A stretch of DNA of 64,000 nt, taken from Tremella fuciformis (taxonomy: Eukaryota > Basidiomycota > Tremellomycetes > Tremellales > Tremellaceae). The stretch lies in assembly GCA_032768795.1 (NCBI GenBank), contig CP136490.1, forward strand, positions 3,658,001-3,722,000. The letters are read 5' to 3'. The notes under the pieces are model-generated. The model saw nothing but the letters and a program-made list of their open reading frames with translations, searched no databases and had not been told where the DNA came from. This document shows, one piece after another, positions 1-64,000 of the stretch (the stretch's first letter is position 1; every line of letters begins with the position of its first letter). Both the position numbers and the translations under genes were made by a program.

Positions 1-109
1 ATGTAAGTGGAGCTTCTACACGACCCGGCATGAGACTGATTCGCAGGTGTTTGACCTGCCGTCTGTTATTATCGGGCAGTTCCTCCCCATGCCGGCGGAG
101 TCCATGTAG
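1..109 (+). CDS. 3' end of an unidentified gene (last exon)
   Basis: The window opens inside a plus-strand gene. Bases 3-46 look like an intron (GTAAGT donor, GACTGAT branch-like stretch, GCAG acceptor). The exon that follows at 47 stays open for 20 codons, ends ...GQFLPMPAESM, and stops with TAG at 107-109. Only the carboxyl end is visible, so no family can be named. The call rests on the clean donor/acceptor pair and on an in-frame stop. Confidence 0.45.
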   Translation, partial: CKWSFYTTRHETDSQVFDLPSVIIGQFLPMPAESM

Positions 110-307
110 GATCTTGAGGCCAGCTTCTAGATGGTGGTGATTGGGATGTGTGATATCTGTATGATTTGAGATCCGGTTGTATATGTAGTAGAATCAAAAG
201 TGGACAGTGTGTCCACCAGTCGACAAGATGCAGACAGTGCAGAAGTAAAGTCGTGACATACTGTACAACATACATGGCAGTGTCTAGATAGAGGGGAGTC
301 CAGTGCC

Positions 308-1060
308 CTAGTTGTTCTTCTCGTTCTTTGCCTCGTCAAAGCAGATACAGATGGCGGCGATGAGCGTGAGGTCTACGCCAGGTGCGACGGTGACAAAGTA
401 CTGCGAGCGGGTGAATAAGGGAACGGCGAGAGGAGCAAGGAAGACGCACCGTCTGCCTGTCCATGAAAATCTCGCGTGCGTTGAAGAGCTTCCTCCCAAT
501 CTGCGCAATGACAGGCCCGTCCTCCATCGCAATGTTCGCCGAACCGCCCCACATATCTCCCCGCAGGACGAGCGTCACGTCCTGCTTTGTCGACGCGTTA
601 TGGAAGGTCGCCTCCATCTTGGTCCCCAGTCCAAACTTGCGCTTGACGCGGAATACCTCCCGGCCTGATTCGTCCTCGGCGTAGTACTGGCCCAGCACGG
701 TGAGTATCTTGTTCTTGAGCACGTAGAGCACCTGGCCCTGCATGGACGTGATGACTGTTCTCAGCCTCCCCTCCCTTGAAAGACGCTTGGGGGAGCGGCC
801 CACCTTTTCGGTCGCGAAAGGAGAAGACCTTGCCCTGGCATTGACATACCGGCACGCCGCTAGCATCTTTGATAGCAAAGTTGTCCTGCGGTCAGTTGCG
901 CACCGTCTTGAGCAGAGGGATCGCTCACACCTGTGAATGAGAACGCCTTCTCTTTCAGGACCAGCACCGTCGACTGGTTGACGCAGTAGTTGGGGTGAAT
1001 ACCTAATGGAGGTGATACGGGCTGCAGAGCCACTGGCGCATTCGGCATGAATAGGCCCAT
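308..1060 (-). CDS. LURP-one-related (LOR/tubby C-terminal-like) protein, paralogue 1
   Basis: The protein starts MGLFMPNAPVALQP at 1060 and ends ...ICICFDEAKNEKNN with TAG at 308-310. It is assembled from about four exons split by 40-50 base introns. Visible features are the strand-rich core (KMEATFHNAS, VTLVLRGDMWGGSANI, VIAQIGRK) and a carboxyl hydrophobic helix (VDLTLIAAICICFDEAKN). These are typical of the LOR/DUF567 fold, which is related to tubby C-terminal and scramblase domains. Family members are small, around 200 residues, matching this one; their biochemical role in fungi is unknown. A close paralogue lies at 5135-5971, with the same first residues (MGLF) and nearly the same last helix, so the two arose by local duplication. 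The fold call is confident; the function is not known. Confidence 0.8.
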
Positions 1061-1471
1061 CGTTGTGGTGTAGTTCGAGGTACAGAGTGTCGGAGTGACG
1101 AGCGGTGAGTGGGGTGAGTGGTCGTCTGATGCTTTATAGCATTGGCTATCAGAGCGGAGAGCGGTGCATGATGCGGCAAAGGATAGACGGCAGCTCGGTC
1201 CAGGAACAAAACGCCAAGAGGCGGAGATGAGGTGTATGACGCCAGCCCGACACCCCGAGGCGGTGCCATTTGGCTATTTAGGTATCCTCAGTACGTCTCT
1301 ATCCAGCTCGGTGATAACATGTCAGAACACCCCAAGCATGCAGCGAAGACATACCACCATGAGGCTGAACGGACGGGGGAGTCCAGGGTCACGATGCTGG
1401 TTGACGCCGATCAAGTTGTCTATCTCGGGCCGATGGAGATATGATATGCCATGCATGAACATCACACACAT
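1061..1471. other. Intergenic stretch without a recognised gene
   Basis: This 411-base stretch lies between the start of LOR paralogue 1 and the stop of the aldolase gene, both on the minus strand. It should hold the LOR promoter and the aldolase 3' untranslated region. Short open frames here look random, with no splice-linked exons and no known motif. Confidence 0.5.
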
Positions 1472-2583
1472 CTAGTATCCCGTGCGAGCCTTGCCCTGCT
1501 CGGCGTCAAGCGCAACGGCGACCTCCTTGGCGATACCGTTCTGGATGGCGCCAATGTCAGTGGTGATCGAGACCATGTCGAAGCCCTGCTCCAGACGCTT
1601 CTTGGCGCCCTCGCCGCTGGTGCCTGCGCGGTGTCAGCCACAGCGCCGGCGTCGGGTATGCAGAAGGAGACGTGGCTCACAGAAGAAGGCGGCAATCTTG
1701 CCGGCGGCCTTGGCGGCCTTGAGCACCTTGGCGATGGCATCCTCGTGCTCCTGCGAGCCGAAGGGCACGCCGAGCTGCTTGCTCAGGTCGAAGGGGCCTG
1801 GCTGTTAGCCCCTGCCGGCAGGCTGACAGACCAGGAAGCAGACCGTGACTCACCGACGAAGAGCACGTCGACACCGTCTACCTTGGCGATCTCCTCGACG
1901 TTGGCAACACCGCCCTTGCTCTCAATCTGCACGATGACAAGCAGGTTCTTGTCCGCGCCGGCGGCGTAGCCGGCCTCATTGGTGCCGAACGAGTAGCCCG
2001 AGAACATGGGGCCGAACCCTCGCGAGCCGGTCGGCGGGTACTTTGAGTACTGCACGACGCGCTTGGCGTCTTCCTGAGCTAATCAGCGCTCCCCGCTTAG
2101 CCGATACCTTGAGGGGGACGAGGGACTCACGGCGGAGTGGCAGAGAGGGGTCATGACGCCGTGGGCGCCCGAGTCGAGCGCGCGCTTGATCAGCCACTCG
2201 GCGTCCCAGGGGACCCGGATGATGGGCGATGCGCCGCTCTGGGCGACAGCATTGCAGAGCTGCAGTCAGCGTGTGTTCACCAGCATTGCTTGGCAGGCGA
2301 CGCGTGGCCAGGAGCAGATAGAGGCCACATGGGTCGCTGTACGGTGACTCACCTCGTGGTAGTCCTTGTCGGTGATCTGGCCGTGCTCGGCATCGACGAG
2401 GACCCAGTTGAAGACCTGGCCATTGAGAATGGTCCTGGCGAGCGGGGCACTGGGGAACCTGCCCACATCAACAAGTGTTACTGCGCTCGAGGGCGAGAGC
2501 GAGAGCGAGACTTACGTGAGCCAGAAGCCCAATCCGGGCTTGCCCTCTTTGAGCGCGTTACGGAGGTAGAGAGCCTTGTCCAT
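1472..2583 (-). CDS. HpcH/HpaI-family aldolase (2-keto-3-deoxy acid type)
   Basis: The gene starts MDKALYLRNALKEGKPGLGF at 2583 and ends ...AEQGKARTGY with TAG at 1472-1474, over about six exons. Family hallmarks are present in order: WVLVDAEHGQ (general-base/active-site His region), IIRVPWD, GAHGVMTPLCHSAEDAKR, GSRGFGPMFSGYSFG, VIVQIESKGGVANVEEIAKV (metal-binding Glu), DVLFVGPFDLSKQLG and a carboxyl SITTDIGAI. Members cleave 2-keto-3-deoxy or 4-hydroxy-2-oxo acids to pyruvate plus an aldehyde, using a divalent metal. Length, about 270 residues, is normal. The substrate cannot be told from sequence; fungal relatives act in sugar-acid (for example deoxyrhamnonate) or aromatic breakdown. It sits head to tail behind the glycosyltransferase gene with about 290 bases between them. 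Confidence 0.9.
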
Positions 2584-2872
2584 GTCTGCTTTGGGAGTCT
2601 TTTTTGTATGTGCTACAAGTGTTCAATCAGAGTACGGTTCAGAAAAGTCGGATAGCAATCAATCGCATCGCACACGACCGTGCCAGCCAGCCAATCCAAG
2701 CCTCTCTTCTCTTCACCCCAGCCAAGCTGAACCGGCAGCCGACCGGTCAGACCGAAATACCAACAAAACGAGCACGAGTTCGGAGTCACCGGTCAAAATC
2801 GGCCCGAGTCTTGTCCCGAAAATACCAATCTCATTCAGATCCCGGAATCATATACTTCGTTTCTGTGCACTA

Positions 2873-4913
2873 TCATACACGATGTCCTCGCGGTCGGCCA
2901 GCGTCCATCATCTTGGGACAGATCCCAGTGGCCACACAGGCGTCTTTGATGTGCTTTGCGAGCTGCGGCACCCGCCCGTCATTCTTCCTCACCACGGTCT
3001 GGAACATCTTTTCTTGGTCCCGCTGCAAGAATCTCTTGAACGTCTTCAGGGCGTTCTCGTGCTTCATATCGTGCGGGATGCTGCGAGTCAGTCAAGCTGA
3101 CCCAAGGGGAGGGAGCCAACTTACTACCGCCCAATCGGCGTTGCGACGGCTTGCTCAAGCGCCGATTGAAGCGAGCCAAGATCTTCCTTGAAATACGAAT
3201 ACACATAAGGTGGACCAATGGCTGAGGCGGGGCCGTGCTGGAATTGACTGCCCATCAGCACTCCTGTGGTACACATTGCGGCGAGACACCTACTCGGTGT
3301 ACAAATTCCAACCGGAAAAGTCTGGGTTCTCGCGGTAGTAAGGCATTATCACAGGCGTCCCATGGCATCTGCCTGTCAACGGCGCCCTCGGATCCAGAGA
3401 AGGCGGACCACGTACAGCGCAGTATAGACGGAAGGGCTGATGGCTGGCCATCCAATGCCGAGCAAGGCCTTGCTGCTGCCTACGAGCTCATTGTAGTCCT
3501 CCCGGGTCTGAAAGCCCAGATTGGTGATGCCTTCAGGTATATCTTTGCCCTCTTCCACTTGCGCGACTGATACGAAATCAAAGTCGCCGTTGGCAAGTGT
3601 CGCCCATGAGTCTTCCGGAGGCGCGCGGCCATCATGGAAGAATGCTACTCATGAGAATTTCCTCCAGAGATGGCAGGTATCACGTACAGGATTTCTTCGC
3701 TAAGATGAGCACGCAATCATGCCGTTCTGCCCACGGCGTCACTTGGCCTAAAGCGCAGTGCTTCTCGATGGTATACGGCAGATAGATGTGCTTGTCGGGT
3801 AGCGGCCATGGTCTGGAATGTCACTATGAGTACATCTTGCACGGGAATGACATACGTTGCGATCCACTCTTGTCCCAGGACGTGATACGACCACTCCCCG
3901 TCCTCCGTAATACCCCAGTAGTATGCATTGTTCGATACGTTCTTTGGCTTGGCGCCCCACTATACGTCAGCGCCAGCCACGATGTGTGAGCTGTCATCGA
4001 CCCACATAGTCCATAGAAATCAGGCGAAAGATGGGTATGGTCCCACGCTCCTCTTCCGGTACATCCGCGAGCAGATCCTTTCCGCCGTTCAAAGGGCGAT
4101 AGTGCTCCTCTGCAACACACCGCGGGTCGGTCAAACAAGTGGTCGTCCCGCCATCGCCGCCCCAGACGGAATGTCTACAGTAAGTTGTCTTCGACATGCT
4201 TAGGTTCGACCCACAGAACGTCTGGAATGCTCTCGGCAAATTGAATCCACTTCTCGTATCCATCCATCGGCAAGACATGATAGCCCAGCTCCTCGGCCAT
4301 GTCGATGAGGGAGCTCTGCCATATCGCCTGTAATATAAGTGCAAGTGGCGCTTCGTCGGGATCTGGACCTACTTCACCGCTGGTGACTCCGCCAAGAGCC
4401 ATCGCCGTCCACCAGTACGAGGAGACGATGATGGGTCGGTCGTGACATGAAGTGGCATTGGCGTGCCCTTTGGGCAAGTAACACCTCTGGACCTGTTGCA
4501 GATTCGCCACCACCCGGTCCTTGTCCCACCCGTGACACAAGCTGCCGTCAGCATGCCCGTCCAAGCCCGGTATTACCAAGTGCTCACTTGTCATCCGACT
4601 GTTCCCGCTCCAACGCGCGCGTCACTTGCCGATACCGTCTCGCGCGCGCGCACCCTTCCGGGTCCAGACCCTCGTGGGCCGAGTGGTCCCAGCCCATACA
4701 GCTGATATCATCGCGGAATGTGCTGAGGGATGGCGAAGACGGGTGCAGGCTCAGCAGACTCAGCACGCCCAGCCCAAGCACGGCGAATAGCCACGGTCGG
4801 TACCGCCGCTCGGTCTTGGTGGGCAGCTGCGATGCTGAGCGGGGGGAGTAGCGCGAGTTGAGCGGCAGATATGGCAGGGATGGATCGTAGCCTGGCCGTG
4901 GAGATACGCCCAT
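2873..4913 (-). CDS. GT18 (MGAT5-like) type II membrane glycosyltransferase
   Basis: The start chosen is MGVSPRPGYDPSLPYLPLNS at 4913. A short basic cytosolic tail is followed by one hydrophobic signal-anchor (WLFAVLGLGVLSLLSL), the layout of a Golgi type II glycosyltransferase. Near the carboxyl end, after splicing, are GFQTREDYNELVGSSKALLG, IGWPAISPSVYTAL, GTPVIMPYY and QHGPASAIGPPYVYSYFKED, then a helix ending ALKTFKRFLQRD. These line up with the end of alpha-1,6-mannosylglycoprotein 6-beta-N-acetylglucosaminyltransferases (family GT18), including the F/GWP-x-SP nucleotide-sugar loop and the QHP-like segment. The likely role is adding GlcNAc to N-glycans or a related glycoconjugate in the Golgi. 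At least eight short introns interrupt it. The exact acceptor substrate in fungi is uncertain. Confidence 0.75.
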
Positions 4914-5134
4914 GTTTCCTTTGCAGGTCGCGTAGCGTCGTGTCGACAACAGCGATGGCGATGGTCGTGTCGAAAGTAAGTCGCGCCCTGCGGATCTGCA
5001 TGTATTTTTGCCGCGGATGTGCCTGCGAGTCACCTTACCCTGAGCCAGATTCCTGCAATCGAATCCCCTCCAGAGGTACATATGCATGCATGAATGGTTG
5101 ATGTTACACAGTGCATGATGAACAGCACGAGGAG

Positions 5135-5971
5135 TCATCGTCGTCTCCGGTCGTTCTTGGCCTCGTCGAAACAGATGCAGATGGCGGCAATGGTGACTAG
5201 ATCCACGCCGGGCGCAACGACGACCGCGTACTGTCCTGTCAGCCAGACGTCATCAATCCTGCAGGAGTAGCTACTGACAGTCTGGGCACCCATGAAGATG
5301 TCGACCATGTCGTATTGGCGATATATTTGGGCTATCGGTCTCCCATCAGCCGTCGTCAAGGTGGCCGAGCCGCCAAAGATGTCGCCGCGCAATTTGATAG
5401 TAACCGGTTGGCCATCGTGCGCATTGACAAAGCCCGCCTCGATCTTTGTGCCGACTGTTCCGTGAGCAGGCTGTCGATGCGCAGTCAAGCGTGTCTCGGG
5501 TCTTCGCTCAAAAGCAATGTGGACAAAGTATGGACCTACACGAGAACTTCTGGCTGACCCGCAACACCTCCCGGTTCCCCTGGTCCTTCCCGACGTATTC
5601 CGTGAGAAACGTGAACAGCTCCCGTTTGAGCTGCACGAGCGGTTGGCCATCCATCGCGTATATATCTGAGATGATCAGAACAGCCAGGATATTCCAGCAA
5701 AGAACCTACACTTCCTGTCCCGGAAACTTAGCGCTTGGCCCTCACAGCGACAGACAGGATTCCCAGACGAGTCATTGATGATAAAGTCGTCCTGGTTGCC
5801 TCAGCGAGACTCGAGTGCTGCACAGGAGGGGTCACTCACGCCGCTGAAAGAGAAGAGCCGTTCACGAAGGATGAGGGTGGTCTCCCATGGGACGCAGTAG
5901 TTGAGATGAACGCCTATGGGCGGGTCAAAGCGTTGAAACTGTGCCGGCGGGTCTATGTTGAAGAGGCCCAT
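5135..5971 (-). CDS. LURP-one-related (LOR/tubby C-terminal-like) protein, paralogue 2
   Basis: The first exon begins MGLFNIDPPAQFQRFDPPIG at 5971 and the protein ends ...ICICFDEAKNDRRRR with TGA at 5135-5137. The core motifs repeat those of the copy at 308-1060: GTKIEAGFVNAHDGQPVTIK, LRGDIFGGSATL, IAQIYRQ and a carboxyl VDLVTIAAICICFDEAKND helix. The positions of several introns also appear to match. Between the first exon and the core are a disulfide-free strand region and a segment around MANRSCSSNG that reads through an intron. Function is unknown, as for the family in fungi. The conserved acidic end after the helix suggests that both copies are under constraint. Confidence 0.78.
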
Positions 5972-6236
5972 GCTGTCGGGATGTATGTATGCGATGCAAC
6001 ACTGACGCTGGGCTATCTACATGATGTGGGGACAAGGAAAGGCATGCATGTCATGACATTGAGAAGCGTATAGCCTTTTGAGTGTAAGGACACTTCTTGG
6101 CACCGCTTCTTCGGCCGCGATTAGACGCGGCTTCGGAGTATGGCACCGATGCCGACGTACGGTACAACCGATAGTGCTTCCCAAATTGCTGCAGAGCCGT
6201 TTGATCGAGGGATGCAGGCTACGCCAGATGAGATCA

Positions 6237-7297
6237 TCAATCATACAGTCCCTCCCACTCGTCCTCCTCATCCAGTGCAGGAGGCTCGTCTGTATCTGTC
6301 CCATTCCCCTTCGGTCTGCCTGCGTCCTCCATCTCCTCCATGGCTCGCAGCTCGTCCAAGTCCGGGCCGTCAAACAAGGCCTCTTCCTCAGCCCCCTCAT
6401 CTTCTTGCTGTGTCCCAACACGTAGCGGAGGAGAAGACGTGGCCGGGTGCTGCGATCCCACAGCAGGCGAGCTTGCCCGTTCTTGCTGTGAAGAGCCAAG
6501 AGGCGGACTCGGTGTTCTCGGTTTCGGGGGATAAAACGCCTCTCTGTATCCCTTCATCGCCGACTACAGGTCAGGTTCGATCGCATAGCAGGGATTTGGA
6601 CTTGCCTCCATGCGGCGCGAGTGGCACACCTTCTCCACGCGTGCTATTGTCCCTGCAAAGTCGCCCTTGGGGAACATGCCATGCGCCCACATCTGATACA
6701 CCTCGAGCAGGTCGCGCAGATCGGCAGCCTTGATGTCATTCCCCGAACGCTCCGTTGGGAGAAGGACACTGACCTCGGCGCCCTTCCTGCGCGGCTTGAA
6801 CCTCTTGGCCGCCTTCATCAAAGCTGGTATCCCTCGATCGCTCATCAATCTGTAGTCAGTCCTGTGCTGCCGGCTGTACGGGCGGCCCACCTTTCCGCAT
6901 TAATCTTCGGTATCGGCCGCCGCGCCTTCTTCTGTCCTGGCTGAGGCTCCTCTCCTGTCAATGCGAGGGGATCACCGAGCGCCAAAGGATCTCGCGTCAA
7001 GGAGTCTCCATATGAGACCTGACCCGGCGGCGGCAGCGGAGGCGGGAGGTCGTATAGCTCATCGTCGTCTGCGAATGCCTCCAGATCGAATACGGGCTGA
7101 GGGGGAGCAGCAGGGGGCGGTGTCTTGCGTTTAAGGCCGACTTGCGGGGAGGCGATGGACGCGGAAGGGGAGAAAAAGAGAGGTTCGGCATCGGACGGCA
7201 GGCGGGACGGAGGTGTGGGGGAGCGTGGCGAGCGTGCTGGGGGTACATATGGCCGGGACGCACCGGGAGACGCGAACAGGTCGTCCAGCGAAGTCAT
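6237..7297 (-). CDS. CSM3: Csm3/Swi3/Tipin replication fork protection factor
   Basis: The protein starts MTSLDDLFASPGASRPYVPP at 7297, has a long proline-rich, acidic amino end, and then enters the Swi3 domain: RPIPKINAERL, RGIPALMKAAKRFKPRRKG, EVSVLLPTERSGNDIKAADL, RDLLEVYQMWAHGMFPKGDF and TIARVEKVCHSRRM. This order is diagnostic of the Swi3/Csm3/Tipin family. The carboxyl tail is acidic and low in complexity, ending EEDEWEGLYD at 6237-6239. Members pair with Tof1/Timeless at stalled replication forks, help S-phase checkpoint signalling and support sister chromatid cohesion in the nucleus. Two or more short introns lie inside the domain (for example near 6855 and 6590). The family call is secure; the symbol is used by homology. 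Confidence 0.9.
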
Positions 7298-7530
7298 CGT
7301 TGTTTCTATATGCAGCGAATGATGAAGAATGGGTCGAGGAAGAATGGACAGACGCGACGCGCTTGATTTTGCCTCCATGCGCCTCCACCAAGGAACACCT
7401 GGCGGCGATCACCGAACTTGCCCGAAAGGATCCCTGTGGCGCTATGGCCTATGGGCCTATGAAGCTATGACCATGCATTCAGAATCTACAACAGATCTGT
7501 GCATTTTAGATCTCTTATATCGCTGAGGGA

Positions 7531-8924
7531 TTAGAAGGGGGTGAGGTGGTCATCGGGGACCTTGATGCCGTCGTGGATGGCGGCACCCATCAAGCGACCA
7601 CCGTCGACAGAGATGACGTTGTAGTTCATGTAAGCACCGCCTGGCGAGCAGAGCAAGAGGATGGGAGCGGCAATCTCGTTCATCTGACCAGCGCGACCTG
7701 GGCTATCAGCATGCGCAATTGACGATGTTTAGGCAGGGCTGCTTGCGGCTCACCGGCAGTGGAGCGAAGGGCAGCCTTGGTAGCGGGGGCATTGAGGTTC
7801 TTGTACTCGTGTCCGCCAGCAGACTCGGCAGTCATCTCCGAGGGGAAGATGCCAGGGCAGATTGTGTTGACACGGATCCTCATGCTGTCCGTTTCAACGA
7901 GACTTCCTTCACATGTGCCAGCAATGCGGGACTCACGGGTGAAGGCGGCCAGCGAGCAGCTTGGCGAGGTGGATGGCTGCCGCCTTGCTGACGCCGTAGG
8001 TGAGCTGGCCCATGGCACTGAGATCAGCTGGCCCTGAGCGAGACGGTCAGGTGACTCACCGCTGGTTGGCGAGACCGGCAAGGGAAGAGATGATGATGAC
8101 GCTGGGGTCGGCGGACTTGCGGAGCTGCGGGACCAAGGCGGCGGTCATGAAGTACGCGCCGTTAATGTTGACTGCCGTCAGCCTAGGCCCTCACGAGAAA
8201 GTTCACTGGGTCTCACTCGAGTTGGTGTAATTGAAGTCATCGCTGTCGCGTGTGAGCTCTACTCCAACCTAGGTCGGTCCGGCAGGGACTCACTCCTCGA
8301 CGCTCCACAGCAGCTTCTCGACCTCGTCGGCTGAGCGGTCAGCTCGGGTCTTTGAGCCGTTTGCCAGAGTCCGACTCACGGTCATTGTGGTCCTTGATGG
8401 GGTAACGCCACGCACGGCCGACACCGGCGTTGTTGACGAGCACATCGATCTGCGGGGGTTTCAGCGAGTCCGGGCTTGTATAAGGTTAGGGGCCTCACGA
8501 TCTCCTCGTGCTTGAGAGATTCGGCGATAGCGCGGCAGCCGTCTTTGGTAGCGACGTCACCCTGGATGCTGCACCGATAAGCAAGCTTCAGGCCATGACG
8601 GAGGAGCAGGACTCACGCGATGGCTTTCCCCCCGAGTCCCGAGTCCGAGTTGAGCTCTTCGACCGCCTTGTCGAGGACCTCCTTCCTCCGGCCGGTGATG
8701 TACACCTTGGAACCGTTGCTTACGAATCCTTGGGCAATGGCTATGATTAGCACCCCGCCCACTGTTGTCCATGTGGCTGTGCCGGGAAACTCACCCTTGC
8801 CAAGACCGGTACCACCGCCAGTGACGACGACGATCTGGGCATCAGCAGCAGCTACCGAGACTGCCGTAGTACTCACCTTGCCTTGGACATTGAACATGTC
8901 AGCATTCTTGAAAGAGACAGGCAT
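7531..8924 (-). CDS. Short-chain dehydrogenase/reductase, tandem copy 1
   Basis: It starts [16 protein letters not shown] at 8924 and ends ...[12 protein letters not shown] with TAA at 7531-7533, over about ten small exons. It has the classical SDR signature: [12 protein letters not shown] (TGxxxGxG NAD(P) loop), a DV segment after the third strand, [13 protein letters not shown] (NNAG), IIISSLAG (catalytic Ser), [19 protein letters not shown] (YxxxK) and [15 protein letters not shown]. The enzyme should be a soluble NAD(P)H-dependent oxidoreductase of about 290 residues. The substrate cannot be told. The neighbour at 9238-10697 is a closely related tandem copy in the same orientation, but its intron pattern differs around the YxxxK motif, where this copy has no intron. 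Confidence 0.9.
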
Positions 8925-9237
8925 CTTGGTGGTTGTGTGAGAGTTGCAAGCTGATTTGCAAAGATGTTCTGATACAGAAGAAGAGATGAGAAGATGCTAA
9001 ATGCAAAGCAGGTGACACTGATAGGACCCGGCGACTCGCGAGGGGGGAACACTCATGCGGGGGAGAATAGACGAGCACGTCCAAGAGGCCAAGGCTAAAC
9101 CGGTCCGCCACCCGAGGGAAGGAGAGTAACCGGCGCCGGAACAGCCGAAATGACCGGAAAGCTGTTAATAGCTCGGCCCGGGATATCATTGTTAAGGACT
9201 CGTCGCGACGAGCAGAACGAGCATGTATGCATGTAGT
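8925..9237. other. Intergenic stretch between the two SDR genes
   Basis: This 313-base stretch lies between the start of SDR copy 1 and the stop of SDR copy 2. It presumably holds the promoter of copy 1. No gene or repeat is evident. Confidence 0.5.
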
Positions 9238-10697
9238 CTACTCTGCATACATCTCGCTAGGTCTGGGGATACCATCCCATATGCCCGCGTCCTGATCATC
9301 AGCAACCCCCGTCGACGTCACTAGTCGAAGGAACAGGCTGACGAGTAATCGCCCGCCGCAGACATTGATAACCGCATTGTCCATATACCCCCCAGCTTTG
9401 CTGGCGAGCAGCAACGCCGGCCCGACAATCTCGTGACGTTGACCAACTCGACCTTGTGTATCAGCAATTTGTTATCCCTGCCACAGGAGCAGACTCGCCT
9501 ACTGGACACCGCAAGCCTGCCTTGAATGCCGGAGGCTTGAACACCTTCTCCCCTGCCTCGTTCGTAGTGGTGGTGATCTCAGACGGGAAAGCGCCCGGGA
9601 CGATGGTATTGACGCGAATCTTCATCCTGAACATCAGCATTGCCTCCCATCGACTCTCGACCCACGGTGCAAGACGTCCCGCAAGCAACGCCGCCATGTG
9701 CACAACTGCTATGAGTTTCCCACTTGTTAAGGTCCCACCCAGACATACCCGCAGCCTGCGGTCAATATAGAGCCATCGAAACGACTCAGACAATGCACTT
9801 ACCTTGGAAGCTCCATATGTCAAGGTCGAGACCGCCCTTACATCGATCAGCCCCTGCGTCCGTCCATCAGACTGGACCGGACCCACCTTTGATTTGCGAA
9901 GGCCGCAATGGATGCGATGATAATCACGCTCGGCAGCTCGCTCTTGCGCAACAAAGGGACCAGTGCCGCCGTTGCAAAGTAAGGCCCAGCAACATTGCCT
10001 GTCATTTCAGCATGTCGGGTGGTGGAAGGCCATGAGGCAGCCTACCCTGCATGGTATCTGCCCAGTCTTCGCTGCACGTTCAGCTCCCCATCGTCGATGA
10101 GTGGCAGACAGAGACCCACTCCTCCACGTCCCAGATCAGCTTCTCGGCCTGATCAGCTGCCCATCAGCCTCTTTCCGATACTACCACCACATGCAGGAGC
10201 AAAGACGTACGATCGTTATGCCCTTCTAGGGTAGTGATGGGATTTCGCCATGCCTTCTGCACCCCGGCATTGTTGACCAGCACGTCCACTCGTTCCTCCC
10301 CTACCGCCCGCAATGCGTCTCTGAGAGCCTGAGCACCGCTCTTGGAGGACACGTCTCCCCGCAGTCTACCTGATCAGTCTCCCTCTTCATTCGTCCAGAG
10401 AGGGGATAAGGGGGGACATACGGCACGCAGCTGCTGGACCCCCGGGCGAACCCCGCGTTGATCTCCTTCGCCGTGGCCTGCAGCACTTCCTCCCTCCGCC
10501 CCACAATGTAGACCTTTGCGCCGTTTGCCACGTAGCCTTCTGCCATCATTCGTCCGAGTCCCGTCCCTCCGCCCGTGATCACAATGACCTGGTTGTCAGT
10601 TGTACGTGGTCCTGGTCAGAGAGATGTGGACGTACTTTGCCCGAGACGGAGAACAGGTCTCCTGCGTAGAGCGACTCGGTCTCTGCTGGCACCTGCA
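9238..10697 (-). CDS. Short-chain dehydrogenase/reductase, tandem copy 2, with a 7-base micro-exon
   Basis: It starts MQVPAETESLYAGDLFSVSG at 10697 and ends ...RPSEMYAE with TAG at 9238-9240. SDR motifs are [55 protein letters not shown] and RVNTIVPGAFPSEIT. After LTYGASK (exon end 9803) the best splicing uses a 47-base intron, a 7-base exon at 9749-9755 and a 43-base intron. This gives SK-AAV-VHMAALLAG, which aligns residue for residue with [14 protein letters not shown] in copy 1. The carboxyl end is longer than in copy 1 (an insertion around RLLVSLFLRLVTSTGVADD). The substrate is unknown. It is probably a tandem duplicate that has since diverged. Confidence 0.88.
9749..9755 (-). other. 7-base micro-exon of SDR copy 2
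   Basis: Read on the minus strand, GCTGCGG is flanked by GACCGCAG (acceptor) and GTATGT (donor). It joins phase 0 to phase 1 and restores the conserved helix after the catalytic YxxxK motif. Skipping it would shift the frame. Confidence 0.7.
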
Positions 10698-10956
10698 TGT
10701 TCACCTGCTCAGCTGCCGGCACTGAAAGATGACGAAAGGACGATAACAATGCATGCGTGTCGACTCAAGAAATAGCGTCGATAGCATTCGACTGGGCTGA
10801 CTGACGCCCGGGTTGCCGAGACGGGGCCCTTGGTGCTCCACAATTTGCCTCCGAAGTGTGGTATGACCAGAGAGGTTGCCATGCAAAGAGTATACGGCCA
10901 ACTATGCAAGGTATGAGAGTCGCAGACACCACAAGATGCTCCAGATGCAAAGACGA

Positions 10957-13126
10957 TCACAGAAACTCGATACCGACGCCCACGCCGAAACCTCGGGACA
11001 GCCGTTCATTCTTCCGTCCCACCAGGGGCATGGCAAAGTTAATCTCGATGCGGATCGGGTCGAGGCTGGAATTGCCATTAGCCTTTCATTTTGCCCCGGT
11101 TAAATGGAGAGAAAGGGGACGTACCGATACATGAGACCGAGTCCGACGCTGAGGTTCGGTCTGCTGTACATCCTGCCAATGTTCTCGGAGAATGTTCGAT
11201 CTGCCTAGTCAGCTTCCAGCTCTGCGACCGAAGGCTCAGGCGGCTACTGACTCTGGTCGTACCCGACGACTTTGCCGACATTCAAGAATGAATGCAGTCG
11301 GGCCGGCCAATGCTCCTTCTTTGGAATCGGGGTGAATACGGAGAGACCTAGTGCCCACGACAGATCCCCACCCAGCGAGTCGGGGCCGTCACGTCGTCCG
11401 AGGCCTCCGACTTTCCAACCTCTCATCGAATTCGGTCCACCAAGGAATGTCCGGTCCGGAAGGTATGTTGCAGTGGGGTGGCCTGACGCACTGACAAGTG
11501 ATTTCGAGAATAGAGGGAGAAGGAGCGTGGTGAGCGAAGAGATGGAGTAGTTCTCCCCGTCAGCTCGCTTTGCGGGTCGATCGCATGAAAACTCACTATG
11601 CTTGAGCCTGGATACAGGGCTCGCGAGAGCTGTGTCTGGGTAGTCGATTTGAAGAAGTGAGCAAGCTCGGACGAGCCGGGCAGTCCAGAGTATTCCTACT
11701 GATCAGTTCACTGGGACTGACAGCACACTGTCGCTCACATGACTGAGCTTGAGGAAACGCCCGCTCGTACCCAGCCAAGGGTCATCTCGGGTATCTGATG
11801 TCCAGGTATGTATGAGACTGCTCTTGGTGGAGGGATGTGCAAGCTCTCGCACACTTCTCTGTCAGCTCACATTCTGGGCTCGAAAAACCGGGATCACGAT
11901 ACCGAAGCTCCCGGAGATAGTTGAGCGATGTCCCGTTGGATATACTCGTAGGTCAAGTCATGAGTGCCCCAGGGAGCGATGGCCTGCCAGTGAGCCTCAT
12001 GTCTGGAGGGTATTGTTCGACGCACGCTGAGCTTTGCTCGGCCTCCCTGCGCTCGCTCTCGATGGGAGGCGAAGGCCGAGTTGTCTCTGTCCAGAGAAAA
12101 GGCAGAGACTGCGAATGACAGTAGCGGCGAGGCGAGCAAAGGTGTTGAGAGCGAGACCTGAGAGTCAGTCGGGCGCACTTGAACACAGTAGGTAGCGGCA
12201 TACCTGGTACGCCGACTTTGTCTTCGTCCCCAGTGATGCATTACCTTCCAGAGTCTCTCCTCCTCCGAGCGCATTTCTTATACGGGCAGTGATGGTCTGT
12301 CCATGAGCTACTGGGGCCACGTTGGACGAGCACAGCTCACTCCTCCACCTTCCCCGCCGCCCACTTCCGTACCTGCTTTGAGGAACAGCCTTCCCTTCTC
12401 CCGGAGAGCAAGCACCAGCTCGACCTCATCCGCCTCTCCGCCTCTCCGCGGCTCGAGGCGGACTCCACACCGGTCCATATCGTAAATCCCGAATTTCTCG
12501 ATATGCTGGACAAGCGCTTTGGTATTGAGCAGGATCTCGTGCAAGTTTTTAGGCGGCGGCGGCGCGGGGTGCATCCAGCTCGGGAGCCATGACTTTGGTG
12601 GGGAGATGAATGGCGACAAGAGGCCGTTGAGGAACGAGGCGCGGGTGGAGGGCGGTGGGGGCGAGAGGCGAATGGAGGATAGGCGGAGTGGGCGGTCCAT
12701 GTTGTCCATGACGACCGAGCCTACGCGAGCTTGGGCAGCTTCGTACTCTCCGCGGAGCTTGCGCTGGAAGTCGGCCTCATACTCCTCAGCCGTCTGCGGC
12801 GTTAATGTAGCTATTCGTCAGTCTTGCTCTGTTGTTCCAGTTGTACAAGTGCCGGCTCACGTTCTTGGCGTTCGGGGAGGGGAGGAGGCTGGAACGCCCC
12901 CCGAAAGATGGAGCTAGAGCTTGGAGCGTCGAGTGGGGCAGCAGGAGTGTAGTATCTGCTCGACGGTCCCGCAGGCGGGGCAGGCTGAGCATCGCTCGCC
13001 TCCTATACTCGGTTAGGAGTCGGCCACATACTCCGGGAGATTACTCGCCGGCACAACTTCGACATCCACCTCTACCACTTCCACCTTTGGCGGCTGTTGT
13101 TCCGCATTCGGATCTATGCCGGACAT
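10957..13126 (-). CDS. SAM50: Sam50/Tob55 (Omp85 family) mitochondrial outer-membrane beta-barrel insertase
   Basis: The start taken is MSGIDPNAEQQPPKVEVVEV at 13126; an upstream in-frame exon cannot be excluded. An amino-terminal soluble part holds one POTRA-like unit (FGIYDMDRCGVRLEP, VELVLALREKGRLFLKAGTE). It is followed by beta-barrel strands such as LGGGETLEGNASLGTKTKSA, YQVSLSTPLL, SFAVSAFSLDRDNS and GRAKLSVRRT. The carboxyl end reads PIRIEINFAMPLVGRKNE and GFGVGVGIEFL, a typical Omp85 terminus. Sam50 is the core of the SAM complex, which inserts beta-barrel proteins (porin, Tom40) into the mitochondrial outer membrane. Roughly ten introns of 40-55 bases split the gene. It lies head to head with the methyltransferase gene at 13357, which shares the 230-base promoter region. 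Confidence 0.9.
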
Positions 13127-13356
13127 CTCGAGTGCCGAAGACTTCCTCTTGGCATCCGCCACGCCCTGTAGCTATAGTATATTGAGAACGTGAAAGCGAT
13201 TCGGCATTGGAATTTTGGTGTTGGCCGCTACGGTCGCTGGCTATTTACCGGGGCTCCGCGTTGACTTCAAGCCCAGCCAAAAAGTTAGGTTCGACACCTG
13301 CCTTCCTTGGCTTTATGCCACGCAGATAGGCATCCAGGCATAGAGGCCAAGGCGAT

Positions 13357-14459
13357 ATGCCGTCCAAGGCCGACGAGAACCTCCCACCGACCAACGAGGG
13401 GTACGGCACGAAAGAATACTGGTACGTCCGCCAGCTACGAAGGATCTCCGAGCTGACCTGACAGGGAGCAGCGCTACACTGCGTATGCTGAAGAGCTGCG
13501 TCAAAGGTGAATGGATGCTGAGTGGCAGAGAGTCCCCCGGGACGTCCTTCGACTGGTTCCTCTCCCCTGAATATCTCTTGCCGTTCATCGAAGAGCTGTG
13601 TCCGGACCGGACAGCACGGGTGCTCATGCTGGGATGTGGCAACAGCCGGCTGAGCGAAGTCGTCGGTCTCTCCGGGACGAGATGCGCCTGACAGCTGACA
13701 CTCTCAGCTGTACGATGCGGGCTACACAGAGATAGTCAACACAGACGTAAGTCTCCCACGTATGGAGGGGTACAACTGACGACGGGCAGTATTCGAAAGC
13801 CGTCATTGACGATATGAGTGCCCGGCATGCTTCGCGCGACAAGATGAAGTGGGTCGAGATGGACGTCTTGAATCTCGAATTTGAAGACGAGTCGTTCGAC
13901 TTGGTCATTGATAAAGGTTCGTTCTGGCCGGATCTGCAAAGCGTACAGTTGAGCTGATACGCAGGGACCATGGAGTAAGCTCAACGGCGAAGCAAGGCGA
14001 GAGACGAGCTGACGACAGTGCAATGTTGACGACCAAAGGGGATCCATGGGTATGTCCTTTTGAGCTTCATGCGATGCATGAGCACAAACTGACAAGCAGA
14101 ACCCGCCTGAGAAAGACGTTGAGGCTTGTACGAGGGAAATCGACGAGGCAGTCAGGTAAAGCTCTGCCTGATATCCGGTAGCAGGACTGAGCTAGCAGAG
14201 TACTCAAGCGTCGCAGAACGTCCAGATTCCTCTAGTGTGTCAGAGAAGTCGTTGGCGCAGATCCCACTGACAACTTAGCTTCACATTCGGTCAACCTCAC
14301 TTTCGGAAACGGTACCTCACCGCCACCTATTCGGGGGAAGTGAGACTGACGGACAGATACATGCAGGGCAGAGCGGGCTGGACACTATCACATCGCGAGA
14401 TCGGGCCAAAAGAAGGCTTTGCATACTTTCTATACGTCCTCGAGTATGCAGGTGAATGA
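13357..14459 (+). CDS. Class I SAM-dependent methyltransferase (EEF1AKMT4/ECE2-N-terminal-like)
   Basis: It starts MPSKADENLPPTNEGYGTKE at 13357, followed by YW/EQRYTA and, after a 46-base intron, ESPGTSFDWFLSPEYLLPFI. The SAM-binding loop is RVLMLGCGNSRLSEV. Then come YDAGYTEIVNTDYSKAVIDD, MKWVEMDVLNLEFEDESFDL, VIDKGTMDAMLTTKGDPWNP (characteristic of this subfamily), FTFGQPHFRKRYM and a carboxyl AGWTLSHREI ending EYAGE (TGA 14457-14459). Nine or so introns of 40-60 bases interrupt it. Relatives methylate lysines of elongation factor 1A, so a cytosolic protein methyltransferase is likely, though the substrate is inferred. The expected VLKPGG motif is replaced by VLKRRRTSRFLY. Confidence 0.88.
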
Positions 14460-14607
14460 CCGATCAACGGCCTTTTTCGAGAATCGACTTGGGATGCGGC
14501 ATGAAAGGAGGTACAGTGATGATGTCACAGAATGGAAGGCAGTGCGGTGTGTACAATGCGGCGGAGAAGAAGAAGTACAACGTACAAGAATGTCGGGGTT
14601 GATGGGC

Positions 14608-15666
14608 TTACAGCGCCTCCCACTCGCTCGTTTCGCTTCGCCACCCAGACTCTTCGCCATCGCTGAGGCTCACAACGCTCCGAGGGCCTCTACTGATGGG
14701 TCTCCTCGTCGAAGACGAAAGTCTGTGCGGCGAAGGCACGTTGGCGCCGACGTAGCTCATGCCGACCGCCTCAGGTCCGACCTCGCCGCCCCTCATGACT
14801 TCTCTGGGAAGTCGCGAGGGGGATGCTGCCCGCGAGATGGATGGCGAATAGGACTCGGCGTCGACGTATGACGACATGGTTTCGGGCAGCGAGATCACGT
14901 CTTCCTCTCGGGCGGAGTGGAGGTCGGCTGGGACGAGGGTCTGACTGAGCGACGGGAGGCCGATGAACGGCACCTCTGGCGAGCTTGCTTGGGACAGCGA
15001 TAAGAAGGAGAAGGTGGTCGATGCTGGTACATGGCCTTCGGGCTGGCCGGGAAGTTGGAGCGTGACCGGCGTCTGGTCAGGCGGGGCATGGATGTCCGGG
15101 GCCATCTGCAAGCCCGCGAGCGACGCCATGGGCGGTGGCGTCAGACTGGCAGGTATGGGGGGAGGTTTGGCCGGCGACAGGGGTCTGGGCGTATGATAGT
15201 CGAAGATGACCCGGCGAACTTCCTGGTCAACTGCAGAAGTATCGACTAGTGCGTGGGAGTCTTTCCGGACTCGCGGCTCTCTTGCTGGTACTCGGTCCCA
15301 GCTATCTTGCTCTCGTGGGACTCGGACTGCGTAATCGTTGAGCAGAGGCTGACGCAGCTCGTACTCTTCCTGCGAGGAGACGGACGGTCGGCTCCGCCGA
15401 CGCAGAGTTGTCGGATGATGATCCGCACGGGCCGTCGACCTGCCTGCGGAGGCCACGGGAACCGCGACGGGTTCGTAAGTGTCTCGGTGGTGATGGACGA
15501 GCTGAGCAAGGTACGCCTCGAGCAGAGGGGCAAGATGAGGGTCGTAGACAAACTTTGACTTAGTTGAGGTCCTCAACAAGCGTAAGCTTACCTTCTTGAA
15601 CGCAATGCCTGACCCGATGAGAGCGAGGGTGCCGCCAATGATGATCGGTACGGGGTGCAGCGGCAT
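14608..15666 (-). CDS. Unknown protein with an amino-terminal membrane anchor
   Basis: An open frame of 352 codons starts MPLHPVPIIIGGTLALIGSG at 15666 and ends ETSEWEAL with TAA/TGA at 14608. The first 25 residues contain one hydrophobic helix. A 39-base in-frame piece (GTAAGC...CAAAG, about 15553-15591) may be an intron, which would join IAFKK directly to FVYDPHLAPLLEAYLAQLVH. The rest is rich in Pro, Ser and charged residues with no recognised domain. This suggests a tail exposed to the cytosol and anchored at its amino end. I do not recognise the family. It converges on the methyltransferase gene with about 150 bases between the stops. Confidence 0.55.
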   Translation of the reverse strand: MPLHPVPIIIGGTLALIGSGIAFKKVSLRLLRTSTKSKFVYDPHLAPLLEAYLAQLVHHHRDTYEPVAVPVASAGRSTARADHHPTTLRRRSRPSVSSQEEYELRQPLLNDYAVRVPREQDSWDRVPAREPRVRKDSHALVDTSAVDQEVRRVIFDYHTPRPLSPAKPPPIPASLTPPPMASLAGLQMAPDIHAPPDQTPVTLQLPGQPEGHVPASTTFSFLSLSQASSPEVPFIGLPSLSQTLVPADLHSAREEDVISLPETMSSYVDAESYSPSISRAASPSRLPREVMRGGEVGPEAVGMSYVGANVPSPHRLSSSTRRPISRGPRSVVSLSDGEESGWRSETSEWEAL

Positions 15667-18449
15667 GATGGCGAATGCTACAGAGCTCTTTCACCCAGTA
15701 TCGGACACTTCACTAAGGATCACTGATCGTTGGGACGATTGCTTCTTTCCTGGTCGTCTGATGATTGTACAGGCGGGAAGGACGGTGGCGACAAAGCAAG
15801 TTCGGGTGCTCAAAGGAATCTCCCTCGTCGCGAGATGATCCTTTGATCTTGATTCGAATGAGATATTGCTACAGAGGTGATGATGGAGACGACAATGTAC
15901 AACAATTTTGCTTCTGGCCTCGCTGCTGATCGGCTGACCCGATAAGGCGTGCTCTTGAAGAAACTCAAAAATTGTCGACGACGCTGCAGCCTGACAGCTG
16001 CTGCCTGGCTGATGGCCAGTGGCAAAAAGAAACGAGAGATGTCCCGAACCAGTCGCTGCTAGTGCGGCACTCGGACCCCGAGTCTGACGGCGAGCACCGG
16101 TCATTTGACATCCACGCGAGTGTCGCGTGACCATGATGTCGACTGGTGGACTGCGTAGGAGTGTGAGGACGCCACCATGATGCATTCGAACGCGGTAGTA
16201 CGACAATGCTGAGACTGTTGCTCGGTACGGCCAGCAGCCAAGTTAGACTGGCGTGACGGTGATAACCTCTGGACGGCGGCGGTGACGATCCCCTCTCTCT
16301 CCTGCTTCCCTCACCCCCTGAGCTGACCCTGCTGCCTCGCTCTTCCAGAAGCCGAGCCAGGCAGGTAGTATCAGCCTCTCGGACATCCGGAGAGGCTTTG
16401 CAGGAGGGCCGGCTCGCGGCTCGGCTGTGCGGCTCTTTCAGACTCAGAGCAAGAAACAAGCCATGTTCGTCGTCGTCGATCTTGATCCTGCGCCCGATGC
16501 CGATGATTACGGCTTCTTTAGGTAGGCACATAGCCGCCACACCATCTCCCCCTCTCCAGACTTGGAGGGCATTTTGGCGGCAGGGGTAAAGAGTGGGCGA
16601 GGGCAGCAGAGAGTGAGTCACCGCTGCTGCGGTCCTGCGCTTTGCCCAACCGGGCAAATCTCAAGGCTGAATACGCCTCAAGCCTCTTGCCCGCGTCTGC
16701 CCCGTTTTTACCCTTCCCTGAAAAATCCCAAGGAGAAGCGTCGGGCCTGGAGCTTTTTTGCCCAAGAAGGCATTGGTAGAGGCACGGAGAAGGGCTGCTC
16801 AGCTGAAGATGCGCAGCCCAGCCTCTTGCCTCATGCCATCTGCATCTCCCTTCACCTTGCCCCCGCCGTCTCTAGCTTCGGTACTCGGAAGTTCGGAAGG
16901 CACCCATGCCCATTGCCCGGGGGCGAACTAGGCTTTTTCCTGCAGAGGCAGGCAAGGCGGGCCTCTGCCCTCGACGGAGGCTTATTGGGCGATAGCGACC
17001 AAGCAGGAGCAACTAGAGCTACTCGTCACGGCGTCGCTCGCTCGCTCGCTGGCTCTGGTCGGGGACAGAGACAAGTTGGGTATTCGCAACGTGTGTCTCG
17101 GCGTCATTCCGTCCTCGCTTCCCCACTCTGCTTGTTTGTCCTCCCTCGCTCGACTTTCATACGTGCTCGACGCCGACGACGTTTTAGCGACCTCGAGTCT
17201 GGCCCTCGTCGACAGGTATACGGCATTCCGAGCGGCGACGGCTTTCGGCAGGCAATCTCAAGGTTACAAGCGACGCGAATAGTGCAGCCTGCCTTTTGAG
17301 CTTGGTCAACGAGGCGACCTTGACGCTACGCCCCCGCCCCTCTGCTTGTCAATCGCTGCACGACGCTACGCTGCCGGACGAGGGAGGGCGGCATTGAGTT
17401 TCAGAGGCGAAAGGATACTCGCCCCTCTCAAGACGTCTGGAACAGCAAAGATAGAGAGGGCGAGACGAGCCCCTCTGACCGGTGACTCGCTACCAGTGTC
17501 TCGGAAACGTGTCTGGGGTCGGCACTAGAGACCACGAGGAGGGGAGAAAGAGTGCGCAAACAGAGACACAGATACATATCGGTCACGAGGTGGGTTACTA
17601 CTCCCTCGCTTGCTTTGCTTGTCCCCCCTTCCTTCCCTCCCTCCTCCCTTCACCTCATCAGCATCTGCTTGTATCTGTCTGTCGGGCGGATCATCGTCTG
17701 TCGTCATCATCTTCCTTCTTCCTTCTTCACACCTTCGTCTCCCCCCTCCTCTCTCCTCTCTCCTCGCCTCCCCCTCCCCACTCTCATGACGCTACACCTT
17801 CCTCACCCTCTTCTCGCGCACTTTGGCCTTCCTCCCCCGCTCGGCCTTCTTCCCTTATCTCTTGTTCTAGAACTCGACTCACGCGTCGCAGAGTGACACA
17901 ACTGTGGCCGAGGAAAGCGGGCGACCCTCCACAATCAACTCCGCCCAGCTGTGCACACACAAAGGACCATCTCCGTCTCGTCCGTCGTCACGTTCCACCT
18001 TGCCCCTCGCTCGCGCGCGCATCGGCACAGCACAGCGTCTGGCCTGCCGACCCAGCCGCGCGCACGGCGCCCAGCGTAGCCTACGGCTTCGCCACCCCCT
18101 CTCGCGCCAAACACTCGGGGCCAGCTGCGACGAAACGGGACGGCCTCTTCAGACGAGTCCAGTCTCGTCGTCGGACGGACCTTGAAGGGACTACCTGGGG
18201 TCTTGCGTTCTTTCCTCGCACGTCTTTTGTGAAGGCGCCCCCGAGCGCTTCACCTGCCCATAAGCCCGGTCGACTGATCTGGCCCTCCCTCGACCCCTTG
18301 CTCGCGAGACACCCCACGTCTCATACATCACAGCCCCTCGCAACCCCCCAGCCCCTCGCCGCCCGATCTCCCACATTCCCAACCAACATCTTCCCATCGT
18401 TATCGGTTTACCCCTGACCCAAGGCATTCCCGTCGTTCACGCACTTGGC
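15667..18449 (+). promoter_or_regulatory. Long upstream/leader region of the homeodomain gene
   Basis: These 2.8 kb separate an unknown minus-strand gene from the homeodomain start. Long open frames occur (for example 16562-17299, 17482-18417 and, on the minus strand, 15965-16657). They are low in complexity, overlap on both strands and show no family motif, so I treat them as chance frames in GC-rich DNA. From about 17600 to 17790 the plus strand is strongly pyrimidine-rich, as often seen near fungal transcript starts. TTGCCC occurs repeatedly at 16640-16920, once as the inverted repeat TTTGCCCAACCGGGCAAA. A long 5' leader with upstream ATGs is likely, as is common for regulators. Confidence 0.5.
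16641..16658. promoter_or_regulatory. Inverted repeat TTTGCCC-N4-GGGCAAA, candidate operator
   Basis: The 7-base arms are perfectly complementary around a 4-base spacer. Further TTGCCC/GGGCAA words lie at about 16685, 16758, 16857 and 16912. A clustered motif upstream of a regulator gene suggests a binding site for a dimeric factor, but this is inference only. Confidence 0.35.
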
Positions 18450-21135
18450 ATGTCTGCCATTCCCGATTCCCTCTTTGGGGTCGGCATGCCGGTCAACGGC
18501 ATGTATGCGCAGAACAACGTCTCGATTCCTACGGCATCCGCAGATCCCGTGAGCAATGGTCCAGACGCTAACCATGGCGAGCCGAACTTCTCGCAACTCG
18601 GAGACGGTCTGCGCCTCCCAGTCTCACATGCGCCGCCGCATCTTGGCGCTAGTGTTCCCGTTCACTCGCTAGACCTGTCTCAACTCTCCTCGCCGCCTGG
18701 CTCGACCCCCGTCATGGCCCCTCAACATACTCCCGTCAACCTCGAGCCATTCTTCTCACCCTCAAATACATCCGCCGTCCCGTCTCCGTTTGCGCTTTCT
18801 CAGCAACCACTGCAACAACAGCCTACACCATTGCCGCAACCATTCCCTAGTCCGCACCTTGTCCTTCCCGCAGGGTTCCATGTCGATCCCGCCGCAGCAT
18901 CCCCCGTACCTCAACTCCTCAACAGCCAGTCACAGCCGCCAATACGTTTGCCTTACCAGCAAAACATTCCTGCAGGCTTCCCCCAAGCTGGTCCGTCGTA
19001 TTCTGTTCCTTTCGCAACACCCCAAGATTATCACTTTGGAGCTGGCGTGCCCCCCCTCATCGGCCAGAGGGCCTTCTCGGACGAGTGGCCCATCGAGTGG
19101 GACGACGAGGGCGATCAATTGGACAACAGACCAGACTTGTACCCTGGAATGGAGATGAGCTTGGTTGGTTTTCCTACAGTCCCCCCTCCCCTCTCCTCCC
19201 CAGCAACTGTCATCGTCACGCCCGTGACCTCACCAGAAGCAACAGTCCCTGCTCCAAGTCCATTGAGGAAGAGAACAAGTATTGACAAGCCCAAGGTCAA
19301 ACATCGTAGGCGGACTACGCCAGAACAGCTGCGCATTCTGGAAGCCGAGTTCGACCGAAATAACAAGCCAGACAATAGCAAGCGCGAAGAGCTGGCAGCC
19401 ATGCTAGGCATGACGAAGCGGAACGTGCAGGTCTGGTTTCAGAACAGGTACGCACGGGCGGAGACACCATGTCCGGGTGGAAGCGCTGATGGCCAGACGG
19501 GCAAAGATGAAGAATCTCAACTTGAAGAAAGAGCAGGCACAAGAAGACGCACGGAAGGAGGCGATCCGTTCAAGTGTCATGATGGAAGGACCTTCGATGC
19601 CCCAGATGCCGCATCATCTCTCGATGCCTCCGCCACCCCATCCGACAATTGCCATTCCACCCGTCCCCATGGGGTTTCCCCCTTCCCAGTCTTTCGAATC
19701 GCCACCTGTTTTCCCTTCTCCGCAACAACCGCTACATTTCCCAGCGTCCGCCGGCGTGCTGGGGGCTCCGATGACATCACTTTTGCCGCCAGTCCAAGGA
19801 GTCAACATGGGCAGGCGTGTGTCGCTGGCTAACGGCGAAGCCGCTCGAATCGGGCAGTGGGCTCAAAAACGTGCTCTCGAGCAGCAACAGGGAATCCCAC
19901 CGTCGTACGGCCGCACATTCCGCACACCCGTCATGAGCCAGGCCAATGCGGCGAGACGCGGAAGCATTCCGTACCCATCTCCGAGTCAGTCGTCTGGCAA
20001 CCCTTTGTCGCCGCGCATGTCGCCTAGCGTCCGCCCGATGCCTTCCGCCCTTCACCTGACAGCCATGAGCAACAGCGCGCGAAGATCTTCGGTGCCACAC
20101 ACCAGGCTGCTCTCGTCTGCACCCTTCACTCCGCCTCGTAATGGCGCCGGCGCGCGCGAGCTCTCGCTGAGCCAGATCAAAGATGCTGAAAGCGAGAACG
20201 ACTCGGCTATTGACCTCGGCGACTCGTATCTCAGCACGACGTTCATCACGCCACAGAATGGAACGTACAACATGCCGCCTCCGGGTGTGCCCCTAAATGG
20301 GCCCAGCTGTTTGACCGGCGGCGACGATTTTGTTGGGACAGGGCCGAACCCGGCTTTCACGTTTGGCCAGCCGGCTCCCTTATCCGAACAAGAAGCCGCA
20401 CGATTCCAGCAAATCTACATGTCAATGTCACAACGCGGGCGTGGGGCCAGTGTTGGAAGCGCCAACACCTTCAATACCGAGTCGGCCGAAGATGCTGGCA
20501 GCGATCTGGCAGCGGACCTGGGACAATTCCTGCCTGAAGACTTCGAGGCGGAAGTCCGGCGCATGTCGGGGTGGGTTGAATGGATCAATGATCAAGATGA
20601 CAAGCTCATCAATAGACCAACCGAAGTCACCGACAACCTGCAGCGCCTAGGTATCAACATGAACTCCACGCCGGCCGCTCAACCAATCCGTCCTTCGCCC
20701 CTGGGATCCGGTTTCACGCCCGATTCGATGGGCGACCCCGGCGGCCATCAGACTCCTTCGTTCAACTTGACCGATGCATCCCCCCTGTCCATGTCAGTTT
20801 CGTCGTCCTCGCAAGGTCCCAGTCCTCAACTTGCGATGACACAATCACACGCCACACCGATGACAATGCTCTCAATGCCGCCGTCCTCTGGTCAAGCACC
20901 GCTGCAACACGCGCACAGCTTCCCGGAGACGCCGAACGAGTACACATACATCAATGGTGCTGGGTTGATGGGGCTACAAAGCCTGGGGTACGGCCGTGAA
21001 CCCGTCATGCTTGCAAATGGCGGTCGTTCTCATTCCGACCCAGTCGTACACGGTTCAGATGGGAGCGACGATGCCGAGAAGGCATTCTTCCTCCCTGCCT
21101 CTGGCAACGTCGACTCGGTCTTCGTTACCGTCTAA
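18450..21135 (+). CDS. Homeodomain transcription factor
   Basis: Two exons (18450-19447 and 19497-21135) join to 878 codons. The protein starts MSAIPDSLFGVGMPVNGMYA. The homeodomain lies near residues 285-345: KHRRRTTPEQLRILEAEFDR, NNKPDNSKREELAAMLGMTK and RNVQVWFQNRRAKMKN, including WFQNRRAK of recognition helix 3. The single 49-base intron falls inside that motif (QN/RRAK), a position often conserved in basidiomycete homeobox genes. The rest is Pro/Ser/Gln-rich and disordered, with a long carboxyl region. It should be a nuclear DNA-binding regulator; basidiomycete relatives include the Hob-type proteins, but I cannot assign an orthologue. The unusually long upstream region suggests complex regulation. 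Confidence 0.93.
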
Positions 21136-21532
21136 GCTTCGACCATCTGGTGGAATCCTTGTGTTCAGGACAATCACTCGCTGTAAGATATTCATCACCC
21201 TCAGCTCACGCGCCGGACATTTATCCGGTCGTTCATCAATCATCGCAACATCATCTTATACAGTAACGTCTCTTGGGCTCTTTGTGCAGATCGATAGCCA
21301 TCTCCCTCCCTATCAAACGATCTTGTAGATGCGGTACCCTGTTGTGATGCATAGTCCAGACCTGCGCTTGTACTTTTGCTGCTGTTCAATCGCGAGTTAC
21401 GTAAAGGTCTGTCCTGTTTGGACCCTGAATCTGGGCCCCATGCAAGCCAGCCTCGAACGAGCTCTGCCCTTGCTCTCACTCTCTCCCTCTTCCTCAGCTC
21501 CTCTCACTTCTTTGAGCGTTAATAGGGGTACG
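21136..21532. other. Intergenic region between homeodomain gene and ERG26
   Basis: This 397-base stretch holds the homeodomain 3' end and the ERG26 promoter. No gene is seen. A pyrimidine-rich tract (TCACTCTCTCCCTCTTCC, about 21476) lies shortly before the ERG26 ATG. Confidence 0.5.
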
Positions 21533-22969
21533 ATGGTGTCGACACGGAGATCAGTAGCGGCCAGCGCGGCATCAGCACCGACCAAGGCGACCGGCGAGTC
21601 GTACTTGGTCATTGGAGGCTGTGGCTTTCTCGGAAGATACATCGTGGAGCAGCTGCTGGAAAGGGGGGAGACCAACGTATCAGTCTTTGACCTTGTTCAG
21701 AGGCACTTCGACTCGTGAGTGCCCGCAGCCAGGCGATACATTCTCGCTAGGACTGAAGCTAACGTGCAGGAATGTAACGTTCATCATCGGGGACATCTCC
21801 AAGCCAGAGGATGTGTCCAATGCGCTCAAAAAGGTACGACTTCTCTTGTCGTGGAACGACCTCGAGCTGATGAACAGTCGGGCGCGACGGCCGTGTTCCA
21901 CACCGCCTCTCCCGCTCACGGCCTCGGTGCCCCCGTATACGAGCTCGTCAATGTCACTGGGACCAGGAATGTCATCGATGCGTGCTTCGACCATGGTGTC
22001 AAGAAGCTCGTGTATACCTCGTCTGGCGGTGTCATCTACAACGGCAAGCTCGACATCATCACGGCCGACGAGCGCGTCGGCTACCCCGACGTCCCGCTGG
22101 ACGCGTACAATCGCACCAAGGTCGAGGCGGAGAAGATGTGTCTCGCAGCCAACGGCGACGAGCTCAAGACGTGCTCCATCCGCCCCGTCGGCATCTTTGG
22201 CCCAGGCGATCGACAGATGATCCAGGGCTTCTACGGTGTGGTCAAGAACAAACAGACGCGCATGCAGCTGGGGTACAATGACAACCTCAACGAATTCACC
22301 TACGTCGCCAACGCCGCGCACGCTCACCTGCTCGCCATGGACAAGCTCGAATCCACCTACCCGTTCGCCAACTTCCGCGATCCGATCGCCTCGATCGACC
22401 TGTCTCTCGGCAGCCACCGCGTGCCCACGTCCGACGCGCGGCCCCTCGGCCCCAACACGCACGCGGATGAAGGAGAGCTGCTCGCTGCCCGACGATTCGA
22501 GTCGGGCGAACAGGACGACAATGATCTCCGCCCCGTCCTGCGCAACAAGATGGACCAATTCTCGCGCGAGGCCAACGAGGAGGACGAGGGCAGTATGGCC
22601 ATCGCAGGCCAGTCGTTCTTCGTCACCAACGGCGAGCCGACCTACTTCTGGGACTTTGCCCGGACAGTCTGGAGCCAGCTCGGCGCCGACGTCACCCCCC
22701 GCGTATGGGTCATCCCCGCTGCCATCGGTCTCATCCTCGCTACTCTCGCCGAGATATTCAGCAAGCTCATGGGCCGCGAGCCTGGCTTCACCAGGTTCAG
22801 AGTCGCCATCGCCACTCAGAACCGGTATTACGATATCGAGCGTGCCAGGCGGTTGCTGGGGTACGAGCCGATTGTCGGGCTCGACGAGGGGATGCGCCGC
22901 TGGACGGACTGGTACAAGGGCGAACTGGCCAAGCAGGGCGCCGCTGGTGAGACGGAGAAGACAAAATGA
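21533..22969 (+). CDS. ERG26: Sterol-4-alpha-carboxylate 3-dehydrogenase (decarboxylating)
   Basis: It starts MVSTRRSVAASAASAPTKAT at 21533 and stops at 22967-22969, with two introns near 21717 and 21832. Motifs are YLVIGGCGFLGRYIVEQLLE (GxxGxxG NAD-binding loop), FHTASPAHG, VYELVNVTGTRNVIDACF, KLVYTSSGGVIYNG (active Ser region), DAYNRTKVEAEKM (YxxxK), CSIRPVGIFGPGDRQMIQGF, FTYVANAAHAHLLAMDKLE and FFVTNGEPTYFWDFARTVWS. The enzyme removes the C4 carboxyl group during sterol C4 demethylation in the ER, within the Erg25-Erg26-Erg27 complex of the ergosterol pathway. A stretch of about 65 charged residues (from RDPIASIDLSL to DEGSMAIAGQ) sits between the usual HLLAADKL and FFITNGEP blocks and appears longer than in most relatives. 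Confidence 0.92.
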
Positions 22970-23209
22970 GCCCCGGAGCATTGGACTGTGCGAGATAGGG
23001 CGATCGAGAATACTTCTTTAGTGTGATGTCAGATACCTCTGGCGCATGTATATCCGCATTCAGCCAATACATGAGTGATGTTGACGTCGCCACTGTGTGT
23101 GCATCCTTTGGGGCTACGTCCATGACACGGACCACTTACTGTTTTACGTGTTCAAACGAGAAGATGTGTTGACTCTCACTCTTCGCCAGCGGATCAGCAT
23201 CGCGAGGAG

Positions 23210-24244
23210 ATGTCAGCAGAAACGCCGCAGACCCAGCCTGACCACTCGGACAGCACCTCGGCCCCCACCTCTCGCGACATCGCCATACCCGTCGTCCTCC
23301 GACGCATCTTCCAGCACTGCGACGTGTCCACCCTGCTCGCATGCCTGTACCTCTCCTCGGCGACCTACGACCTTGCCGCCGCGACGTTCTATGATACGCT
23401 GGATCTCAGCTCGCCCACCTTGATCGATCGATACCTTGACTACAGGCAGCTCAACTTTTGGCGCCTGTCGACCCGCCCAGAATCGGCGTTCCACTTCTCC
23501 GTGAAGAAATACGTTCACAATCTCACCCTGGGGCGACACCACACGCCAAATCGACTACTGCACCACCCCATAGCGCCGTGCCGCCCCACGCTGAGCTTTC
23601 CCAACTTGCACACGCTGCGGCTGGCGGTCAAAGCGGGCATCAAGCGCCAGGTCATATTTTGCGGCAACGATCCTTCGCGTACGACCTGCCCCATTCTTCG
23701 TGGCCTCAAGCCGAGACACCTCGTGCTCGACGGGGTGGACAGCATGAACCCGGCGGTGCCGACTGGTCTCATCCCCTTGGACGACGTGTGGATCTCTGCC
23801 AGCGTGCTCGAGCTTGCGATGGTCTTGAGGGATCTTGATGCCAGCTTTGACGACCCCTCCGAGCCGTCTCACAACCAGCACGGCCTGATCTCTGGCAATC
23901 TGCCCCCGAAGATCGAAGAAATCCGTATTTATTTGCCCGACCTGGCGGGCGCCACCTGGTCGAGCAAGAAGCGTCTCCAGTATCGCCGGCAGCTGAAAGA
24001 CGTCCCTGCGCAGCTGGCTAGGCTGCTGGCCGCCGTCGACCCGCACGTCACGATCATTGTCAAGGGACTGGACAGATTCATGTGCGATGGCCCCGCGGGG
24101 GAAATGATGGACGAGGCGACGCTGAGGGCGGAGATCGGCGAGTTGGTCCAAGAGGCAGGTATGGGTGGCGAGGACGAAGGCGTCTTGGATGCTGGATCTC
24201 CGTTCGCGACGGACGACACTCGTCAGCTTCACTTTGTCAATTAG
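23210..24244 (+). CDS. F-box-like protein (344 residues), member 1
   Basis: A single exon starts MSAETPQTQPDHSDSTSAPT at 23210. Residues 23-65 (RDIAIPVVLRRIFQHCDVST, LLACLYLSSATYDLAAATFY) have the spacing of an F-box: a Pro/Val-rich first helix, then cycles of leucine contacts and a final helix. This would make it a Skp1-binding adaptor of an SCF ubiquitin ligase. The remainder has beta/alpha alternation (LHTLRLAVKAGI, HLVLDGVD) resembling degenerate leucine-rich repeats. Two proteins of almost the same size and layout occur at 35057-36085 and in the gene disrupted at 36361-44825. They suggest a lineage-expanded family whose targets are unknown. Confidence 0.6.
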   Translation: MSAETPQTQPDHSDSTSAPTSRDIAIPVVLRRIFQHCDVSTLLACLYLSSATYDLAAATFYDTLDLSSPTLIDRYLDYRQLNFWRLSTRPESAFHFSVKKYVHNLTLGRHHTPNRLLHHPIAPCRPTLSFPNLHTLRLAVKAGIKRQVIFCGNDPSRTTCPILRGLKPRHLVLDGVDSMNPAVPTGLIPLDDVWISASVLELAMVLRDLDASFDDPSEPSHNQHGLISGNLPPKIEEIRIYLPDLAGATWSSKKRLQYRRQLKDVPAQLARLLAAVDPHVTIIVKGLDRFMCDGPAGEMMDEATLRAEIGELVQEAGMGGEDEGVLDAGSPFATDDTRQLHFVN

Positions 24245-24595
24245 GCGTCATTGCTTCTTCGCGTATCCAATGACGCTGTCGTCGGAGACTGAGTCGACAG
24301 TGGGGAAGTGGCCTTCTTTAGAGATTTTAGACGCTGCGTTTCAAAGCTGCATTGCGTCGCTAGTCCAGTCAGTGCTTGACGTAGCTCGCTTTGTTCCTTT
24401 TGCTAAGTCGTGGTCGAGGCCCTGCATCTCGTCAATCGTCATGCGCTGTCGGCCGAGCAGCCTCGGGGATCCCATGCAAGAGCGGCGACGAGGCGTGCCT
24501 GAAAGCCGAAGGTCGCATCAGGCCGACGAGAGGCGAAATCAACACTCTTTCTCTTCCTCTTTCGCATCTCCTCCCAGCTTCAGCACGTCGTGGCC
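24245..24595. other. Intergenic region before the TRIC-like gene
   Basis: This 351-base stretch holds the presumed promoter of the membrane protein at 24596. Pyrimidine tracts (CTCTTTCTCTTCCTCTTTCG, about 24545) precede the start. No gene is seen. Confidence 0.5.
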
Positions 24596-25784
24596 ATGTC
24601 TCTCCCGCGGCTTCTCGTCGACCGCGTCATCAACGCCACGGGCCCGCTGGCGCCCCTACCGCTCGCCTTGCCGCTCTCGCCTCGGCTGTTCGCACCGGTG
24701 GGCCTGGTCTCCAAGCTGGTGGCTCACCTCACCTCGACCCCTGTGCACGCGCAGTATTTTCCCTTCCTCCGCTTTGGCACCATACACGCTGTGCGAGTCG
24801 CGACGGTCTGGGCGAGCCTCACGAAGGGTCGGAAGCCGGGCGCAAATGTCGGTGTCCTGCAGGATCTCGTCACGTATCTCACTATGGCCTGTACGTTTTC
24901 CTCTCGCCTCTGACTCAGCTCAGCTGGAATGCTGATTGTCAGGGGGCGGCGCCAGCATCGTCTCTCTCCTGCTGAGCCAGCCGCCGTTCTGGCTGGTATC
25001 CGGCGCGCCATGGGGCGTCTACGTCCTGGTCTTCTTCCTGCTAGTCCCGACCGGCATGGCGCGCTATATCGTCGATACAGCTCCCCCACTCTTCTTCAAC
25101 GTCGTCGGCGCCTTCATGGACGGCATGACGCGAGGCACGGGTCTCGCTGCTCTCGCAGCCACCCTTGCGCTCTCTCCCGGCGTCGCTAGTGTCTGGACAC
25201 ATGCGCTCTTGTCCGGCATCGTCATCGGTGGCGGAGGGCTGCTTATACAACTGCTCGGCATGACAAAAGACGAGTGGCAGCTGAGCGCACCGGCCATTCT
25301 CGCCGGTGGATGGGCGACCTACGACGTCTACGCCGCCGTGATCGTCGGCTTGGTCCATGCGGCTCTTCGGCGAGAGTACAAGGAGCTCGCGCCAATTAGC
25401 GATGCCCTCGCTGCTGTCTTGCCGACCGACCTGCAGACGAGTGGGCTGGTAGGGCAGGCCGTGGTGGACAGCGAGCACGCGCGAGCCATCTGTGTGATCC
25501 TCATGGGGAGCTTGTTGGCCTTCAAGGCGATCGCCACGCGACCACGGTCGAAGCGACCGCCAACACCGATGAAGCTGTCCACTGCGAAGATTGCGAAGGG
25601 CGGGAAGAGGTCGTCCACTCCGGGCAAGAAGCGGAAAGAAGCAGTCGTGGAGCTCGAGACGAGAAAGGCGGAGCAAGTCAATGGTGGCGGTAGCAGTGCC
25701 GAGGTGGTCAAGACGCCCGTGTCCAAAAGTCCTTCTGCCCCTCGGGCAAAGACGCCCAAGAAAAGCCCAAAGCCGCGAGCATGA
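24596..25784 (+). CDS. Multi-pass membrane protein, TRIC (TMEM38)-like cation channel candidate
   Basis: The start is MSLPRLLVDRVINATG at 24596; one intron lies near 24892-24943 (exon end LTMA, next exon WGGGASIVSLLLSQPP). About seven hydrophobic segments follow, including VSLLLSQPPFWLVSG, VYVLVFFLLVPTGMARYIVD and ILAGGWATYDVYAAVIVGLV. The tail is long and Lys/Pro/Ser-rich (SKSPSAPRAKTPKKSPKPRA). The order FGG/WGGG-ASxxxxLLLxxPP followed by a helix ending in a short polar loop resembles trimeric intracellular cation channels of the ER. These carry K+ counter-current for Ca2+ release. The resemblance is by eye only, so an unrelated fungal membrane family remains possible. Confidence 0.5.
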
Positions 25785-25849
25785 AGAGCGGACGGATTAT
25801 GTGGCTACGTAGAGAGTAGACAGTGTGGGATCTACGTGTGCATGTCTGC

Positions 25850-26573
25850 TCAGGACAACACGTCGCCGCCGGCTCTCATCCAGCGGTACGTCACGCTCAC
25901 CCGCACGTCTCGCAGGATCGTCTCCCTGCTCCCGTCTTCTCGCTGTACCACGTCCTCTGCCGTGTAAGGTATCCCGTGCGCCCACTCCCATCTCGCCTCG
26001 CCCGTCAGGATATACACGCTCCTTGGTGGCAGGTACACGCGGTGACAGCCCTTGGTCGGGTGTGTGAATACCATGGATACCCCGCCCACCAGCGACACAC
26101 CGAGTATGCCGTCCGCGTACCGGTGAGGCAGGTCGATGTGACTGCTAATGCCCTGTCCTGCCGCATAGAGGTTGAGTATGACTTGTCGGCCGAGCGGCGG
26201 GTCGAACACCCTCTCCATCGTCTCGGGCGGGAGGATCGGGAGCAGCGCCGAGCGAAGATCGCCAAGCAGGCGCGTTATGTGTTCAGGAAGGCTGGTTTCG
26301 CTCGAGCCCGGCCGCGCGAAGAGCATGACTTGGTCTCGCGTCCCTCCGACGAAATGGTCAGCGTCGCCGATTGCCCCCAGTGCCTTTTCTGCTCATTCAG
26401 CGCTTCGACCCGCATGCCTCATCGGCGAGCATAGACGCACGAGCTACCTCTTGGGCTATGAGCGCGGGAAAGATCCATAGACCAGGTATGGGCGGACATG
26501 CCGTGTTCGCTGGTTCTGGTAATCCTTCTGGTCGTTCGGAGAAGAGCGAGTCGGGCGACGAGGCGCGCGACAT
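25850..26573 (-). CDS. AlkB-family 2-oxoglutarate/Fe(II) dioxygenase
   Basis: Reconstructed start MSRASSPDSLFSERPEGLPE at 26573. A first exon ends IFPALIAQE, a 64-base intron follows, and the second exon runs GAIGDADHFVGGTRDQVMLF to a TGA at 25850-25852. The jelly-roll catalytic core shows QVILNLYAAGQGISSHIDLP (the HxD iron ligands), GVSLVGGVSMVFTHP, VYLPPRSVYILTGEARWEWA, HGIPYT (distal His) and RVSVTYRW (2-oxoglutarate-binding Arg). It is closest by eye to the ALKBH8/ALKBH5-like branch, which oxidises RNA or protein; DNA repair activity cannot be excluded. The gene converges on the TRIC-like gene with 65 bases between stops and is divergent from the NDK gene. Confidence 0.85.
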
Positions 26574-26830
26574 GCCCCAATGAGGTATCGCTCAATGCAT
26601 GTCGTGCAGACTCGTGGAGGTTGTCGCTCTTCCTGCCCCCAGCTTGGCAGACAAGAGAATGCAGAGATGTTTCGAGACTGGAGGTGATCTTCGGCTCTAA
26701 CGACAAGTAATACGCCCAGGCCGGAGGTCCGGATCTCCGTTCGGCCCTGACGAAATAGATGTCCAACCGCAGTGCTTCTTTTGACCCATTCATTACTCCT
26801 AGCAACAACAGCGGTACAGCACAGCCCAAG

Positions 26831-28023
26831 ATGTTCGCCAACTCTGTCCGTGCCGGCAAGTCCCCCTCATGCAACATAGTAACACGGCTGACCAACAGGT
26901 CTCCGCGCCGCTTCCCGTTCTTCGGGTGAGCTACCTCGCCTTTACGGTGGACCGTTGGTGCTAATGCCAGTCCGCGCGCTGTCCACTGCGCCCGTCAAGA
27001 CCCAGGTCCCGCGTCTCGCCGCCTACGCTGCGGGCGCCACGGCCATCACGGTCTATGCTCTGTACAACAGTGAGTTCAGCCGACCCAATTCTCTTGGTAG
27101 GCTGCTGGCATGTGCTGAGGGGCAGGCGCGCAGCACCCCGTGCTGCTCGAGGGCGCCAAGACGATCGCCGGAGAGAAGGGTACCAGCTCCGAGCGCAGCT
27201 TCATCATGATCAAGCCGGACGGCGTGTCGAGGCAGCTCGTGGGCAAGGTGAGTTGGCGTCTGGCCCGGCACTGTAAGGGCGCCAGCTAACGGTAGATCGT
27301 CTCTCGTTTCGAGGGTACGTAACACCCGGGCTTGTGTGGGAACGATGGGATGGCGCTGACACCCAGAACGCGGCTACAAGCTCGTCGCGTGAGTCACTTG
27401 CCAACCCAAACTGACAACGGGCTGAGGGCAGGATCAAGTCCCTCACCCCGTCTCCGGCCCTCGCAAAGGAACACTACTCGGACCTGTCTGCGCGCCCCTT
27501 CTTCGGCGGGCTCGTCAAGTACATCACGTCCGGCACTCCCGTCGTGGCCATGTGAGTCGGACCAGTTTTGAGAGGGGCAGGGGGGCTAATGATTACAGGG
27601 TGTGGGAGGGCAAAGATGTGATCCGCCAGGGTGTACGTCTGGGCCTGTGTTTGTCCAAGTGGATGTGCTGAACATCTCACAGCGCCGCATCGTGGGCGCT
27701 ACCAACCCGCTCGAGTCGGACCCCGGAAGCGTCCGTGGCCAGTATGCCGTCTCTGTCGGGTGAGCCCTCCTCTACTCGGCAAACAACCGAAGTCTCGCTG
27801 ATCCGCAGTCGTAACCTCATCCACGCCTCGGTCCGTCTCGGCGTGCCCGACCGAAGTCTTGCTGAATAATTAGGACTCGTTCGAGTCGGCCACCAAGGAG
27901 GTCGGCCTGTGGTTCTCCGAGTCCGAGCTGAGCGACTACGAGCCCGCCAACTGGGCAAGTGTTCTGGAGTCACGATATTCTGCAGCGCTGACGCAGTAGG
28001 GCTGGGTCATGGCCGACAACTAA
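26831..28023 (+). CDS. Mitochondrial nucleoside diphosphate kinase
   Basis: It starts MFANSVRAG at 26831 and ends WGWVMADN with TAA at 28021-28023. Eight or more introns leave very small exons of 19 bases (IVSRFE) and 22 bases (ERGYKLVA). An amino extension rich in Arg/Ser, with a hydrophobic stretch ([17 protein letters not shown]), indicates a mitochondrial presequence and a possible inner-membrane anchor. The kinase core has the family motifs [73 protein letters not shown] and NLIHASDS, holding the catalytic phospho-His. It converts NDPs to NTPs at the expense of ATP, probably in the intermembrane space. Retention of the last introns would truncate the protein after NLIHAS. Confidence 0.9.
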
Positions 28024-28237
28024 ACTCGGCGGCATTGCATCGCCACCGCAAAACTGCACAGATCAAAAAGAAGAACAGAGTGAAACAGCCAGAGAGGCGT
28101 AGAACAGATGCGACTATGCATAGGACATGCCTGCTTTGCGTTGCTTGCTATTGATTTTGCGCGTACAACTCGTCTTGAACTACGTCAGGCTCAGGTTCGC
28201 CAAGATGTGTCACATATGCACAAGGGTACAGACGGGA

Positions 28238-31200
28238 TCATGCTCGCCGATTCTGCGTCTTAGCAGCTGCTCCGCAGTGAAAGATCAAACTCACCTTCCA
28301 GTTCATATATCCGTCCCGCTCTTCGTCGCCCTGCGCTCCGCGCCGCGTTGAACGGATCTTACGCGCAGGCTCGTCATCTGGCGCAGTCTCGAGACCTGCC
28401 AACACCCGCCGTCGGTGCATGCCGGCCTCGATATCACCCTCCCACTGTCGAAGGAGCTTGAGCAATGCAAGTTCTCGTATGCCCTTGGGATTGAGCCAAC
28501 GCATGTATTCGCTGAGCTGTTCGGGCGTATCGTAAACGCCCCATTCCCCAGGTTCGAGTCGCCCGTCGCCCTCCTCTTTGACTCTGCGTTCCTCGCATTC
28601 CTCCACGGAGACTTCGGCGAGTACGCGGCACATCTCCAGCTCGACCGGATCGGCCCCTTGGAGGTAGATACGACCGGTGCCCAGTATTGGCCGACCGGTT
28701 TCGGAGACGAGGGGTGCTGAACCTAGACCGTCCATCCACCAGAGCTTGTTGCCGAATCGATCTGAACCCATTGGTCGTGAACGCAGGGTGTATTGATATG
28801 ATCTGAAGTCGTGCTCCAGGGCGTGCAGCTTGGCAACAGCTGCTTCTTCCTCCTCGACCAAGCGTCGCTTCTCAGCCGTGACGTGCGCCGATTCTGCCCG
28901 TTTTGCCTTGGCCTCGGCCCGTGCAGATGCAACCTGGGCATTCCGTTGAGCCTCTTCTTCCGCACGTTCGGCCGCCTTGGCAGCCATAGCATTCCGACGC
29001 GCGGCGCCGCCGTACTTGGGGCCCTGTTCTGATGCAGGCGGAGAGGACCGCATAGCCGACGACAGGTCGTCTGCCTCGGGTGAGTCGTCAAGCTCATCTT
29101 GCTCTGAGCCCAGCTCCTCATCTCTGGATCCGGCGCCGTTACCGTTCGCCATTGAGTGGCCGTTTACGGGAAGGTCGGGAGAGTCCGCCCTCTCCTCCTT
29201 GACTCCATCCATCGACACGTCGCCGTTGACGTCCGCTCCGCCATTTGCAGTTGCCACCTCGCCATTCGCCTCTTCCTCGCTCGGCTTTTCCTTTGGCTCC
29301 AAAGCGTCCCGTTCGGCCTGAAGGCGCCTGATCTCGCGTTTGAGCTCGGCCTGCTCTTTTCGGACGTCCGTAAGCAGAGATGTCGATTCGTCCATGAACA
29401 GGCGGATAGCTTCTGTTTGAGCCGCAAGCTCAACGAGAAAGGCGATGATGGACAGTTTGTGCGTATGATGAAGGCTAGAGTACCGCTTTTCAGGTTTGGC
29501 GGGGATCAAGCCATGTCCCGACGTTTGAGTCGGCCCTGTTGACCAGGTAGGACGAGTCGGTGCGGGTTTATCCTCGAATGTGAGATGCAGGATATGGTCC
29601 AGGTATTCAGGAAGTGTGTCGATTGAGGCCCTTTCCCACAAACACCCAACAAGAGCAGCCTCCCAGCCTTTCCGCCCGTCCCGTATAGACAGTTCGCGGC
29701 TCTTCCACGACTCTCCCAAAGGTGCAGCGATCGGGCGAAGAGTCTCGGTCGTTGCGCCTTTTGTGCCCTCCCAGTAGTCGCCATCATTCTCGTCTTTCGG
29801 CAAGCCAGACGAGGCTAATGGTCTGACCGGCTCTACACCAGACGACAGGTCGCGAATAAGAATGTTGATGAGTGTGGCATGTACCTCGGTCATCAATGGC
29901 GCAGGCGAAGTCCACGGATCATTGTGGTACAGCGATTGCTCGAAGTCGTCCAGGGGAAATGGAGAGAGCCCGAGAGGTTTTCTGAAGGTTAGCATAAGGA
30001 CCTTCAATACTAGGCAGCCAGCTTACCCCATGACGTTGAGAAAGCTCCATGTCATCAGGAATCTTTCGAACTGATCGCCAAACGGCAGAGTGCGTCCCGG
30101 AGTCGGTCGGACCTCGAGTCTTCCAGCAGCGCCATCCTTTTCCTGCGAGAAGTCAAGGAGTAGATCTTCTGCTGGGAACTTCATGGGCTTCTTCTTCTTG
30201 CCCTCCTCTTCTGCCGCCTTCTCGGCTTCACGAGCTGCTCTCTCCTCGGCCAATCGCTGTTTCTTGGTCTTGGGCTTCTCTTTCTCATCTTTCTCCTTCT
30301 CTTCCTCCTCTGCTGCAATCTCGCTGGCAGTGGGATGGGTGATGCCGAGGCGTTCCTCGCGCTCACGTTTCCTCTTATCCATCTGCCTCTCACGGTATCG
30401 TGCGATGCTTTCTCGAATCTCGTCGGTCATCTCGCACGGGATCCCATATCGTTTGGCGACAGCGGGCTTGACCATCCAAGGGGAGTAGACTGCAGTACCT
30501 CTATCCACGCAGTCCCGGATGAAGCGCTTCAGCATGGCTCGGGAGAAGTTGATTCTATCTCGGCTACAAAGTTAGCGGCAGGTCATATCTGAACACAGGT
30601 GCACGGACCTGATCTTGTCTGCCTGGACCTCCATGACACTGCTTCCCCACTTCTCGCCCTTGCCCTCGTCGTCTGGTCCGGGTGATTGTCCATTGGCACT
30701 GCTCGTGCTGTACTCTGTTGGGATCCCTTCTGCGGCGCCCTCTTGAATCAGCCGGACCGAGTAGAAATAACGCATGGGATCGTCGTTCTCGTTGACCTCC
30801 TCCATAGTCAGGGAGAGATCCATGGCAAGGGGATGTGTCGGTGTGTGCATCGTGCCGTTTAGAGCTTTGAGAGGAGAAGAGGGGGCCGAGGACAGCGATT
30901 TTGGCGGGAATGTCTTGACGATCCGAGCGAGATATTTGTCTCCTTCCACATCGATGAATACCTCTAAATTAGTCAGAATGAGTTCGTTCGAGTGAAGGCG
31001 GCAGGACTAACTCTCGTTATCAAAGAAGCGATTCACGTAGCGTTCGAAGATTCTGTCGGCCAGTGTATCCAATTTGCCCTCTATTTCTGCACCAATCAGC
31101 CAGTGATACTGCCCGGAGACGAGAAACTGACGGAACTGGACCGCGCTGAGGACTGCTTTCTTTAGCTGCCGTGGAAAGCGACTGTGTAGTTGTCGAACCT

Positions 31201-31852
31201 CCTTCTGCTCGTTCTGTAATGCGCCAAAGTAGGACATGGAGGATTTGCCAGTGACTGGAGTCAGTCAGCGCATTCGAGGGACACAGAGGCAGAGCCCACC
31301 TTCACACTGGAAGATTGGCTGTGCGTAGAATGCTCTGCGGGAAGAGTATGACCTGGCTGTGTCAGCTGCGTTGGGTCGGCACTGATAGTTGACGACGCAC
31401 TCATAGTCGGTGAAGATCTCTCCTGTTTCCGGTATATACCAGCACTCGCGGTCATGTATCTTGTACGAGCCCGAGCTTCCCTCTCCATTCCCCTCTTTGG
31501 GCTCCTCGCTATCCCCATTGGCAAACAGCTGGCCGGTGAGGATGGTCGTGCCGGGTTTCCGCCCCTTCGCTGTCGTCGCGCCGTCCACAAAGTCGCCTCG
31601 GAATACAGTCAAGAGCTTCTCCAGTTGCGCCTCATCGTCTTTGCCATCTGCAGGCATTGGCGGCAGGGTGGACGCATCTTCCGAGTCTTCAGGTGGGGCT
31701 GCTGCTTTCGCTTTGCCACCCTTCGAGGGCGAGGCGGGATCGGGAGAAGCTCCGGCATGTTCGGCGGTCGCATTGCTGGGCAGTGGCTGCAGGACGGTGG
31801 AGAGCGAGGGAAGGGGGTGGGCGATCACGGGTTTGCGCTTAATGAGGGGCAT
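28238..31852 (-). CDS. Itc1/Acf1 (WAC-DDT-WHIM) subunit of an ISWI-type chromatin remodeller
   Basis: It starts MPLIKRKPVIAHPLPSLSTV at 31852 and ends NWK-NRRA at 28238, after a 42-base in-frame intron. The WAC-like amino domain shows CWYIPETGEIFTDYEC, RRAFYAQPIFQCE and TGKSSMSYFGALQNE. The middle has the RPLP/PTPGRTLPFGD segment and the DDT domain (FLMTWSFLNVMGKPLGLSPF, LMTEVHATLINILI). The carboxyl half holds WHIM motifs (HHTHKLSIIAFLVELAAQTE, RSRPMGSDRFGNKLWWMDGL) and a coiled coil (KEQAELKREIRRLQAERDAL). Such proteins bind linker DNA and guide the ISWI ATPase in nucleosome spacing. At over 1,000 residues the size fits the family. Whether it pairs with an Isw2-like ATPase is inferred. Confidence 0.9.
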
Positions 31853-33247
31853 GTCGCTGCGCAGCTGGCAAGGCCACTCTGCAGAAGTAAAAGGTCAGAG
31901 ATGACAGGCCGCTGTAGGCGAAATCCTGCAGCTACACCTGCGGCAGAAGTCCCGGAGTCGGACAATGCTTGCGGTTACCGCTCGAAAGTGGGGAGATGAT
32001 GCCCGAGCCTGCCAGAGGCACGCCGAAGTGACAGATGGTCGCCCGAGATGGGGGAGGATGGGTCGAAGAAGATGAACGGAGGCGCTACTTCGCCAGGACG
32101 TATGACGCGTCGACAAAGCCTCGATTCGGACCAGTGTGGGCGGGACAAGGGATGGAGGGCAGACGGCGAGGGAGTGAAGCCGAAGACGAGTGAGAGTGCA
32201 GGTGAGGTGCACGAGAGAGTAGTGGAAGAGAAGAGACAAGAGTTGGAGGTGAAGATGTATGGTTTCTATCTCGCTGTCGGCGGCGGCGGGGGCATGGTCT
32301 CTGGTCCTACCCCCTCACCCCCTCAAAGCCCTCTTGGGGTCAGTGGATGGATCGGAAATCGTCGACCCAAACGGCTACAGGTGTTCGAGCGCTCTCACAT
32401 CAGCTGTGCATGAACTAGACCCGCATCTGCATGCATCCCGGCACGTCCGACTGGCCATGCATAGCCCTCTGCCACCATATGAGCTGATTTGGCGGGACGA
32501 GTAGGCGAGGATGGGCTGAAAAAAACACCACTTTGGCCCGGCTACACCCACGCGCGTCTGACCGTCCTCCACCCAGCCGCCACTGGAATTATCAGGGACG
32601 TTAACGCCGAGACGCCGCCCTATTCTACAGTGTTCAGGTCACACAGGGTTCCAAGGTGTGGAGAACGCCGTTGGTGTGGAGGAGAGAGCTAGAGAACAAG
32701 GCAGACAAGACAGACCACTTGACACCCCCCTTTGTCCGCCAGAAACCGATACGACAATAGCATCATTCCACCACATCACGACACCTGGCACAGAGGCGAG
32801 CATCAGCAGAGACAAGAGACGTAGAGAGAGTGAGCGATAGGACCTAGAGAGACGGCACAGAGACACGACAACTGGTGAGCACCCCGCATTGTCCGTCACT
32901 TTCATCCCTCACACCTGATCCTCTGTTCCCATCATCCACCCACAACCTCTTGTCGCCCGACCATTCAAACATCCTCCAAACCACCAACCGACCATCCTCT
33001 CAAGCTTCTCGTCCACCCTCTTCACCTCTCCTCAAACGTTCCCTCCCGTCATCACTCGCCCACATCAACTTCGACTCACGACCTCAATCTCAATCTCAAC
33101 CCCGCCCTCGTCCCCGCCCGATACACCCCTTTACGTTCAACGCCGCGCGTCAATCAATCTCACACTCCTCAATTGCACCCTACCATCGTCGCTTGTAGTA
33201 GATCTGTTCACACGGGACACAGACTGATCCAGTTCTCTCTTGTTGCA
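31853..33247. promoter_or_regulatory. Shared divergent promoter region of the Itc1-like and KH genes
   Basis: These 1.4 kb lie between two divergently transcribed genes and contain no recognised coding sequence. From about 32880 to 33180 the plus strand is a C/T/A-rich, G-poor tract with the repeated word CTCAATCT near 33083. This looks like the long 5' leader of the KH-domain gene. Open frames here are biased and share no family motif. Confidence 0.5.
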
Positions 33248-34793
33248 ATGTCAGACGTCACCACCCCTACAACAGCCAACAAACGCGCAGCTTCGCCTTC
33301 CTCGCCCGAACGAGAGACTACCAGCAAACGAGCACGAGAGGCAGAACCAGACAAGGGCGTGAAGGAGGAAGACGAACGACCTGAACTCACCGACGTTCCC
33401 GAGGAACCTATCCCCGCTGCGAACGTCAAGACCGAAGCTACCAACGGTGCAAAGGCGGCAGAGGAGGACAAGGGAGCTGCGGTCGTCGACAAGAAGCCCA
33501 AATCCGGCGCTGCCGAGGGAGTCAAGATGGAAGACGCACCGATGGACGTGTACGTCTTGGAACGCACTAGCGTAAACCAGGCAAAGCTGACGTATCAGTG
33601 ACAGTGCCGGCCTTCCGGCGGCCCCGGCTACCGCCTCTCTTCCTGCCCCTCCTACACAGGCCGCTCAAGCCGCTGAGGCGCCGGCACAGCAGATCTCGAT
33701 GCGCTGTCTCATCGTGACACAGGATGCCAGTATCATTATCGGACGTGGTGGCGCCCACGTGAATGAGATCCGCGTTCGTCCCGTATCCTCTGGGGAAGGC
33801 TACCGGCTGACTGTCAGGAAAAATCTCACGCTCGCGTTACCGTGTCTGAATCCATCCCCGGCAATCCGGAACGTATACTCAACGTTTCTGGGGCCCTCGA
33901 CGCAGTCGCCAAGGCCTTTGGTCTTGTAGTGCGTCGCATCAACGATGAGCCTTTCGATGTCGCATCTGTCCCCGGCTCTCGTGCTGTCACGATAAAGTTC
34001 ATCATCCCCAACTCCCGCATGGGTAGCGTGTGAGTTGTTGACTATGTGACGCAGCCTCAATACTGACTGCCCAGCATTGGTAAAGGCGGCTCTAAGATCA
34101 AGGAGATCCAAGAAGCTTCCGGCGCTCGGTTGAATGCCAGCGAGGCCATGCTACCAGGCTCGACAGAGGTCTGTTGACAGGATTGGTAACCGGCTTCATG
34201 CTGACGAGCAGCGCGTCCTTTCCGTCTCCGGCGTAGCCGACGCCATTCACATCGCAGTATACTACATTGGCACCATCCTCATAGAATATCAAGAGAGAAA
34301 TCCAGGCTCGGTTTCCGGCTCCTACCGCCAAGCGGGCGCTCGTGGCGGTCCACCGGCCCCGTACAATGGCGGCGGCGGTGGCGGCGGTGGCATGGGTGGT
34401 GGCAGTGGTGGCCCCGGCGGTCACAACCAACCCGGCACGCAGATGCAACAGATCTTCATTCCCAACTCCCTCGTCGGCGCCAGTGAGTTTGCCTTCATCG
34501 TCACGCTTGCTCGCTCACTTGTTAGTCATCGGCAAAGGCGGTCAAAAAATCAACGAGATTCGGACCCAGTCCCAATGTCAAATCCGGGTCACCGACCCTG
34601 GAACCCCAGCCACTCCTGGTCAACCGGCCAACCCTGACGAACGCCTTGTAACGATCAGCGGCTTGCCGCAAAACATTAACATGGCCGTGCAGATGCTCTA
34701 CTCGGTGAGCGTTCAATTCGGGATTGCCTGAGCCCAGCTGACGGACAGCGCCTCGAGGCGGAGAAGCAGAAAATGCAGGCCGGAATGATGTAG
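33248..34793 (+). CDS. Triple-KH-domain RNA-binding protein (PCBP/hnRNP K-like)
   Basis: It starts MSDVTTPTTANKRAASPSSP at 33248 and stops with TAG at 34791-34793; five introns are supported. After an acidic Lys/Glu-rich leader come three KH domains with GxxG loops: SMRCLIVTQDASIIIGRGGA (KH1), IKFIIPNSRMGSVIGKGGSK (KH2) and QIFIPNSLVGVIGKGGQKIN (KH3). A glycine-rich linker (about 20 Gly, 34360-34420) separates KH2 and KH3. The architecture matches poly(rC)-binding/hnRNP K proteins and yeast Hek2/Pbp2, which bind C-rich RNA to control mRNA fate or telomere-proximal silencing. Which targets are bound here is unknown. Confidence 0.92.
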
Positions 34794-35056
34794 TATCTCA
34801 GTACTATCGGGCCTATGCGATGTCCTTACATGTGATATTACTGACATATCGTGACGATTTTCAGGATGCTGGGGCGTACCAAGGGTCGCCCGCTACAAGC
34901 AGGTGCCTGTCAAAGGATGATCAAGGGGCTGGACGCCATCCGTGTTGCATAACAGATCACCTTTGTGCTGACATCGGGCGTGGTACCACGATGCACCGCG
35001 GCTGTACTGAGCAATAGGTCGCGCTTTCTCCTCTGATCGCAGCGGCTATCACAAGT

Positions 35057-36085
35057 ATGACAGGTCTGCTCCAGTCTGCGCAAGACAAGGTGCTGGCTTC
35101 GCCGGCTCTGCTCAAAATGATATTCCGGCACTTACCAGTCAAGTCGCAGCTCGCCTGTATGCGAGTATCAAAATCATTCTTTGGTCCAGCGGCCACTCTC
35201 ATCTACTACCGACTCGACATTGGCCTGGACAGCCCGCCACACGCGCTGTCCGACTACCGATCCAAGTACATACCTCCATGGCTGCAAGATTCCGATGATA
35301 CCAAATTCGAGGTCGCCGCTAAGACAGCGCTGCTAGGTAGCGTGCAGCACGTCGTCATTCGCTCTCACTCGGCCGAGTGTGCGCCCTACGCCTGGTCGGC
35401 GATATTCTCCCATCGACTGCAGTCCGTGCGCGTGCATGCGACAAGGGGCACTGACGGGCGATACGCCGTATGCCTCGGCACCGCGTCCCCAGGCAATACA
35501 GAGGCCCGCTGTGCGCCGCTCGACTTCATCCCCTCGACATCCATACATACGCTCATCCTGCGGGGCCTAGCCGCCCCGTCCGCGCCTCAACAGGGCATAT
35601 CCTACGCCCGCCTACCGACATCCCTGCGCAAACTCGTGCTCGTCCTGGAGACTGACGCTGTCTTATATATACCCAGCGCACGCGAGACGGCGCTGAGCAT
35701 GCGCCACCTCCGTCCGACCATCTACGACCTCGTCATCGTCTTCCATTCCCCTGACCCTGCTCGCCCGTGGGCCCCTGCGCGCCGAAAAGATCGCGCACTG
35801 GCATTTCGCGCGTACGTCAAGTATCTCGCGAGTCTTGCCAGTGTCCCTACGCGCCTCGTGACGTTTGTCGGCCTGGGCAGGCTGGACTCGCGCTGGACGG
35901 GCCTTGAGGGCGGGGAGGAGGCGGTGCAGGCGCAGGTGGAGGCTATGATGCGTGGCAAGTTGGGCACGGTCAGTCATAAGGGCGTCAAGAGGGTCGGTAG
36001 GACCAAATTCCAGACGATGGCCGAGTTCATGACGACCGATGAGGACGTCTTCGACGAGTGTGAGAGGCTCCTATGGGCAACATAG
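35057..36085 (+). CDS. F-box-like protein (342 residues), member 2
   Basis: A single exon starts MTGLLQSAQDKVLASPALLK at 35057 and ends ECERLLWAT at 36085. The F-box-like helix set is PALLKMIFRHLPVKSQLACM / RVSKSFFGPAATLIYYRLDI. After it come alternating strand/helix units (VQHVVIRSHS, SIHTLILRGL, LRKLVLVLE, IYDLVIVFHS, TRLVTFVGLG), similar to a short leucine-rich-repeat solenoid. It would act as a substrate adaptor of an SCF ubiquitin ligase. It is adjacent to, and probably paralogous with, the disrupted gene that starts at 36361. Confidence 0.6.
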   Translation: MTGLLQSAQDKVLASPALLKMIFRHLPVKSQLACMRVSKSFFGPAATLIYYRLDIGLDSPPHALSDYRSKYIPPWLQDSDDTKFEVAAKTALLGSVQHVVIRSHSAECAPYAWSAIFSHRLQSVRVHATRGTDGRYAVCLGTASPGNTEARCAPLDFIPSTSIHTLILRGLAAPSAPQQGISYARLPTSLRKLVLVLETDAVLYIPSARETALSMRHLRPTIYDLVIVFHSPDPARPWAPARRKDRALAFRAYVKYLASLASVPTRLVTFVGLGRLDSRWTGLEGGEEAVQAQVEAMMRGKLGTVSHKGVKRVGRTKFQTMAEFMTTDEDVFDECERLLWAT

Positions 36086-36360
36086 TGACGAGAGCTACGT
36101 CCATGCACGTCACATCAACCACATACGTTCTGACGAGACGTGGCGGTGACACCCGACGTAGATCGCAGTGTTGACCTGAACTGATAGCCACCTCGCAACC
36201 CTTTGTGCCTTCCGTTCACGGCTCGTCCTTTCAGCCCGGTGTTCTGGGCACCTCGCTCCAATGTCCTCTTCCCAACACTCGGTCGTGGAATCCGACGGCG
36301 ACACAGCACAAAAGGTGGGTCAGAGAAGACGATTGTCGGTCCACTGTCCCGAGAGGTACT

Positions 36361-36918
36361 ATGTCCCTGGCTACTCAGCCCATCACTCATCCTGACATCT
36401 TCGCTAACGTCTTGCCGCACTGCTCGCGCAACACGCTCGTTGCGCTCTGCGGCACCTCGCGCCAGCTCTCCACGCTCGTCCTCCCCCTGCTCTACTCCAA
36501 CCTCAAAGTCGACCTGACCTCCGCCAACCCCTTCGTGCCCGACCCCAATCCCAACAACCCACAATCGCGGCACATCTCCCCTCTCAAGGAATCCTACCTA
36601 CGCCTCTGCACGCGGCTGACCGTGCATACTCATGCAACGCAATGCGGCGAGCTCGCACCGGCATTGCCGAACCTGTCACTGCTCACGCTGCTCGTCGACT
36701 CCCGGCCGGGGTACTCGAACCTCTTTTGCAGGCGCTGGCCGACATGCGCGCTGCTGTCGGGCCTCACGCCCCGGCGCATGGTCGTCAAGATCGTGGGCGA
36801 CACACTCCCGTCGGCCATATGGCTCCGGCCCGCGCCGCTCCCTGCGTCGGTGGAGAAGGTCACGCTGCTCATTCGTACATGGACATTCAGTACCTTTGAG
36901 CTGATTGACAATCCCGTG
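36361..36918 (+). pseudogene. F-box-like gene, member 3: 5' part, cut by the LTR retrotransposon
   Basis: The start MSLATQPITHPDIFANVLPH at 36361 leads into an F-box-like segment (CSRNTLVALCGTSRQLSTLV). The frame runs to ...FELIDNPV at 36918, where the 5' LTR begins directly. The 3' part resumes at 44338. If the element and one copy of the 5-base target duplication are ignored, the frame continues without stop. The pre-insertion gene would have had about 346 codons, matching the 342- and 344-residue family members nearby. The intact LTR pair implies that the break is recent. Confidence 0.8.
36914..36918. repeat. Target site duplication CCGTG (left)
   Basis: CCGTG directly precedes the 5' LTR and is repeated directly after the 3' LTR at 44338-44342. 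This is the 5-base duplication made by Ty3/gypsy integrases. Confidence 0.9.
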
Positions 36919-37078
36919 TGTCAGGACTGTGGCACTGAGACTGTGGCGGAATGAGACAAGGCCAAGTGCCACACGGCCTGACTCAGCCAACCGCCCACTT
37001 GCCTCATCCGGGTGAAGTAGCCGAACTGCTAAATGCGGCACTCGGACTGTCTAGTATAGTTGAACGGTTTTCGAATAC

Positions 37079-37085
37079 ATATAGT
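37079..37085 (+). promoter_or_regulatory. TATA-like box of the chromovirus LTR
   Basis: CATATAG lies 26-32 bases upstream of the position where self-priming complementarity predicts the RNA 5' end (37110-37111). The spacing is that of a TATA element. Confidence 0.5.
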
Positions 37086-37109
37086 AGGCATTCGAGTAGA
37101 GAAGATCTC

Positions 37110-37124
37110 TAGTCGAATGTATCT
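37110..37124 (+). other. Predicted 5' end of element RNA, complementary to the primer-binding region
   Basis: TAGTCGAATGTATCT is the exact reverse complement of AGATACATTCGACTA at 37234-37248, a 15-base match. In the Tf1/sushi group, the first bases of the transcript fold onto the primer-binding site and are cut to prime reverse transcription; this matches that arrangement. Confidence 0.75.
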
Positions 37125-37233
37125 CTTGTACTCTCAGTCTACTTCTAGTAACCCTACTCGATTGCATACTCCCTGCGAGGCAACCTCGACTTCCCAGCTC
37201 GACGCGGACTATCCTACGTCCGGTCTTGACATT

Positions 37234-37248
37234 AGATACATTCGACTA
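37234..37248 (+). other. Self-primer-binding site, 2 bases after the 5' LTR
   Basis: AGATACATTCGACTA begins two bases (TT) after the LTR end. It has no TGG typical of tRNA-primed sites, but pairs perfectly with 37110-37124 inside the LTR. Confidence 0.75.
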
Positions 37249-37279
37249 TACTCGCACTGAGTATTGCAAGTCGAGGAAC

Positions 37280-38554
37280 ATGAGTGCTTCCACTCGCCAA
37301 CTACGGTCGCATGTCGACCCGGACTCGGAGGACCTCGACACTCCTACGGAGGTTGAGGAACTCCGACGTCAGATACTCGAGCTTCGCCAAGCCAAGGAGC
37401 AGAGCGACTCGGCCCTAGCGGCCGCCCGTCTCGCATTGGCCGAACGGGCCACCCCGGCAACCACTCATCACACGGGAGCCGCGCAAGGTACACCCCTGGA
37501 AGAGATCACGGACACGGATCTCGACCACGACCACTCGCCGCTCGAGTCCGCTCAGAGGATTTCGAACGCGACGAGATCCTTCAAGGTGAACCCCCCAGAT
37601 GAATATCACGGTGACCGCGATAAGCTACCGCAATACATTACCCAGGTACGAATGTACCTTAGCATGCAAGGCGGTGGCCTGGACTCGCGGAGACAAGTCA
37701 TTTGGGCGGCATCCTACCTACGGGGAAATGCCCTTCGTTGGTGGGAACCGTACTTCAACAGGCCGAAAATCGAACAACCCCTTTTTTGCTCCGACTTGGA
37801 CCATTTCATTTCCGAGTTACAGGACATGTTCGGCGACCCGGATAGACACCGAATTGCGGTGCAGCGACTCAAGAAACTGTCGCAAACCCGCACGGTCTCG
37901 GAATACTATGCACGATTCCTGGCGATCTCAGCCGATGTGGAGTATGAGGACCGTAGCCTACGAGACATGTTCGAGTCGGGCCTGCGACCCGAGATCCGCC
38001 TGGCCATAGCGAATCGCGAGCACGAGCCCAGATCCCTAAAAGAGCTGGCGGACGTAGCGATTCGTCTCAATGTACAGCAGGACAGTGTCCGCAACAACTT
38101 GCTGCAGCGCGAGCCGGAGCGAGCTACCTCGAAAAGGTTCGGCGAGGCGCCGGCGACAACTCACTCTCGCGACCGCGCCGACAGACCTTCGAGGGACTAC
38201 GTTCGATCCCCGAATCCGCCCTCTCGACCCCCGACCAACCAGAGATATCGGAAGGACGACGGGCACTCGAGGGGTAGGATCTCGCCCAGCGAAAGACAGC
38301 GACGGATGGACAAAAACCTGTGTCTATACTGTGAGAGCCCGGATCACATTGTAGCCAACTGCCCCACGGCCCCGAAAACGCGAGCTCCTCGAAACAGCCC
38401 CGCATCGGGGGCGAACGCAGTCCGCCTCAATGGTATTAGACACGAATCACCGAATGCGAACGCCAACCTCGATCATACGAAATTCGACAAAGACGATTCG
38501 GAAAACAAGTTGGCGTACCCCAGCCCCGCGGCGGCGAGGTACGCCTCAGCGTGA
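37280..38554 (+). CDS. Gag polyprotein of the chromovirus
   Basis: The first ATG after the primer site (MSASTRQLRS, 37280) opens 424 codons ending in TGA at 38552-38554. An amino coiled coil (VEELRRQILELRQAKEQSDS) is followed by a capsid-like region with WAASYLRGNALRWWEPYF, LQDMFGDPDRHRIAVQRLKK and YYARFLAISADVEYEDRSLR. These resemble the retrotransposon gag domain of Ty3/gypsy elements. Near the carboxyl end is one zinc knuckle, CLYCESPDHIVANC (CX2CX4HX4C), preceded by a basic Arg-rich stretch. It should form the virus-like particle and bind element RNA. The pol frame starts in the -1 register and overlaps the gag end by about 115 bases. Confidence 0.92.
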   Translation: MSASTRQLRSHVDPDSEDLDTPTEVEELRRQILELRQAKEQSDSALAAARLALAERATPATTHHTGAAQGTPLEEITDTDLDHDHSPLESAQRISNATRSFKVNPPDEYHGDRDKLPQYITQVRMYLSMQGGGLDSRRQVIWAASYLRGNALRWWEPYFNRPKIEQPLFCSDLDHFISELQDMFGDPDRHRIAVQRLKKLSQTRTVSEYYARFLAISADVEYEDRSLRDMFESGLRPEIRLAIANREHEPRSLKELADVAIRLNVQQDSVRNNLLQREPERATSKRFGEAPATTHSRDRADRPSRDYVRSPNPPSRPPTNQRYRKDDGHSRGRISPSERQRRMDKNLCLYCESPDHIVANCPTAPKTRAPRNSPASGANAVRLNGIRHESPNANANLDHTKFDKDDSENKLAYPSPAAARYASA

Positions 38555-41500
38555 CCGCCACCTTCGCCGCACTCCCAATCTCGACGCCAGCTATTCCTGA
38601 TACCCCAGACCTTTTCCATATACCTGTCGCGATCGCAAACAAACAATCACTAGTCTCCCGAGCGCTGCTCGACACCGGGGCCTCCCGGAACTTTATAGAG
38701 AAAACCTACGCCATCGAGTCGAAACTCGAATTGCGCCCTTCTAGAATCAAACAGACCCTACGATTAGCGGATGGCTCCCGCAGCGCTATCGAACAAGAGG
38801 TTACCCTCACCCTCTTGCTAGGGGAAGGGTTCCAGCCTTACACAGCTACATTTCTGGTCGCCAGACTAGATGTGGGCCCCATCATCCTTGGGGCGCCATT
38901 CTTCAAAGAAGTCAAGCCAACGCTCGACTGGGATAACCTGGCCATTCAACCTCCTCCCTCGAGATCACACCAGGGCAAGTCGGGAAAACTAAAAGCAATC
39001 TCCCTCATCTCGGCCGAGGCATTCGAACAGATTACGGACGAACCCAAGGGGGCGATCTACCTACGAGCCATCTCCGTGGACCCACCTCGGATGGAGGAAG
39101 TGGTACCTACGGAATACCACGAGTTCCTGGATGTCTTCTCGGAGTCGGAGGCCACCAAGCTACCTCCTCATAGGCCTTTTGACCACCGCATCCCGCTACT
39201 CGACGGCGCTGAGCCGACATTCGGCCCGATCTACTCGCTGTCCGTGACCGAACAGGAGGCCCTCCGAGACTACTTGGATACGAACCTCAAGAAAGGCTTT
39301 ATCGTACCTTCGGAGTCGCCAGCGGCCTCGCCAATTTTATTCGTAAAGAAGAAAGACGGATCCTTACGCCTCTGCGTGGACTACCGCAAGTTGAATAACA
39401 TAACCGTCAAGAACCGTTATCCCCTACCGTTGATCGGAGATCTACTAGACCAACTCCGTGCGGCCACTATCTACTCAAAAATAGACCTACGTGGCGCGTA
39501 CAACCTCCTCCGGATCGCCGCCGGGGAAGAATGGAAAACCGCATTCAGAACTCGGTTCGGGCTGTTCGAGTACCGAGTGATGCCATTCGGCCTCACGAAT
39601 GCCCCAGCCTCATTCCAACACTTGATGAACCACATATTCCGCGATGTGCTGGACATTTTCGTCATAGTCTATCTGGACGACATACTTATCTTCTCGAAGT
39701 CACGGAGCGAGCACGAGAGGCACGTCAAAGAAGTCCTACAACGACTGCGGAAATTCGAACTGTTCGCAAAACACGACAAGTGCCAGTTCCATACCGACTC
39801 CGTAGAGTTCCTGGGCTACATCATCGACCCGAAGGGCGTATCGATGGACCCGAACAAGGTGCGAGCGGTGTCGGCATGGCCAGCACCTCGGAACGTCAAG
39901 GAAGTCCAATCCTTCCTGGGTTTTGCAAACTTCTATCGAAGGTTCATAGCAGGGTTCGCCAAGGTAGCTAAGCCACTGCACGAACTCACTCGGAAGTCGA
40001 CCCCGTTCTCCTGGTCGGAACCGCACCAGGCGGCGTTCGACCTGCTCAAGACGAAAATGACGACCGGACCCGTCCTGAAACACTATGACCCAGACCAGGA
40101 ATGCGTGGTAGAGACCGACGCGTCCGATTTCGCGATCGGGGCAGTCATATCCCAGAAAGACGGGGAGAATGGGCTGCGCCCAGTCGCATATTCGAGTCGA
40201 GTCATGTCGCCAGCCGAGTTGAACTACCCGATACACGACAAGGAATTCTTGGCAATCGTGTACGCTTTCAAGGAATGGCGACACTACCTGGAAGGTGCCC
40301 GACACCGGACACAAGTGCTCACCGACCACCGCAGCCTGGAAACCTTCTTGTCAACCAAGCAACTGACCCGACGACAGGCACGATGGGCAGAGATGATGGC
40401 AGACTTCAACTTCGAGATCTCCTACCGTTCGGGGAAGCAAAGTACTAAACCGGACGCCCTCAGTCGAAGACCGGATTACCTCCCCACCGACTCGACAGCC
40501 ACGAGCCTGTCTCAGGAACTCAACGGACACAATTTCCGACCGCTCCTGTCCTCAGAACAGTTGCTACTCTCCCTACAAGTACAGCTGCTGGGCAAGACGC
40601 CGTCCGACTTGTACGAAGGGGACGACGAGCTGGGATCATTGATCGCGGACGGAAAAGTAACCCAAGACACGCAAGGATACTATAGACACTCGAAAGCATA
40701 CTACTGTCCCTCGAAGTCTCGGACAGAGGTCATCGAGGCACATCATGATATAGTCTCGGCCGGTCACCCTGGACCCCGAAAGACTTATCAGGCAATTAGG
40801 CAACACTGGTGGTGGCCGAACATCAAGACGGATGTAGAGAAATCTGCGGCGGAGTGCGAGAAGTGCCAAAGAAACAAGCCCTCGAGACAGAAACCGTACG
40901 GCCTCCTTCGACCGCTCGAACCGCCACTACGACCATGGGCAGACCTGTCTGTGGACTTCATAGTCGACCTGCCCACCTCGAATACCTACGACTCCATCAT
41001 GGTTGTCGTGGATCGCTTCTCGAAGATGGCAGTATTCGCGCCCTGTCACAAGTCGATCACCGCTAAAGGAATGTCCGAAATCTTCACGGATAGAGTATAT
41101 ACTCGTTTCGGCATACCCGACAGCATAGTGTCGGATCGTGGGAGTCTGTTCGTATCCAAATTCTGGAAAGCCTTCTGCCAAGGCCTAGGAACCAACCTGC
41201 GCTACTCGACAGCATACCACCCACAAACAGACGGACAAACCGAGAGAACGAACCAGTGGCTGGAACAGTACCTACGCAACTATGTGAACCTCGAACAAGA
41301 CAATTGGGTGCCCCTACTGCCGCACGCGGAGTTCTGCTACAATAGCACGCACCACGCCTCGCTGGGTATGAGCCCCCTGGAGGCCTACACCGGGAGAGCA
41401 TATCGTACGACCCTAGTCGATCCGCCAGGAGACCTGTCCGACCTGCAAGTTCCAGCAGCCGCCGACCGGGTTCAGCAGCTAGAACAGCTGCACCATCGAA

Positions 41501-42093
41501 TACGAGGGAACTTGCTCAGAGCCCAAGAAGGGTGGAAGAAGCAATATGATAAGCGTCGACGTACACCGGACTTCCAAGTAGGGGACAAAGTCTGGCTAAA
41601 TGGCAAGAACTTGCGCACGCTCCGTCCGACTAGGAAATTCGACCACCGTCACGTAGGACCGTACTCCATACTAGAAAGGATAAACGAGAACGCATATAAA
41701 CTGGACCTGCCTCCGGAATTGGTCGCCAATCGAGTTCACCCAGTCTTCAACGTAGAGCTCTTGTCGCACGTTCGTGGGGCTCGAGTCGAAGCGCAACCCG
41801 CGCTGGTCGCTCCGCCACCAGCCCCACACACTAGCGAGGAGGAGCTTTACGAAGTCGAAGGGGTACTGAAACGAGCTCGACGATCCCGGGGTAAGGCAAG
41901 ACAACTCGAAGACCAGGTCCTTGTGAAATGGAAGGGGTACCAACAACCGACCTGGCAACCAACAGACTCTCTAAAGGGGGACCCGCGGTTCGAGTCGTGG
42001 ATGAAGGGCATCGAGGACAGCCAAGTCGAATCCCTAGTATCCGATGCGAAACGCATAAGGCGCGCCCCGCGCTGGAGAACGGAGTCGGCATGA
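38440..42093 (+). CDS. Pol polyprotein of the chromovirus: protease, RT, RNase H, integrase, chromodomain
   Basis: The frame is open from 38440, just after an in-frame TAG, to the stop at 42091-42093. It has no early ATG, so it is probably made by -1 frameshifting or reinitiation near the gag stop. Domains in order: aspartic protease (LLDTGAS, about 38660), RT (FVKKKDGSLRLCVDYRK at 39340; VIVYLDDILIFSKS with YLDD at 39665), RNase H (VVETDASDFAIG, 40108), and an integrase zinc-binding HX3-5HX29CX2C region (HHDIVSAGH... CEKCQRNK, 40740-40880). The integrase catalytic core follows: D in LSVDFIVDL, D in VSDRGS, then E exactly 36 residues on in TDGQTERTN. A chromodomain (YEVEGVLKR... LVKWKGY... 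TWQP) closes the protein at about 41850-41970. The chromodomain is the mark of chromoviruses and usually tethers integration to histone-marked chromatin. Confidence 0.95.
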   Translation, partial: TRITECERQPRSYEIRQRRFGKQVGVPQPRGGEVRLSVTATFAALPISTPAIPDTPDLFHIPVAIANKQSLVSRALLDTGASRNFIEKTYAIESKLELRPSRIKQTLRLADGSRSAIEQEVTLTLLLGEGFQPYTATFLVARLDVGPIILGAPFFKEVKPTLDWDNLAIQPPPSRSHQGKSGKLKAISLISAEAFEQITDEPKGAIYLRAISVDPPRMEEVVPTEYHEFLDVFSESEATKLPPHRPFDHRIPLLDGAEPTFGPIYSLSVTEQEALRDYLDTNLKKGFIVPSESPAASPILFVKKKDGSLRLCVDYRKLNNITVKNRYPLPLIGDLLDQLRAATIYSKIDLRGAYNLLRIAAGEEWKTAFRTRFGLFEYRVMPFGLTNAPASFQHLMNHIFRDVLDIFVIVYLDDILIFSKSRSEHERHVKEVLQRLRKFELFAKHDKCQFHTDSVEFLGYIIDPKGVSMDPNKVRAVSAWPAPRNVKEVQSFLGFANFYRRFIAGFAKVAKPLHELTRKSTPFSWSEPHQAAFDLLKTKMTTGPVLKHYDPDQECVVETDASDFAIGAVISQKDGENGLRPVAYSSRVMSPAELNYPIHDKEFLAIVYAFKEWRHYLEGARHRTQVLTDHRSLETFLSTKQLTRRQARWAEMMADFNFEISYRSGKQSTKPDALSRRPDYLPTDSTATSLSQELNGHNFRPLLSSEQLLLSLQVQLLGKTPSDLYEGDDELGSLIADGKVTQDTQGYYRHSKAYYCPSKSRTEVIEAHHDIVSAGHPGPRKTYQAIRQHWWWPNIKTDVEKSAAECEKCQRNKPSRQKPYGLLRPLEPPLRPWADLSVDFIVDLPTSNTYDSIMVVVDRFSKMAVFAPCHKSITAKGMSEIFTDRVYTRFGIPDSIVSDRGSLFVSKFWKAFCQGLGTNLRYSTAYHPQTDGQTERTNQWLEQYLRNYVNLEQDNWVPLLPHAEFCYNSTHHASLGMSPLEAYTGRAYRTTLVDPPGDLSDLQVPAAADRVQQLEQLHHRIRGNLLRAQEGWKKQYDKRRRTPDFQVGDKVWLNGKNLRTLRPTRKFDHRHVGPYSILERINENAYKLDLPPELVANRVHPVFNVELLSHVRGARVEAQPALVAPPPAPHTSEEELYEVEGVLKRARRSRGKARQLEDQVLVKWKGYQQPTWQPTDSLKGDPRFESWMKGIEDSQVESLVSDAKRIRRAPRWRTESA

Positions 42094-42125
42094 GGTCTCT
42101 GCATAAAATACAACCTGGACTACAA

Positions 42126-43805
42126 TCACTTGCGGCGGCCGCGCTTCGTCTTGAGGGCGCCAAGCGCGGCGCGCTGTGGCGCCTTCGCCTCGCTAGCAGT
42201 CTTCTCCTTGGTCTGCAGTCGGGTCGTGCGGTGCGGGATGTCGGATTCCGACTCGAGGGACTCAGCTCGGGCAGACAGAAGTCGAGTAACCGAGTGGTGC
42301 CGGTCGGGAGACGAGTGAATGGAGGGCGCGGGCGAGTCCTCCAATAGCCGCTTCAAACCACCCCCACCAACCACCGAGGGACCCGCAACCCCCTCCTCAG
42401 CGCCTTCGGCCATCGCGTCGTCCAAAGAGCTCCAGTCGAGTGTAGACACCAACGGAGGATCACCCGAGTCTAGCAGAGCGACTTGAGACTCGCCGCGGAA
42501 TGCAGTCCGGTTCAAATGCTGCAAGTCAGATCTCGACAAGACCAAGACGAAATCCGACTACACTTACCTGATATTCGGAGTAATTGATTCTATAGATCTC
42601 CAAGATAGCATTACGGGCCAGACCGGGTTTCACGTCTGCAAGTAGAGCTGCCGCCTGGCGGTGAATCCCTGCGATAACACCCTTACGACGAACGACCTCG
42701 TCGGCAGGGAGGACGAGTTGAGCTCGGGGCCCAAGAGCGGTGTTGGGCGAAAGGGTGCAGTGTTTCGACTTGAGCATACACCCAAGACACCTATACGTCA
42801 GCGAAAATCGAGTACGGTAAGTCGAAAACATACTTCTGCGCCACATACCGCCTACCATCGACCTCCACAACCGGACAGACGCAGAGTAGACCCGAGTAGC
42901 CCGACATGGGAGGGCGATTATGGGACACACAGGCTGCACAACGCTCCGCCCCCATCAGGACCCCCCACGAGCCGGAGTCGAGCGCTTCGAGGATGTTCGA
43001 CCCGGTATCCGCGGTGTCGCCAGTACGAGTCGAAATGTACGACTCGATCCACGAGTAGAAGGACTCGATCCTCGAGTCGTCGTGTCCAACGACCTCCGGT
43101 TCTTTCAGCGGGTACCGATACACGCGATTCAGACGCTTGACCACCAACTCTTCGCCTTCAACCCTCGGGAACACCCCACTAGGAGTTCGACCTGCCTTGG
43201 TCGGCGAAGGAGTAGGGATCGGCTGACCCGGGCTCGAGTCGGGGGCCGAGCCGAACAAGTCGCTCAGACCGACCTCAGTAGCCGAAGACACGACTTTGGC
43301 AGGCGGAGATGCGGCCTTAGGGAAGCCCAAAGGGCGATGAGCATGACCCTTTTGACTAGCCGGTGTCTCGGGAATGCTGCTCGAGCCGAAGGGTGGTTGA
43401 CGAGAGATAGGAGAGGGATCCAAGATGTGTTTCTTGGGTGAGAGACGACCGATGGGAGCAAGGGGGGCCTTGAAAGGCAATTGAATAGGCGGGAATACCG
43501 ACTCAGCACGAGCAGGAGTCGACTTTACGGGAGAGGAACCCTAACAGCTTAACTCGAAATTCGTCTACTGGCATTCGACTCACGGATTTATCCCTTTCTC
43601 GACGTAAAGCCGCCTTCCCCGCAGCAACCAGCTTGTCGACCTCAAACTTGAAAATGGCATTTTCGGGCTGCGCTTCGAGGTTCTCTCGAGCGGCCTGGAG
43701 TTGAATTCGATACTCGTCCGCAGAGGCCGTACCGAGATACGCCTCATCGTAGGCATCTTGTATGCCCTGCTCAACATTGAATCCGGCCAGCTCGTCGTCG
43801 ACCAT
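42126..43805 (-). CDS. Antisense, four-exon accessory gene carried inside the retrotransposon
   Basis: On the strand opposite to gag-pol, four exons (43584-43805, 42834-43540, 42568-42790, 42126-42518) join through GT-AG introns of 43, 43 and 49 bases. They give exactly 515 codons including the stop: 514 residues starting MVDDELAGFNVEQGIQDAYD. Two of the introns hold in-frame stops and exon 3 is reached in phase 2, so the open joined frame is unlikely by chance. The protein has an amino helical region (QLQAARENLEAQPENAIFKF), a Pro/Ser middle, a cysteine cluster (ERCAACVSHN, LLCVCPVV, QKCLGCMLKSKHC) that may bind zinc, and a basic tail KTKRGRRK. I do not recognise the family. It ends 32 bases from the pol stop, tail to tail. 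Confidence 0.75.
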
Positions 43806-44006
43806 GATGAGAACAGTACGAAAGACGACTCAAGAAAGACGAAGTCCGGACACAACAACCAGAACAACAACTTGCATGAAGGAGTAAACAACGGCGTCTC
43901 TCGGGCTTACGGGCGTGGCATCTACCTCAACGAACCGAACACACAGTGCCAAAGGACGCAACGTCGAATAAAGGATGTCAACAACCGAGGATGTCGGGTC
44001 GACATC

Positions 44007-44020
44007 AAAGAAGAGGGGGG
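44007..44020 (+). other. Polypurine tract of the chromovirus
   Basis: AAAGAAGAGGGGGG lies four bases (CGAC) before the 3' LTR. The 15 bases GGGGGGCGACTGTCA spanning tract and LTR edge (44015-44029) recur exactly at the matching junction of the miniature element (57447-57461, minus strand). Confidence 0.85.
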
Positions 44021-44024
44021 CGAC

Positions 44025-44337
44025 TGTCAGGACTGTGGCACTGAGACTGTGGCGGAATGAGACAAGGCCAAGTGCCACACGGCCTGACTCAGCCAACCGC
44101 CCACTTGCCTCATCCGGGTGAAGTAGCCGAACTGCTAAATGCGGCACTCGGACTGTCTAGTATAGTTGAACGGTTTTCGAATACATATAGTAGGCATTCG
44201 AGTAGAGAAGATCTCTAGTCGAATGTATCTCTTGTACTCTCAGTCTACTTCTAGTAACCCTACTCGATTGCATACTCCCTGCGAGGCAACCTCGACTTCC
44301 CAGCTCGACGCGGACTATCCTACGTCCGGTCTTGACA
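44025..44337 (+). repeat. 3' LTR (313 bases)
   Basis: By eye, every base matches the 5' LTR at 36919-37231. Identical LTRs mean that few or no mutations have accumulated since insertion. Confidence 0.93.
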
Positions 44338-44825
44338 CCGTGTTCCAGCAGATGCCCGGCACGGTGCGTCGGTTCGACATTGTCGTCTTGCCGCCCAAGG
44401 GGAGCGGCGGTGTATGGGAGGCGCAGAGGCAGTACTACGGCGACGTGTACTGGTACCTCTTCGACAGGCTCTGTGTTAATCTCGCCAAGCTCGCCTGTCG
44501 GGATATACCCCAGGTGGGCTTCTGGGGGTTGGGCTGTGTCGAGCCAAAGTGCGTAGGCATGGCCGCGCACACGGACACAGCAATGGAGGAGAAACAGGTG
44601 CAGACCAAAGTCGCGGAGAGGATCAGGCTGGAGCTTAGTAATCTGGGCGCAATAGGGGCAGTGAGGTTTGGGAGTATCAACGACTGGAAGGAGCAGAGCG
44701 GCTGGCAGGAGGTTCTAGAAGGTGAGGAGCTCGATGAGCCAGGAGCAGCGAAGCCGGTCTTGTCAGAGCCCGCGGAATGTGCGCCGGACCTGCTGGCGGC
44801 ATGGAACGGCTGGTATATGTTGTGA
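44338..44825 (+). pseudogene. F-box-like gene, member 3: 3' part after the retrotransposon
   Basis: After the right-hand CCGTG copy the frame continues FQQMPGTVRRFDIVVLPPKG and runs through a strand/helix region (VGFWGLGC, GAVRFGSIND) to LAAWNGWYML, stop TGA at 44823-44825. This is the carboxyl 160 residues of the gene that starts at 36361. The piece has no ATG of its own near the junction in this frame except one within the LTR read-through, so it is unlikely to be expressed as a useful protein. Confidence 0.8.
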
Positions 44826-45053
44826 AGACACGACAGGTATGCAGTACTCGTACATTTATGCTTGCCGCTCGGTCCGGAGGTCCCGGCGCCGCTTTGACCG
44901 CTGTATTCGGCTAAATCCGATCCTTCGTCACAAGGTGGAAAAATAACATCATGACACACCGTGAGATTCTTTTGTCTTTTGCATCTGCATCTCTCCAAGC
45001 TCGCAACCCCCGCCTGCCTGGCCTGATGCGCTCGGCGTGTCTCCTCAAGCGCC

Positions 45054-46797
45054 ATGCCAGCTGGAACCTCAGACGAGAGGACGAGACTGATCGATGTTGC
45101 CCAAGGGCAAGATGACAAGTCTCCCGAGGTGCAGCATGGGCTGTTCTCACCCCTGCGCCGGGTCATGTTCACGGCCTTTCTGCTCGCCACGACTTTTGCA
45201 TTCACCCAGACAAGCTTGATCTACTCCTTCAGGGTCATGACTTGTGAGGAATGGTACAAGACGCATGTGTGGGACGGCCAGGGCGACCGCTGCGATCTGC
45301 GGACGATCGATGCTCGCGCCGCTCGCAGCGTGGCGATCATGAGCAGCACGACGACGATCTGCAGTTAGTCAAGTTCCTCTGGCTTCATAGCCCGCTGACA
45401 TGGCAGCTGTACTGAATCTCTTCCTCACGTCTGCACATGTCAAGCGGTACGGGCCGAAAGCCGCCATGTTTCAACAGACCTTCTGGGCAGCTCTTCGCAA
45501 TCTCTGCCAGATCGCCGCGCAGATCATCGGCGGCGGACGGGGCATCACGATCGTGCAGCTCTCACAAGTGTTCAATGTCCTCGGTTCAGCCGGTGGGTAT
45601 CAGCTGGCCGCCAACTCCTTCGTGGCAGAGCTCGCGCCTGAAGACGAGCGTACCGGCATGTTCGGCTTCCTGGGCGGTATCATCAAGTTTGGCTCCTCGG
45701 CGGGCTACATCTTCGGTGGTCTGGCGTACGACTTTGGTGGTCAGCTCGCCCCGTTCGAGATCACCTTTTGCCTCTTGGTTTTCTGCACTTTCTTCGGCTT
45801 CTTCTTCCTGCCTTATATCGCGCCCGAGCCGGTGGGTCACACGTCGGAAAAGGGCAGCAAGAGCTTCTGGGGCCCATTCAGGCCCTTCTTCCCGCGCCGC
45901 GTGCAGCGGGGCGGTCGAGAAACCCGCGATCTGAGCTTGATGTTCATTGCGCTCGGAACATTTGGCTCGACATTGGCCACCGGCTACGTGTCCATGATGT
46001 TGCAGCTGGTCGGCACAAACGTCTTCGGCTTTTCGCCCAGCACTAACGGACCTTTGCTAGTAAGTCAAGTTCATCATCGCTGTGAGGCTCTGAGCTGACG
46101 CCAAGTCGCTCACTCTCCTTGTCAAGGCCTTCTTCCTCACCGCCTTGTTCCCCCAGATCCTGTCTTGGGGCCGGGCCCGCATGGCACACAGATCAGCCCA
46201 ACCTGTCCTAGTCGACTCGGCCGAGCACCCAGAGTCCCCACTTCAGGCTGAAGCCCCCTCGGCGACGTCCGCGCCCGGCACTGATCTCACGCCGAAGTCT
46301 ACCAGCACAGCAAATGGTTCGGAATTCGATCTGCACTTCCTTCGCTGGTCAATCTTCGCCGACGGGCTCCTCACTTCGCTTGTGACATTCAGCAATCGAG
46401 GCTGGCACCTCTTCCTCGCTGCCGCCGTGCTGCCCTTTGCGAGTGGCACAGCTCCAGCTGCGAGGGGCGTCACGCTCGACCTTGTTAGCCACGAGGAGCG
46501 CTCAGACGCCTTGGGTGGTATTGCCCTGATCGAAAAGCTGGGTGAGCTGCCTGCTCCGGAAGACGGATGCCATAGTAGCTGACGTGATAGCACAATTTTC
46601 GACCGTCAGCATATTTGGCTTCGTCTTCAGCGCTTTGACGCAGATCGGCAAGCCGACATTGGTCTTTGCTGTCAATGCCGTGAGATTGATGAGGAAGTCG
46701 GAACCCAAATACTGACTCCCAGGGTGTCGCGATGCTCTCTTTCATTTTGTTGCTTTTCGCCCGGATGCCGAGAGAGGGGCAAATAGCCCTGGCGTAG
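45054..46797 (+). CDS. Major facilitator superfamily transporter
   Basis: It starts MPAGTSDERTRLIDVAQGQD at 45054 and ends MPREGQIALA with TAG at 46795-46797; four introns are supported (near 45366, 46061, 46544 and 46690). The protein has about eleven or twelve hydrophobic segments in two halves, joined by a charged loop (RRVQRGGRETRD). A second long hydrophilic stretch, SEHPESPLQAEAPSATSAPG, lies in the carboxyl half. Motifs of fungal MFS proteins include VFNVLGSAGGYQLAANSFVA, APEDERTGMFGFLGGIIKFG and FSTVSIFGFVFSALTQIGKP. It should be a plasma-membrane or vacuolar solute carrier. The substrate cannot be predicted; the fold resembles siderophore/drug or proton-coupled folate-type carriers (the APEDERT loop after helix 4). 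Confidence 0.82.
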
Positions 46798-47013
46798 ATT
46801 GTAGATGGGATAGAGAATAGCCGATGGAGTAGAGTAGATTTTGATAGCGATGCGGACTCCGATGTAGCCTTACTGTGAGAGATGGTCGACGTGCATCATG
46901 GCATGCAAGATACCGGGGCTGTTTGAGCAGAGTCAGCACCGTGAACGCTAGAGAGGCTGTCGAAAGCGAGTAGTGATACATCTGCGTCTGGCCCTCCACG
47001 GCCAGTGACACTT

Positions 47014-47566
47014 CTATTGTCCCCCTTGTTGCATTTGCTCTGATCGATCAGCTCACTCCTGGTCGTAGGACTTTGGAAGCTGACTGACCCGCATTGTGCT
47101 CCGCGAACCGCGCTCCTACTCTCTCCGAGTGTTTCAAGAATTTGTCGGTGCAATTTTGCACGCAGGTCGTCTGAACGTCAGCCAGCAGTCCGATCAGCTC
47201 TCTCGGGGCGAGGCAGATTCGAGCGAGAGGCTGCAAAGCGCGAGCAGGGAGTATGGGGAGGTGCCATGTTGGAAGGAAACTCGAACATACCTCGTTGCCC
47301 GTCAATGCTTTCGAGGTAAAGTCGTTCACGCACGTGTTGAAGCACCGCTCGACCAAGCCAGAGTAGAGCCGCATGAAGTCTTGCATCTGGCCGTCAGCGC
47401 ACGCCCCATCGACCCTTTCTCGTACCACGTCCAACTCGACGGCAGGCGACAAGCAAGATCCGGAATTGGCATGGCGGGAAGGTCCAGGAAGGTGACTCGC
47501 CTGCTTCTTCTCGATCACTTTTGTCATATGCGCCTGCTCGGCGCCATTGAATTGCGAAAAGTCCAT
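47014..47566 (-). CDS. TIM9: Mitochondrial import chaperone Tim9
   Basis: It starts [20 protein letters not shown] at 47566. Four exons give a small Tim protein with the twin CX3C motif: [17 protein letters not shown] and [21 protein letters not shown] last 49-base intron (GTCAGT...GATCAG) links HNA to EQMQQGGQ and TAG at 47014-47016. This fits the family better than reading on to the TGA at 47048. Tim9 forms a hexamer with Tim10 in the intermembrane space and escorts hydrophobic carrier proteins and beta-barrel precursors. The latter go to the SAM complex, whose core is also encoded here (10957-13126). Its length of about 90 residues is normal. Confidence 0.92.
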
Positions 47567-47791
47567 GATGAGCAATAGATCGGGTAGGCAGATATAGTGA
47601 CAAGAAGCGCAAGTCGTCGAGAGACAAAGAGAGGTGACGAAGGGCAATCGGCCAGTGGCTCGGAAATTCTGGGTGCATCCCTCCACCTGCAACCAACCAC
47701 GCGAAGACGACTCTCCGAGCCAGCCAACCCAACGAATAAGGCATCCTTTCCCCCCTTCTGTGCTGTCTCGCTCTACCACTAACGCCACAAC

Positions 47792-49244
47792 ATGCCGCCG
47801 AAACGCGCAAGAAGAATCATAGATGACTCTCCATCCGCCTCGGCTTCGGCTTCGGTGTCCCCACCCCCGCCTCCGGCTCCTCCAGCTCCCAGCGCTTCTG
47901 CCTCTCGGCGCGTGACGGCCCCTCGTTCGTCGGCTACCGCGGCGGCGGCGGCCATAGCGGCTGATATTGCCGAAGATGAAGAAGACGAGGAGATGGAGGA
48001 AGAAGAGGAGCTAGAGGAAGAGGCAGAGGAGGAAGAAGACGAAGACGATGCCGATGGTGCCTCGTCCGTGTATTCTCAAGAGGCTCGGATGGTACGAGCC
48101 CGCTCGCGCCGTCAGCCTTCCCGGATCGTAGTCCGTGGGTGAGCGCTGATGCACAGTATCTTCTGCTGCTGCGAGTCAGGATATGGAGCTTGACGAGGAG
48201 GAGGATGGATATGCGGACGAGGATGCCGAGGGAGAGGTAGAGCTCGAAGAGGAGGAAGAGGCGGAGGTGGAGGAGGTCGAAGAGGTCGAAGAGGAGGAGG
48301 AGAAGGCGCCCGCTGCGATGCCTGCGCCCAAGCATGAAGAGAGAGAACGGAGGAGCAGTCCTATCAAGCTCACCCTCCGGGTCGGCCAGCCGTCGTCTTC
48401 GGCGACCGCACCAGGCAAGAGGCAACCGAGAGGGGCAGCGAAGAAAGCAGGCAAGCGGGCCAAGAAGGCCGCTCGGGATCTTGACGCAGGTAGGTCATCC
48501 CTCTACACATGTCAAATCGACGGATCCGTCTGACGCACAGCGAGCGACGACGAGCTGCTCCTTCGGGCAGGCCAGACCGGAGTGGACGAGCTGGACGGCG
48601 AGGGAGAAGAGGATCTCGACTCTATGCGCTCCGTCTCGCCGAGCAAGCTCACTGCTCGCCAGCGCGCCAAGCACGACAAAGGCTTGCAGGAGACGCTAAT
48701 GTCCTTACCTGGTGAGCCCACTGCCCCGTATTACTACGTGCAGCTGACGACAGACTCTGGGAAAGGCAAGCCGATCCTCACCGAGGCCGAGCGGCTCTTG
48801 CGCAGAGAAGAAACAGCCCGGAAACGGAAGCGCCAGAGCGAGCAGAAACGCCAAGACGAGCAGGACCAGACGATCAACCGGCTTCTCCGAGCGCAGACGT
48901 CGCGGACGCGGAACAAGCTGGAAGATCCCACGGCTGAGTCGTCGCCTGCTCCGTGGGCTTCGCGCAAAGTCTTGCCTCCTTCGACCGACATGATCCGCTG
49001 GACGTCCAGCTTGGTCGACGACCGCGTCGTTATGCGTATAGCAGCACCAGAAGGCAAAGAAGACTGGATAGCTGTGGCGCCTGCACCCAAGCTGGAGCAG
49101 CCGCGGGCGACAAACGGAGTCGCGCCCTGCGGTGTACAGGGCTGCAGCGAGAAGAGAAAGTATAGGAGCGTCAAAGAGTTCAACTCTGGAGGTTGCTCGC
49201 TCGAACACCTCAAGCTGTTCGAAGCGAGTCTGACGACTGTATAA
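47792..49244 (+). CDS. IES2: INO80 complex subunit B / Ies2-like (PAPA-1 domain)
   Basis: It starts [20 protein letters not shown] at 47792 and ends LFEASLTTV at 49242-49244, with introns near 48139, 48490 and 48711. The amino half is very acidic (long Glu/Asp runs at 47970-48050 and 48185-48305), with a basic patch [20 protein letters not shown]. The PAPA-1 region is [20 protein letters not shown] then [20 protein letters not shown] and [11 protein letters not shown] carboxyl HIT-like zinc motif ([27 protein letters not shown]) follows. Ies2/INO80B activates the INO80 nucleosome-remodelling ATPase in the nucleus. It is divergent from TIM9, sharing a 225-base promoter. Confidence 0.9.
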
Positions 49245-49371
49245 ATAACGATCATAACGACCATGATGCCCCGTGACGCGTGAACCCCCTATCGAGACAT
49301 CCAAGCGTAGTCCAGTCCTGCATGTCTGTCATGTACACGATGCCGCTACAACCCCTCGCGCTTATGCTGCC

Positions 49372-50044
49372 TTCTCGGCGGCGGCGGTCTTGGTGGCCAT
49401 GGCGGCAGCAACAGCAGGGTTGATGCGCTGTACGTCAGCTCTGCGTCAGACCTATCAACGCGGGAGCTCACCTTGCCGTCACGGAAGATCGCACGGGGAG
49501 GGGGGAGACGGTTCTTTCGCGAGTTGATGGCACCAGGCTTGCCGGATCGGACACGGACAACTGCAAAATCAGGATATGACTGACAAGGACACGGGATGAT
49601 GACTGACCCTTGGCGTGGATGGCGCAAGACACGCAGTAGGCGAGACGGATGTAGAGCTTGGGAAGGGCGTACTCCTGGTAGACGGAGGCCTCGGAAAGGT
49701 CACGGACGGCAGCAGCCTCGACCATGTTCTTGACCGAGTAGCGCTTGATGGCCTTGTCCTGCAAAGTAAGCGGCTGTGTCGGAAAATGCTTCTCTCTTTC
49801 CATCGTTCCCACCCAGCAGTCTCGCGCTCGATCGCTAGCTCGTTGCGATACAATCATATCTGGCCTATCCCTTGGAAAGCCGGTCCCTCGCAGCATGGCG
49901 CCCATCCGACATCCAAAAGGAGAGTTCAGACGAAGAACCACAACCCACCTTGGGGACACATCGCGAGCAGTTAGAGCATCGGACAAACTTGACGTGCCCG
50001 CGTCCCTTCTTGTTGCGCCCGCCGCCCCTTCTCTTTTTGGTCAT
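49372..50044 (-). CDS. RPS26: 40S ribosomal protein eS26
   Basis: It starts [20 protein letters not shown] at 50044 and continues [12 protein letters not shown]. After a long intron (about 49757-49948) comes [20 protein letters not shown], then [20 protein letters not shown] with CVSCAIHAK, and [20 protein letters not shown]. It ends [18 protein letters not shown] with TAA at 49372-49374. The CX2C pairs that bind zinc and the RP-R carboxyl sequence are standard for eS26, which sits at the mRNA exit channel of the small subunit. The intron between the first two coding blocks is far longer (about 190 bases) than others in this window, as is common in ribosomal protein genes. Confidence 0.95.
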
Positions 50045-50527
50045 GTTGATCTGCACTTGTCAGCCCCAGTCCGTCAAGATCCGTCGTGTTCTCGTGGTCG
50101 TCTGCCGGTCCAGCAATGCTCCCGCTGCCTTCCCGTCGATACCACTGGTCAACGCGGCGGGAAGCAGGGCTGGCTCGCCGGATGATGTGGTGATGGGTGC
50201 TGGAGAGACTGGGTACCCACAAAAGCTAAAAGTCGTTAGTAGGACTTCGAGCGTGAAGGCTTCAATGTGCAGCCTCGACAACCTCGAAAGCGCGGAGGGG
50301 AGGGAGGGGGTGACTGAAATACCGACAAATCCCGTGTGGCATCTGATGTCGGGGATAAGGTGTTTTGGGGCTTCTGATAAATCCGATCAGAGCGAACCTG
50401 TCACAAGGGGTGTTTCATGCATAGGAAGGTATGTTCACCTCAAAATATATACAAGATACGTGTAGTCTATGCACAACATGTACAACATTGCGTGTCCGCT
50501 GTAGTCTGAGCCCTCGACAGTGTGCCG
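50045..50527. other. Intergenic region upstream of RPS26
   Basis: This 483-base stretch contains the RPS26 promoter and the 3' end of the PUB-domain gene, both on the minus strand. I see no coding sequence and did not recognise a ribosomal-protein promoter element with confidence. Confidence 0.45.
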
Positions 50528-51904
50528 CTAGCCCAACCTTTGCCCTTCTCCCCAGTTGTGCTCCCGTCTTCGGGGTCTGTGATCTCGACCACTTCGATGA
50601 CCTCGACCGGGGTTCGCAGCCATGCCGATAAGCTGGTCCATCATGTTCGGTGACACCATAGACACGTTGACCCCGTTGAGCGAAGGAAGCGGAGGCGGTC
50701 CATGGTCTTCGTCATCGGAGCTGTCGTCCTCGTGCGGTCCGGCTTGTTCTTGGGTAGGGGCAGATTCGCCGGTAGGTGCGGGCTGCTCGGAGTCATTATC
50801 GACGGAGTTGCTGTTCTCTTTGAAGGGTCAGTCGACGCGACGCAATCATCTTTTGTTGCTGGACATACCTTCGGAGGGTGGCGCACTTGCTGAGTGTGAG
50901 GCATCGTGCTGAGCCTTGGCTTGAATCGCAAGCTCTCGCCTCACTCTGACCGCTTCGAGCTGAGCTGGCGATATCTCCCCTCGTTCGACTGCTGCTGCCG
51001 TGTCTTCCGCTTCATGTTCAGCCTCATCGACAGCCTGTTGACGCTCAGCGGCCGCCCGCCTTTCCCGATTCTCCTTATCCCTTGCAACCTTCCGCCTCAT
51101 AGCCTCACGGTCTTCATCCGCCTCAGCAAGTGCTCGAGCTCGTCGGTGTGCCTCTTGCTCTTTAGACGAAATCATCGAAGCGTTCGACTGCACGACTCGC
51201 TCTTGCAGCTTAGCAAGCTGGGGTCAGTGGGCTGTGCAGATCTCGAGAACAACGGCAGGCTGTGGAGGCGGGTGATGTGCTCACATGCTCAGATAACACG
51301 TCGGCCCCGACGCGCAGCTCGTGCATGCGCTTGGGCGTGGGCTGGATCACGAAATGCTGCTCAAAATTGGTAGTCTGCGTGCGAAAGCCAAGCTGATCGA
51401 TTGTCAACGTTGTTCGCGCGTAACTCGGCTCACCAGGATCAGATACTCGTGTCCACCTTTGGCCGCCAGCACTTGGTTCTTGAGCATCGAGTTGGTCGCT
51501 CGCAATGACCTGTACTTTGGCTCGTCATGATGCTCCAAGATATTGTTGGCGATCTTGAGCAATGTCTGTTCGCGTCAGCCACCACCGCCATACCCGCGAT
51601 GGCTCACTTCAACGCAAGTCGCGCTCTTCTGGTAATTGTTGTCTCTGACAATCCCCCTGTCCAGAGCTCTAGCAAATTGCATGCGCAGCTCTCGCTCCTG
51701 CTTATCGGTGGGAGCTGTCCATGTCTCTTCTCTGGGCGGCGGCGGTGTAGGCGATGGTGACGACGTCGTTGCCGGGTTGGACTGGCCCTTCAAGCGTGCC
51801 TCGGCGGCGAGAAGAGCGGCGGATCGGTCTGGCCTGGCCGGCGATGCCCCTGTAGCTGCTGCTGCTGCAGAGCCTTGCGAAGTGGCTTGGCCTGGCCGTG
51901 ACAT
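50528..51904 (-). CDS. PUB-domain protein (candidate Cdc48/p97 cofactor)
   Basis: The start chosen is MSRPGQATSQGSAAAAATGA at 51904 and the stop is TAG at 50528-50530, after an Arg/Gly-rich end. The amino region (RPDRSAALLAAEARLKGQ, then Pro-rich) is disordered. A PUB domain follows: KSATCVETLLKIANNILE, HHDEPKYRSLRATNSMLKNQ, GGHEYLILLGF and EQHFVIQPTPKRMHELRVGA. The carboxyl part is a long charged helix (REAMRRKVARDKENRERRAA, AERQQAVDEAEHEAEDTAAA). PUB domains bind the carboxyl tail of the Cdc48/p97 ATPase, for example in PNGase and UBXN6. A role in ubiquitin-dependent protein handling is likely. No UBX or transglutaminase domain is visible, so the exact orthologue is unclear. Confidence 0.75.
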
Positions 51905-52433
51905 TTCTAGGTGTTGGGTAAAGCCGAGCGAAGGTGAGACGCGCAAGCAGAGGAGCGTCGCGGAGGTCAGTGCGGTGGAGGTGAGGTGTCAGGGTGGGAA
52001 TTTCGGCGAAAAGGGAGATTGGGGACCCCATCCCTCTCCACCGGATATCTCCCGAGTCGGCCCGACTGAGCCATTCACCAACGAAATCCCCAACTGTCCG
52101 TCAAAGTTTGCTGACAGCAGCTAGAATCTGTCCGTCTGTGTGGTCTGAGAAGCTGTGAGAAGCGATGATAAGAGACACTATGATGCATGCCCGTGTCCGC
52201 TCTGGTATTCATCGACTGCTTCGTCTTGGTCGTCGTTTCAACGGTGCTCGGCGATGTTGCAGACTACCGGCTCAACCGGTCCTCTCGGCGCCAGCTTCCC
52301 TGAAATTCCCCGGGTTCAACAAGATGGCTCTTATGCCAGCATCAAAGAAGCACCGGGCGTCAACGTCTTCACACACCCAGTATCAGCTTCTGTCGAATCC
52401 CAAGGACTGCCAGTGAGGACGAGACACGTCGAA
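51905..52433. promoter_or_regulatory. Divergent promoter between PUB gene and xylulokinase
   Basis: This 529-base region lies between two divergently transcribed genes. The xylulokinase frame is open upstream to about 52155 and includes an in-frame ATG at about 52252 (MLQTTGSTGPLG). A 61-residue amino extension is therefore possible, but the conserved start is at 52434. No other gene is seen. Confidence 0.5.
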
Positions 52434-54459
52434 ATGTCCTCCGCGCCCCTCTTTCTGGGTCTCGACTCGTCCACCCAAGCTCTCAAGGCATCCTTGCTGA
52501 CGTCCAACCTGGATGTCATCGCCGAGGCCGCCGTCAACTTTGATCAGGACCTGTCGCAGTATGGTACCAAGAGCGGGGTGTCGTATGGACCGGAAGGCAG
52601 TGGAGAGGTCAGTAGTCCGGTTATGATGGTCGTCGAGGCCATGGATCTCCTGTTCGAGCGCATGAAGGCTGCGGGATGGGAGCTAGACCGTGTGCGAGGC
52701 ATATCGGCTGCAGGACAAGTGAGTCTCAGTCAGGAGGGACTGCGGCACGGCTGACCATACAGCAACATGCCTCAGTGTACTGGTCGCATGAAGCATCCTC
52801 TCTCCTCGGCAACCTCGACCCCGGCAAACCTCTACACGGCCAGCTGTCCGGCGCATTCTCTCGACCCGTCATCCCTAACTGGCAAGACTCGTCTACCACG
52901 GCAGAATGCCTTGCACTGGAGGAACACTTCGGCGGTCCTTCCCATGTTGCTCAGGCTCTTGGCTCTAGGGCTTACGAGCGCTTCACCGGCCCGCAAATAG
53001 CCAGATGGAAACGCATTGACCCGAAAGGGTATGCCAACACGGCTAGAATCTCGCTCGTATCAAGCTTTATCACGACACTCGTCTGTGCGGATGGTGAGGT
53101 CAAGGGGATCGATGAGTCCGACGCATGCGGCATGAACCTATGGTCAATGAACACGCCGGAACGAGGGTGGAATAAGCGAGTTCTGGCACTTGTGGCTGGC
53201 AGTGAGAAGGAGGGAGAGGAGCTGGAGGAGAAGTTGGGTCGCGTGGAGACGGACGGTGGAAGGGTAGTTGGCATGCTGGGGAAATGGTTCCAGGACCGAT
53301 ACGAGATGAGTGGGCAATGTGTCGTCTTCCCTGGAACCGGAGACAATCCCGCCACCTTCCTCAGCTTGACCCGTGAGTCGTTACTGCTATGTGTTCCTCT
53401 CCGGCTTACCTGCAGTCCGCGATCAGGAGGGCATGATTTCCATGGGGACTTCGGACGTTGTCTTGGTGTCCACTGCGCAATATCTGCCAAATCCCGAATA
53501 TCACGCGTTCTTCCATCCCGCTCAAATCGCACCTACATCAAAGCAGGAGGCACACGAGGCCGCCGACAGACAACCCGAGAACCTGCGATACTTCAACATG
53601 CTCGTGTACAAGAGTGAGTGCAGCACGCCTAGTCATGTTTACAGAGTTGACCATGAAGACGGCTCTCTGCCGAGGACTCACATTATGAAAGAGTACTTTG
53701 ACGGGTCATGGGACAAGTTCAACGCCGCTGTGGAAGCGCGAAGACCGAAAAAGGGCGACAAGATGACCGACATGGGCTTTTGGTGGGTGCTGCCAGACAT
53801 CATCGTGAGTCAGCCTCTTCCACATAGACGGCATGCTAATCTCTCAGCCGTCTGGCGCGCACGGAATCTATAAGTATACTTCAGGCGAGCCTGTCAAGGA
53901 GTTCGCGGAACGCGACACCAACGCTATCGCCATCCTGCACTCCCAGTTCCTAAATTACCGCGCGAGATCTTCGACGTTCCTTCCACCCGTCACGGACGAG
54001 AATGGCTCTGGGAAGCACAAGCTCCCTCACCTTTCACGAGTATACGCCACAGGTGGCGCGGCAGCCAACGACACATTGCTGGGCGTCCTGTCTGACGTCT
54101 TCAACGCCCCAGTCTGCAAGAACGTCGAGTTCACCCATCGGACAGGCTGGGTCGGGTCCAACTGGAACGCCTGTTCGGTAGGAGCTGCATACAAAGCTAA
54201 ATGGGGCTGGGAGCGGTATATCGGTCAGGGAGATAGGCAGTGGGTCGGCTTTGACGAGATTGTCAATGAGGCGCGGGAGATGCGGCGAGTGGCGCGTCTG
54301 GGCCCGATTGAAGGACGGCAAGGGAGCGAGGAGGAAGGTATTCGAATCGTTGTCAGTCCAGACCCTGCGCGCGCAGAGGTATACGAGAGTTGGGTCGATG
54401 AGTGGAAGGCCCTGGAGGATAAAGCGCTGGAAGAGAGTATCAAAGCGCAAAAAGCTTGA
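52434..54459 (+). CDS. XKS1: D-xylulose kinase
   Basis: The start MSSAPLFLGLDSSTQALKAS at 52434 leads directly into the FGGY-family phosphate-1 motif. Introns near 52718, 53373, 53613 and 53803 are removed. Motifs: SAAGQQHASVYWS, WQDSSTTAECLALEEHFGG, RISLVSSFITTLVC, DACGMNLWSM, GTGDNPATFLSL, GMISMGTSDVVLVS and YATGGAAANDTLLGVLSDVF. The length, about 630 residues, fits fungal xylulokinases. It phosphorylates D-xylulose to xylulose-5-phosphate, feeding pentose catabolism into the pentose phosphate pathway. The stop is only three bases from the stop of the converging unknown gene at 54463, so the transcripts must overlap. Confidence 0.92.
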
Positions 54460-54462
54460 GGA

Positions 54463-55933
54463 CTAGCGGGAACCGCCCACCGAAACTTGGGTAAGAGAGT
54501 GGCAAAAGGGAAACTCAGAGTAGGTGTACTTGTGTCCCGCCGCTATTTGGGTGTCATAGTCTCTCTCCTCTTCTTCCATTCGTGTCTCTTCTGGTGCTTT
54601 GCGTCTAGCGGTATCTGCTTCCTCCATGACCAGCATAGCATCGAAGAATGGACTATACTCCGTTTCTGCACGCTGTGCTTCAGACTGGTATTCCCACAGC
54701 GATCCAATGGTTCCGCTTTCCACTTGGTTCAAGGCCTTCAGCACCTCTTTACCGCTTAATCTGTAGAAGACGGCGGGCATGCCTCCGGACATCTTAGCAT
54801 TTTTCTTCTCGGTTTTCAGTCCAGATGCGGTCAGGTCGCCCGAGGTGACATGGAAATGGGTGTGTCTGTCTGACGTCGCGCACGGCTCGTTGAAAAAACT
54901 CTTGTAGCCCTTGAATTCTCCTTGTTGAGCATATTCGACAAGACTTCGGACTGCGCTCTGTCAGTATGTAGCCTCCTGAAAGACGAGACCGAGCGCACGG
55001 AAATCAAATTCGCTTCTGGAGTGCGAGCGCCAGCCATTGAGGCTGTGAAAGTGTGTCATCGCAATCCGATGGATCGTCCTCATAAGAGACGGAGGCTCAA
55101 AAACGACAATCGTACCCGGTCGATCCTGCAGGATCAGCTGTCTCTTGACCAGCGTCCTGAGGTGGAGGACGGACTCTTCGTCTGGATACGAAATGCTCGG
55201 TCTCATTGTTGCTCGACACTATCGTTGGGAATTCAGTGAAGGTGAACCTTGGACCTGCCGTCACTGTGGAGTGAACCATCGTAGACGCCTCATCCTCAGT
55301 TGGCACAACGTCGACCTCGGCGTGAATCTTTTCCTGGTGCGGGCGACAGGGCAGTGAGCATAAGTTGCAACTCTCTTGAGGTTGGTGTCCTCTGGTTCTG
55401 GCCCACTGGCGTTCAATCAAGGCTGTCAGCAGAGTCACGACTGTCGTTTTGGTCAACGCTCGTGCTATTGTGAGGTCAGCGTCCGAGTGACACGCTAGAG
55501 CCTTTGACTAGCCTTCAGAACGATGAGACGACTGGCCCGCCTGGCCTTGGCGGTGGCTTCGGCCGGATCCGGCGGGCGTATGCGAGGAGGAAGCGCGCGA
55601 CTTCCCAGCCCTATGGGACGCACTGCTGGGGCGAGGGCGGTCACGGTTCGAAGAAGAGACCGTGGCTTGAACGAGACCGTCAGGAGAAGACTCAGGACGC
55701 GGGAGCATTCCGTCCTCGAACAGGGGAATACATATGCTCAGCACCCGATTGATCACCTCTAGTGGGCGTCCGGTCCACGCACGGTCCTTCAGAGAGTGCT
55801 CCCAGGTGTTTACGAGTTTGCGGATCACATGATCACTGTTGAAACTGCTGATGACTTGATAGTACAGGGAGTAATCCGGCTCCGAGTAGTGAGCGACAGT
55901 GGTCGCGCCAACGTCGTATGCGCTATACATCAT
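54463..55933 (-). CDS. Unrecognised gene family, tandem copy A
   Basis: The likely start is MMYSAYDVGATTVAHYSEPD at 55933 and the stop is at 54463-54465. Blocks shared with the copies at 56896-58890 and 59454-60842, in order: a helical start ending RAWTGRPLEVINRVLSICI; a C-x2-C block (IERQWARTRG...ESCNLCSL); QDRPGTIVVFEPP with IAMTHFHSLNGWRSHSRSEF; and a last exon YKSFFNEPCATSDRHTHFHV to KMSGGMPAVFYRLSGKEVLK ending in a Glu-rich helix. Short introns separate the blocks. No signal peptide or membrane segment is seen, so a soluble intracellular protein is likely. I do not know the function. The exon joins near 55460-55510 are uncertain. Confidence 0.55.
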
Positions 55934-56895
55934 GAGGGGTTTGAGCGTGTCAGCTGTGCCTGTCGTCGGAAAGTGCAAAAGAGAACCAAGCGGGATCGAC
56001 AAAATACGACATCAAGACGGCCGTAGGGCATGCCATCTTGTATATGTAAGGGGTTATCAGAAGGGGCTTTACTCTTCGAGACAAATGCTCAAAGGATCTC
56101 CAAACGTCATTTGCAACCCGTTTGCAAAACGCCCTGACTTCCAACTACGCGGAAACGATCGCGTCTGATGTGAGCATTCATGGGGTGTTTCAAAGCTCTG
56201 ATGAGTCATGGGCTGCATGACACACAAAAAAATCTCGATTCGCAATACAGAGCTCGCATTGTTGCCAATCTGCACTTCGCACGGAACACTTGCTTAGCCA
56301 CGTCGAAAACAGGTGCTGCTCTCAACCCGGGTGCTTTGTTGAAGCCTGAATACAAGTCGGTCCGCTCACTCTTGCTACCTTGTGGCAAGTCAAGCATAGG
56401 GCCCTAGTGCGCGGCCCAAAGAATTGACTTCAGGCTAGGTCTCAGCTGACAATGATAGGTTCAGCTAGAGGAAGTGTGATGACGGGCTGCCGCGGCCAGG
56501 TAGAAGTGTACGAGTATCGCATCGAATGCTGATGCAGCCTTCAAAGTCTATATTCAAGGCTTCTATCGCTTTGTCATCTGCTCAAGAGCAAACCAGGGAT
56601 CGGCCAATGTGACCTTACTACCGTGACCGCCTCATGCTAGCTAGTCACGAGTGGCTTGCAGGCTCCCGGAGCACCTTCAATGGGTCCAAAGAACGTAAGT
56701 GGCGAGATTAATGACAGTGATGGGGCGGCCAGTTCAGTTGCGGGAAAGGGCGAATGATTTCAGATCAAATAGATGCGATACACAATGCCATAGCACAAAG
56801 GGTCAGACAGCATTGGAAACGCAAGCAGGCAGTGCGATTGCTTGAACTTGTACAGGATGAGCGGCGCGATGTACATATGTATCGGAGTGCCCATT
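55934..56895. other. Gap without a recognised gene
   Basis: This roughly 960-base stretch lies between tandem copies A and B. A further 5' exon of copy A could extend into 55950-56144 (frame containing MACPTAVLMSYFVDPAWFSF), but this is not supported by the sister copies. Otherwise nothing is recognisable; local base composition is less GC-rich than the genes. Confidence 0.4.
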
Positions 56896-57317
56896 TCAGT
56901 TAATTGATACAGCTTCTCCTGGCCCGAAGTAACGCCGTGGCTTTCCATCCGGACCGAGGTTAGGGAAGTCATCCTCGGTGTACTCATAGCCCTCGGCCTC
57001 TTGCTGGCTGCACAGCTTCCATTCCCCGGTCAAATACTCTTTGTACTTCTCTTTTGCCACAACTGTGAGTTTCTCCTCGATAACTAATGTCAGTTGAAAG
57101 CGGGGCAAATATTCGCTTTCCCTTTGCGCCTGGGCAGTTGCCTGGAATAGCGAGCCGTATTCGCCCCTGTCGACCGCATCCATCCCCTCGAGCATGTCAG
57201 GCCCAAACATCCTGTAAGATTGGGGAGGTAGTCCCCCTGACATGATGAAATTCTTCTTCTCGATGCTTTCCGTCGCCTCGGTCCATTCCCCGAGAGTGAG
57301 ATGAAGAGGGGTGTGAC

Positions 57318-57322
57318 CGATG
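57318..57322. repeat. Target site duplication CGATG of the miniature element (left)
   Basis: CGATG directly precedes the left LTR and recurs directly after the right LTR at 57873-57877. This marks a 5-base staggered insertion. Confidence 0.88.
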
Positions 57323-57451
57323 TATCACGAACATACATTAGGGGGCATGCAGTCATAACGTCCTGTAAAAGGCTCAATATCAAGCTCGGTAGGAACCGGC
57401 TTGATCCCCCTATAAGCGTACCTAATCTGAACTACATACTGGATCATGACA
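57323..57451 (-). repeat. LTR of the miniature element (3' LTR in its own orientation)
   Basis: 129 bases, identical to 57744-57872. Plus-strand ends are TATCACGAAC and GATCATGACA, giving imperfect terminal inversion (TGTCATGA versus TATCACGA). Confidence 0.9.
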
Positions 57452-57498
57452 GTCGCCCCCCGGTTATAGGCGACGTCCTCGTCGGCTCTATGGCCTGA

Positions 57499-57557
57499 AT
57501 TGGCTCTTTGGCCCTGAATGATTGGCTCTTTGGCCGTGGACAATTGGCTCTTTGGCC
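57499..57557. repeat. Three 22-base tandem repeats in the miniature element
   Basis: ATTGGCTCTTTGGCC begins at 57499, 57521 and 57543, exactly 22 bases apart. The spacer varies slightly (CTGAATG, GTGGACA, CTGAATA). It is the main structured feature of the otherwise non-coding internal region and might serve as a packaging or protein-binding site; this is inference. Confidence 0.8.
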
Positions 57558-57743
57558 CTGAATATATGGCTCGGAGGCCTTGTGGTAGACTAGTATTTTC
57601 TCGTAACTAACAACTACATAATGGTACGCTTCTGAACCGAAACCTTGCTTGGCTTTAGCCAAGAGTTTCCAAGCCAGGTACCTCCGAATACGACTGAAGC
57701 ATTCAGTCGTAATCGAACGTCTGACCCGTTGAGCTTGATATAC

Positions 57744-57872
57744 TATCACGAACATACATTAGGGGGCATGCAGTCATAACGTCCTGTAAAAGGCTCAATA
57801 TCAAGCTCGGTAGGAACCGGCTTGATCCCCCTATAAGCGTACCTAATCTGAACTACATACTGGATCATGACA
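57744..57872 (-). repeat. LTR of the miniature element (5' LTR in its own orientation)
   Basis: 129 bases, identical to 57323-57451. A TATA-like CTTATAG (minus strand, 57831-57837) lies 23-29 bases before the RNA start at 57808 predicted from self-priming, the same spacing as in the chromovirus LTR. Confidence 0.9.
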
Positions 57873-58890
57873 CGATGGTCGTCGCGAAAGGCTCATTGCA
57901 GAAGACGCGAGCATTGTCAAAGGTCTCGGCGTTGTCGAAGGCGTGAATGAGGTCGCGGTCTGCAGAGTGTGAGCGTGTAACTCCGCCCTTGAGAATGCTG
58001 GGCATACGCACGATGGTGGAAATCTTCGCGAGCGTAGGACCGCCAGCCATTCACAGTGTGGAACAGCTTGTAAGCGACGTCGTGGCCGTCCTTCCCCATT
58101 GGACGACGAGCCTGAAAGTAGATGATGGTGCCGGGTCGCTCCTGACTCGTCAGATCCCTGCAAGCCAATGTTGATGACCACTGACCTCTTGCCTGCACAA
58201 CCAGTGCTTGTGAGGGCCAAACACCTGCGATGACAGACGGCGGCCGCACGGATGTTCGCGCGTCGCCTCAGTCACCGTCTGCTCTTCTTCCACGATCCAC
58301 GGCCCCCCATTCTCCGCCTTGTCCATTCGACAGATGGATGTACATTAATTGCACGGCTTATCAGCTTGATGCCCATAGTTTGCTCCCCATGCACGAGACA
58401 CGAGGGCAGTTATAAATACTGTCCACTCCCTTTGATCGGGCGTCTCTGCTCACTTCAGTAGACTCATACATCATAATCGCAACCGCCTCACCATCACCCA
58501 CGCCTCGCATCGCCCTCAGCAGCGGATCCTGACCCGAGTGTCCTGAGTGATCGCCGCCGTCTTGGGTGCCCATGATCAGACCGTCATTCCCATGCGTCCA
58601 GGTGAGCGCCTCTTCGTTGACAGCGCTATTACCTCGGCGGGCTCCACGTTCGCCATGTACACAGCGATCGCGTCTTCCAGAAACTTGCTGAGGGCAGCAC
58701 CTCGCCAACCCGTCCATCCGGTACCATCAGAGAACACGGAGCCGTAGTAAGTAAGGCAGTCGTTCAAGATATGGCTTTCCTGAAACGAAGTGCGAACTGT
58801 TGACCAGAGAGTCCGGAGCGGAAGGGATGAGTTGGCGCGTGCAAGATAGTCTGCAGCCTCGGCAGTTATCCATGTTCTGCTGTCCATCAT

Positions 58891-59453
58891 CTCTGTGTCA
58901 GCCCGGGATGGGTGGAACGTGGCTCTTGGTAGGCTCCAACGGCTTTGCCTTCGAGAAGACAACCGTCAGCGGCGGTGGCGGTGCAATTGTGAGATACCTG
59001 CGCCGAGAAGCTGAAGCATTGATCATGACTAGCCGTGCTGTGCTGGGCTCAAGGGAGCATCGAATACTGTTTGGAAGGCATTGGAAATAAGCCAACACCT
59101 AAAATTACTGAATGCCGTTATGAAGCTGCGCGACACAGCATATGCATTGAGCTCACAGTAGCAGCTCTCACGAATACACGCTCTCACAAGCCGAAGAAAG
59201 ACGAGGCATTGGCAAAAAAGCGGCAATTTGGAGGTAATCGCGAAAAGGAGGGCGCACGGACCATGCTGTACAGTGTATCAAGTTTGTTTCGGCCAGGTCA
59301 AAGGGAAGAGTTGGTAGCAAAACTATCGGAATGACTAAAAGGCTGCATGTATGTACAAATAGATTTGCAAATGTCTACTCAGGTGCAGGATGTGCGATGC
59401 TGAGGCGTTGAGCAGCAGTGGGTTCCCAAGGGTGTCTCGCACCGCGTTAAGCT
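58891..59453. other. Gap between tandem copies B and C
   Basis: This 563-base stretch holds the presumed promoter of copy B and the 3' end of copy C. A 99-codon plus-strand frame (59035-59334) shows no motif and is not credited. Confidence 0.45.
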
Positions 59454-60842
59454 TTAAGACCCTACCTCAATGACCCGATTACTGGAACGTCCCGCTGGGC
59501 GAGGCCAATCAGGGAGGCGCTTGATCAGAGCCATTTCTTCAGAGCGCGGAACGGTCTTTTCGCTTTCATAGTCGGCCTTATCCCACACATGTCCCTCCTT
59601 GTCTTTCTTCTCCCTATGCTCGATGGCGCTTTGGCAATGTTCACGCCAGGCCAGAGCATCGAGTCGAGCTTGCTCTTCCGCCATTTTGAGGCCAGCCGAG
59701 GCTGCGGTCACTAGATAATCAGGTACCCCATGCCAAGACTCGGGAATGGTTTCGAACATTGATGCTTTCTTGCCACTCTCGACTTCGGCCATGCTGACTC
59801 GCACTTGGCTGTCGGTGACGCGCCACATCTGCTCCGGGAGGCCTCCCGACTTCATGATGTTGAAGTAACGCAGTCCCATGCCGCGTTCTGTAACATCGCC
59901 TTCGAGCTCTATATGGGAGGCATGGACCTGCCTGGCACACCATGGCTCATTGAAGTGATATTGTGGCAAACCCGATGCAATGCACTCGTTTGTTCCAACT
60001 ATCAAAAGGGAGTTGACTGGGCCTCGTCAGCGCCCGTAGCAAGGTGGACAGACTCAATATCAGATTATGAACTCACGTATAGGGAATTCAGGCTTTTGAA
60101 AGGAGCGCCAGCCCCCACACGTGTGGTATTGTGCGATGCGTGTTCGATGCACTGTCGCGTAAAACCCTCTCTCGGATCCGGGGCTGAAGGAGCCGGTGTC
60201 ATGTGGCGAGCGCTGTGCTTAACAACGTCTCATGGCGACGACGGGGCAGGAATGAGAGCGGTCACGAACTCACCTGTGTCCAGTGAAGACCGTAAGACGG
60301 CGCCGGGTCAGGCTGCGGGTCAGCTCAATCAGGCGCCAGAGACAAGGAGCGCCGCGCCTCAGGAGATGCTTACGAGGTCGACCCAGTTCATATCCTCCCG
60401 GGAGAACATCTTACACATATTGCATGACACCTTACGGGTGCCGTCTTCGCTCGAGAGCACCCATGGCCGCTGCATGAGGAACTGAGACCGTCAGAGCCAG
60501 AAGGTTACCTTGCCACCCGTCGCCCCGTTCCACTCACGGTCGCGGTGTTTCTCCTCCAAGATGAAGGTGATGTACTCTTTCTGATGCTCCAGGGTGACAC
60601 CATCAGTCGCGGTAAGCGCACGGATGAATCGACTTTCCTTGGTCGAGACATGACGACTAGCTTCGTAAGCGGCAAGGCCAGCCTCAATCAGATTCTTCTT
60701 GATGGTGGCTGCGTCCCAGCCCTCTGTCTTCGTCTCTACCCGGTCTTTAGCGGCGAGACTCTCGTCATAGAAAGGTACGAATCTGCTGAGGACGCTGTCG
60801 TCGTATTCTTCAGGGATAATTGGTATGCTGACGGTCGACATC
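59454..60842 (-). CDS. Unrecognised gene family, tandem copy C
   Basis: It starts MSTVSIPIIPEEYDDSVLSR at 60842 and ends PAGRSSNRVIEVGS with TAA at 59454-59456. Shared blocks: EGWDAATIKKNLIEAGLAAY (start region), QRPWVLSSEDGTRKVSCNMC with KMFSRED (C-x2-C block, 60390-60470), RIAQYHTCGGWRSFQKPEFP (60090-60150), and a last exon QYHFNEPWCARQVHASHIEL, GDVTERGM, FNIMKSGGLPEQMWRVTDSQ with a Glu/Lys-rich end. The NGWRS/GGWRS and NEP...SGG(M/L)P signatures are the best family markers. About four introns interrupt it. It is uninterrupted by elements and may be the intact reference for the family. No function can be proposed. Confidence 0.55.
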
Positions 60843-61320
60843 TCGTGTAGTGTTGGCTCAGCGAATTGTAGTGTGATGCAGTGATGTCCCTTGCAGTAAA
60901 GCCTGTCGAGTGGCGGATCAGTGGAGCAGAGGGTGAATGGCGAAACTACTTCGGGTTGTAGGAGGCTAGGGACTCTCATGTTCTGGGAGTCTGCTGTGTA
61001 CACCACTCACCATTCTATCCCCTACAGTCGTGTCCTTTGTCTGCACACGTTTCAGCAGAAGCACATCGCGCCTTCGACAACGTCGGCTTCTCACTGTTCC
61101 CTCGTGGATGCCATGTGCACTCACGGGAGACACCGAGTGAACGTGAGAAGCGTCAGAATCGCAAATGGTTACATGAGAAGTGACGATCGCGAGGTGGCCC
61201 AGAACTCAGCATAACTCGTACATGACGTCGTATCAACCCTCTGTGAATTAAGCTTGGCGGCATGAAGATGAGTCTAACAATGTCCAATCTGCTCGCATGC
61301 AGCAGCTTTATTCTTGCTCT
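60843..61320. other. Intergenic region between copy C and the alpha-glucosidase
   Basis: This 478-base stretch holds the promoter of copy C and the 3' end of the GH13 gene. No gene or repeat is recognised. Confidence 0.45.
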
Positions 61321-63340
<2,020 letters not shown>

Positions 63341-64000
63341 TTGGAGTACAGATGCAAGTTTGGGCCAAGAAGAGGGGTTCTGGATGGTCTAGCACACTCT
63401 TTTATGCCTGATGGATGAGGTATGCTGTCCGAGAAGAGATTGCGATGAGAGTATACGACAGAGGGCAAGGCGGGTGACCCGGTCCAGTTAGGATCCGGGG
63501 GAAACCGAAGACTCCCCGAAGCTGGGCCGCCATGCCCATCTCGAGTCACAATGCGACTCGCTCCACTCGTAATACCGCGCGTGACGCGGAGCCGGTGCCC
63601 GGACCGCGGACCGACTCGATGCTGCATGGCGTAAGCAGAGAATACGCATGAACAACACCGGCACCGAAGAGAGGAAATGTACGAGTAGAGGCTCTCAATC
63701 ATCTAGAAAGATGGGACTGACGTGTGCACGTGGTCGGCGACACGGCCCGGTCCGGTGCCTGAGTGCGACGCCTCGCCGTTTTCAAGAAGCATACTCGCAA
63801 CGAGCATTCGTTCGTCATTTCAACAGGATCCAGCTCTGGAAGCGCACTCATGGCCGCATCGGACATGCCGCCAATAGCGGTAGGGCTAATGGGTACTGTG
63901 AGACGCATTTGTCATGCTGCTTGTAATTCGGCTGATACGGGTCAGGGCGAGTACACCACGGGTATCACCCCTTCTGGGCAGTCCAAGTCGGACAAGAAGG
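63341..64000. other. Upstream region of the alpha-glucosidase gene; no gene credited
   Basis: This 660-base stretch runs to the end of the window. A 69-codon minus-strand frame at 63699-63908 starts MRLTVPISPTAIGGMSDAAM. It could be the first exon of another gene or a chance frame, and nothing downstream of it confirms an exon chain. The region should include the glucosidase promoter. Confidence 0.35.

What the first reader, a model, noticed from the sequence alone, without database searches (positions are those of the whole stretch)
42126..43805. A spliced, opposite-strand accessory gene carried inside an intact Ty3/gypsy chromovirus
Between pol and the 3' LTR lies a four-exon gene on the antisense strand. 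Its three GT-AG introns (43, 43 and 49 bases) join to an exactly open 514-residue frame with a cysteine cluster (CAAC, CVC, CLGC...C) and a basic tail KTKRGRRK. Because its introns are antisense to the genomic RNA, they are not recognised when the element RNA is made and so survive each round of retrotransposition, the same logic as antisense-intron reporter cassettes. Extra and antisense reading frames are known in some plant Ty3/gypsy elements, but I do not recognise this protein. It could be a captured host gene, a silencing suppressor or a regulator of the element; the function is inference.
Basis: partly seen in the sequence, partly recalled or inferred. Interest (0 to 1): 0.88.

Follow-up and report, generated by a model that had tools for sequence, protein, structure and literature searches.

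The report
Backward spliced gene inside fungal retrotransposon
A fungal jumping gene carries, on the strand opposite to its own genes, an extra intron-containing gene that evolution keeps intact, and similar backward genes sit in many of the other jumping genes sampled in the same genome, which suggests a general but little-studied control layer for such elements.

Summary
The window holds a recently inserted Ty3/gypsy element (identical 313-nt LTRs, 5-nt target duplication) with a four-exon gene on the opposite strand between pol and the 3' LTR. It is under purifying selection: of 15 full-length copies found, 14 keep the frame and 15 the three introns; intron 1 varies by 7 nt while the only exon indel in a frame-keeping copy is 3 nt; dN/dS is 0.14. 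No intronless copy was found among 17, as expected if sense RNA is the template. The gene is not unique: 12 of 18 Ty3 loci sampled, this one included, carry antisense frames with a six-cysteine module or a variant judged by eye; a fixed pattern finds it unspliced in 8 of 18, and in none on the sense strand or in shuffles. A profile of the module ranks Zn2Cys6 domains first among solved structures, at weak E-values. Most likely it encodes a nuclear zinc-binding regulator serving the element; that function is inferred, and no RNA evidence was available. Antisense accessory genes are known in plant Ty3/gypsy elements and Botrytis Boty, so this is a new variant of a known kind.

The parts
36914..36918 (.). 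5' copy of the target-site duplication CCGTG (3' copy at 44338-44342)
36919..37231 (+). 5' LTR, 313 nt, TGTCA...TGACA
37234..37248 (+). probable primer-binding site, complementary to LTR 37110-37124 (self-priming type)
   Evidence: inverted repeat I4 (20 nt, 90% complementary) and the sequence; self-priming as in Tf1 is recalled knowledge
37226..38554 (+). gag reading frame as listed (first ATG at 37280)
   Evidence: Pfam Retrotrans_gag 46.4 bits
38551..42093 (+). pol (protease, RT, RNase H, integrase, weak chromodomain)
43584..43805 (-). antisense gene, exon 1 (ATG at 43805)
43541..43583 (-). intron 1, 43 nt (50 nt in L022, L023 and L024)
42834..43540 (-). exon 2
42791..42833 (-). intron 2, 43 nt, splits the cysteine module
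42568..42790 (-). exon 3
42519..42567 (-). intron 3, 49 nt
42126..42518 (-). exon 4, stop at 42126-42128
42757..42940 (-). cysteine module CAAC..CVC..CLGC.MLKSKHC, residues 275-321, interrupted by intron 2
42129..42152 (-). basic tail KTKRGRRK, nuclear-localisation-like (inference)
43806..44024 (-). 219 nt between 3' LTR and the antisense ATG; candidate promoter (inference)
   Evidence: 26 of 219 changes against L024
44007..44020 (+). polypurine tract
44025..44337 (+). 3' LTR, identical to the 5' LTR

Best explanation
The stretch is a genuine antisense accessory gene of a Ty3/gypsy retrotransposon. It is transcribed towards pol from a promoter in the 219 nt next to the 3' LTR or in the LTR itself, spliced three times, and translated into a 514-residue protein. 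Because the full-length sense RNA carries these introns as their complement, the spliceosome does not remove them, and reverse transcription of that RNA preserves them. The protein has a basic nuclear-signal-like tail and a cysteine module that looks like a divergent member of a Zn2Cys6-like module shared by antisense genes of many Ty3 loci of the same genome. Most likely it enters the nucleus and binds DNA or chromatin to regulate the element, for instance LTR transcription or escape from silencing. Shown: gene structure, frame conservation, purifying selection, introns in every full-length copy found, recurrence of the module across loci. Inferred: transcription, splicing in the cell, zinc binding, nuclear action. 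Rough levels: real selected gene 0.95; shared module 0.75; nuclear regulator of the element 0.45.
For: 15 full-length copies found; 14 of 15 keep the frame, 15 of 15 the GT-AG introns; +7 nt in intron 1, -3 nt in an exon. dN/dS 0.135 (dS 0.197) and 0.146 (dS 0.479); changes by codon position 19/11/68 and 47/29/141. dS of the pol C-terminal part in the same pairs is similar (0.153, 0.485). A model search not told the exons gives the same exons. Six-cysteine pattern antisense in 8 of 18 loci, sense 0 of 18, shuffles 0 in 100 sets, 0 of 84 other stretches of the window. The module profile aligns to this protein at 11.3 bits against at most 1.5 in 200 shuffles. The nine best PDB matches of the profile are all Zn2Cys6 transcription factors by name, E 0.008-0.33. 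In two B-type elements whose post-pol DNA blastn does not align, two antisense module frames persist in the same order, 47% identity over 100 residues for one pair.
Against: No RNA data: transcription and splicing are not shown. The strict Zn2Cys6 spacing is not met by this protein; Pfam finds nothing in it, nothing above cut-off in eight sister proteins, and Zn_clus in 1 of 10 module segments below cut-off, no better than an iron-sulfur family in the same segment. Searches of the genome with single proteins do not link the families: this protein found none of the other loci's genes, and the D protein found only itself and one match at E 0.08. The profile match carries a composition bias of 7.9 bits, and its E-value is for one sequence. 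In the best two PDB matches the two halves of the module match in swapped order. The motif was set after seeing the sequences. The fold of exon 2 was unusable, pLDDT 44.5. A relative of element G has pol followed directly by the LTR (L063), and 6 of 18 loci lack the module, so it is not needed by every Ty3 element. Introns, upstream region and LTR change less than synonymous sites, which I cannot explain.
Confidence: 0.6

Rival explanations
1. The antisense transcript itself is what matters: it forms double-stranded RNA with the sense RNA and limits copy number; the protein is incidental.
For: Antisense RNA regulation is discussed for such elements in PMC7264820 (passages read); the gene lies wholly between the LTRs, so a full-length sense RNA would overlap it.
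Against: dN/dS 0.14, third-position excess, a frame-preserving exon indel and kept splice sites point to protein function.
Confidence: 0.15
2. A host gene captured once and carried as cargo, of use to the host or to nobody.
For: Spliced structure looks like a cellular gene; Zn2Cys6 domains are abundant in fungal hosts (recalled).
Against: No non-element relative recognised in the genome; the three matches outside the copies, on contig 10, were not placed in or outside an element. Cys-module frames at the same antisense position in 12 of 18 Ty3 loci, one pair clearly homologous between diverged elements.
Confidence: 0.12
3. Envelope-like or other structural function, or integration targeting, rather than regulation.
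For: Position between pol and 3' LTR is that of env-like genes in plant elements (PMC7264820, passages).
Against: Opposite strand, basic tail, cysteine module resembling DNA-binding clusters. Targeting is not excluded.
Confidence: 0.1
4. Chance open frame or decayed sequence.
For: None found beyond the lack of database relatives.
Against: Selection and copy comparison, shuffles.
Confidence: 0.02

Closest known systems
brtn, antisense gene of Boty-like Ty3/gypsy elements in Botrytis cinerea (Zhao et al. 2011; original not held; seen only through passages of PMC7264820, PMC8365987 and PMC4227169)
   Same: Fungal Ty3/gypsy element with an additional antisense gene
   Different: Whether brtn has introns or a cysteine module could not be checked; protein not compared
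Antisense aORF of plant Retand/Grande/RIRE2 elements (TRP28 domain, gene23; PMC11963269 abstract and passages; PMC7264820 passages)
   Same: Antisense gene between pol and 3' LTR, present in most copies and in several families, proposed nuclear or DNA-binding regulator
   Different: No TRP28 match here; Retand is a non-chromovirus plant lineage; the word intron does not occur in the main text of either paper
HBZ/APH antisense genes of HTLV (PMC10186651, passages)
   Same: Spliced antisense gene in a reverse-transcribing element; HBZ is nuclear and lowers 5' LTR transcription
   Different: bZIP or unrelated protein, promoter in the 3' LTR; no homology claimed
Zn2Cys6 (Gal4-type) binuclear cluster
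   Same: Six-cysteine spacing in several sister modules; PDB profile search ranks Pho7, GAL4, LAC9, PPR1, LEU3 first; GAL4 is also the best, insignificant PDB match of the D protein alone, E 0.41
   Different: This element's own module has longer loops and a seventh cysteine; Pfam cut-off not reached

Membership tests
Ty3/gypsy LTR retrotransposon | LTRs, gag, pol in the order PR-RT-RH-INT | tested here: met
Chromovirus | C-terminal chromodomain in integrase | tested here: inconclusive
   Pfam Chromo 19.3 bits, E 0.0011, cut-off 25.1
LTR element with antisense accessory gene (aORF-3R) | Antisense gene between pol and 3' LTR, present in most copies | tested here: met
   15 full-length copies found, 14 with open frame
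LTR element with antisense accessory gene (aORF-3R) | Antisense transcription | not testable with these tools
   no RNA data
Retand TRP28 antisense ORF | TRP28 domain (PF04195) | tested here: not met
   0 Pfam families at E <= 10
Botrytis brtn | Sequence homology to brtn | not tested
   sequence and original paper not held
Zn2Cys6 cluster | C-x2-C-x6-C-x5-12-C-x2-C-x6-8-C (spacing recalled) | tested here: not met
   this protein has C-x2-C-x15-C-x-C-x14-C-x2-C-x6-C; the spacing is met by segments from L042 and L061
Zn2Cys6 cluster | Profile similarity | tested here: inconclusive
   PDB profile search best E 0.0081, nine of the top nine Zn2Cys6 by name, halves swapped in the best two; Pfam below cut-off in 1 of 10 segments, absent in 9

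The most novel reading that the evidence does not exclude
Many Ty3/gypsy elements of this fungal lineage carry their own antisense-encoded, often spliced, Zn2Cys6-like nuclear regulators, an undescribed class comparable in logic to HTLV HBZ, in which antisense introns make expression of the regulator depend on a host-spliced antisense mRNA while the genomic RNA keeps the introns.
Probability: 0.45. Interest if true: 0.78.

Novelty: new variant of a known kind. Interest (0 to 1): 0.62.

Why it matters
It would be a natural counterpart of the antisense-intron retrotransposition reporters and would give fungal LTR elements a self-encoded regulatory layer like that of complex retroviruses. The recurrence of one cysteine module, antisense, in many loci of one genome makes the question of what antisense accessory genes do directly testable in a fungus.

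Tried and rejected
Database relatives: none for the spliced protein (7994 candidates scored) nor for a four-sequence exon-2 alignment (3266 candidates); for the 118-residue antisense protein of another element (D) one 99% match, from a 903-nt contig (4 candidates). Pfam for the protein: nothing at E <= 10. Plasmid collection: no match. Fold of exon 2 from a single sequence: discarded. No fold of the spliced protein was requested, because the tool takes proteins that the DNA gives letter for letter. An early choice of intron 2 at 42796-42754 was wrong (its end is not AG) and was replaced. CpG hypermutation as the reason for high synonymous divergence: not supported. Splicing of the two half-modules of locus L040: only a weak 40-nt candidate, unresolved. 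dN/dS of the two B genes against L062: sequences too diverged to align by DNA, numbers discarded. Leave-one-out profile scores printed nothing and are not used. The rotifer paper PMC5408684 (passages) describes extra ORFs but its main text does not hold the word intron. The listings of ten paper searches showed no fungal spliced antisense gene of this kind; I opened six papers, all but one for passages only and that one also for its abstract; subscription papers are mostly absent from that library.

Full report
What is there. The window lies at G000:C1:3658001-3722000 of a 28.14-Mb genome in 11 contigs. At 36919-44337 sits a Ty3/gypsy element with identical 313-nt LTRs, a CCGTG duplication on both sides, a polypurine tract, gag (37226-38554 as listed, first ATG 37280) and pol (38551-42093). 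Between pol and the 3' LTR, on the other strand, runs the gene of the finding, 43805 to 42126. Its three GT-AG introns (43, 43, 49 nt) give 514 codons plus stop. In 100 Markov shuffles the longest spliced frame under one fixed set of splice rules was 744 nt, against 1545 nt observed.

Selection. A DNA search of the genome gave 19 matches, which make 17 copies (a lower bound): 12 full-length at 98.7-100% identity, the window's own included, three full-length at 93, 92 and 86% (L022, L023, L024), and two in pieces. The three introns with GT and AG ends are in 15 of 15 full-length copies. The frame is open in 14 of 15; L023 carries a frame-breaking insertion in exon 3. Intron 1 is 50 nt in L022, L023 and L024 instead of 43, while the only exon indel in the frame-keeping copies is one codon lost in L024. 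dN/dS is 0.135 (window-L022, dS 0.197) and 0.146 (window-L024, dS 0.479), with changes by codon position 19/11/68 and 47/29/141. One reverse-strand frame, whose third positions coincide with those of the gene, also shows dS above dN (0.173/0.031 and 0.349/0.094), but less sharply, and each sense frame of the region has 14 to 16 stops; the four other control frames show dN above dS. The C-terminal part of pol in the same two pairs (577 and 767 nt) gives dN/dS of about 0.14 and 0.07 at similar dS. Among the 12 close copies there are 29 synonymous and 17 nonsynonymous differences, with about three times as many nonsynonymous as synonymous sites. The gene is therefore maintained as protein-coding, less strictly than this part of pol in the more diverged pair.

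Intron survival. If antisense mRNA were ever the template, intronless copies should exist; none was found among 17. One copy lacks query bases 180-385, which includes intron 1 but is not an exact intron loss. This fits reverse transcription of the sense RNA, in which the introns appear as their complement. The logic of antisense-intron reporters is recalled knowledge.

A shared module. I sampled post-pol DNA of 17 further Ty3 loci, chosen from 39 scored pol matches and 150 scored RNase H matches. L043, a second copy of the L040 type, was fetched too but left out of the count, and L062, L063 and L064 were fetched later as relatives of loci already counted (module in L062 and L064, none in L063). 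Within 1.3 kb around and after the end of pol, an unspliced pattern C-x2-C-x5-10-C-x5-25-C-x2-C-x4-8-C lies antisense in 8 of 18 loci (L055, L057, L059, L060, L061, B, D, G) and sense in 0 of 18; 100 shuffled sets gave none, and 0 of 84 other stretches of the window did. The pattern was set after seeing the sequences. Variants judged by eye are in the window's element, L056 and L058, and two half-modules in L040 whose splicing is unresolved, making 12 of 18. L050-L054 and L041 lack it. The 18 loci are not all independent: G and L055, for example, are related. LTRs were sought in five of the sampled elements and found in four: in three (L040, L042, L044) the antisense frames lie inside the element, and in L041 the LTR follows pol almost at once; none was found for B within the stretches fetched. 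For the others the 3' LTR was not mapped, so that the frame lies inside the element rests on its closeness to pol.

Relation of the modules. A profile of 11 module segments aligns to the cysteine cluster of the window's protein at 11.3 bits (composition bias 7.9, E for one sequence), against 1.5 bits for the best of 200 shuffles of it. A profile of 10 segments, the long-loop B1 segment left out, was searched against solved structures: Pho7, C27B12.11c, GAL4, LAC9, PPR1 and LEU3 rank first. Nine of the top nine distinct sequences are Zn2Cys6 factors (by name, recalled), but E-values are only 0.008 to 0.33, and in the best two the halves match in swapped order; GAL4 aligns in order. Pfam Zn_clus is hit by 1 of 10 segments, below cut-off, beside an iron-sulfur family of similar weakness. 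Single-protein searches of the genome do not connect the families. The window's own module breaks the strict Zn2Cys6 spacing. So it may work like, or derive from, such a module; membership is not shown.

Deep conservation of the antisense genes. Family B (L039) and a related element (L062) give a single blastn match of 46 nt, within the first 105 nt of the stretches, at the end of pol. Yet both carry two antisense module frames in the same order; the pol-proximal ones are 47% identical over 100 residues (E 2e-29 for the pair), the distal ones weakly similar (E 2e-6), and both distal ones have KKRKV after the module. A looser pattern gave a third antisense match in L062 that I did not take as a module. 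Against this, a relative of element G (L063, 91% identical over 189 nt at the pol end) has pol followed by the LTR with no such gene. The gene can thus be missing.

Mechanism. Most likely the protein is a nuclear, zinc-binding regulator acting for the element, with a promoter in or beside the 3' LTR. Transcription, splicing in the cell, zinc binding and targets are inferred. Rivals are an antisense-RNA role, cargo of host origin, and a structural or targeting role.

Comparison with what is known. Antisense genes between pol and the 3' LTR are known in plants (PMC11963269, abstract and passages; PMC7264820, passages) and in Botrytis Boty as brtn (seen through passages of citing papers only). 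HTLV HBZ is a spliced antisense regulator (PMC10186651, passages). The three-intron structure with copy-level evidence of selection, and the recurring cysteine module, are what I saw no report of in the listings of ten searches of an open-access library.

Unexplained. Against L024, the LTR differs at 18 of 313 sites, the 219-nt upstream stretch at 26 of 219 and the introns at 14 of 135, far below the synonymous divergence of 0.48 in the gene and in the pol part; CpG sites do not account for it.

Noticed in passing
window 36914-36918 / 44338-44342: The element interrupts a host reading frame: joined flanks give a 295-residue open frame. Pfam finds no family at E <= 0.01 in the frames on either side; an F-box gene lies just upstream at 35057-36085.
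   Followed up: partly
window 37110-37124 and 37234-37248: LTR-internal stretch complementary to the site just after the 5' LTR: probable self-priming of reverse transcription as in Tf1 (recalled), and a hint to the RNA start.
   Followed up: partly
G000:C1:4436662-4438781 (L021, L026): A copy of the gene is split by about 435 nt with a 5-nt repeat of query 959-963, possibly a solo LTR insertion.
   Followed up: no
L039, L042, L062: Some elements carry two antisense cysteine-module frames each.
   Followed up: partly
L063: Close relative of element G in which pol is followed directly by the LTR, without the antisense gene.
   Followed up: partly
G000:C10:634933-635501 and C10:743744-743869: Three diverged matches to the antisense protein, 44-60% identity, two of them with stops inside.
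   Followed up: no
G000: 150 Ty3 RNase H matches scored (of 212 candidates) in a 28-Mb genome, a lower bound.
   Followed up: no
LTR, introns and upstream stretch of the element versus L024: Non-coding parts diverge much less than synonymous sites; CpG is not the cause.
   Followed up: partly
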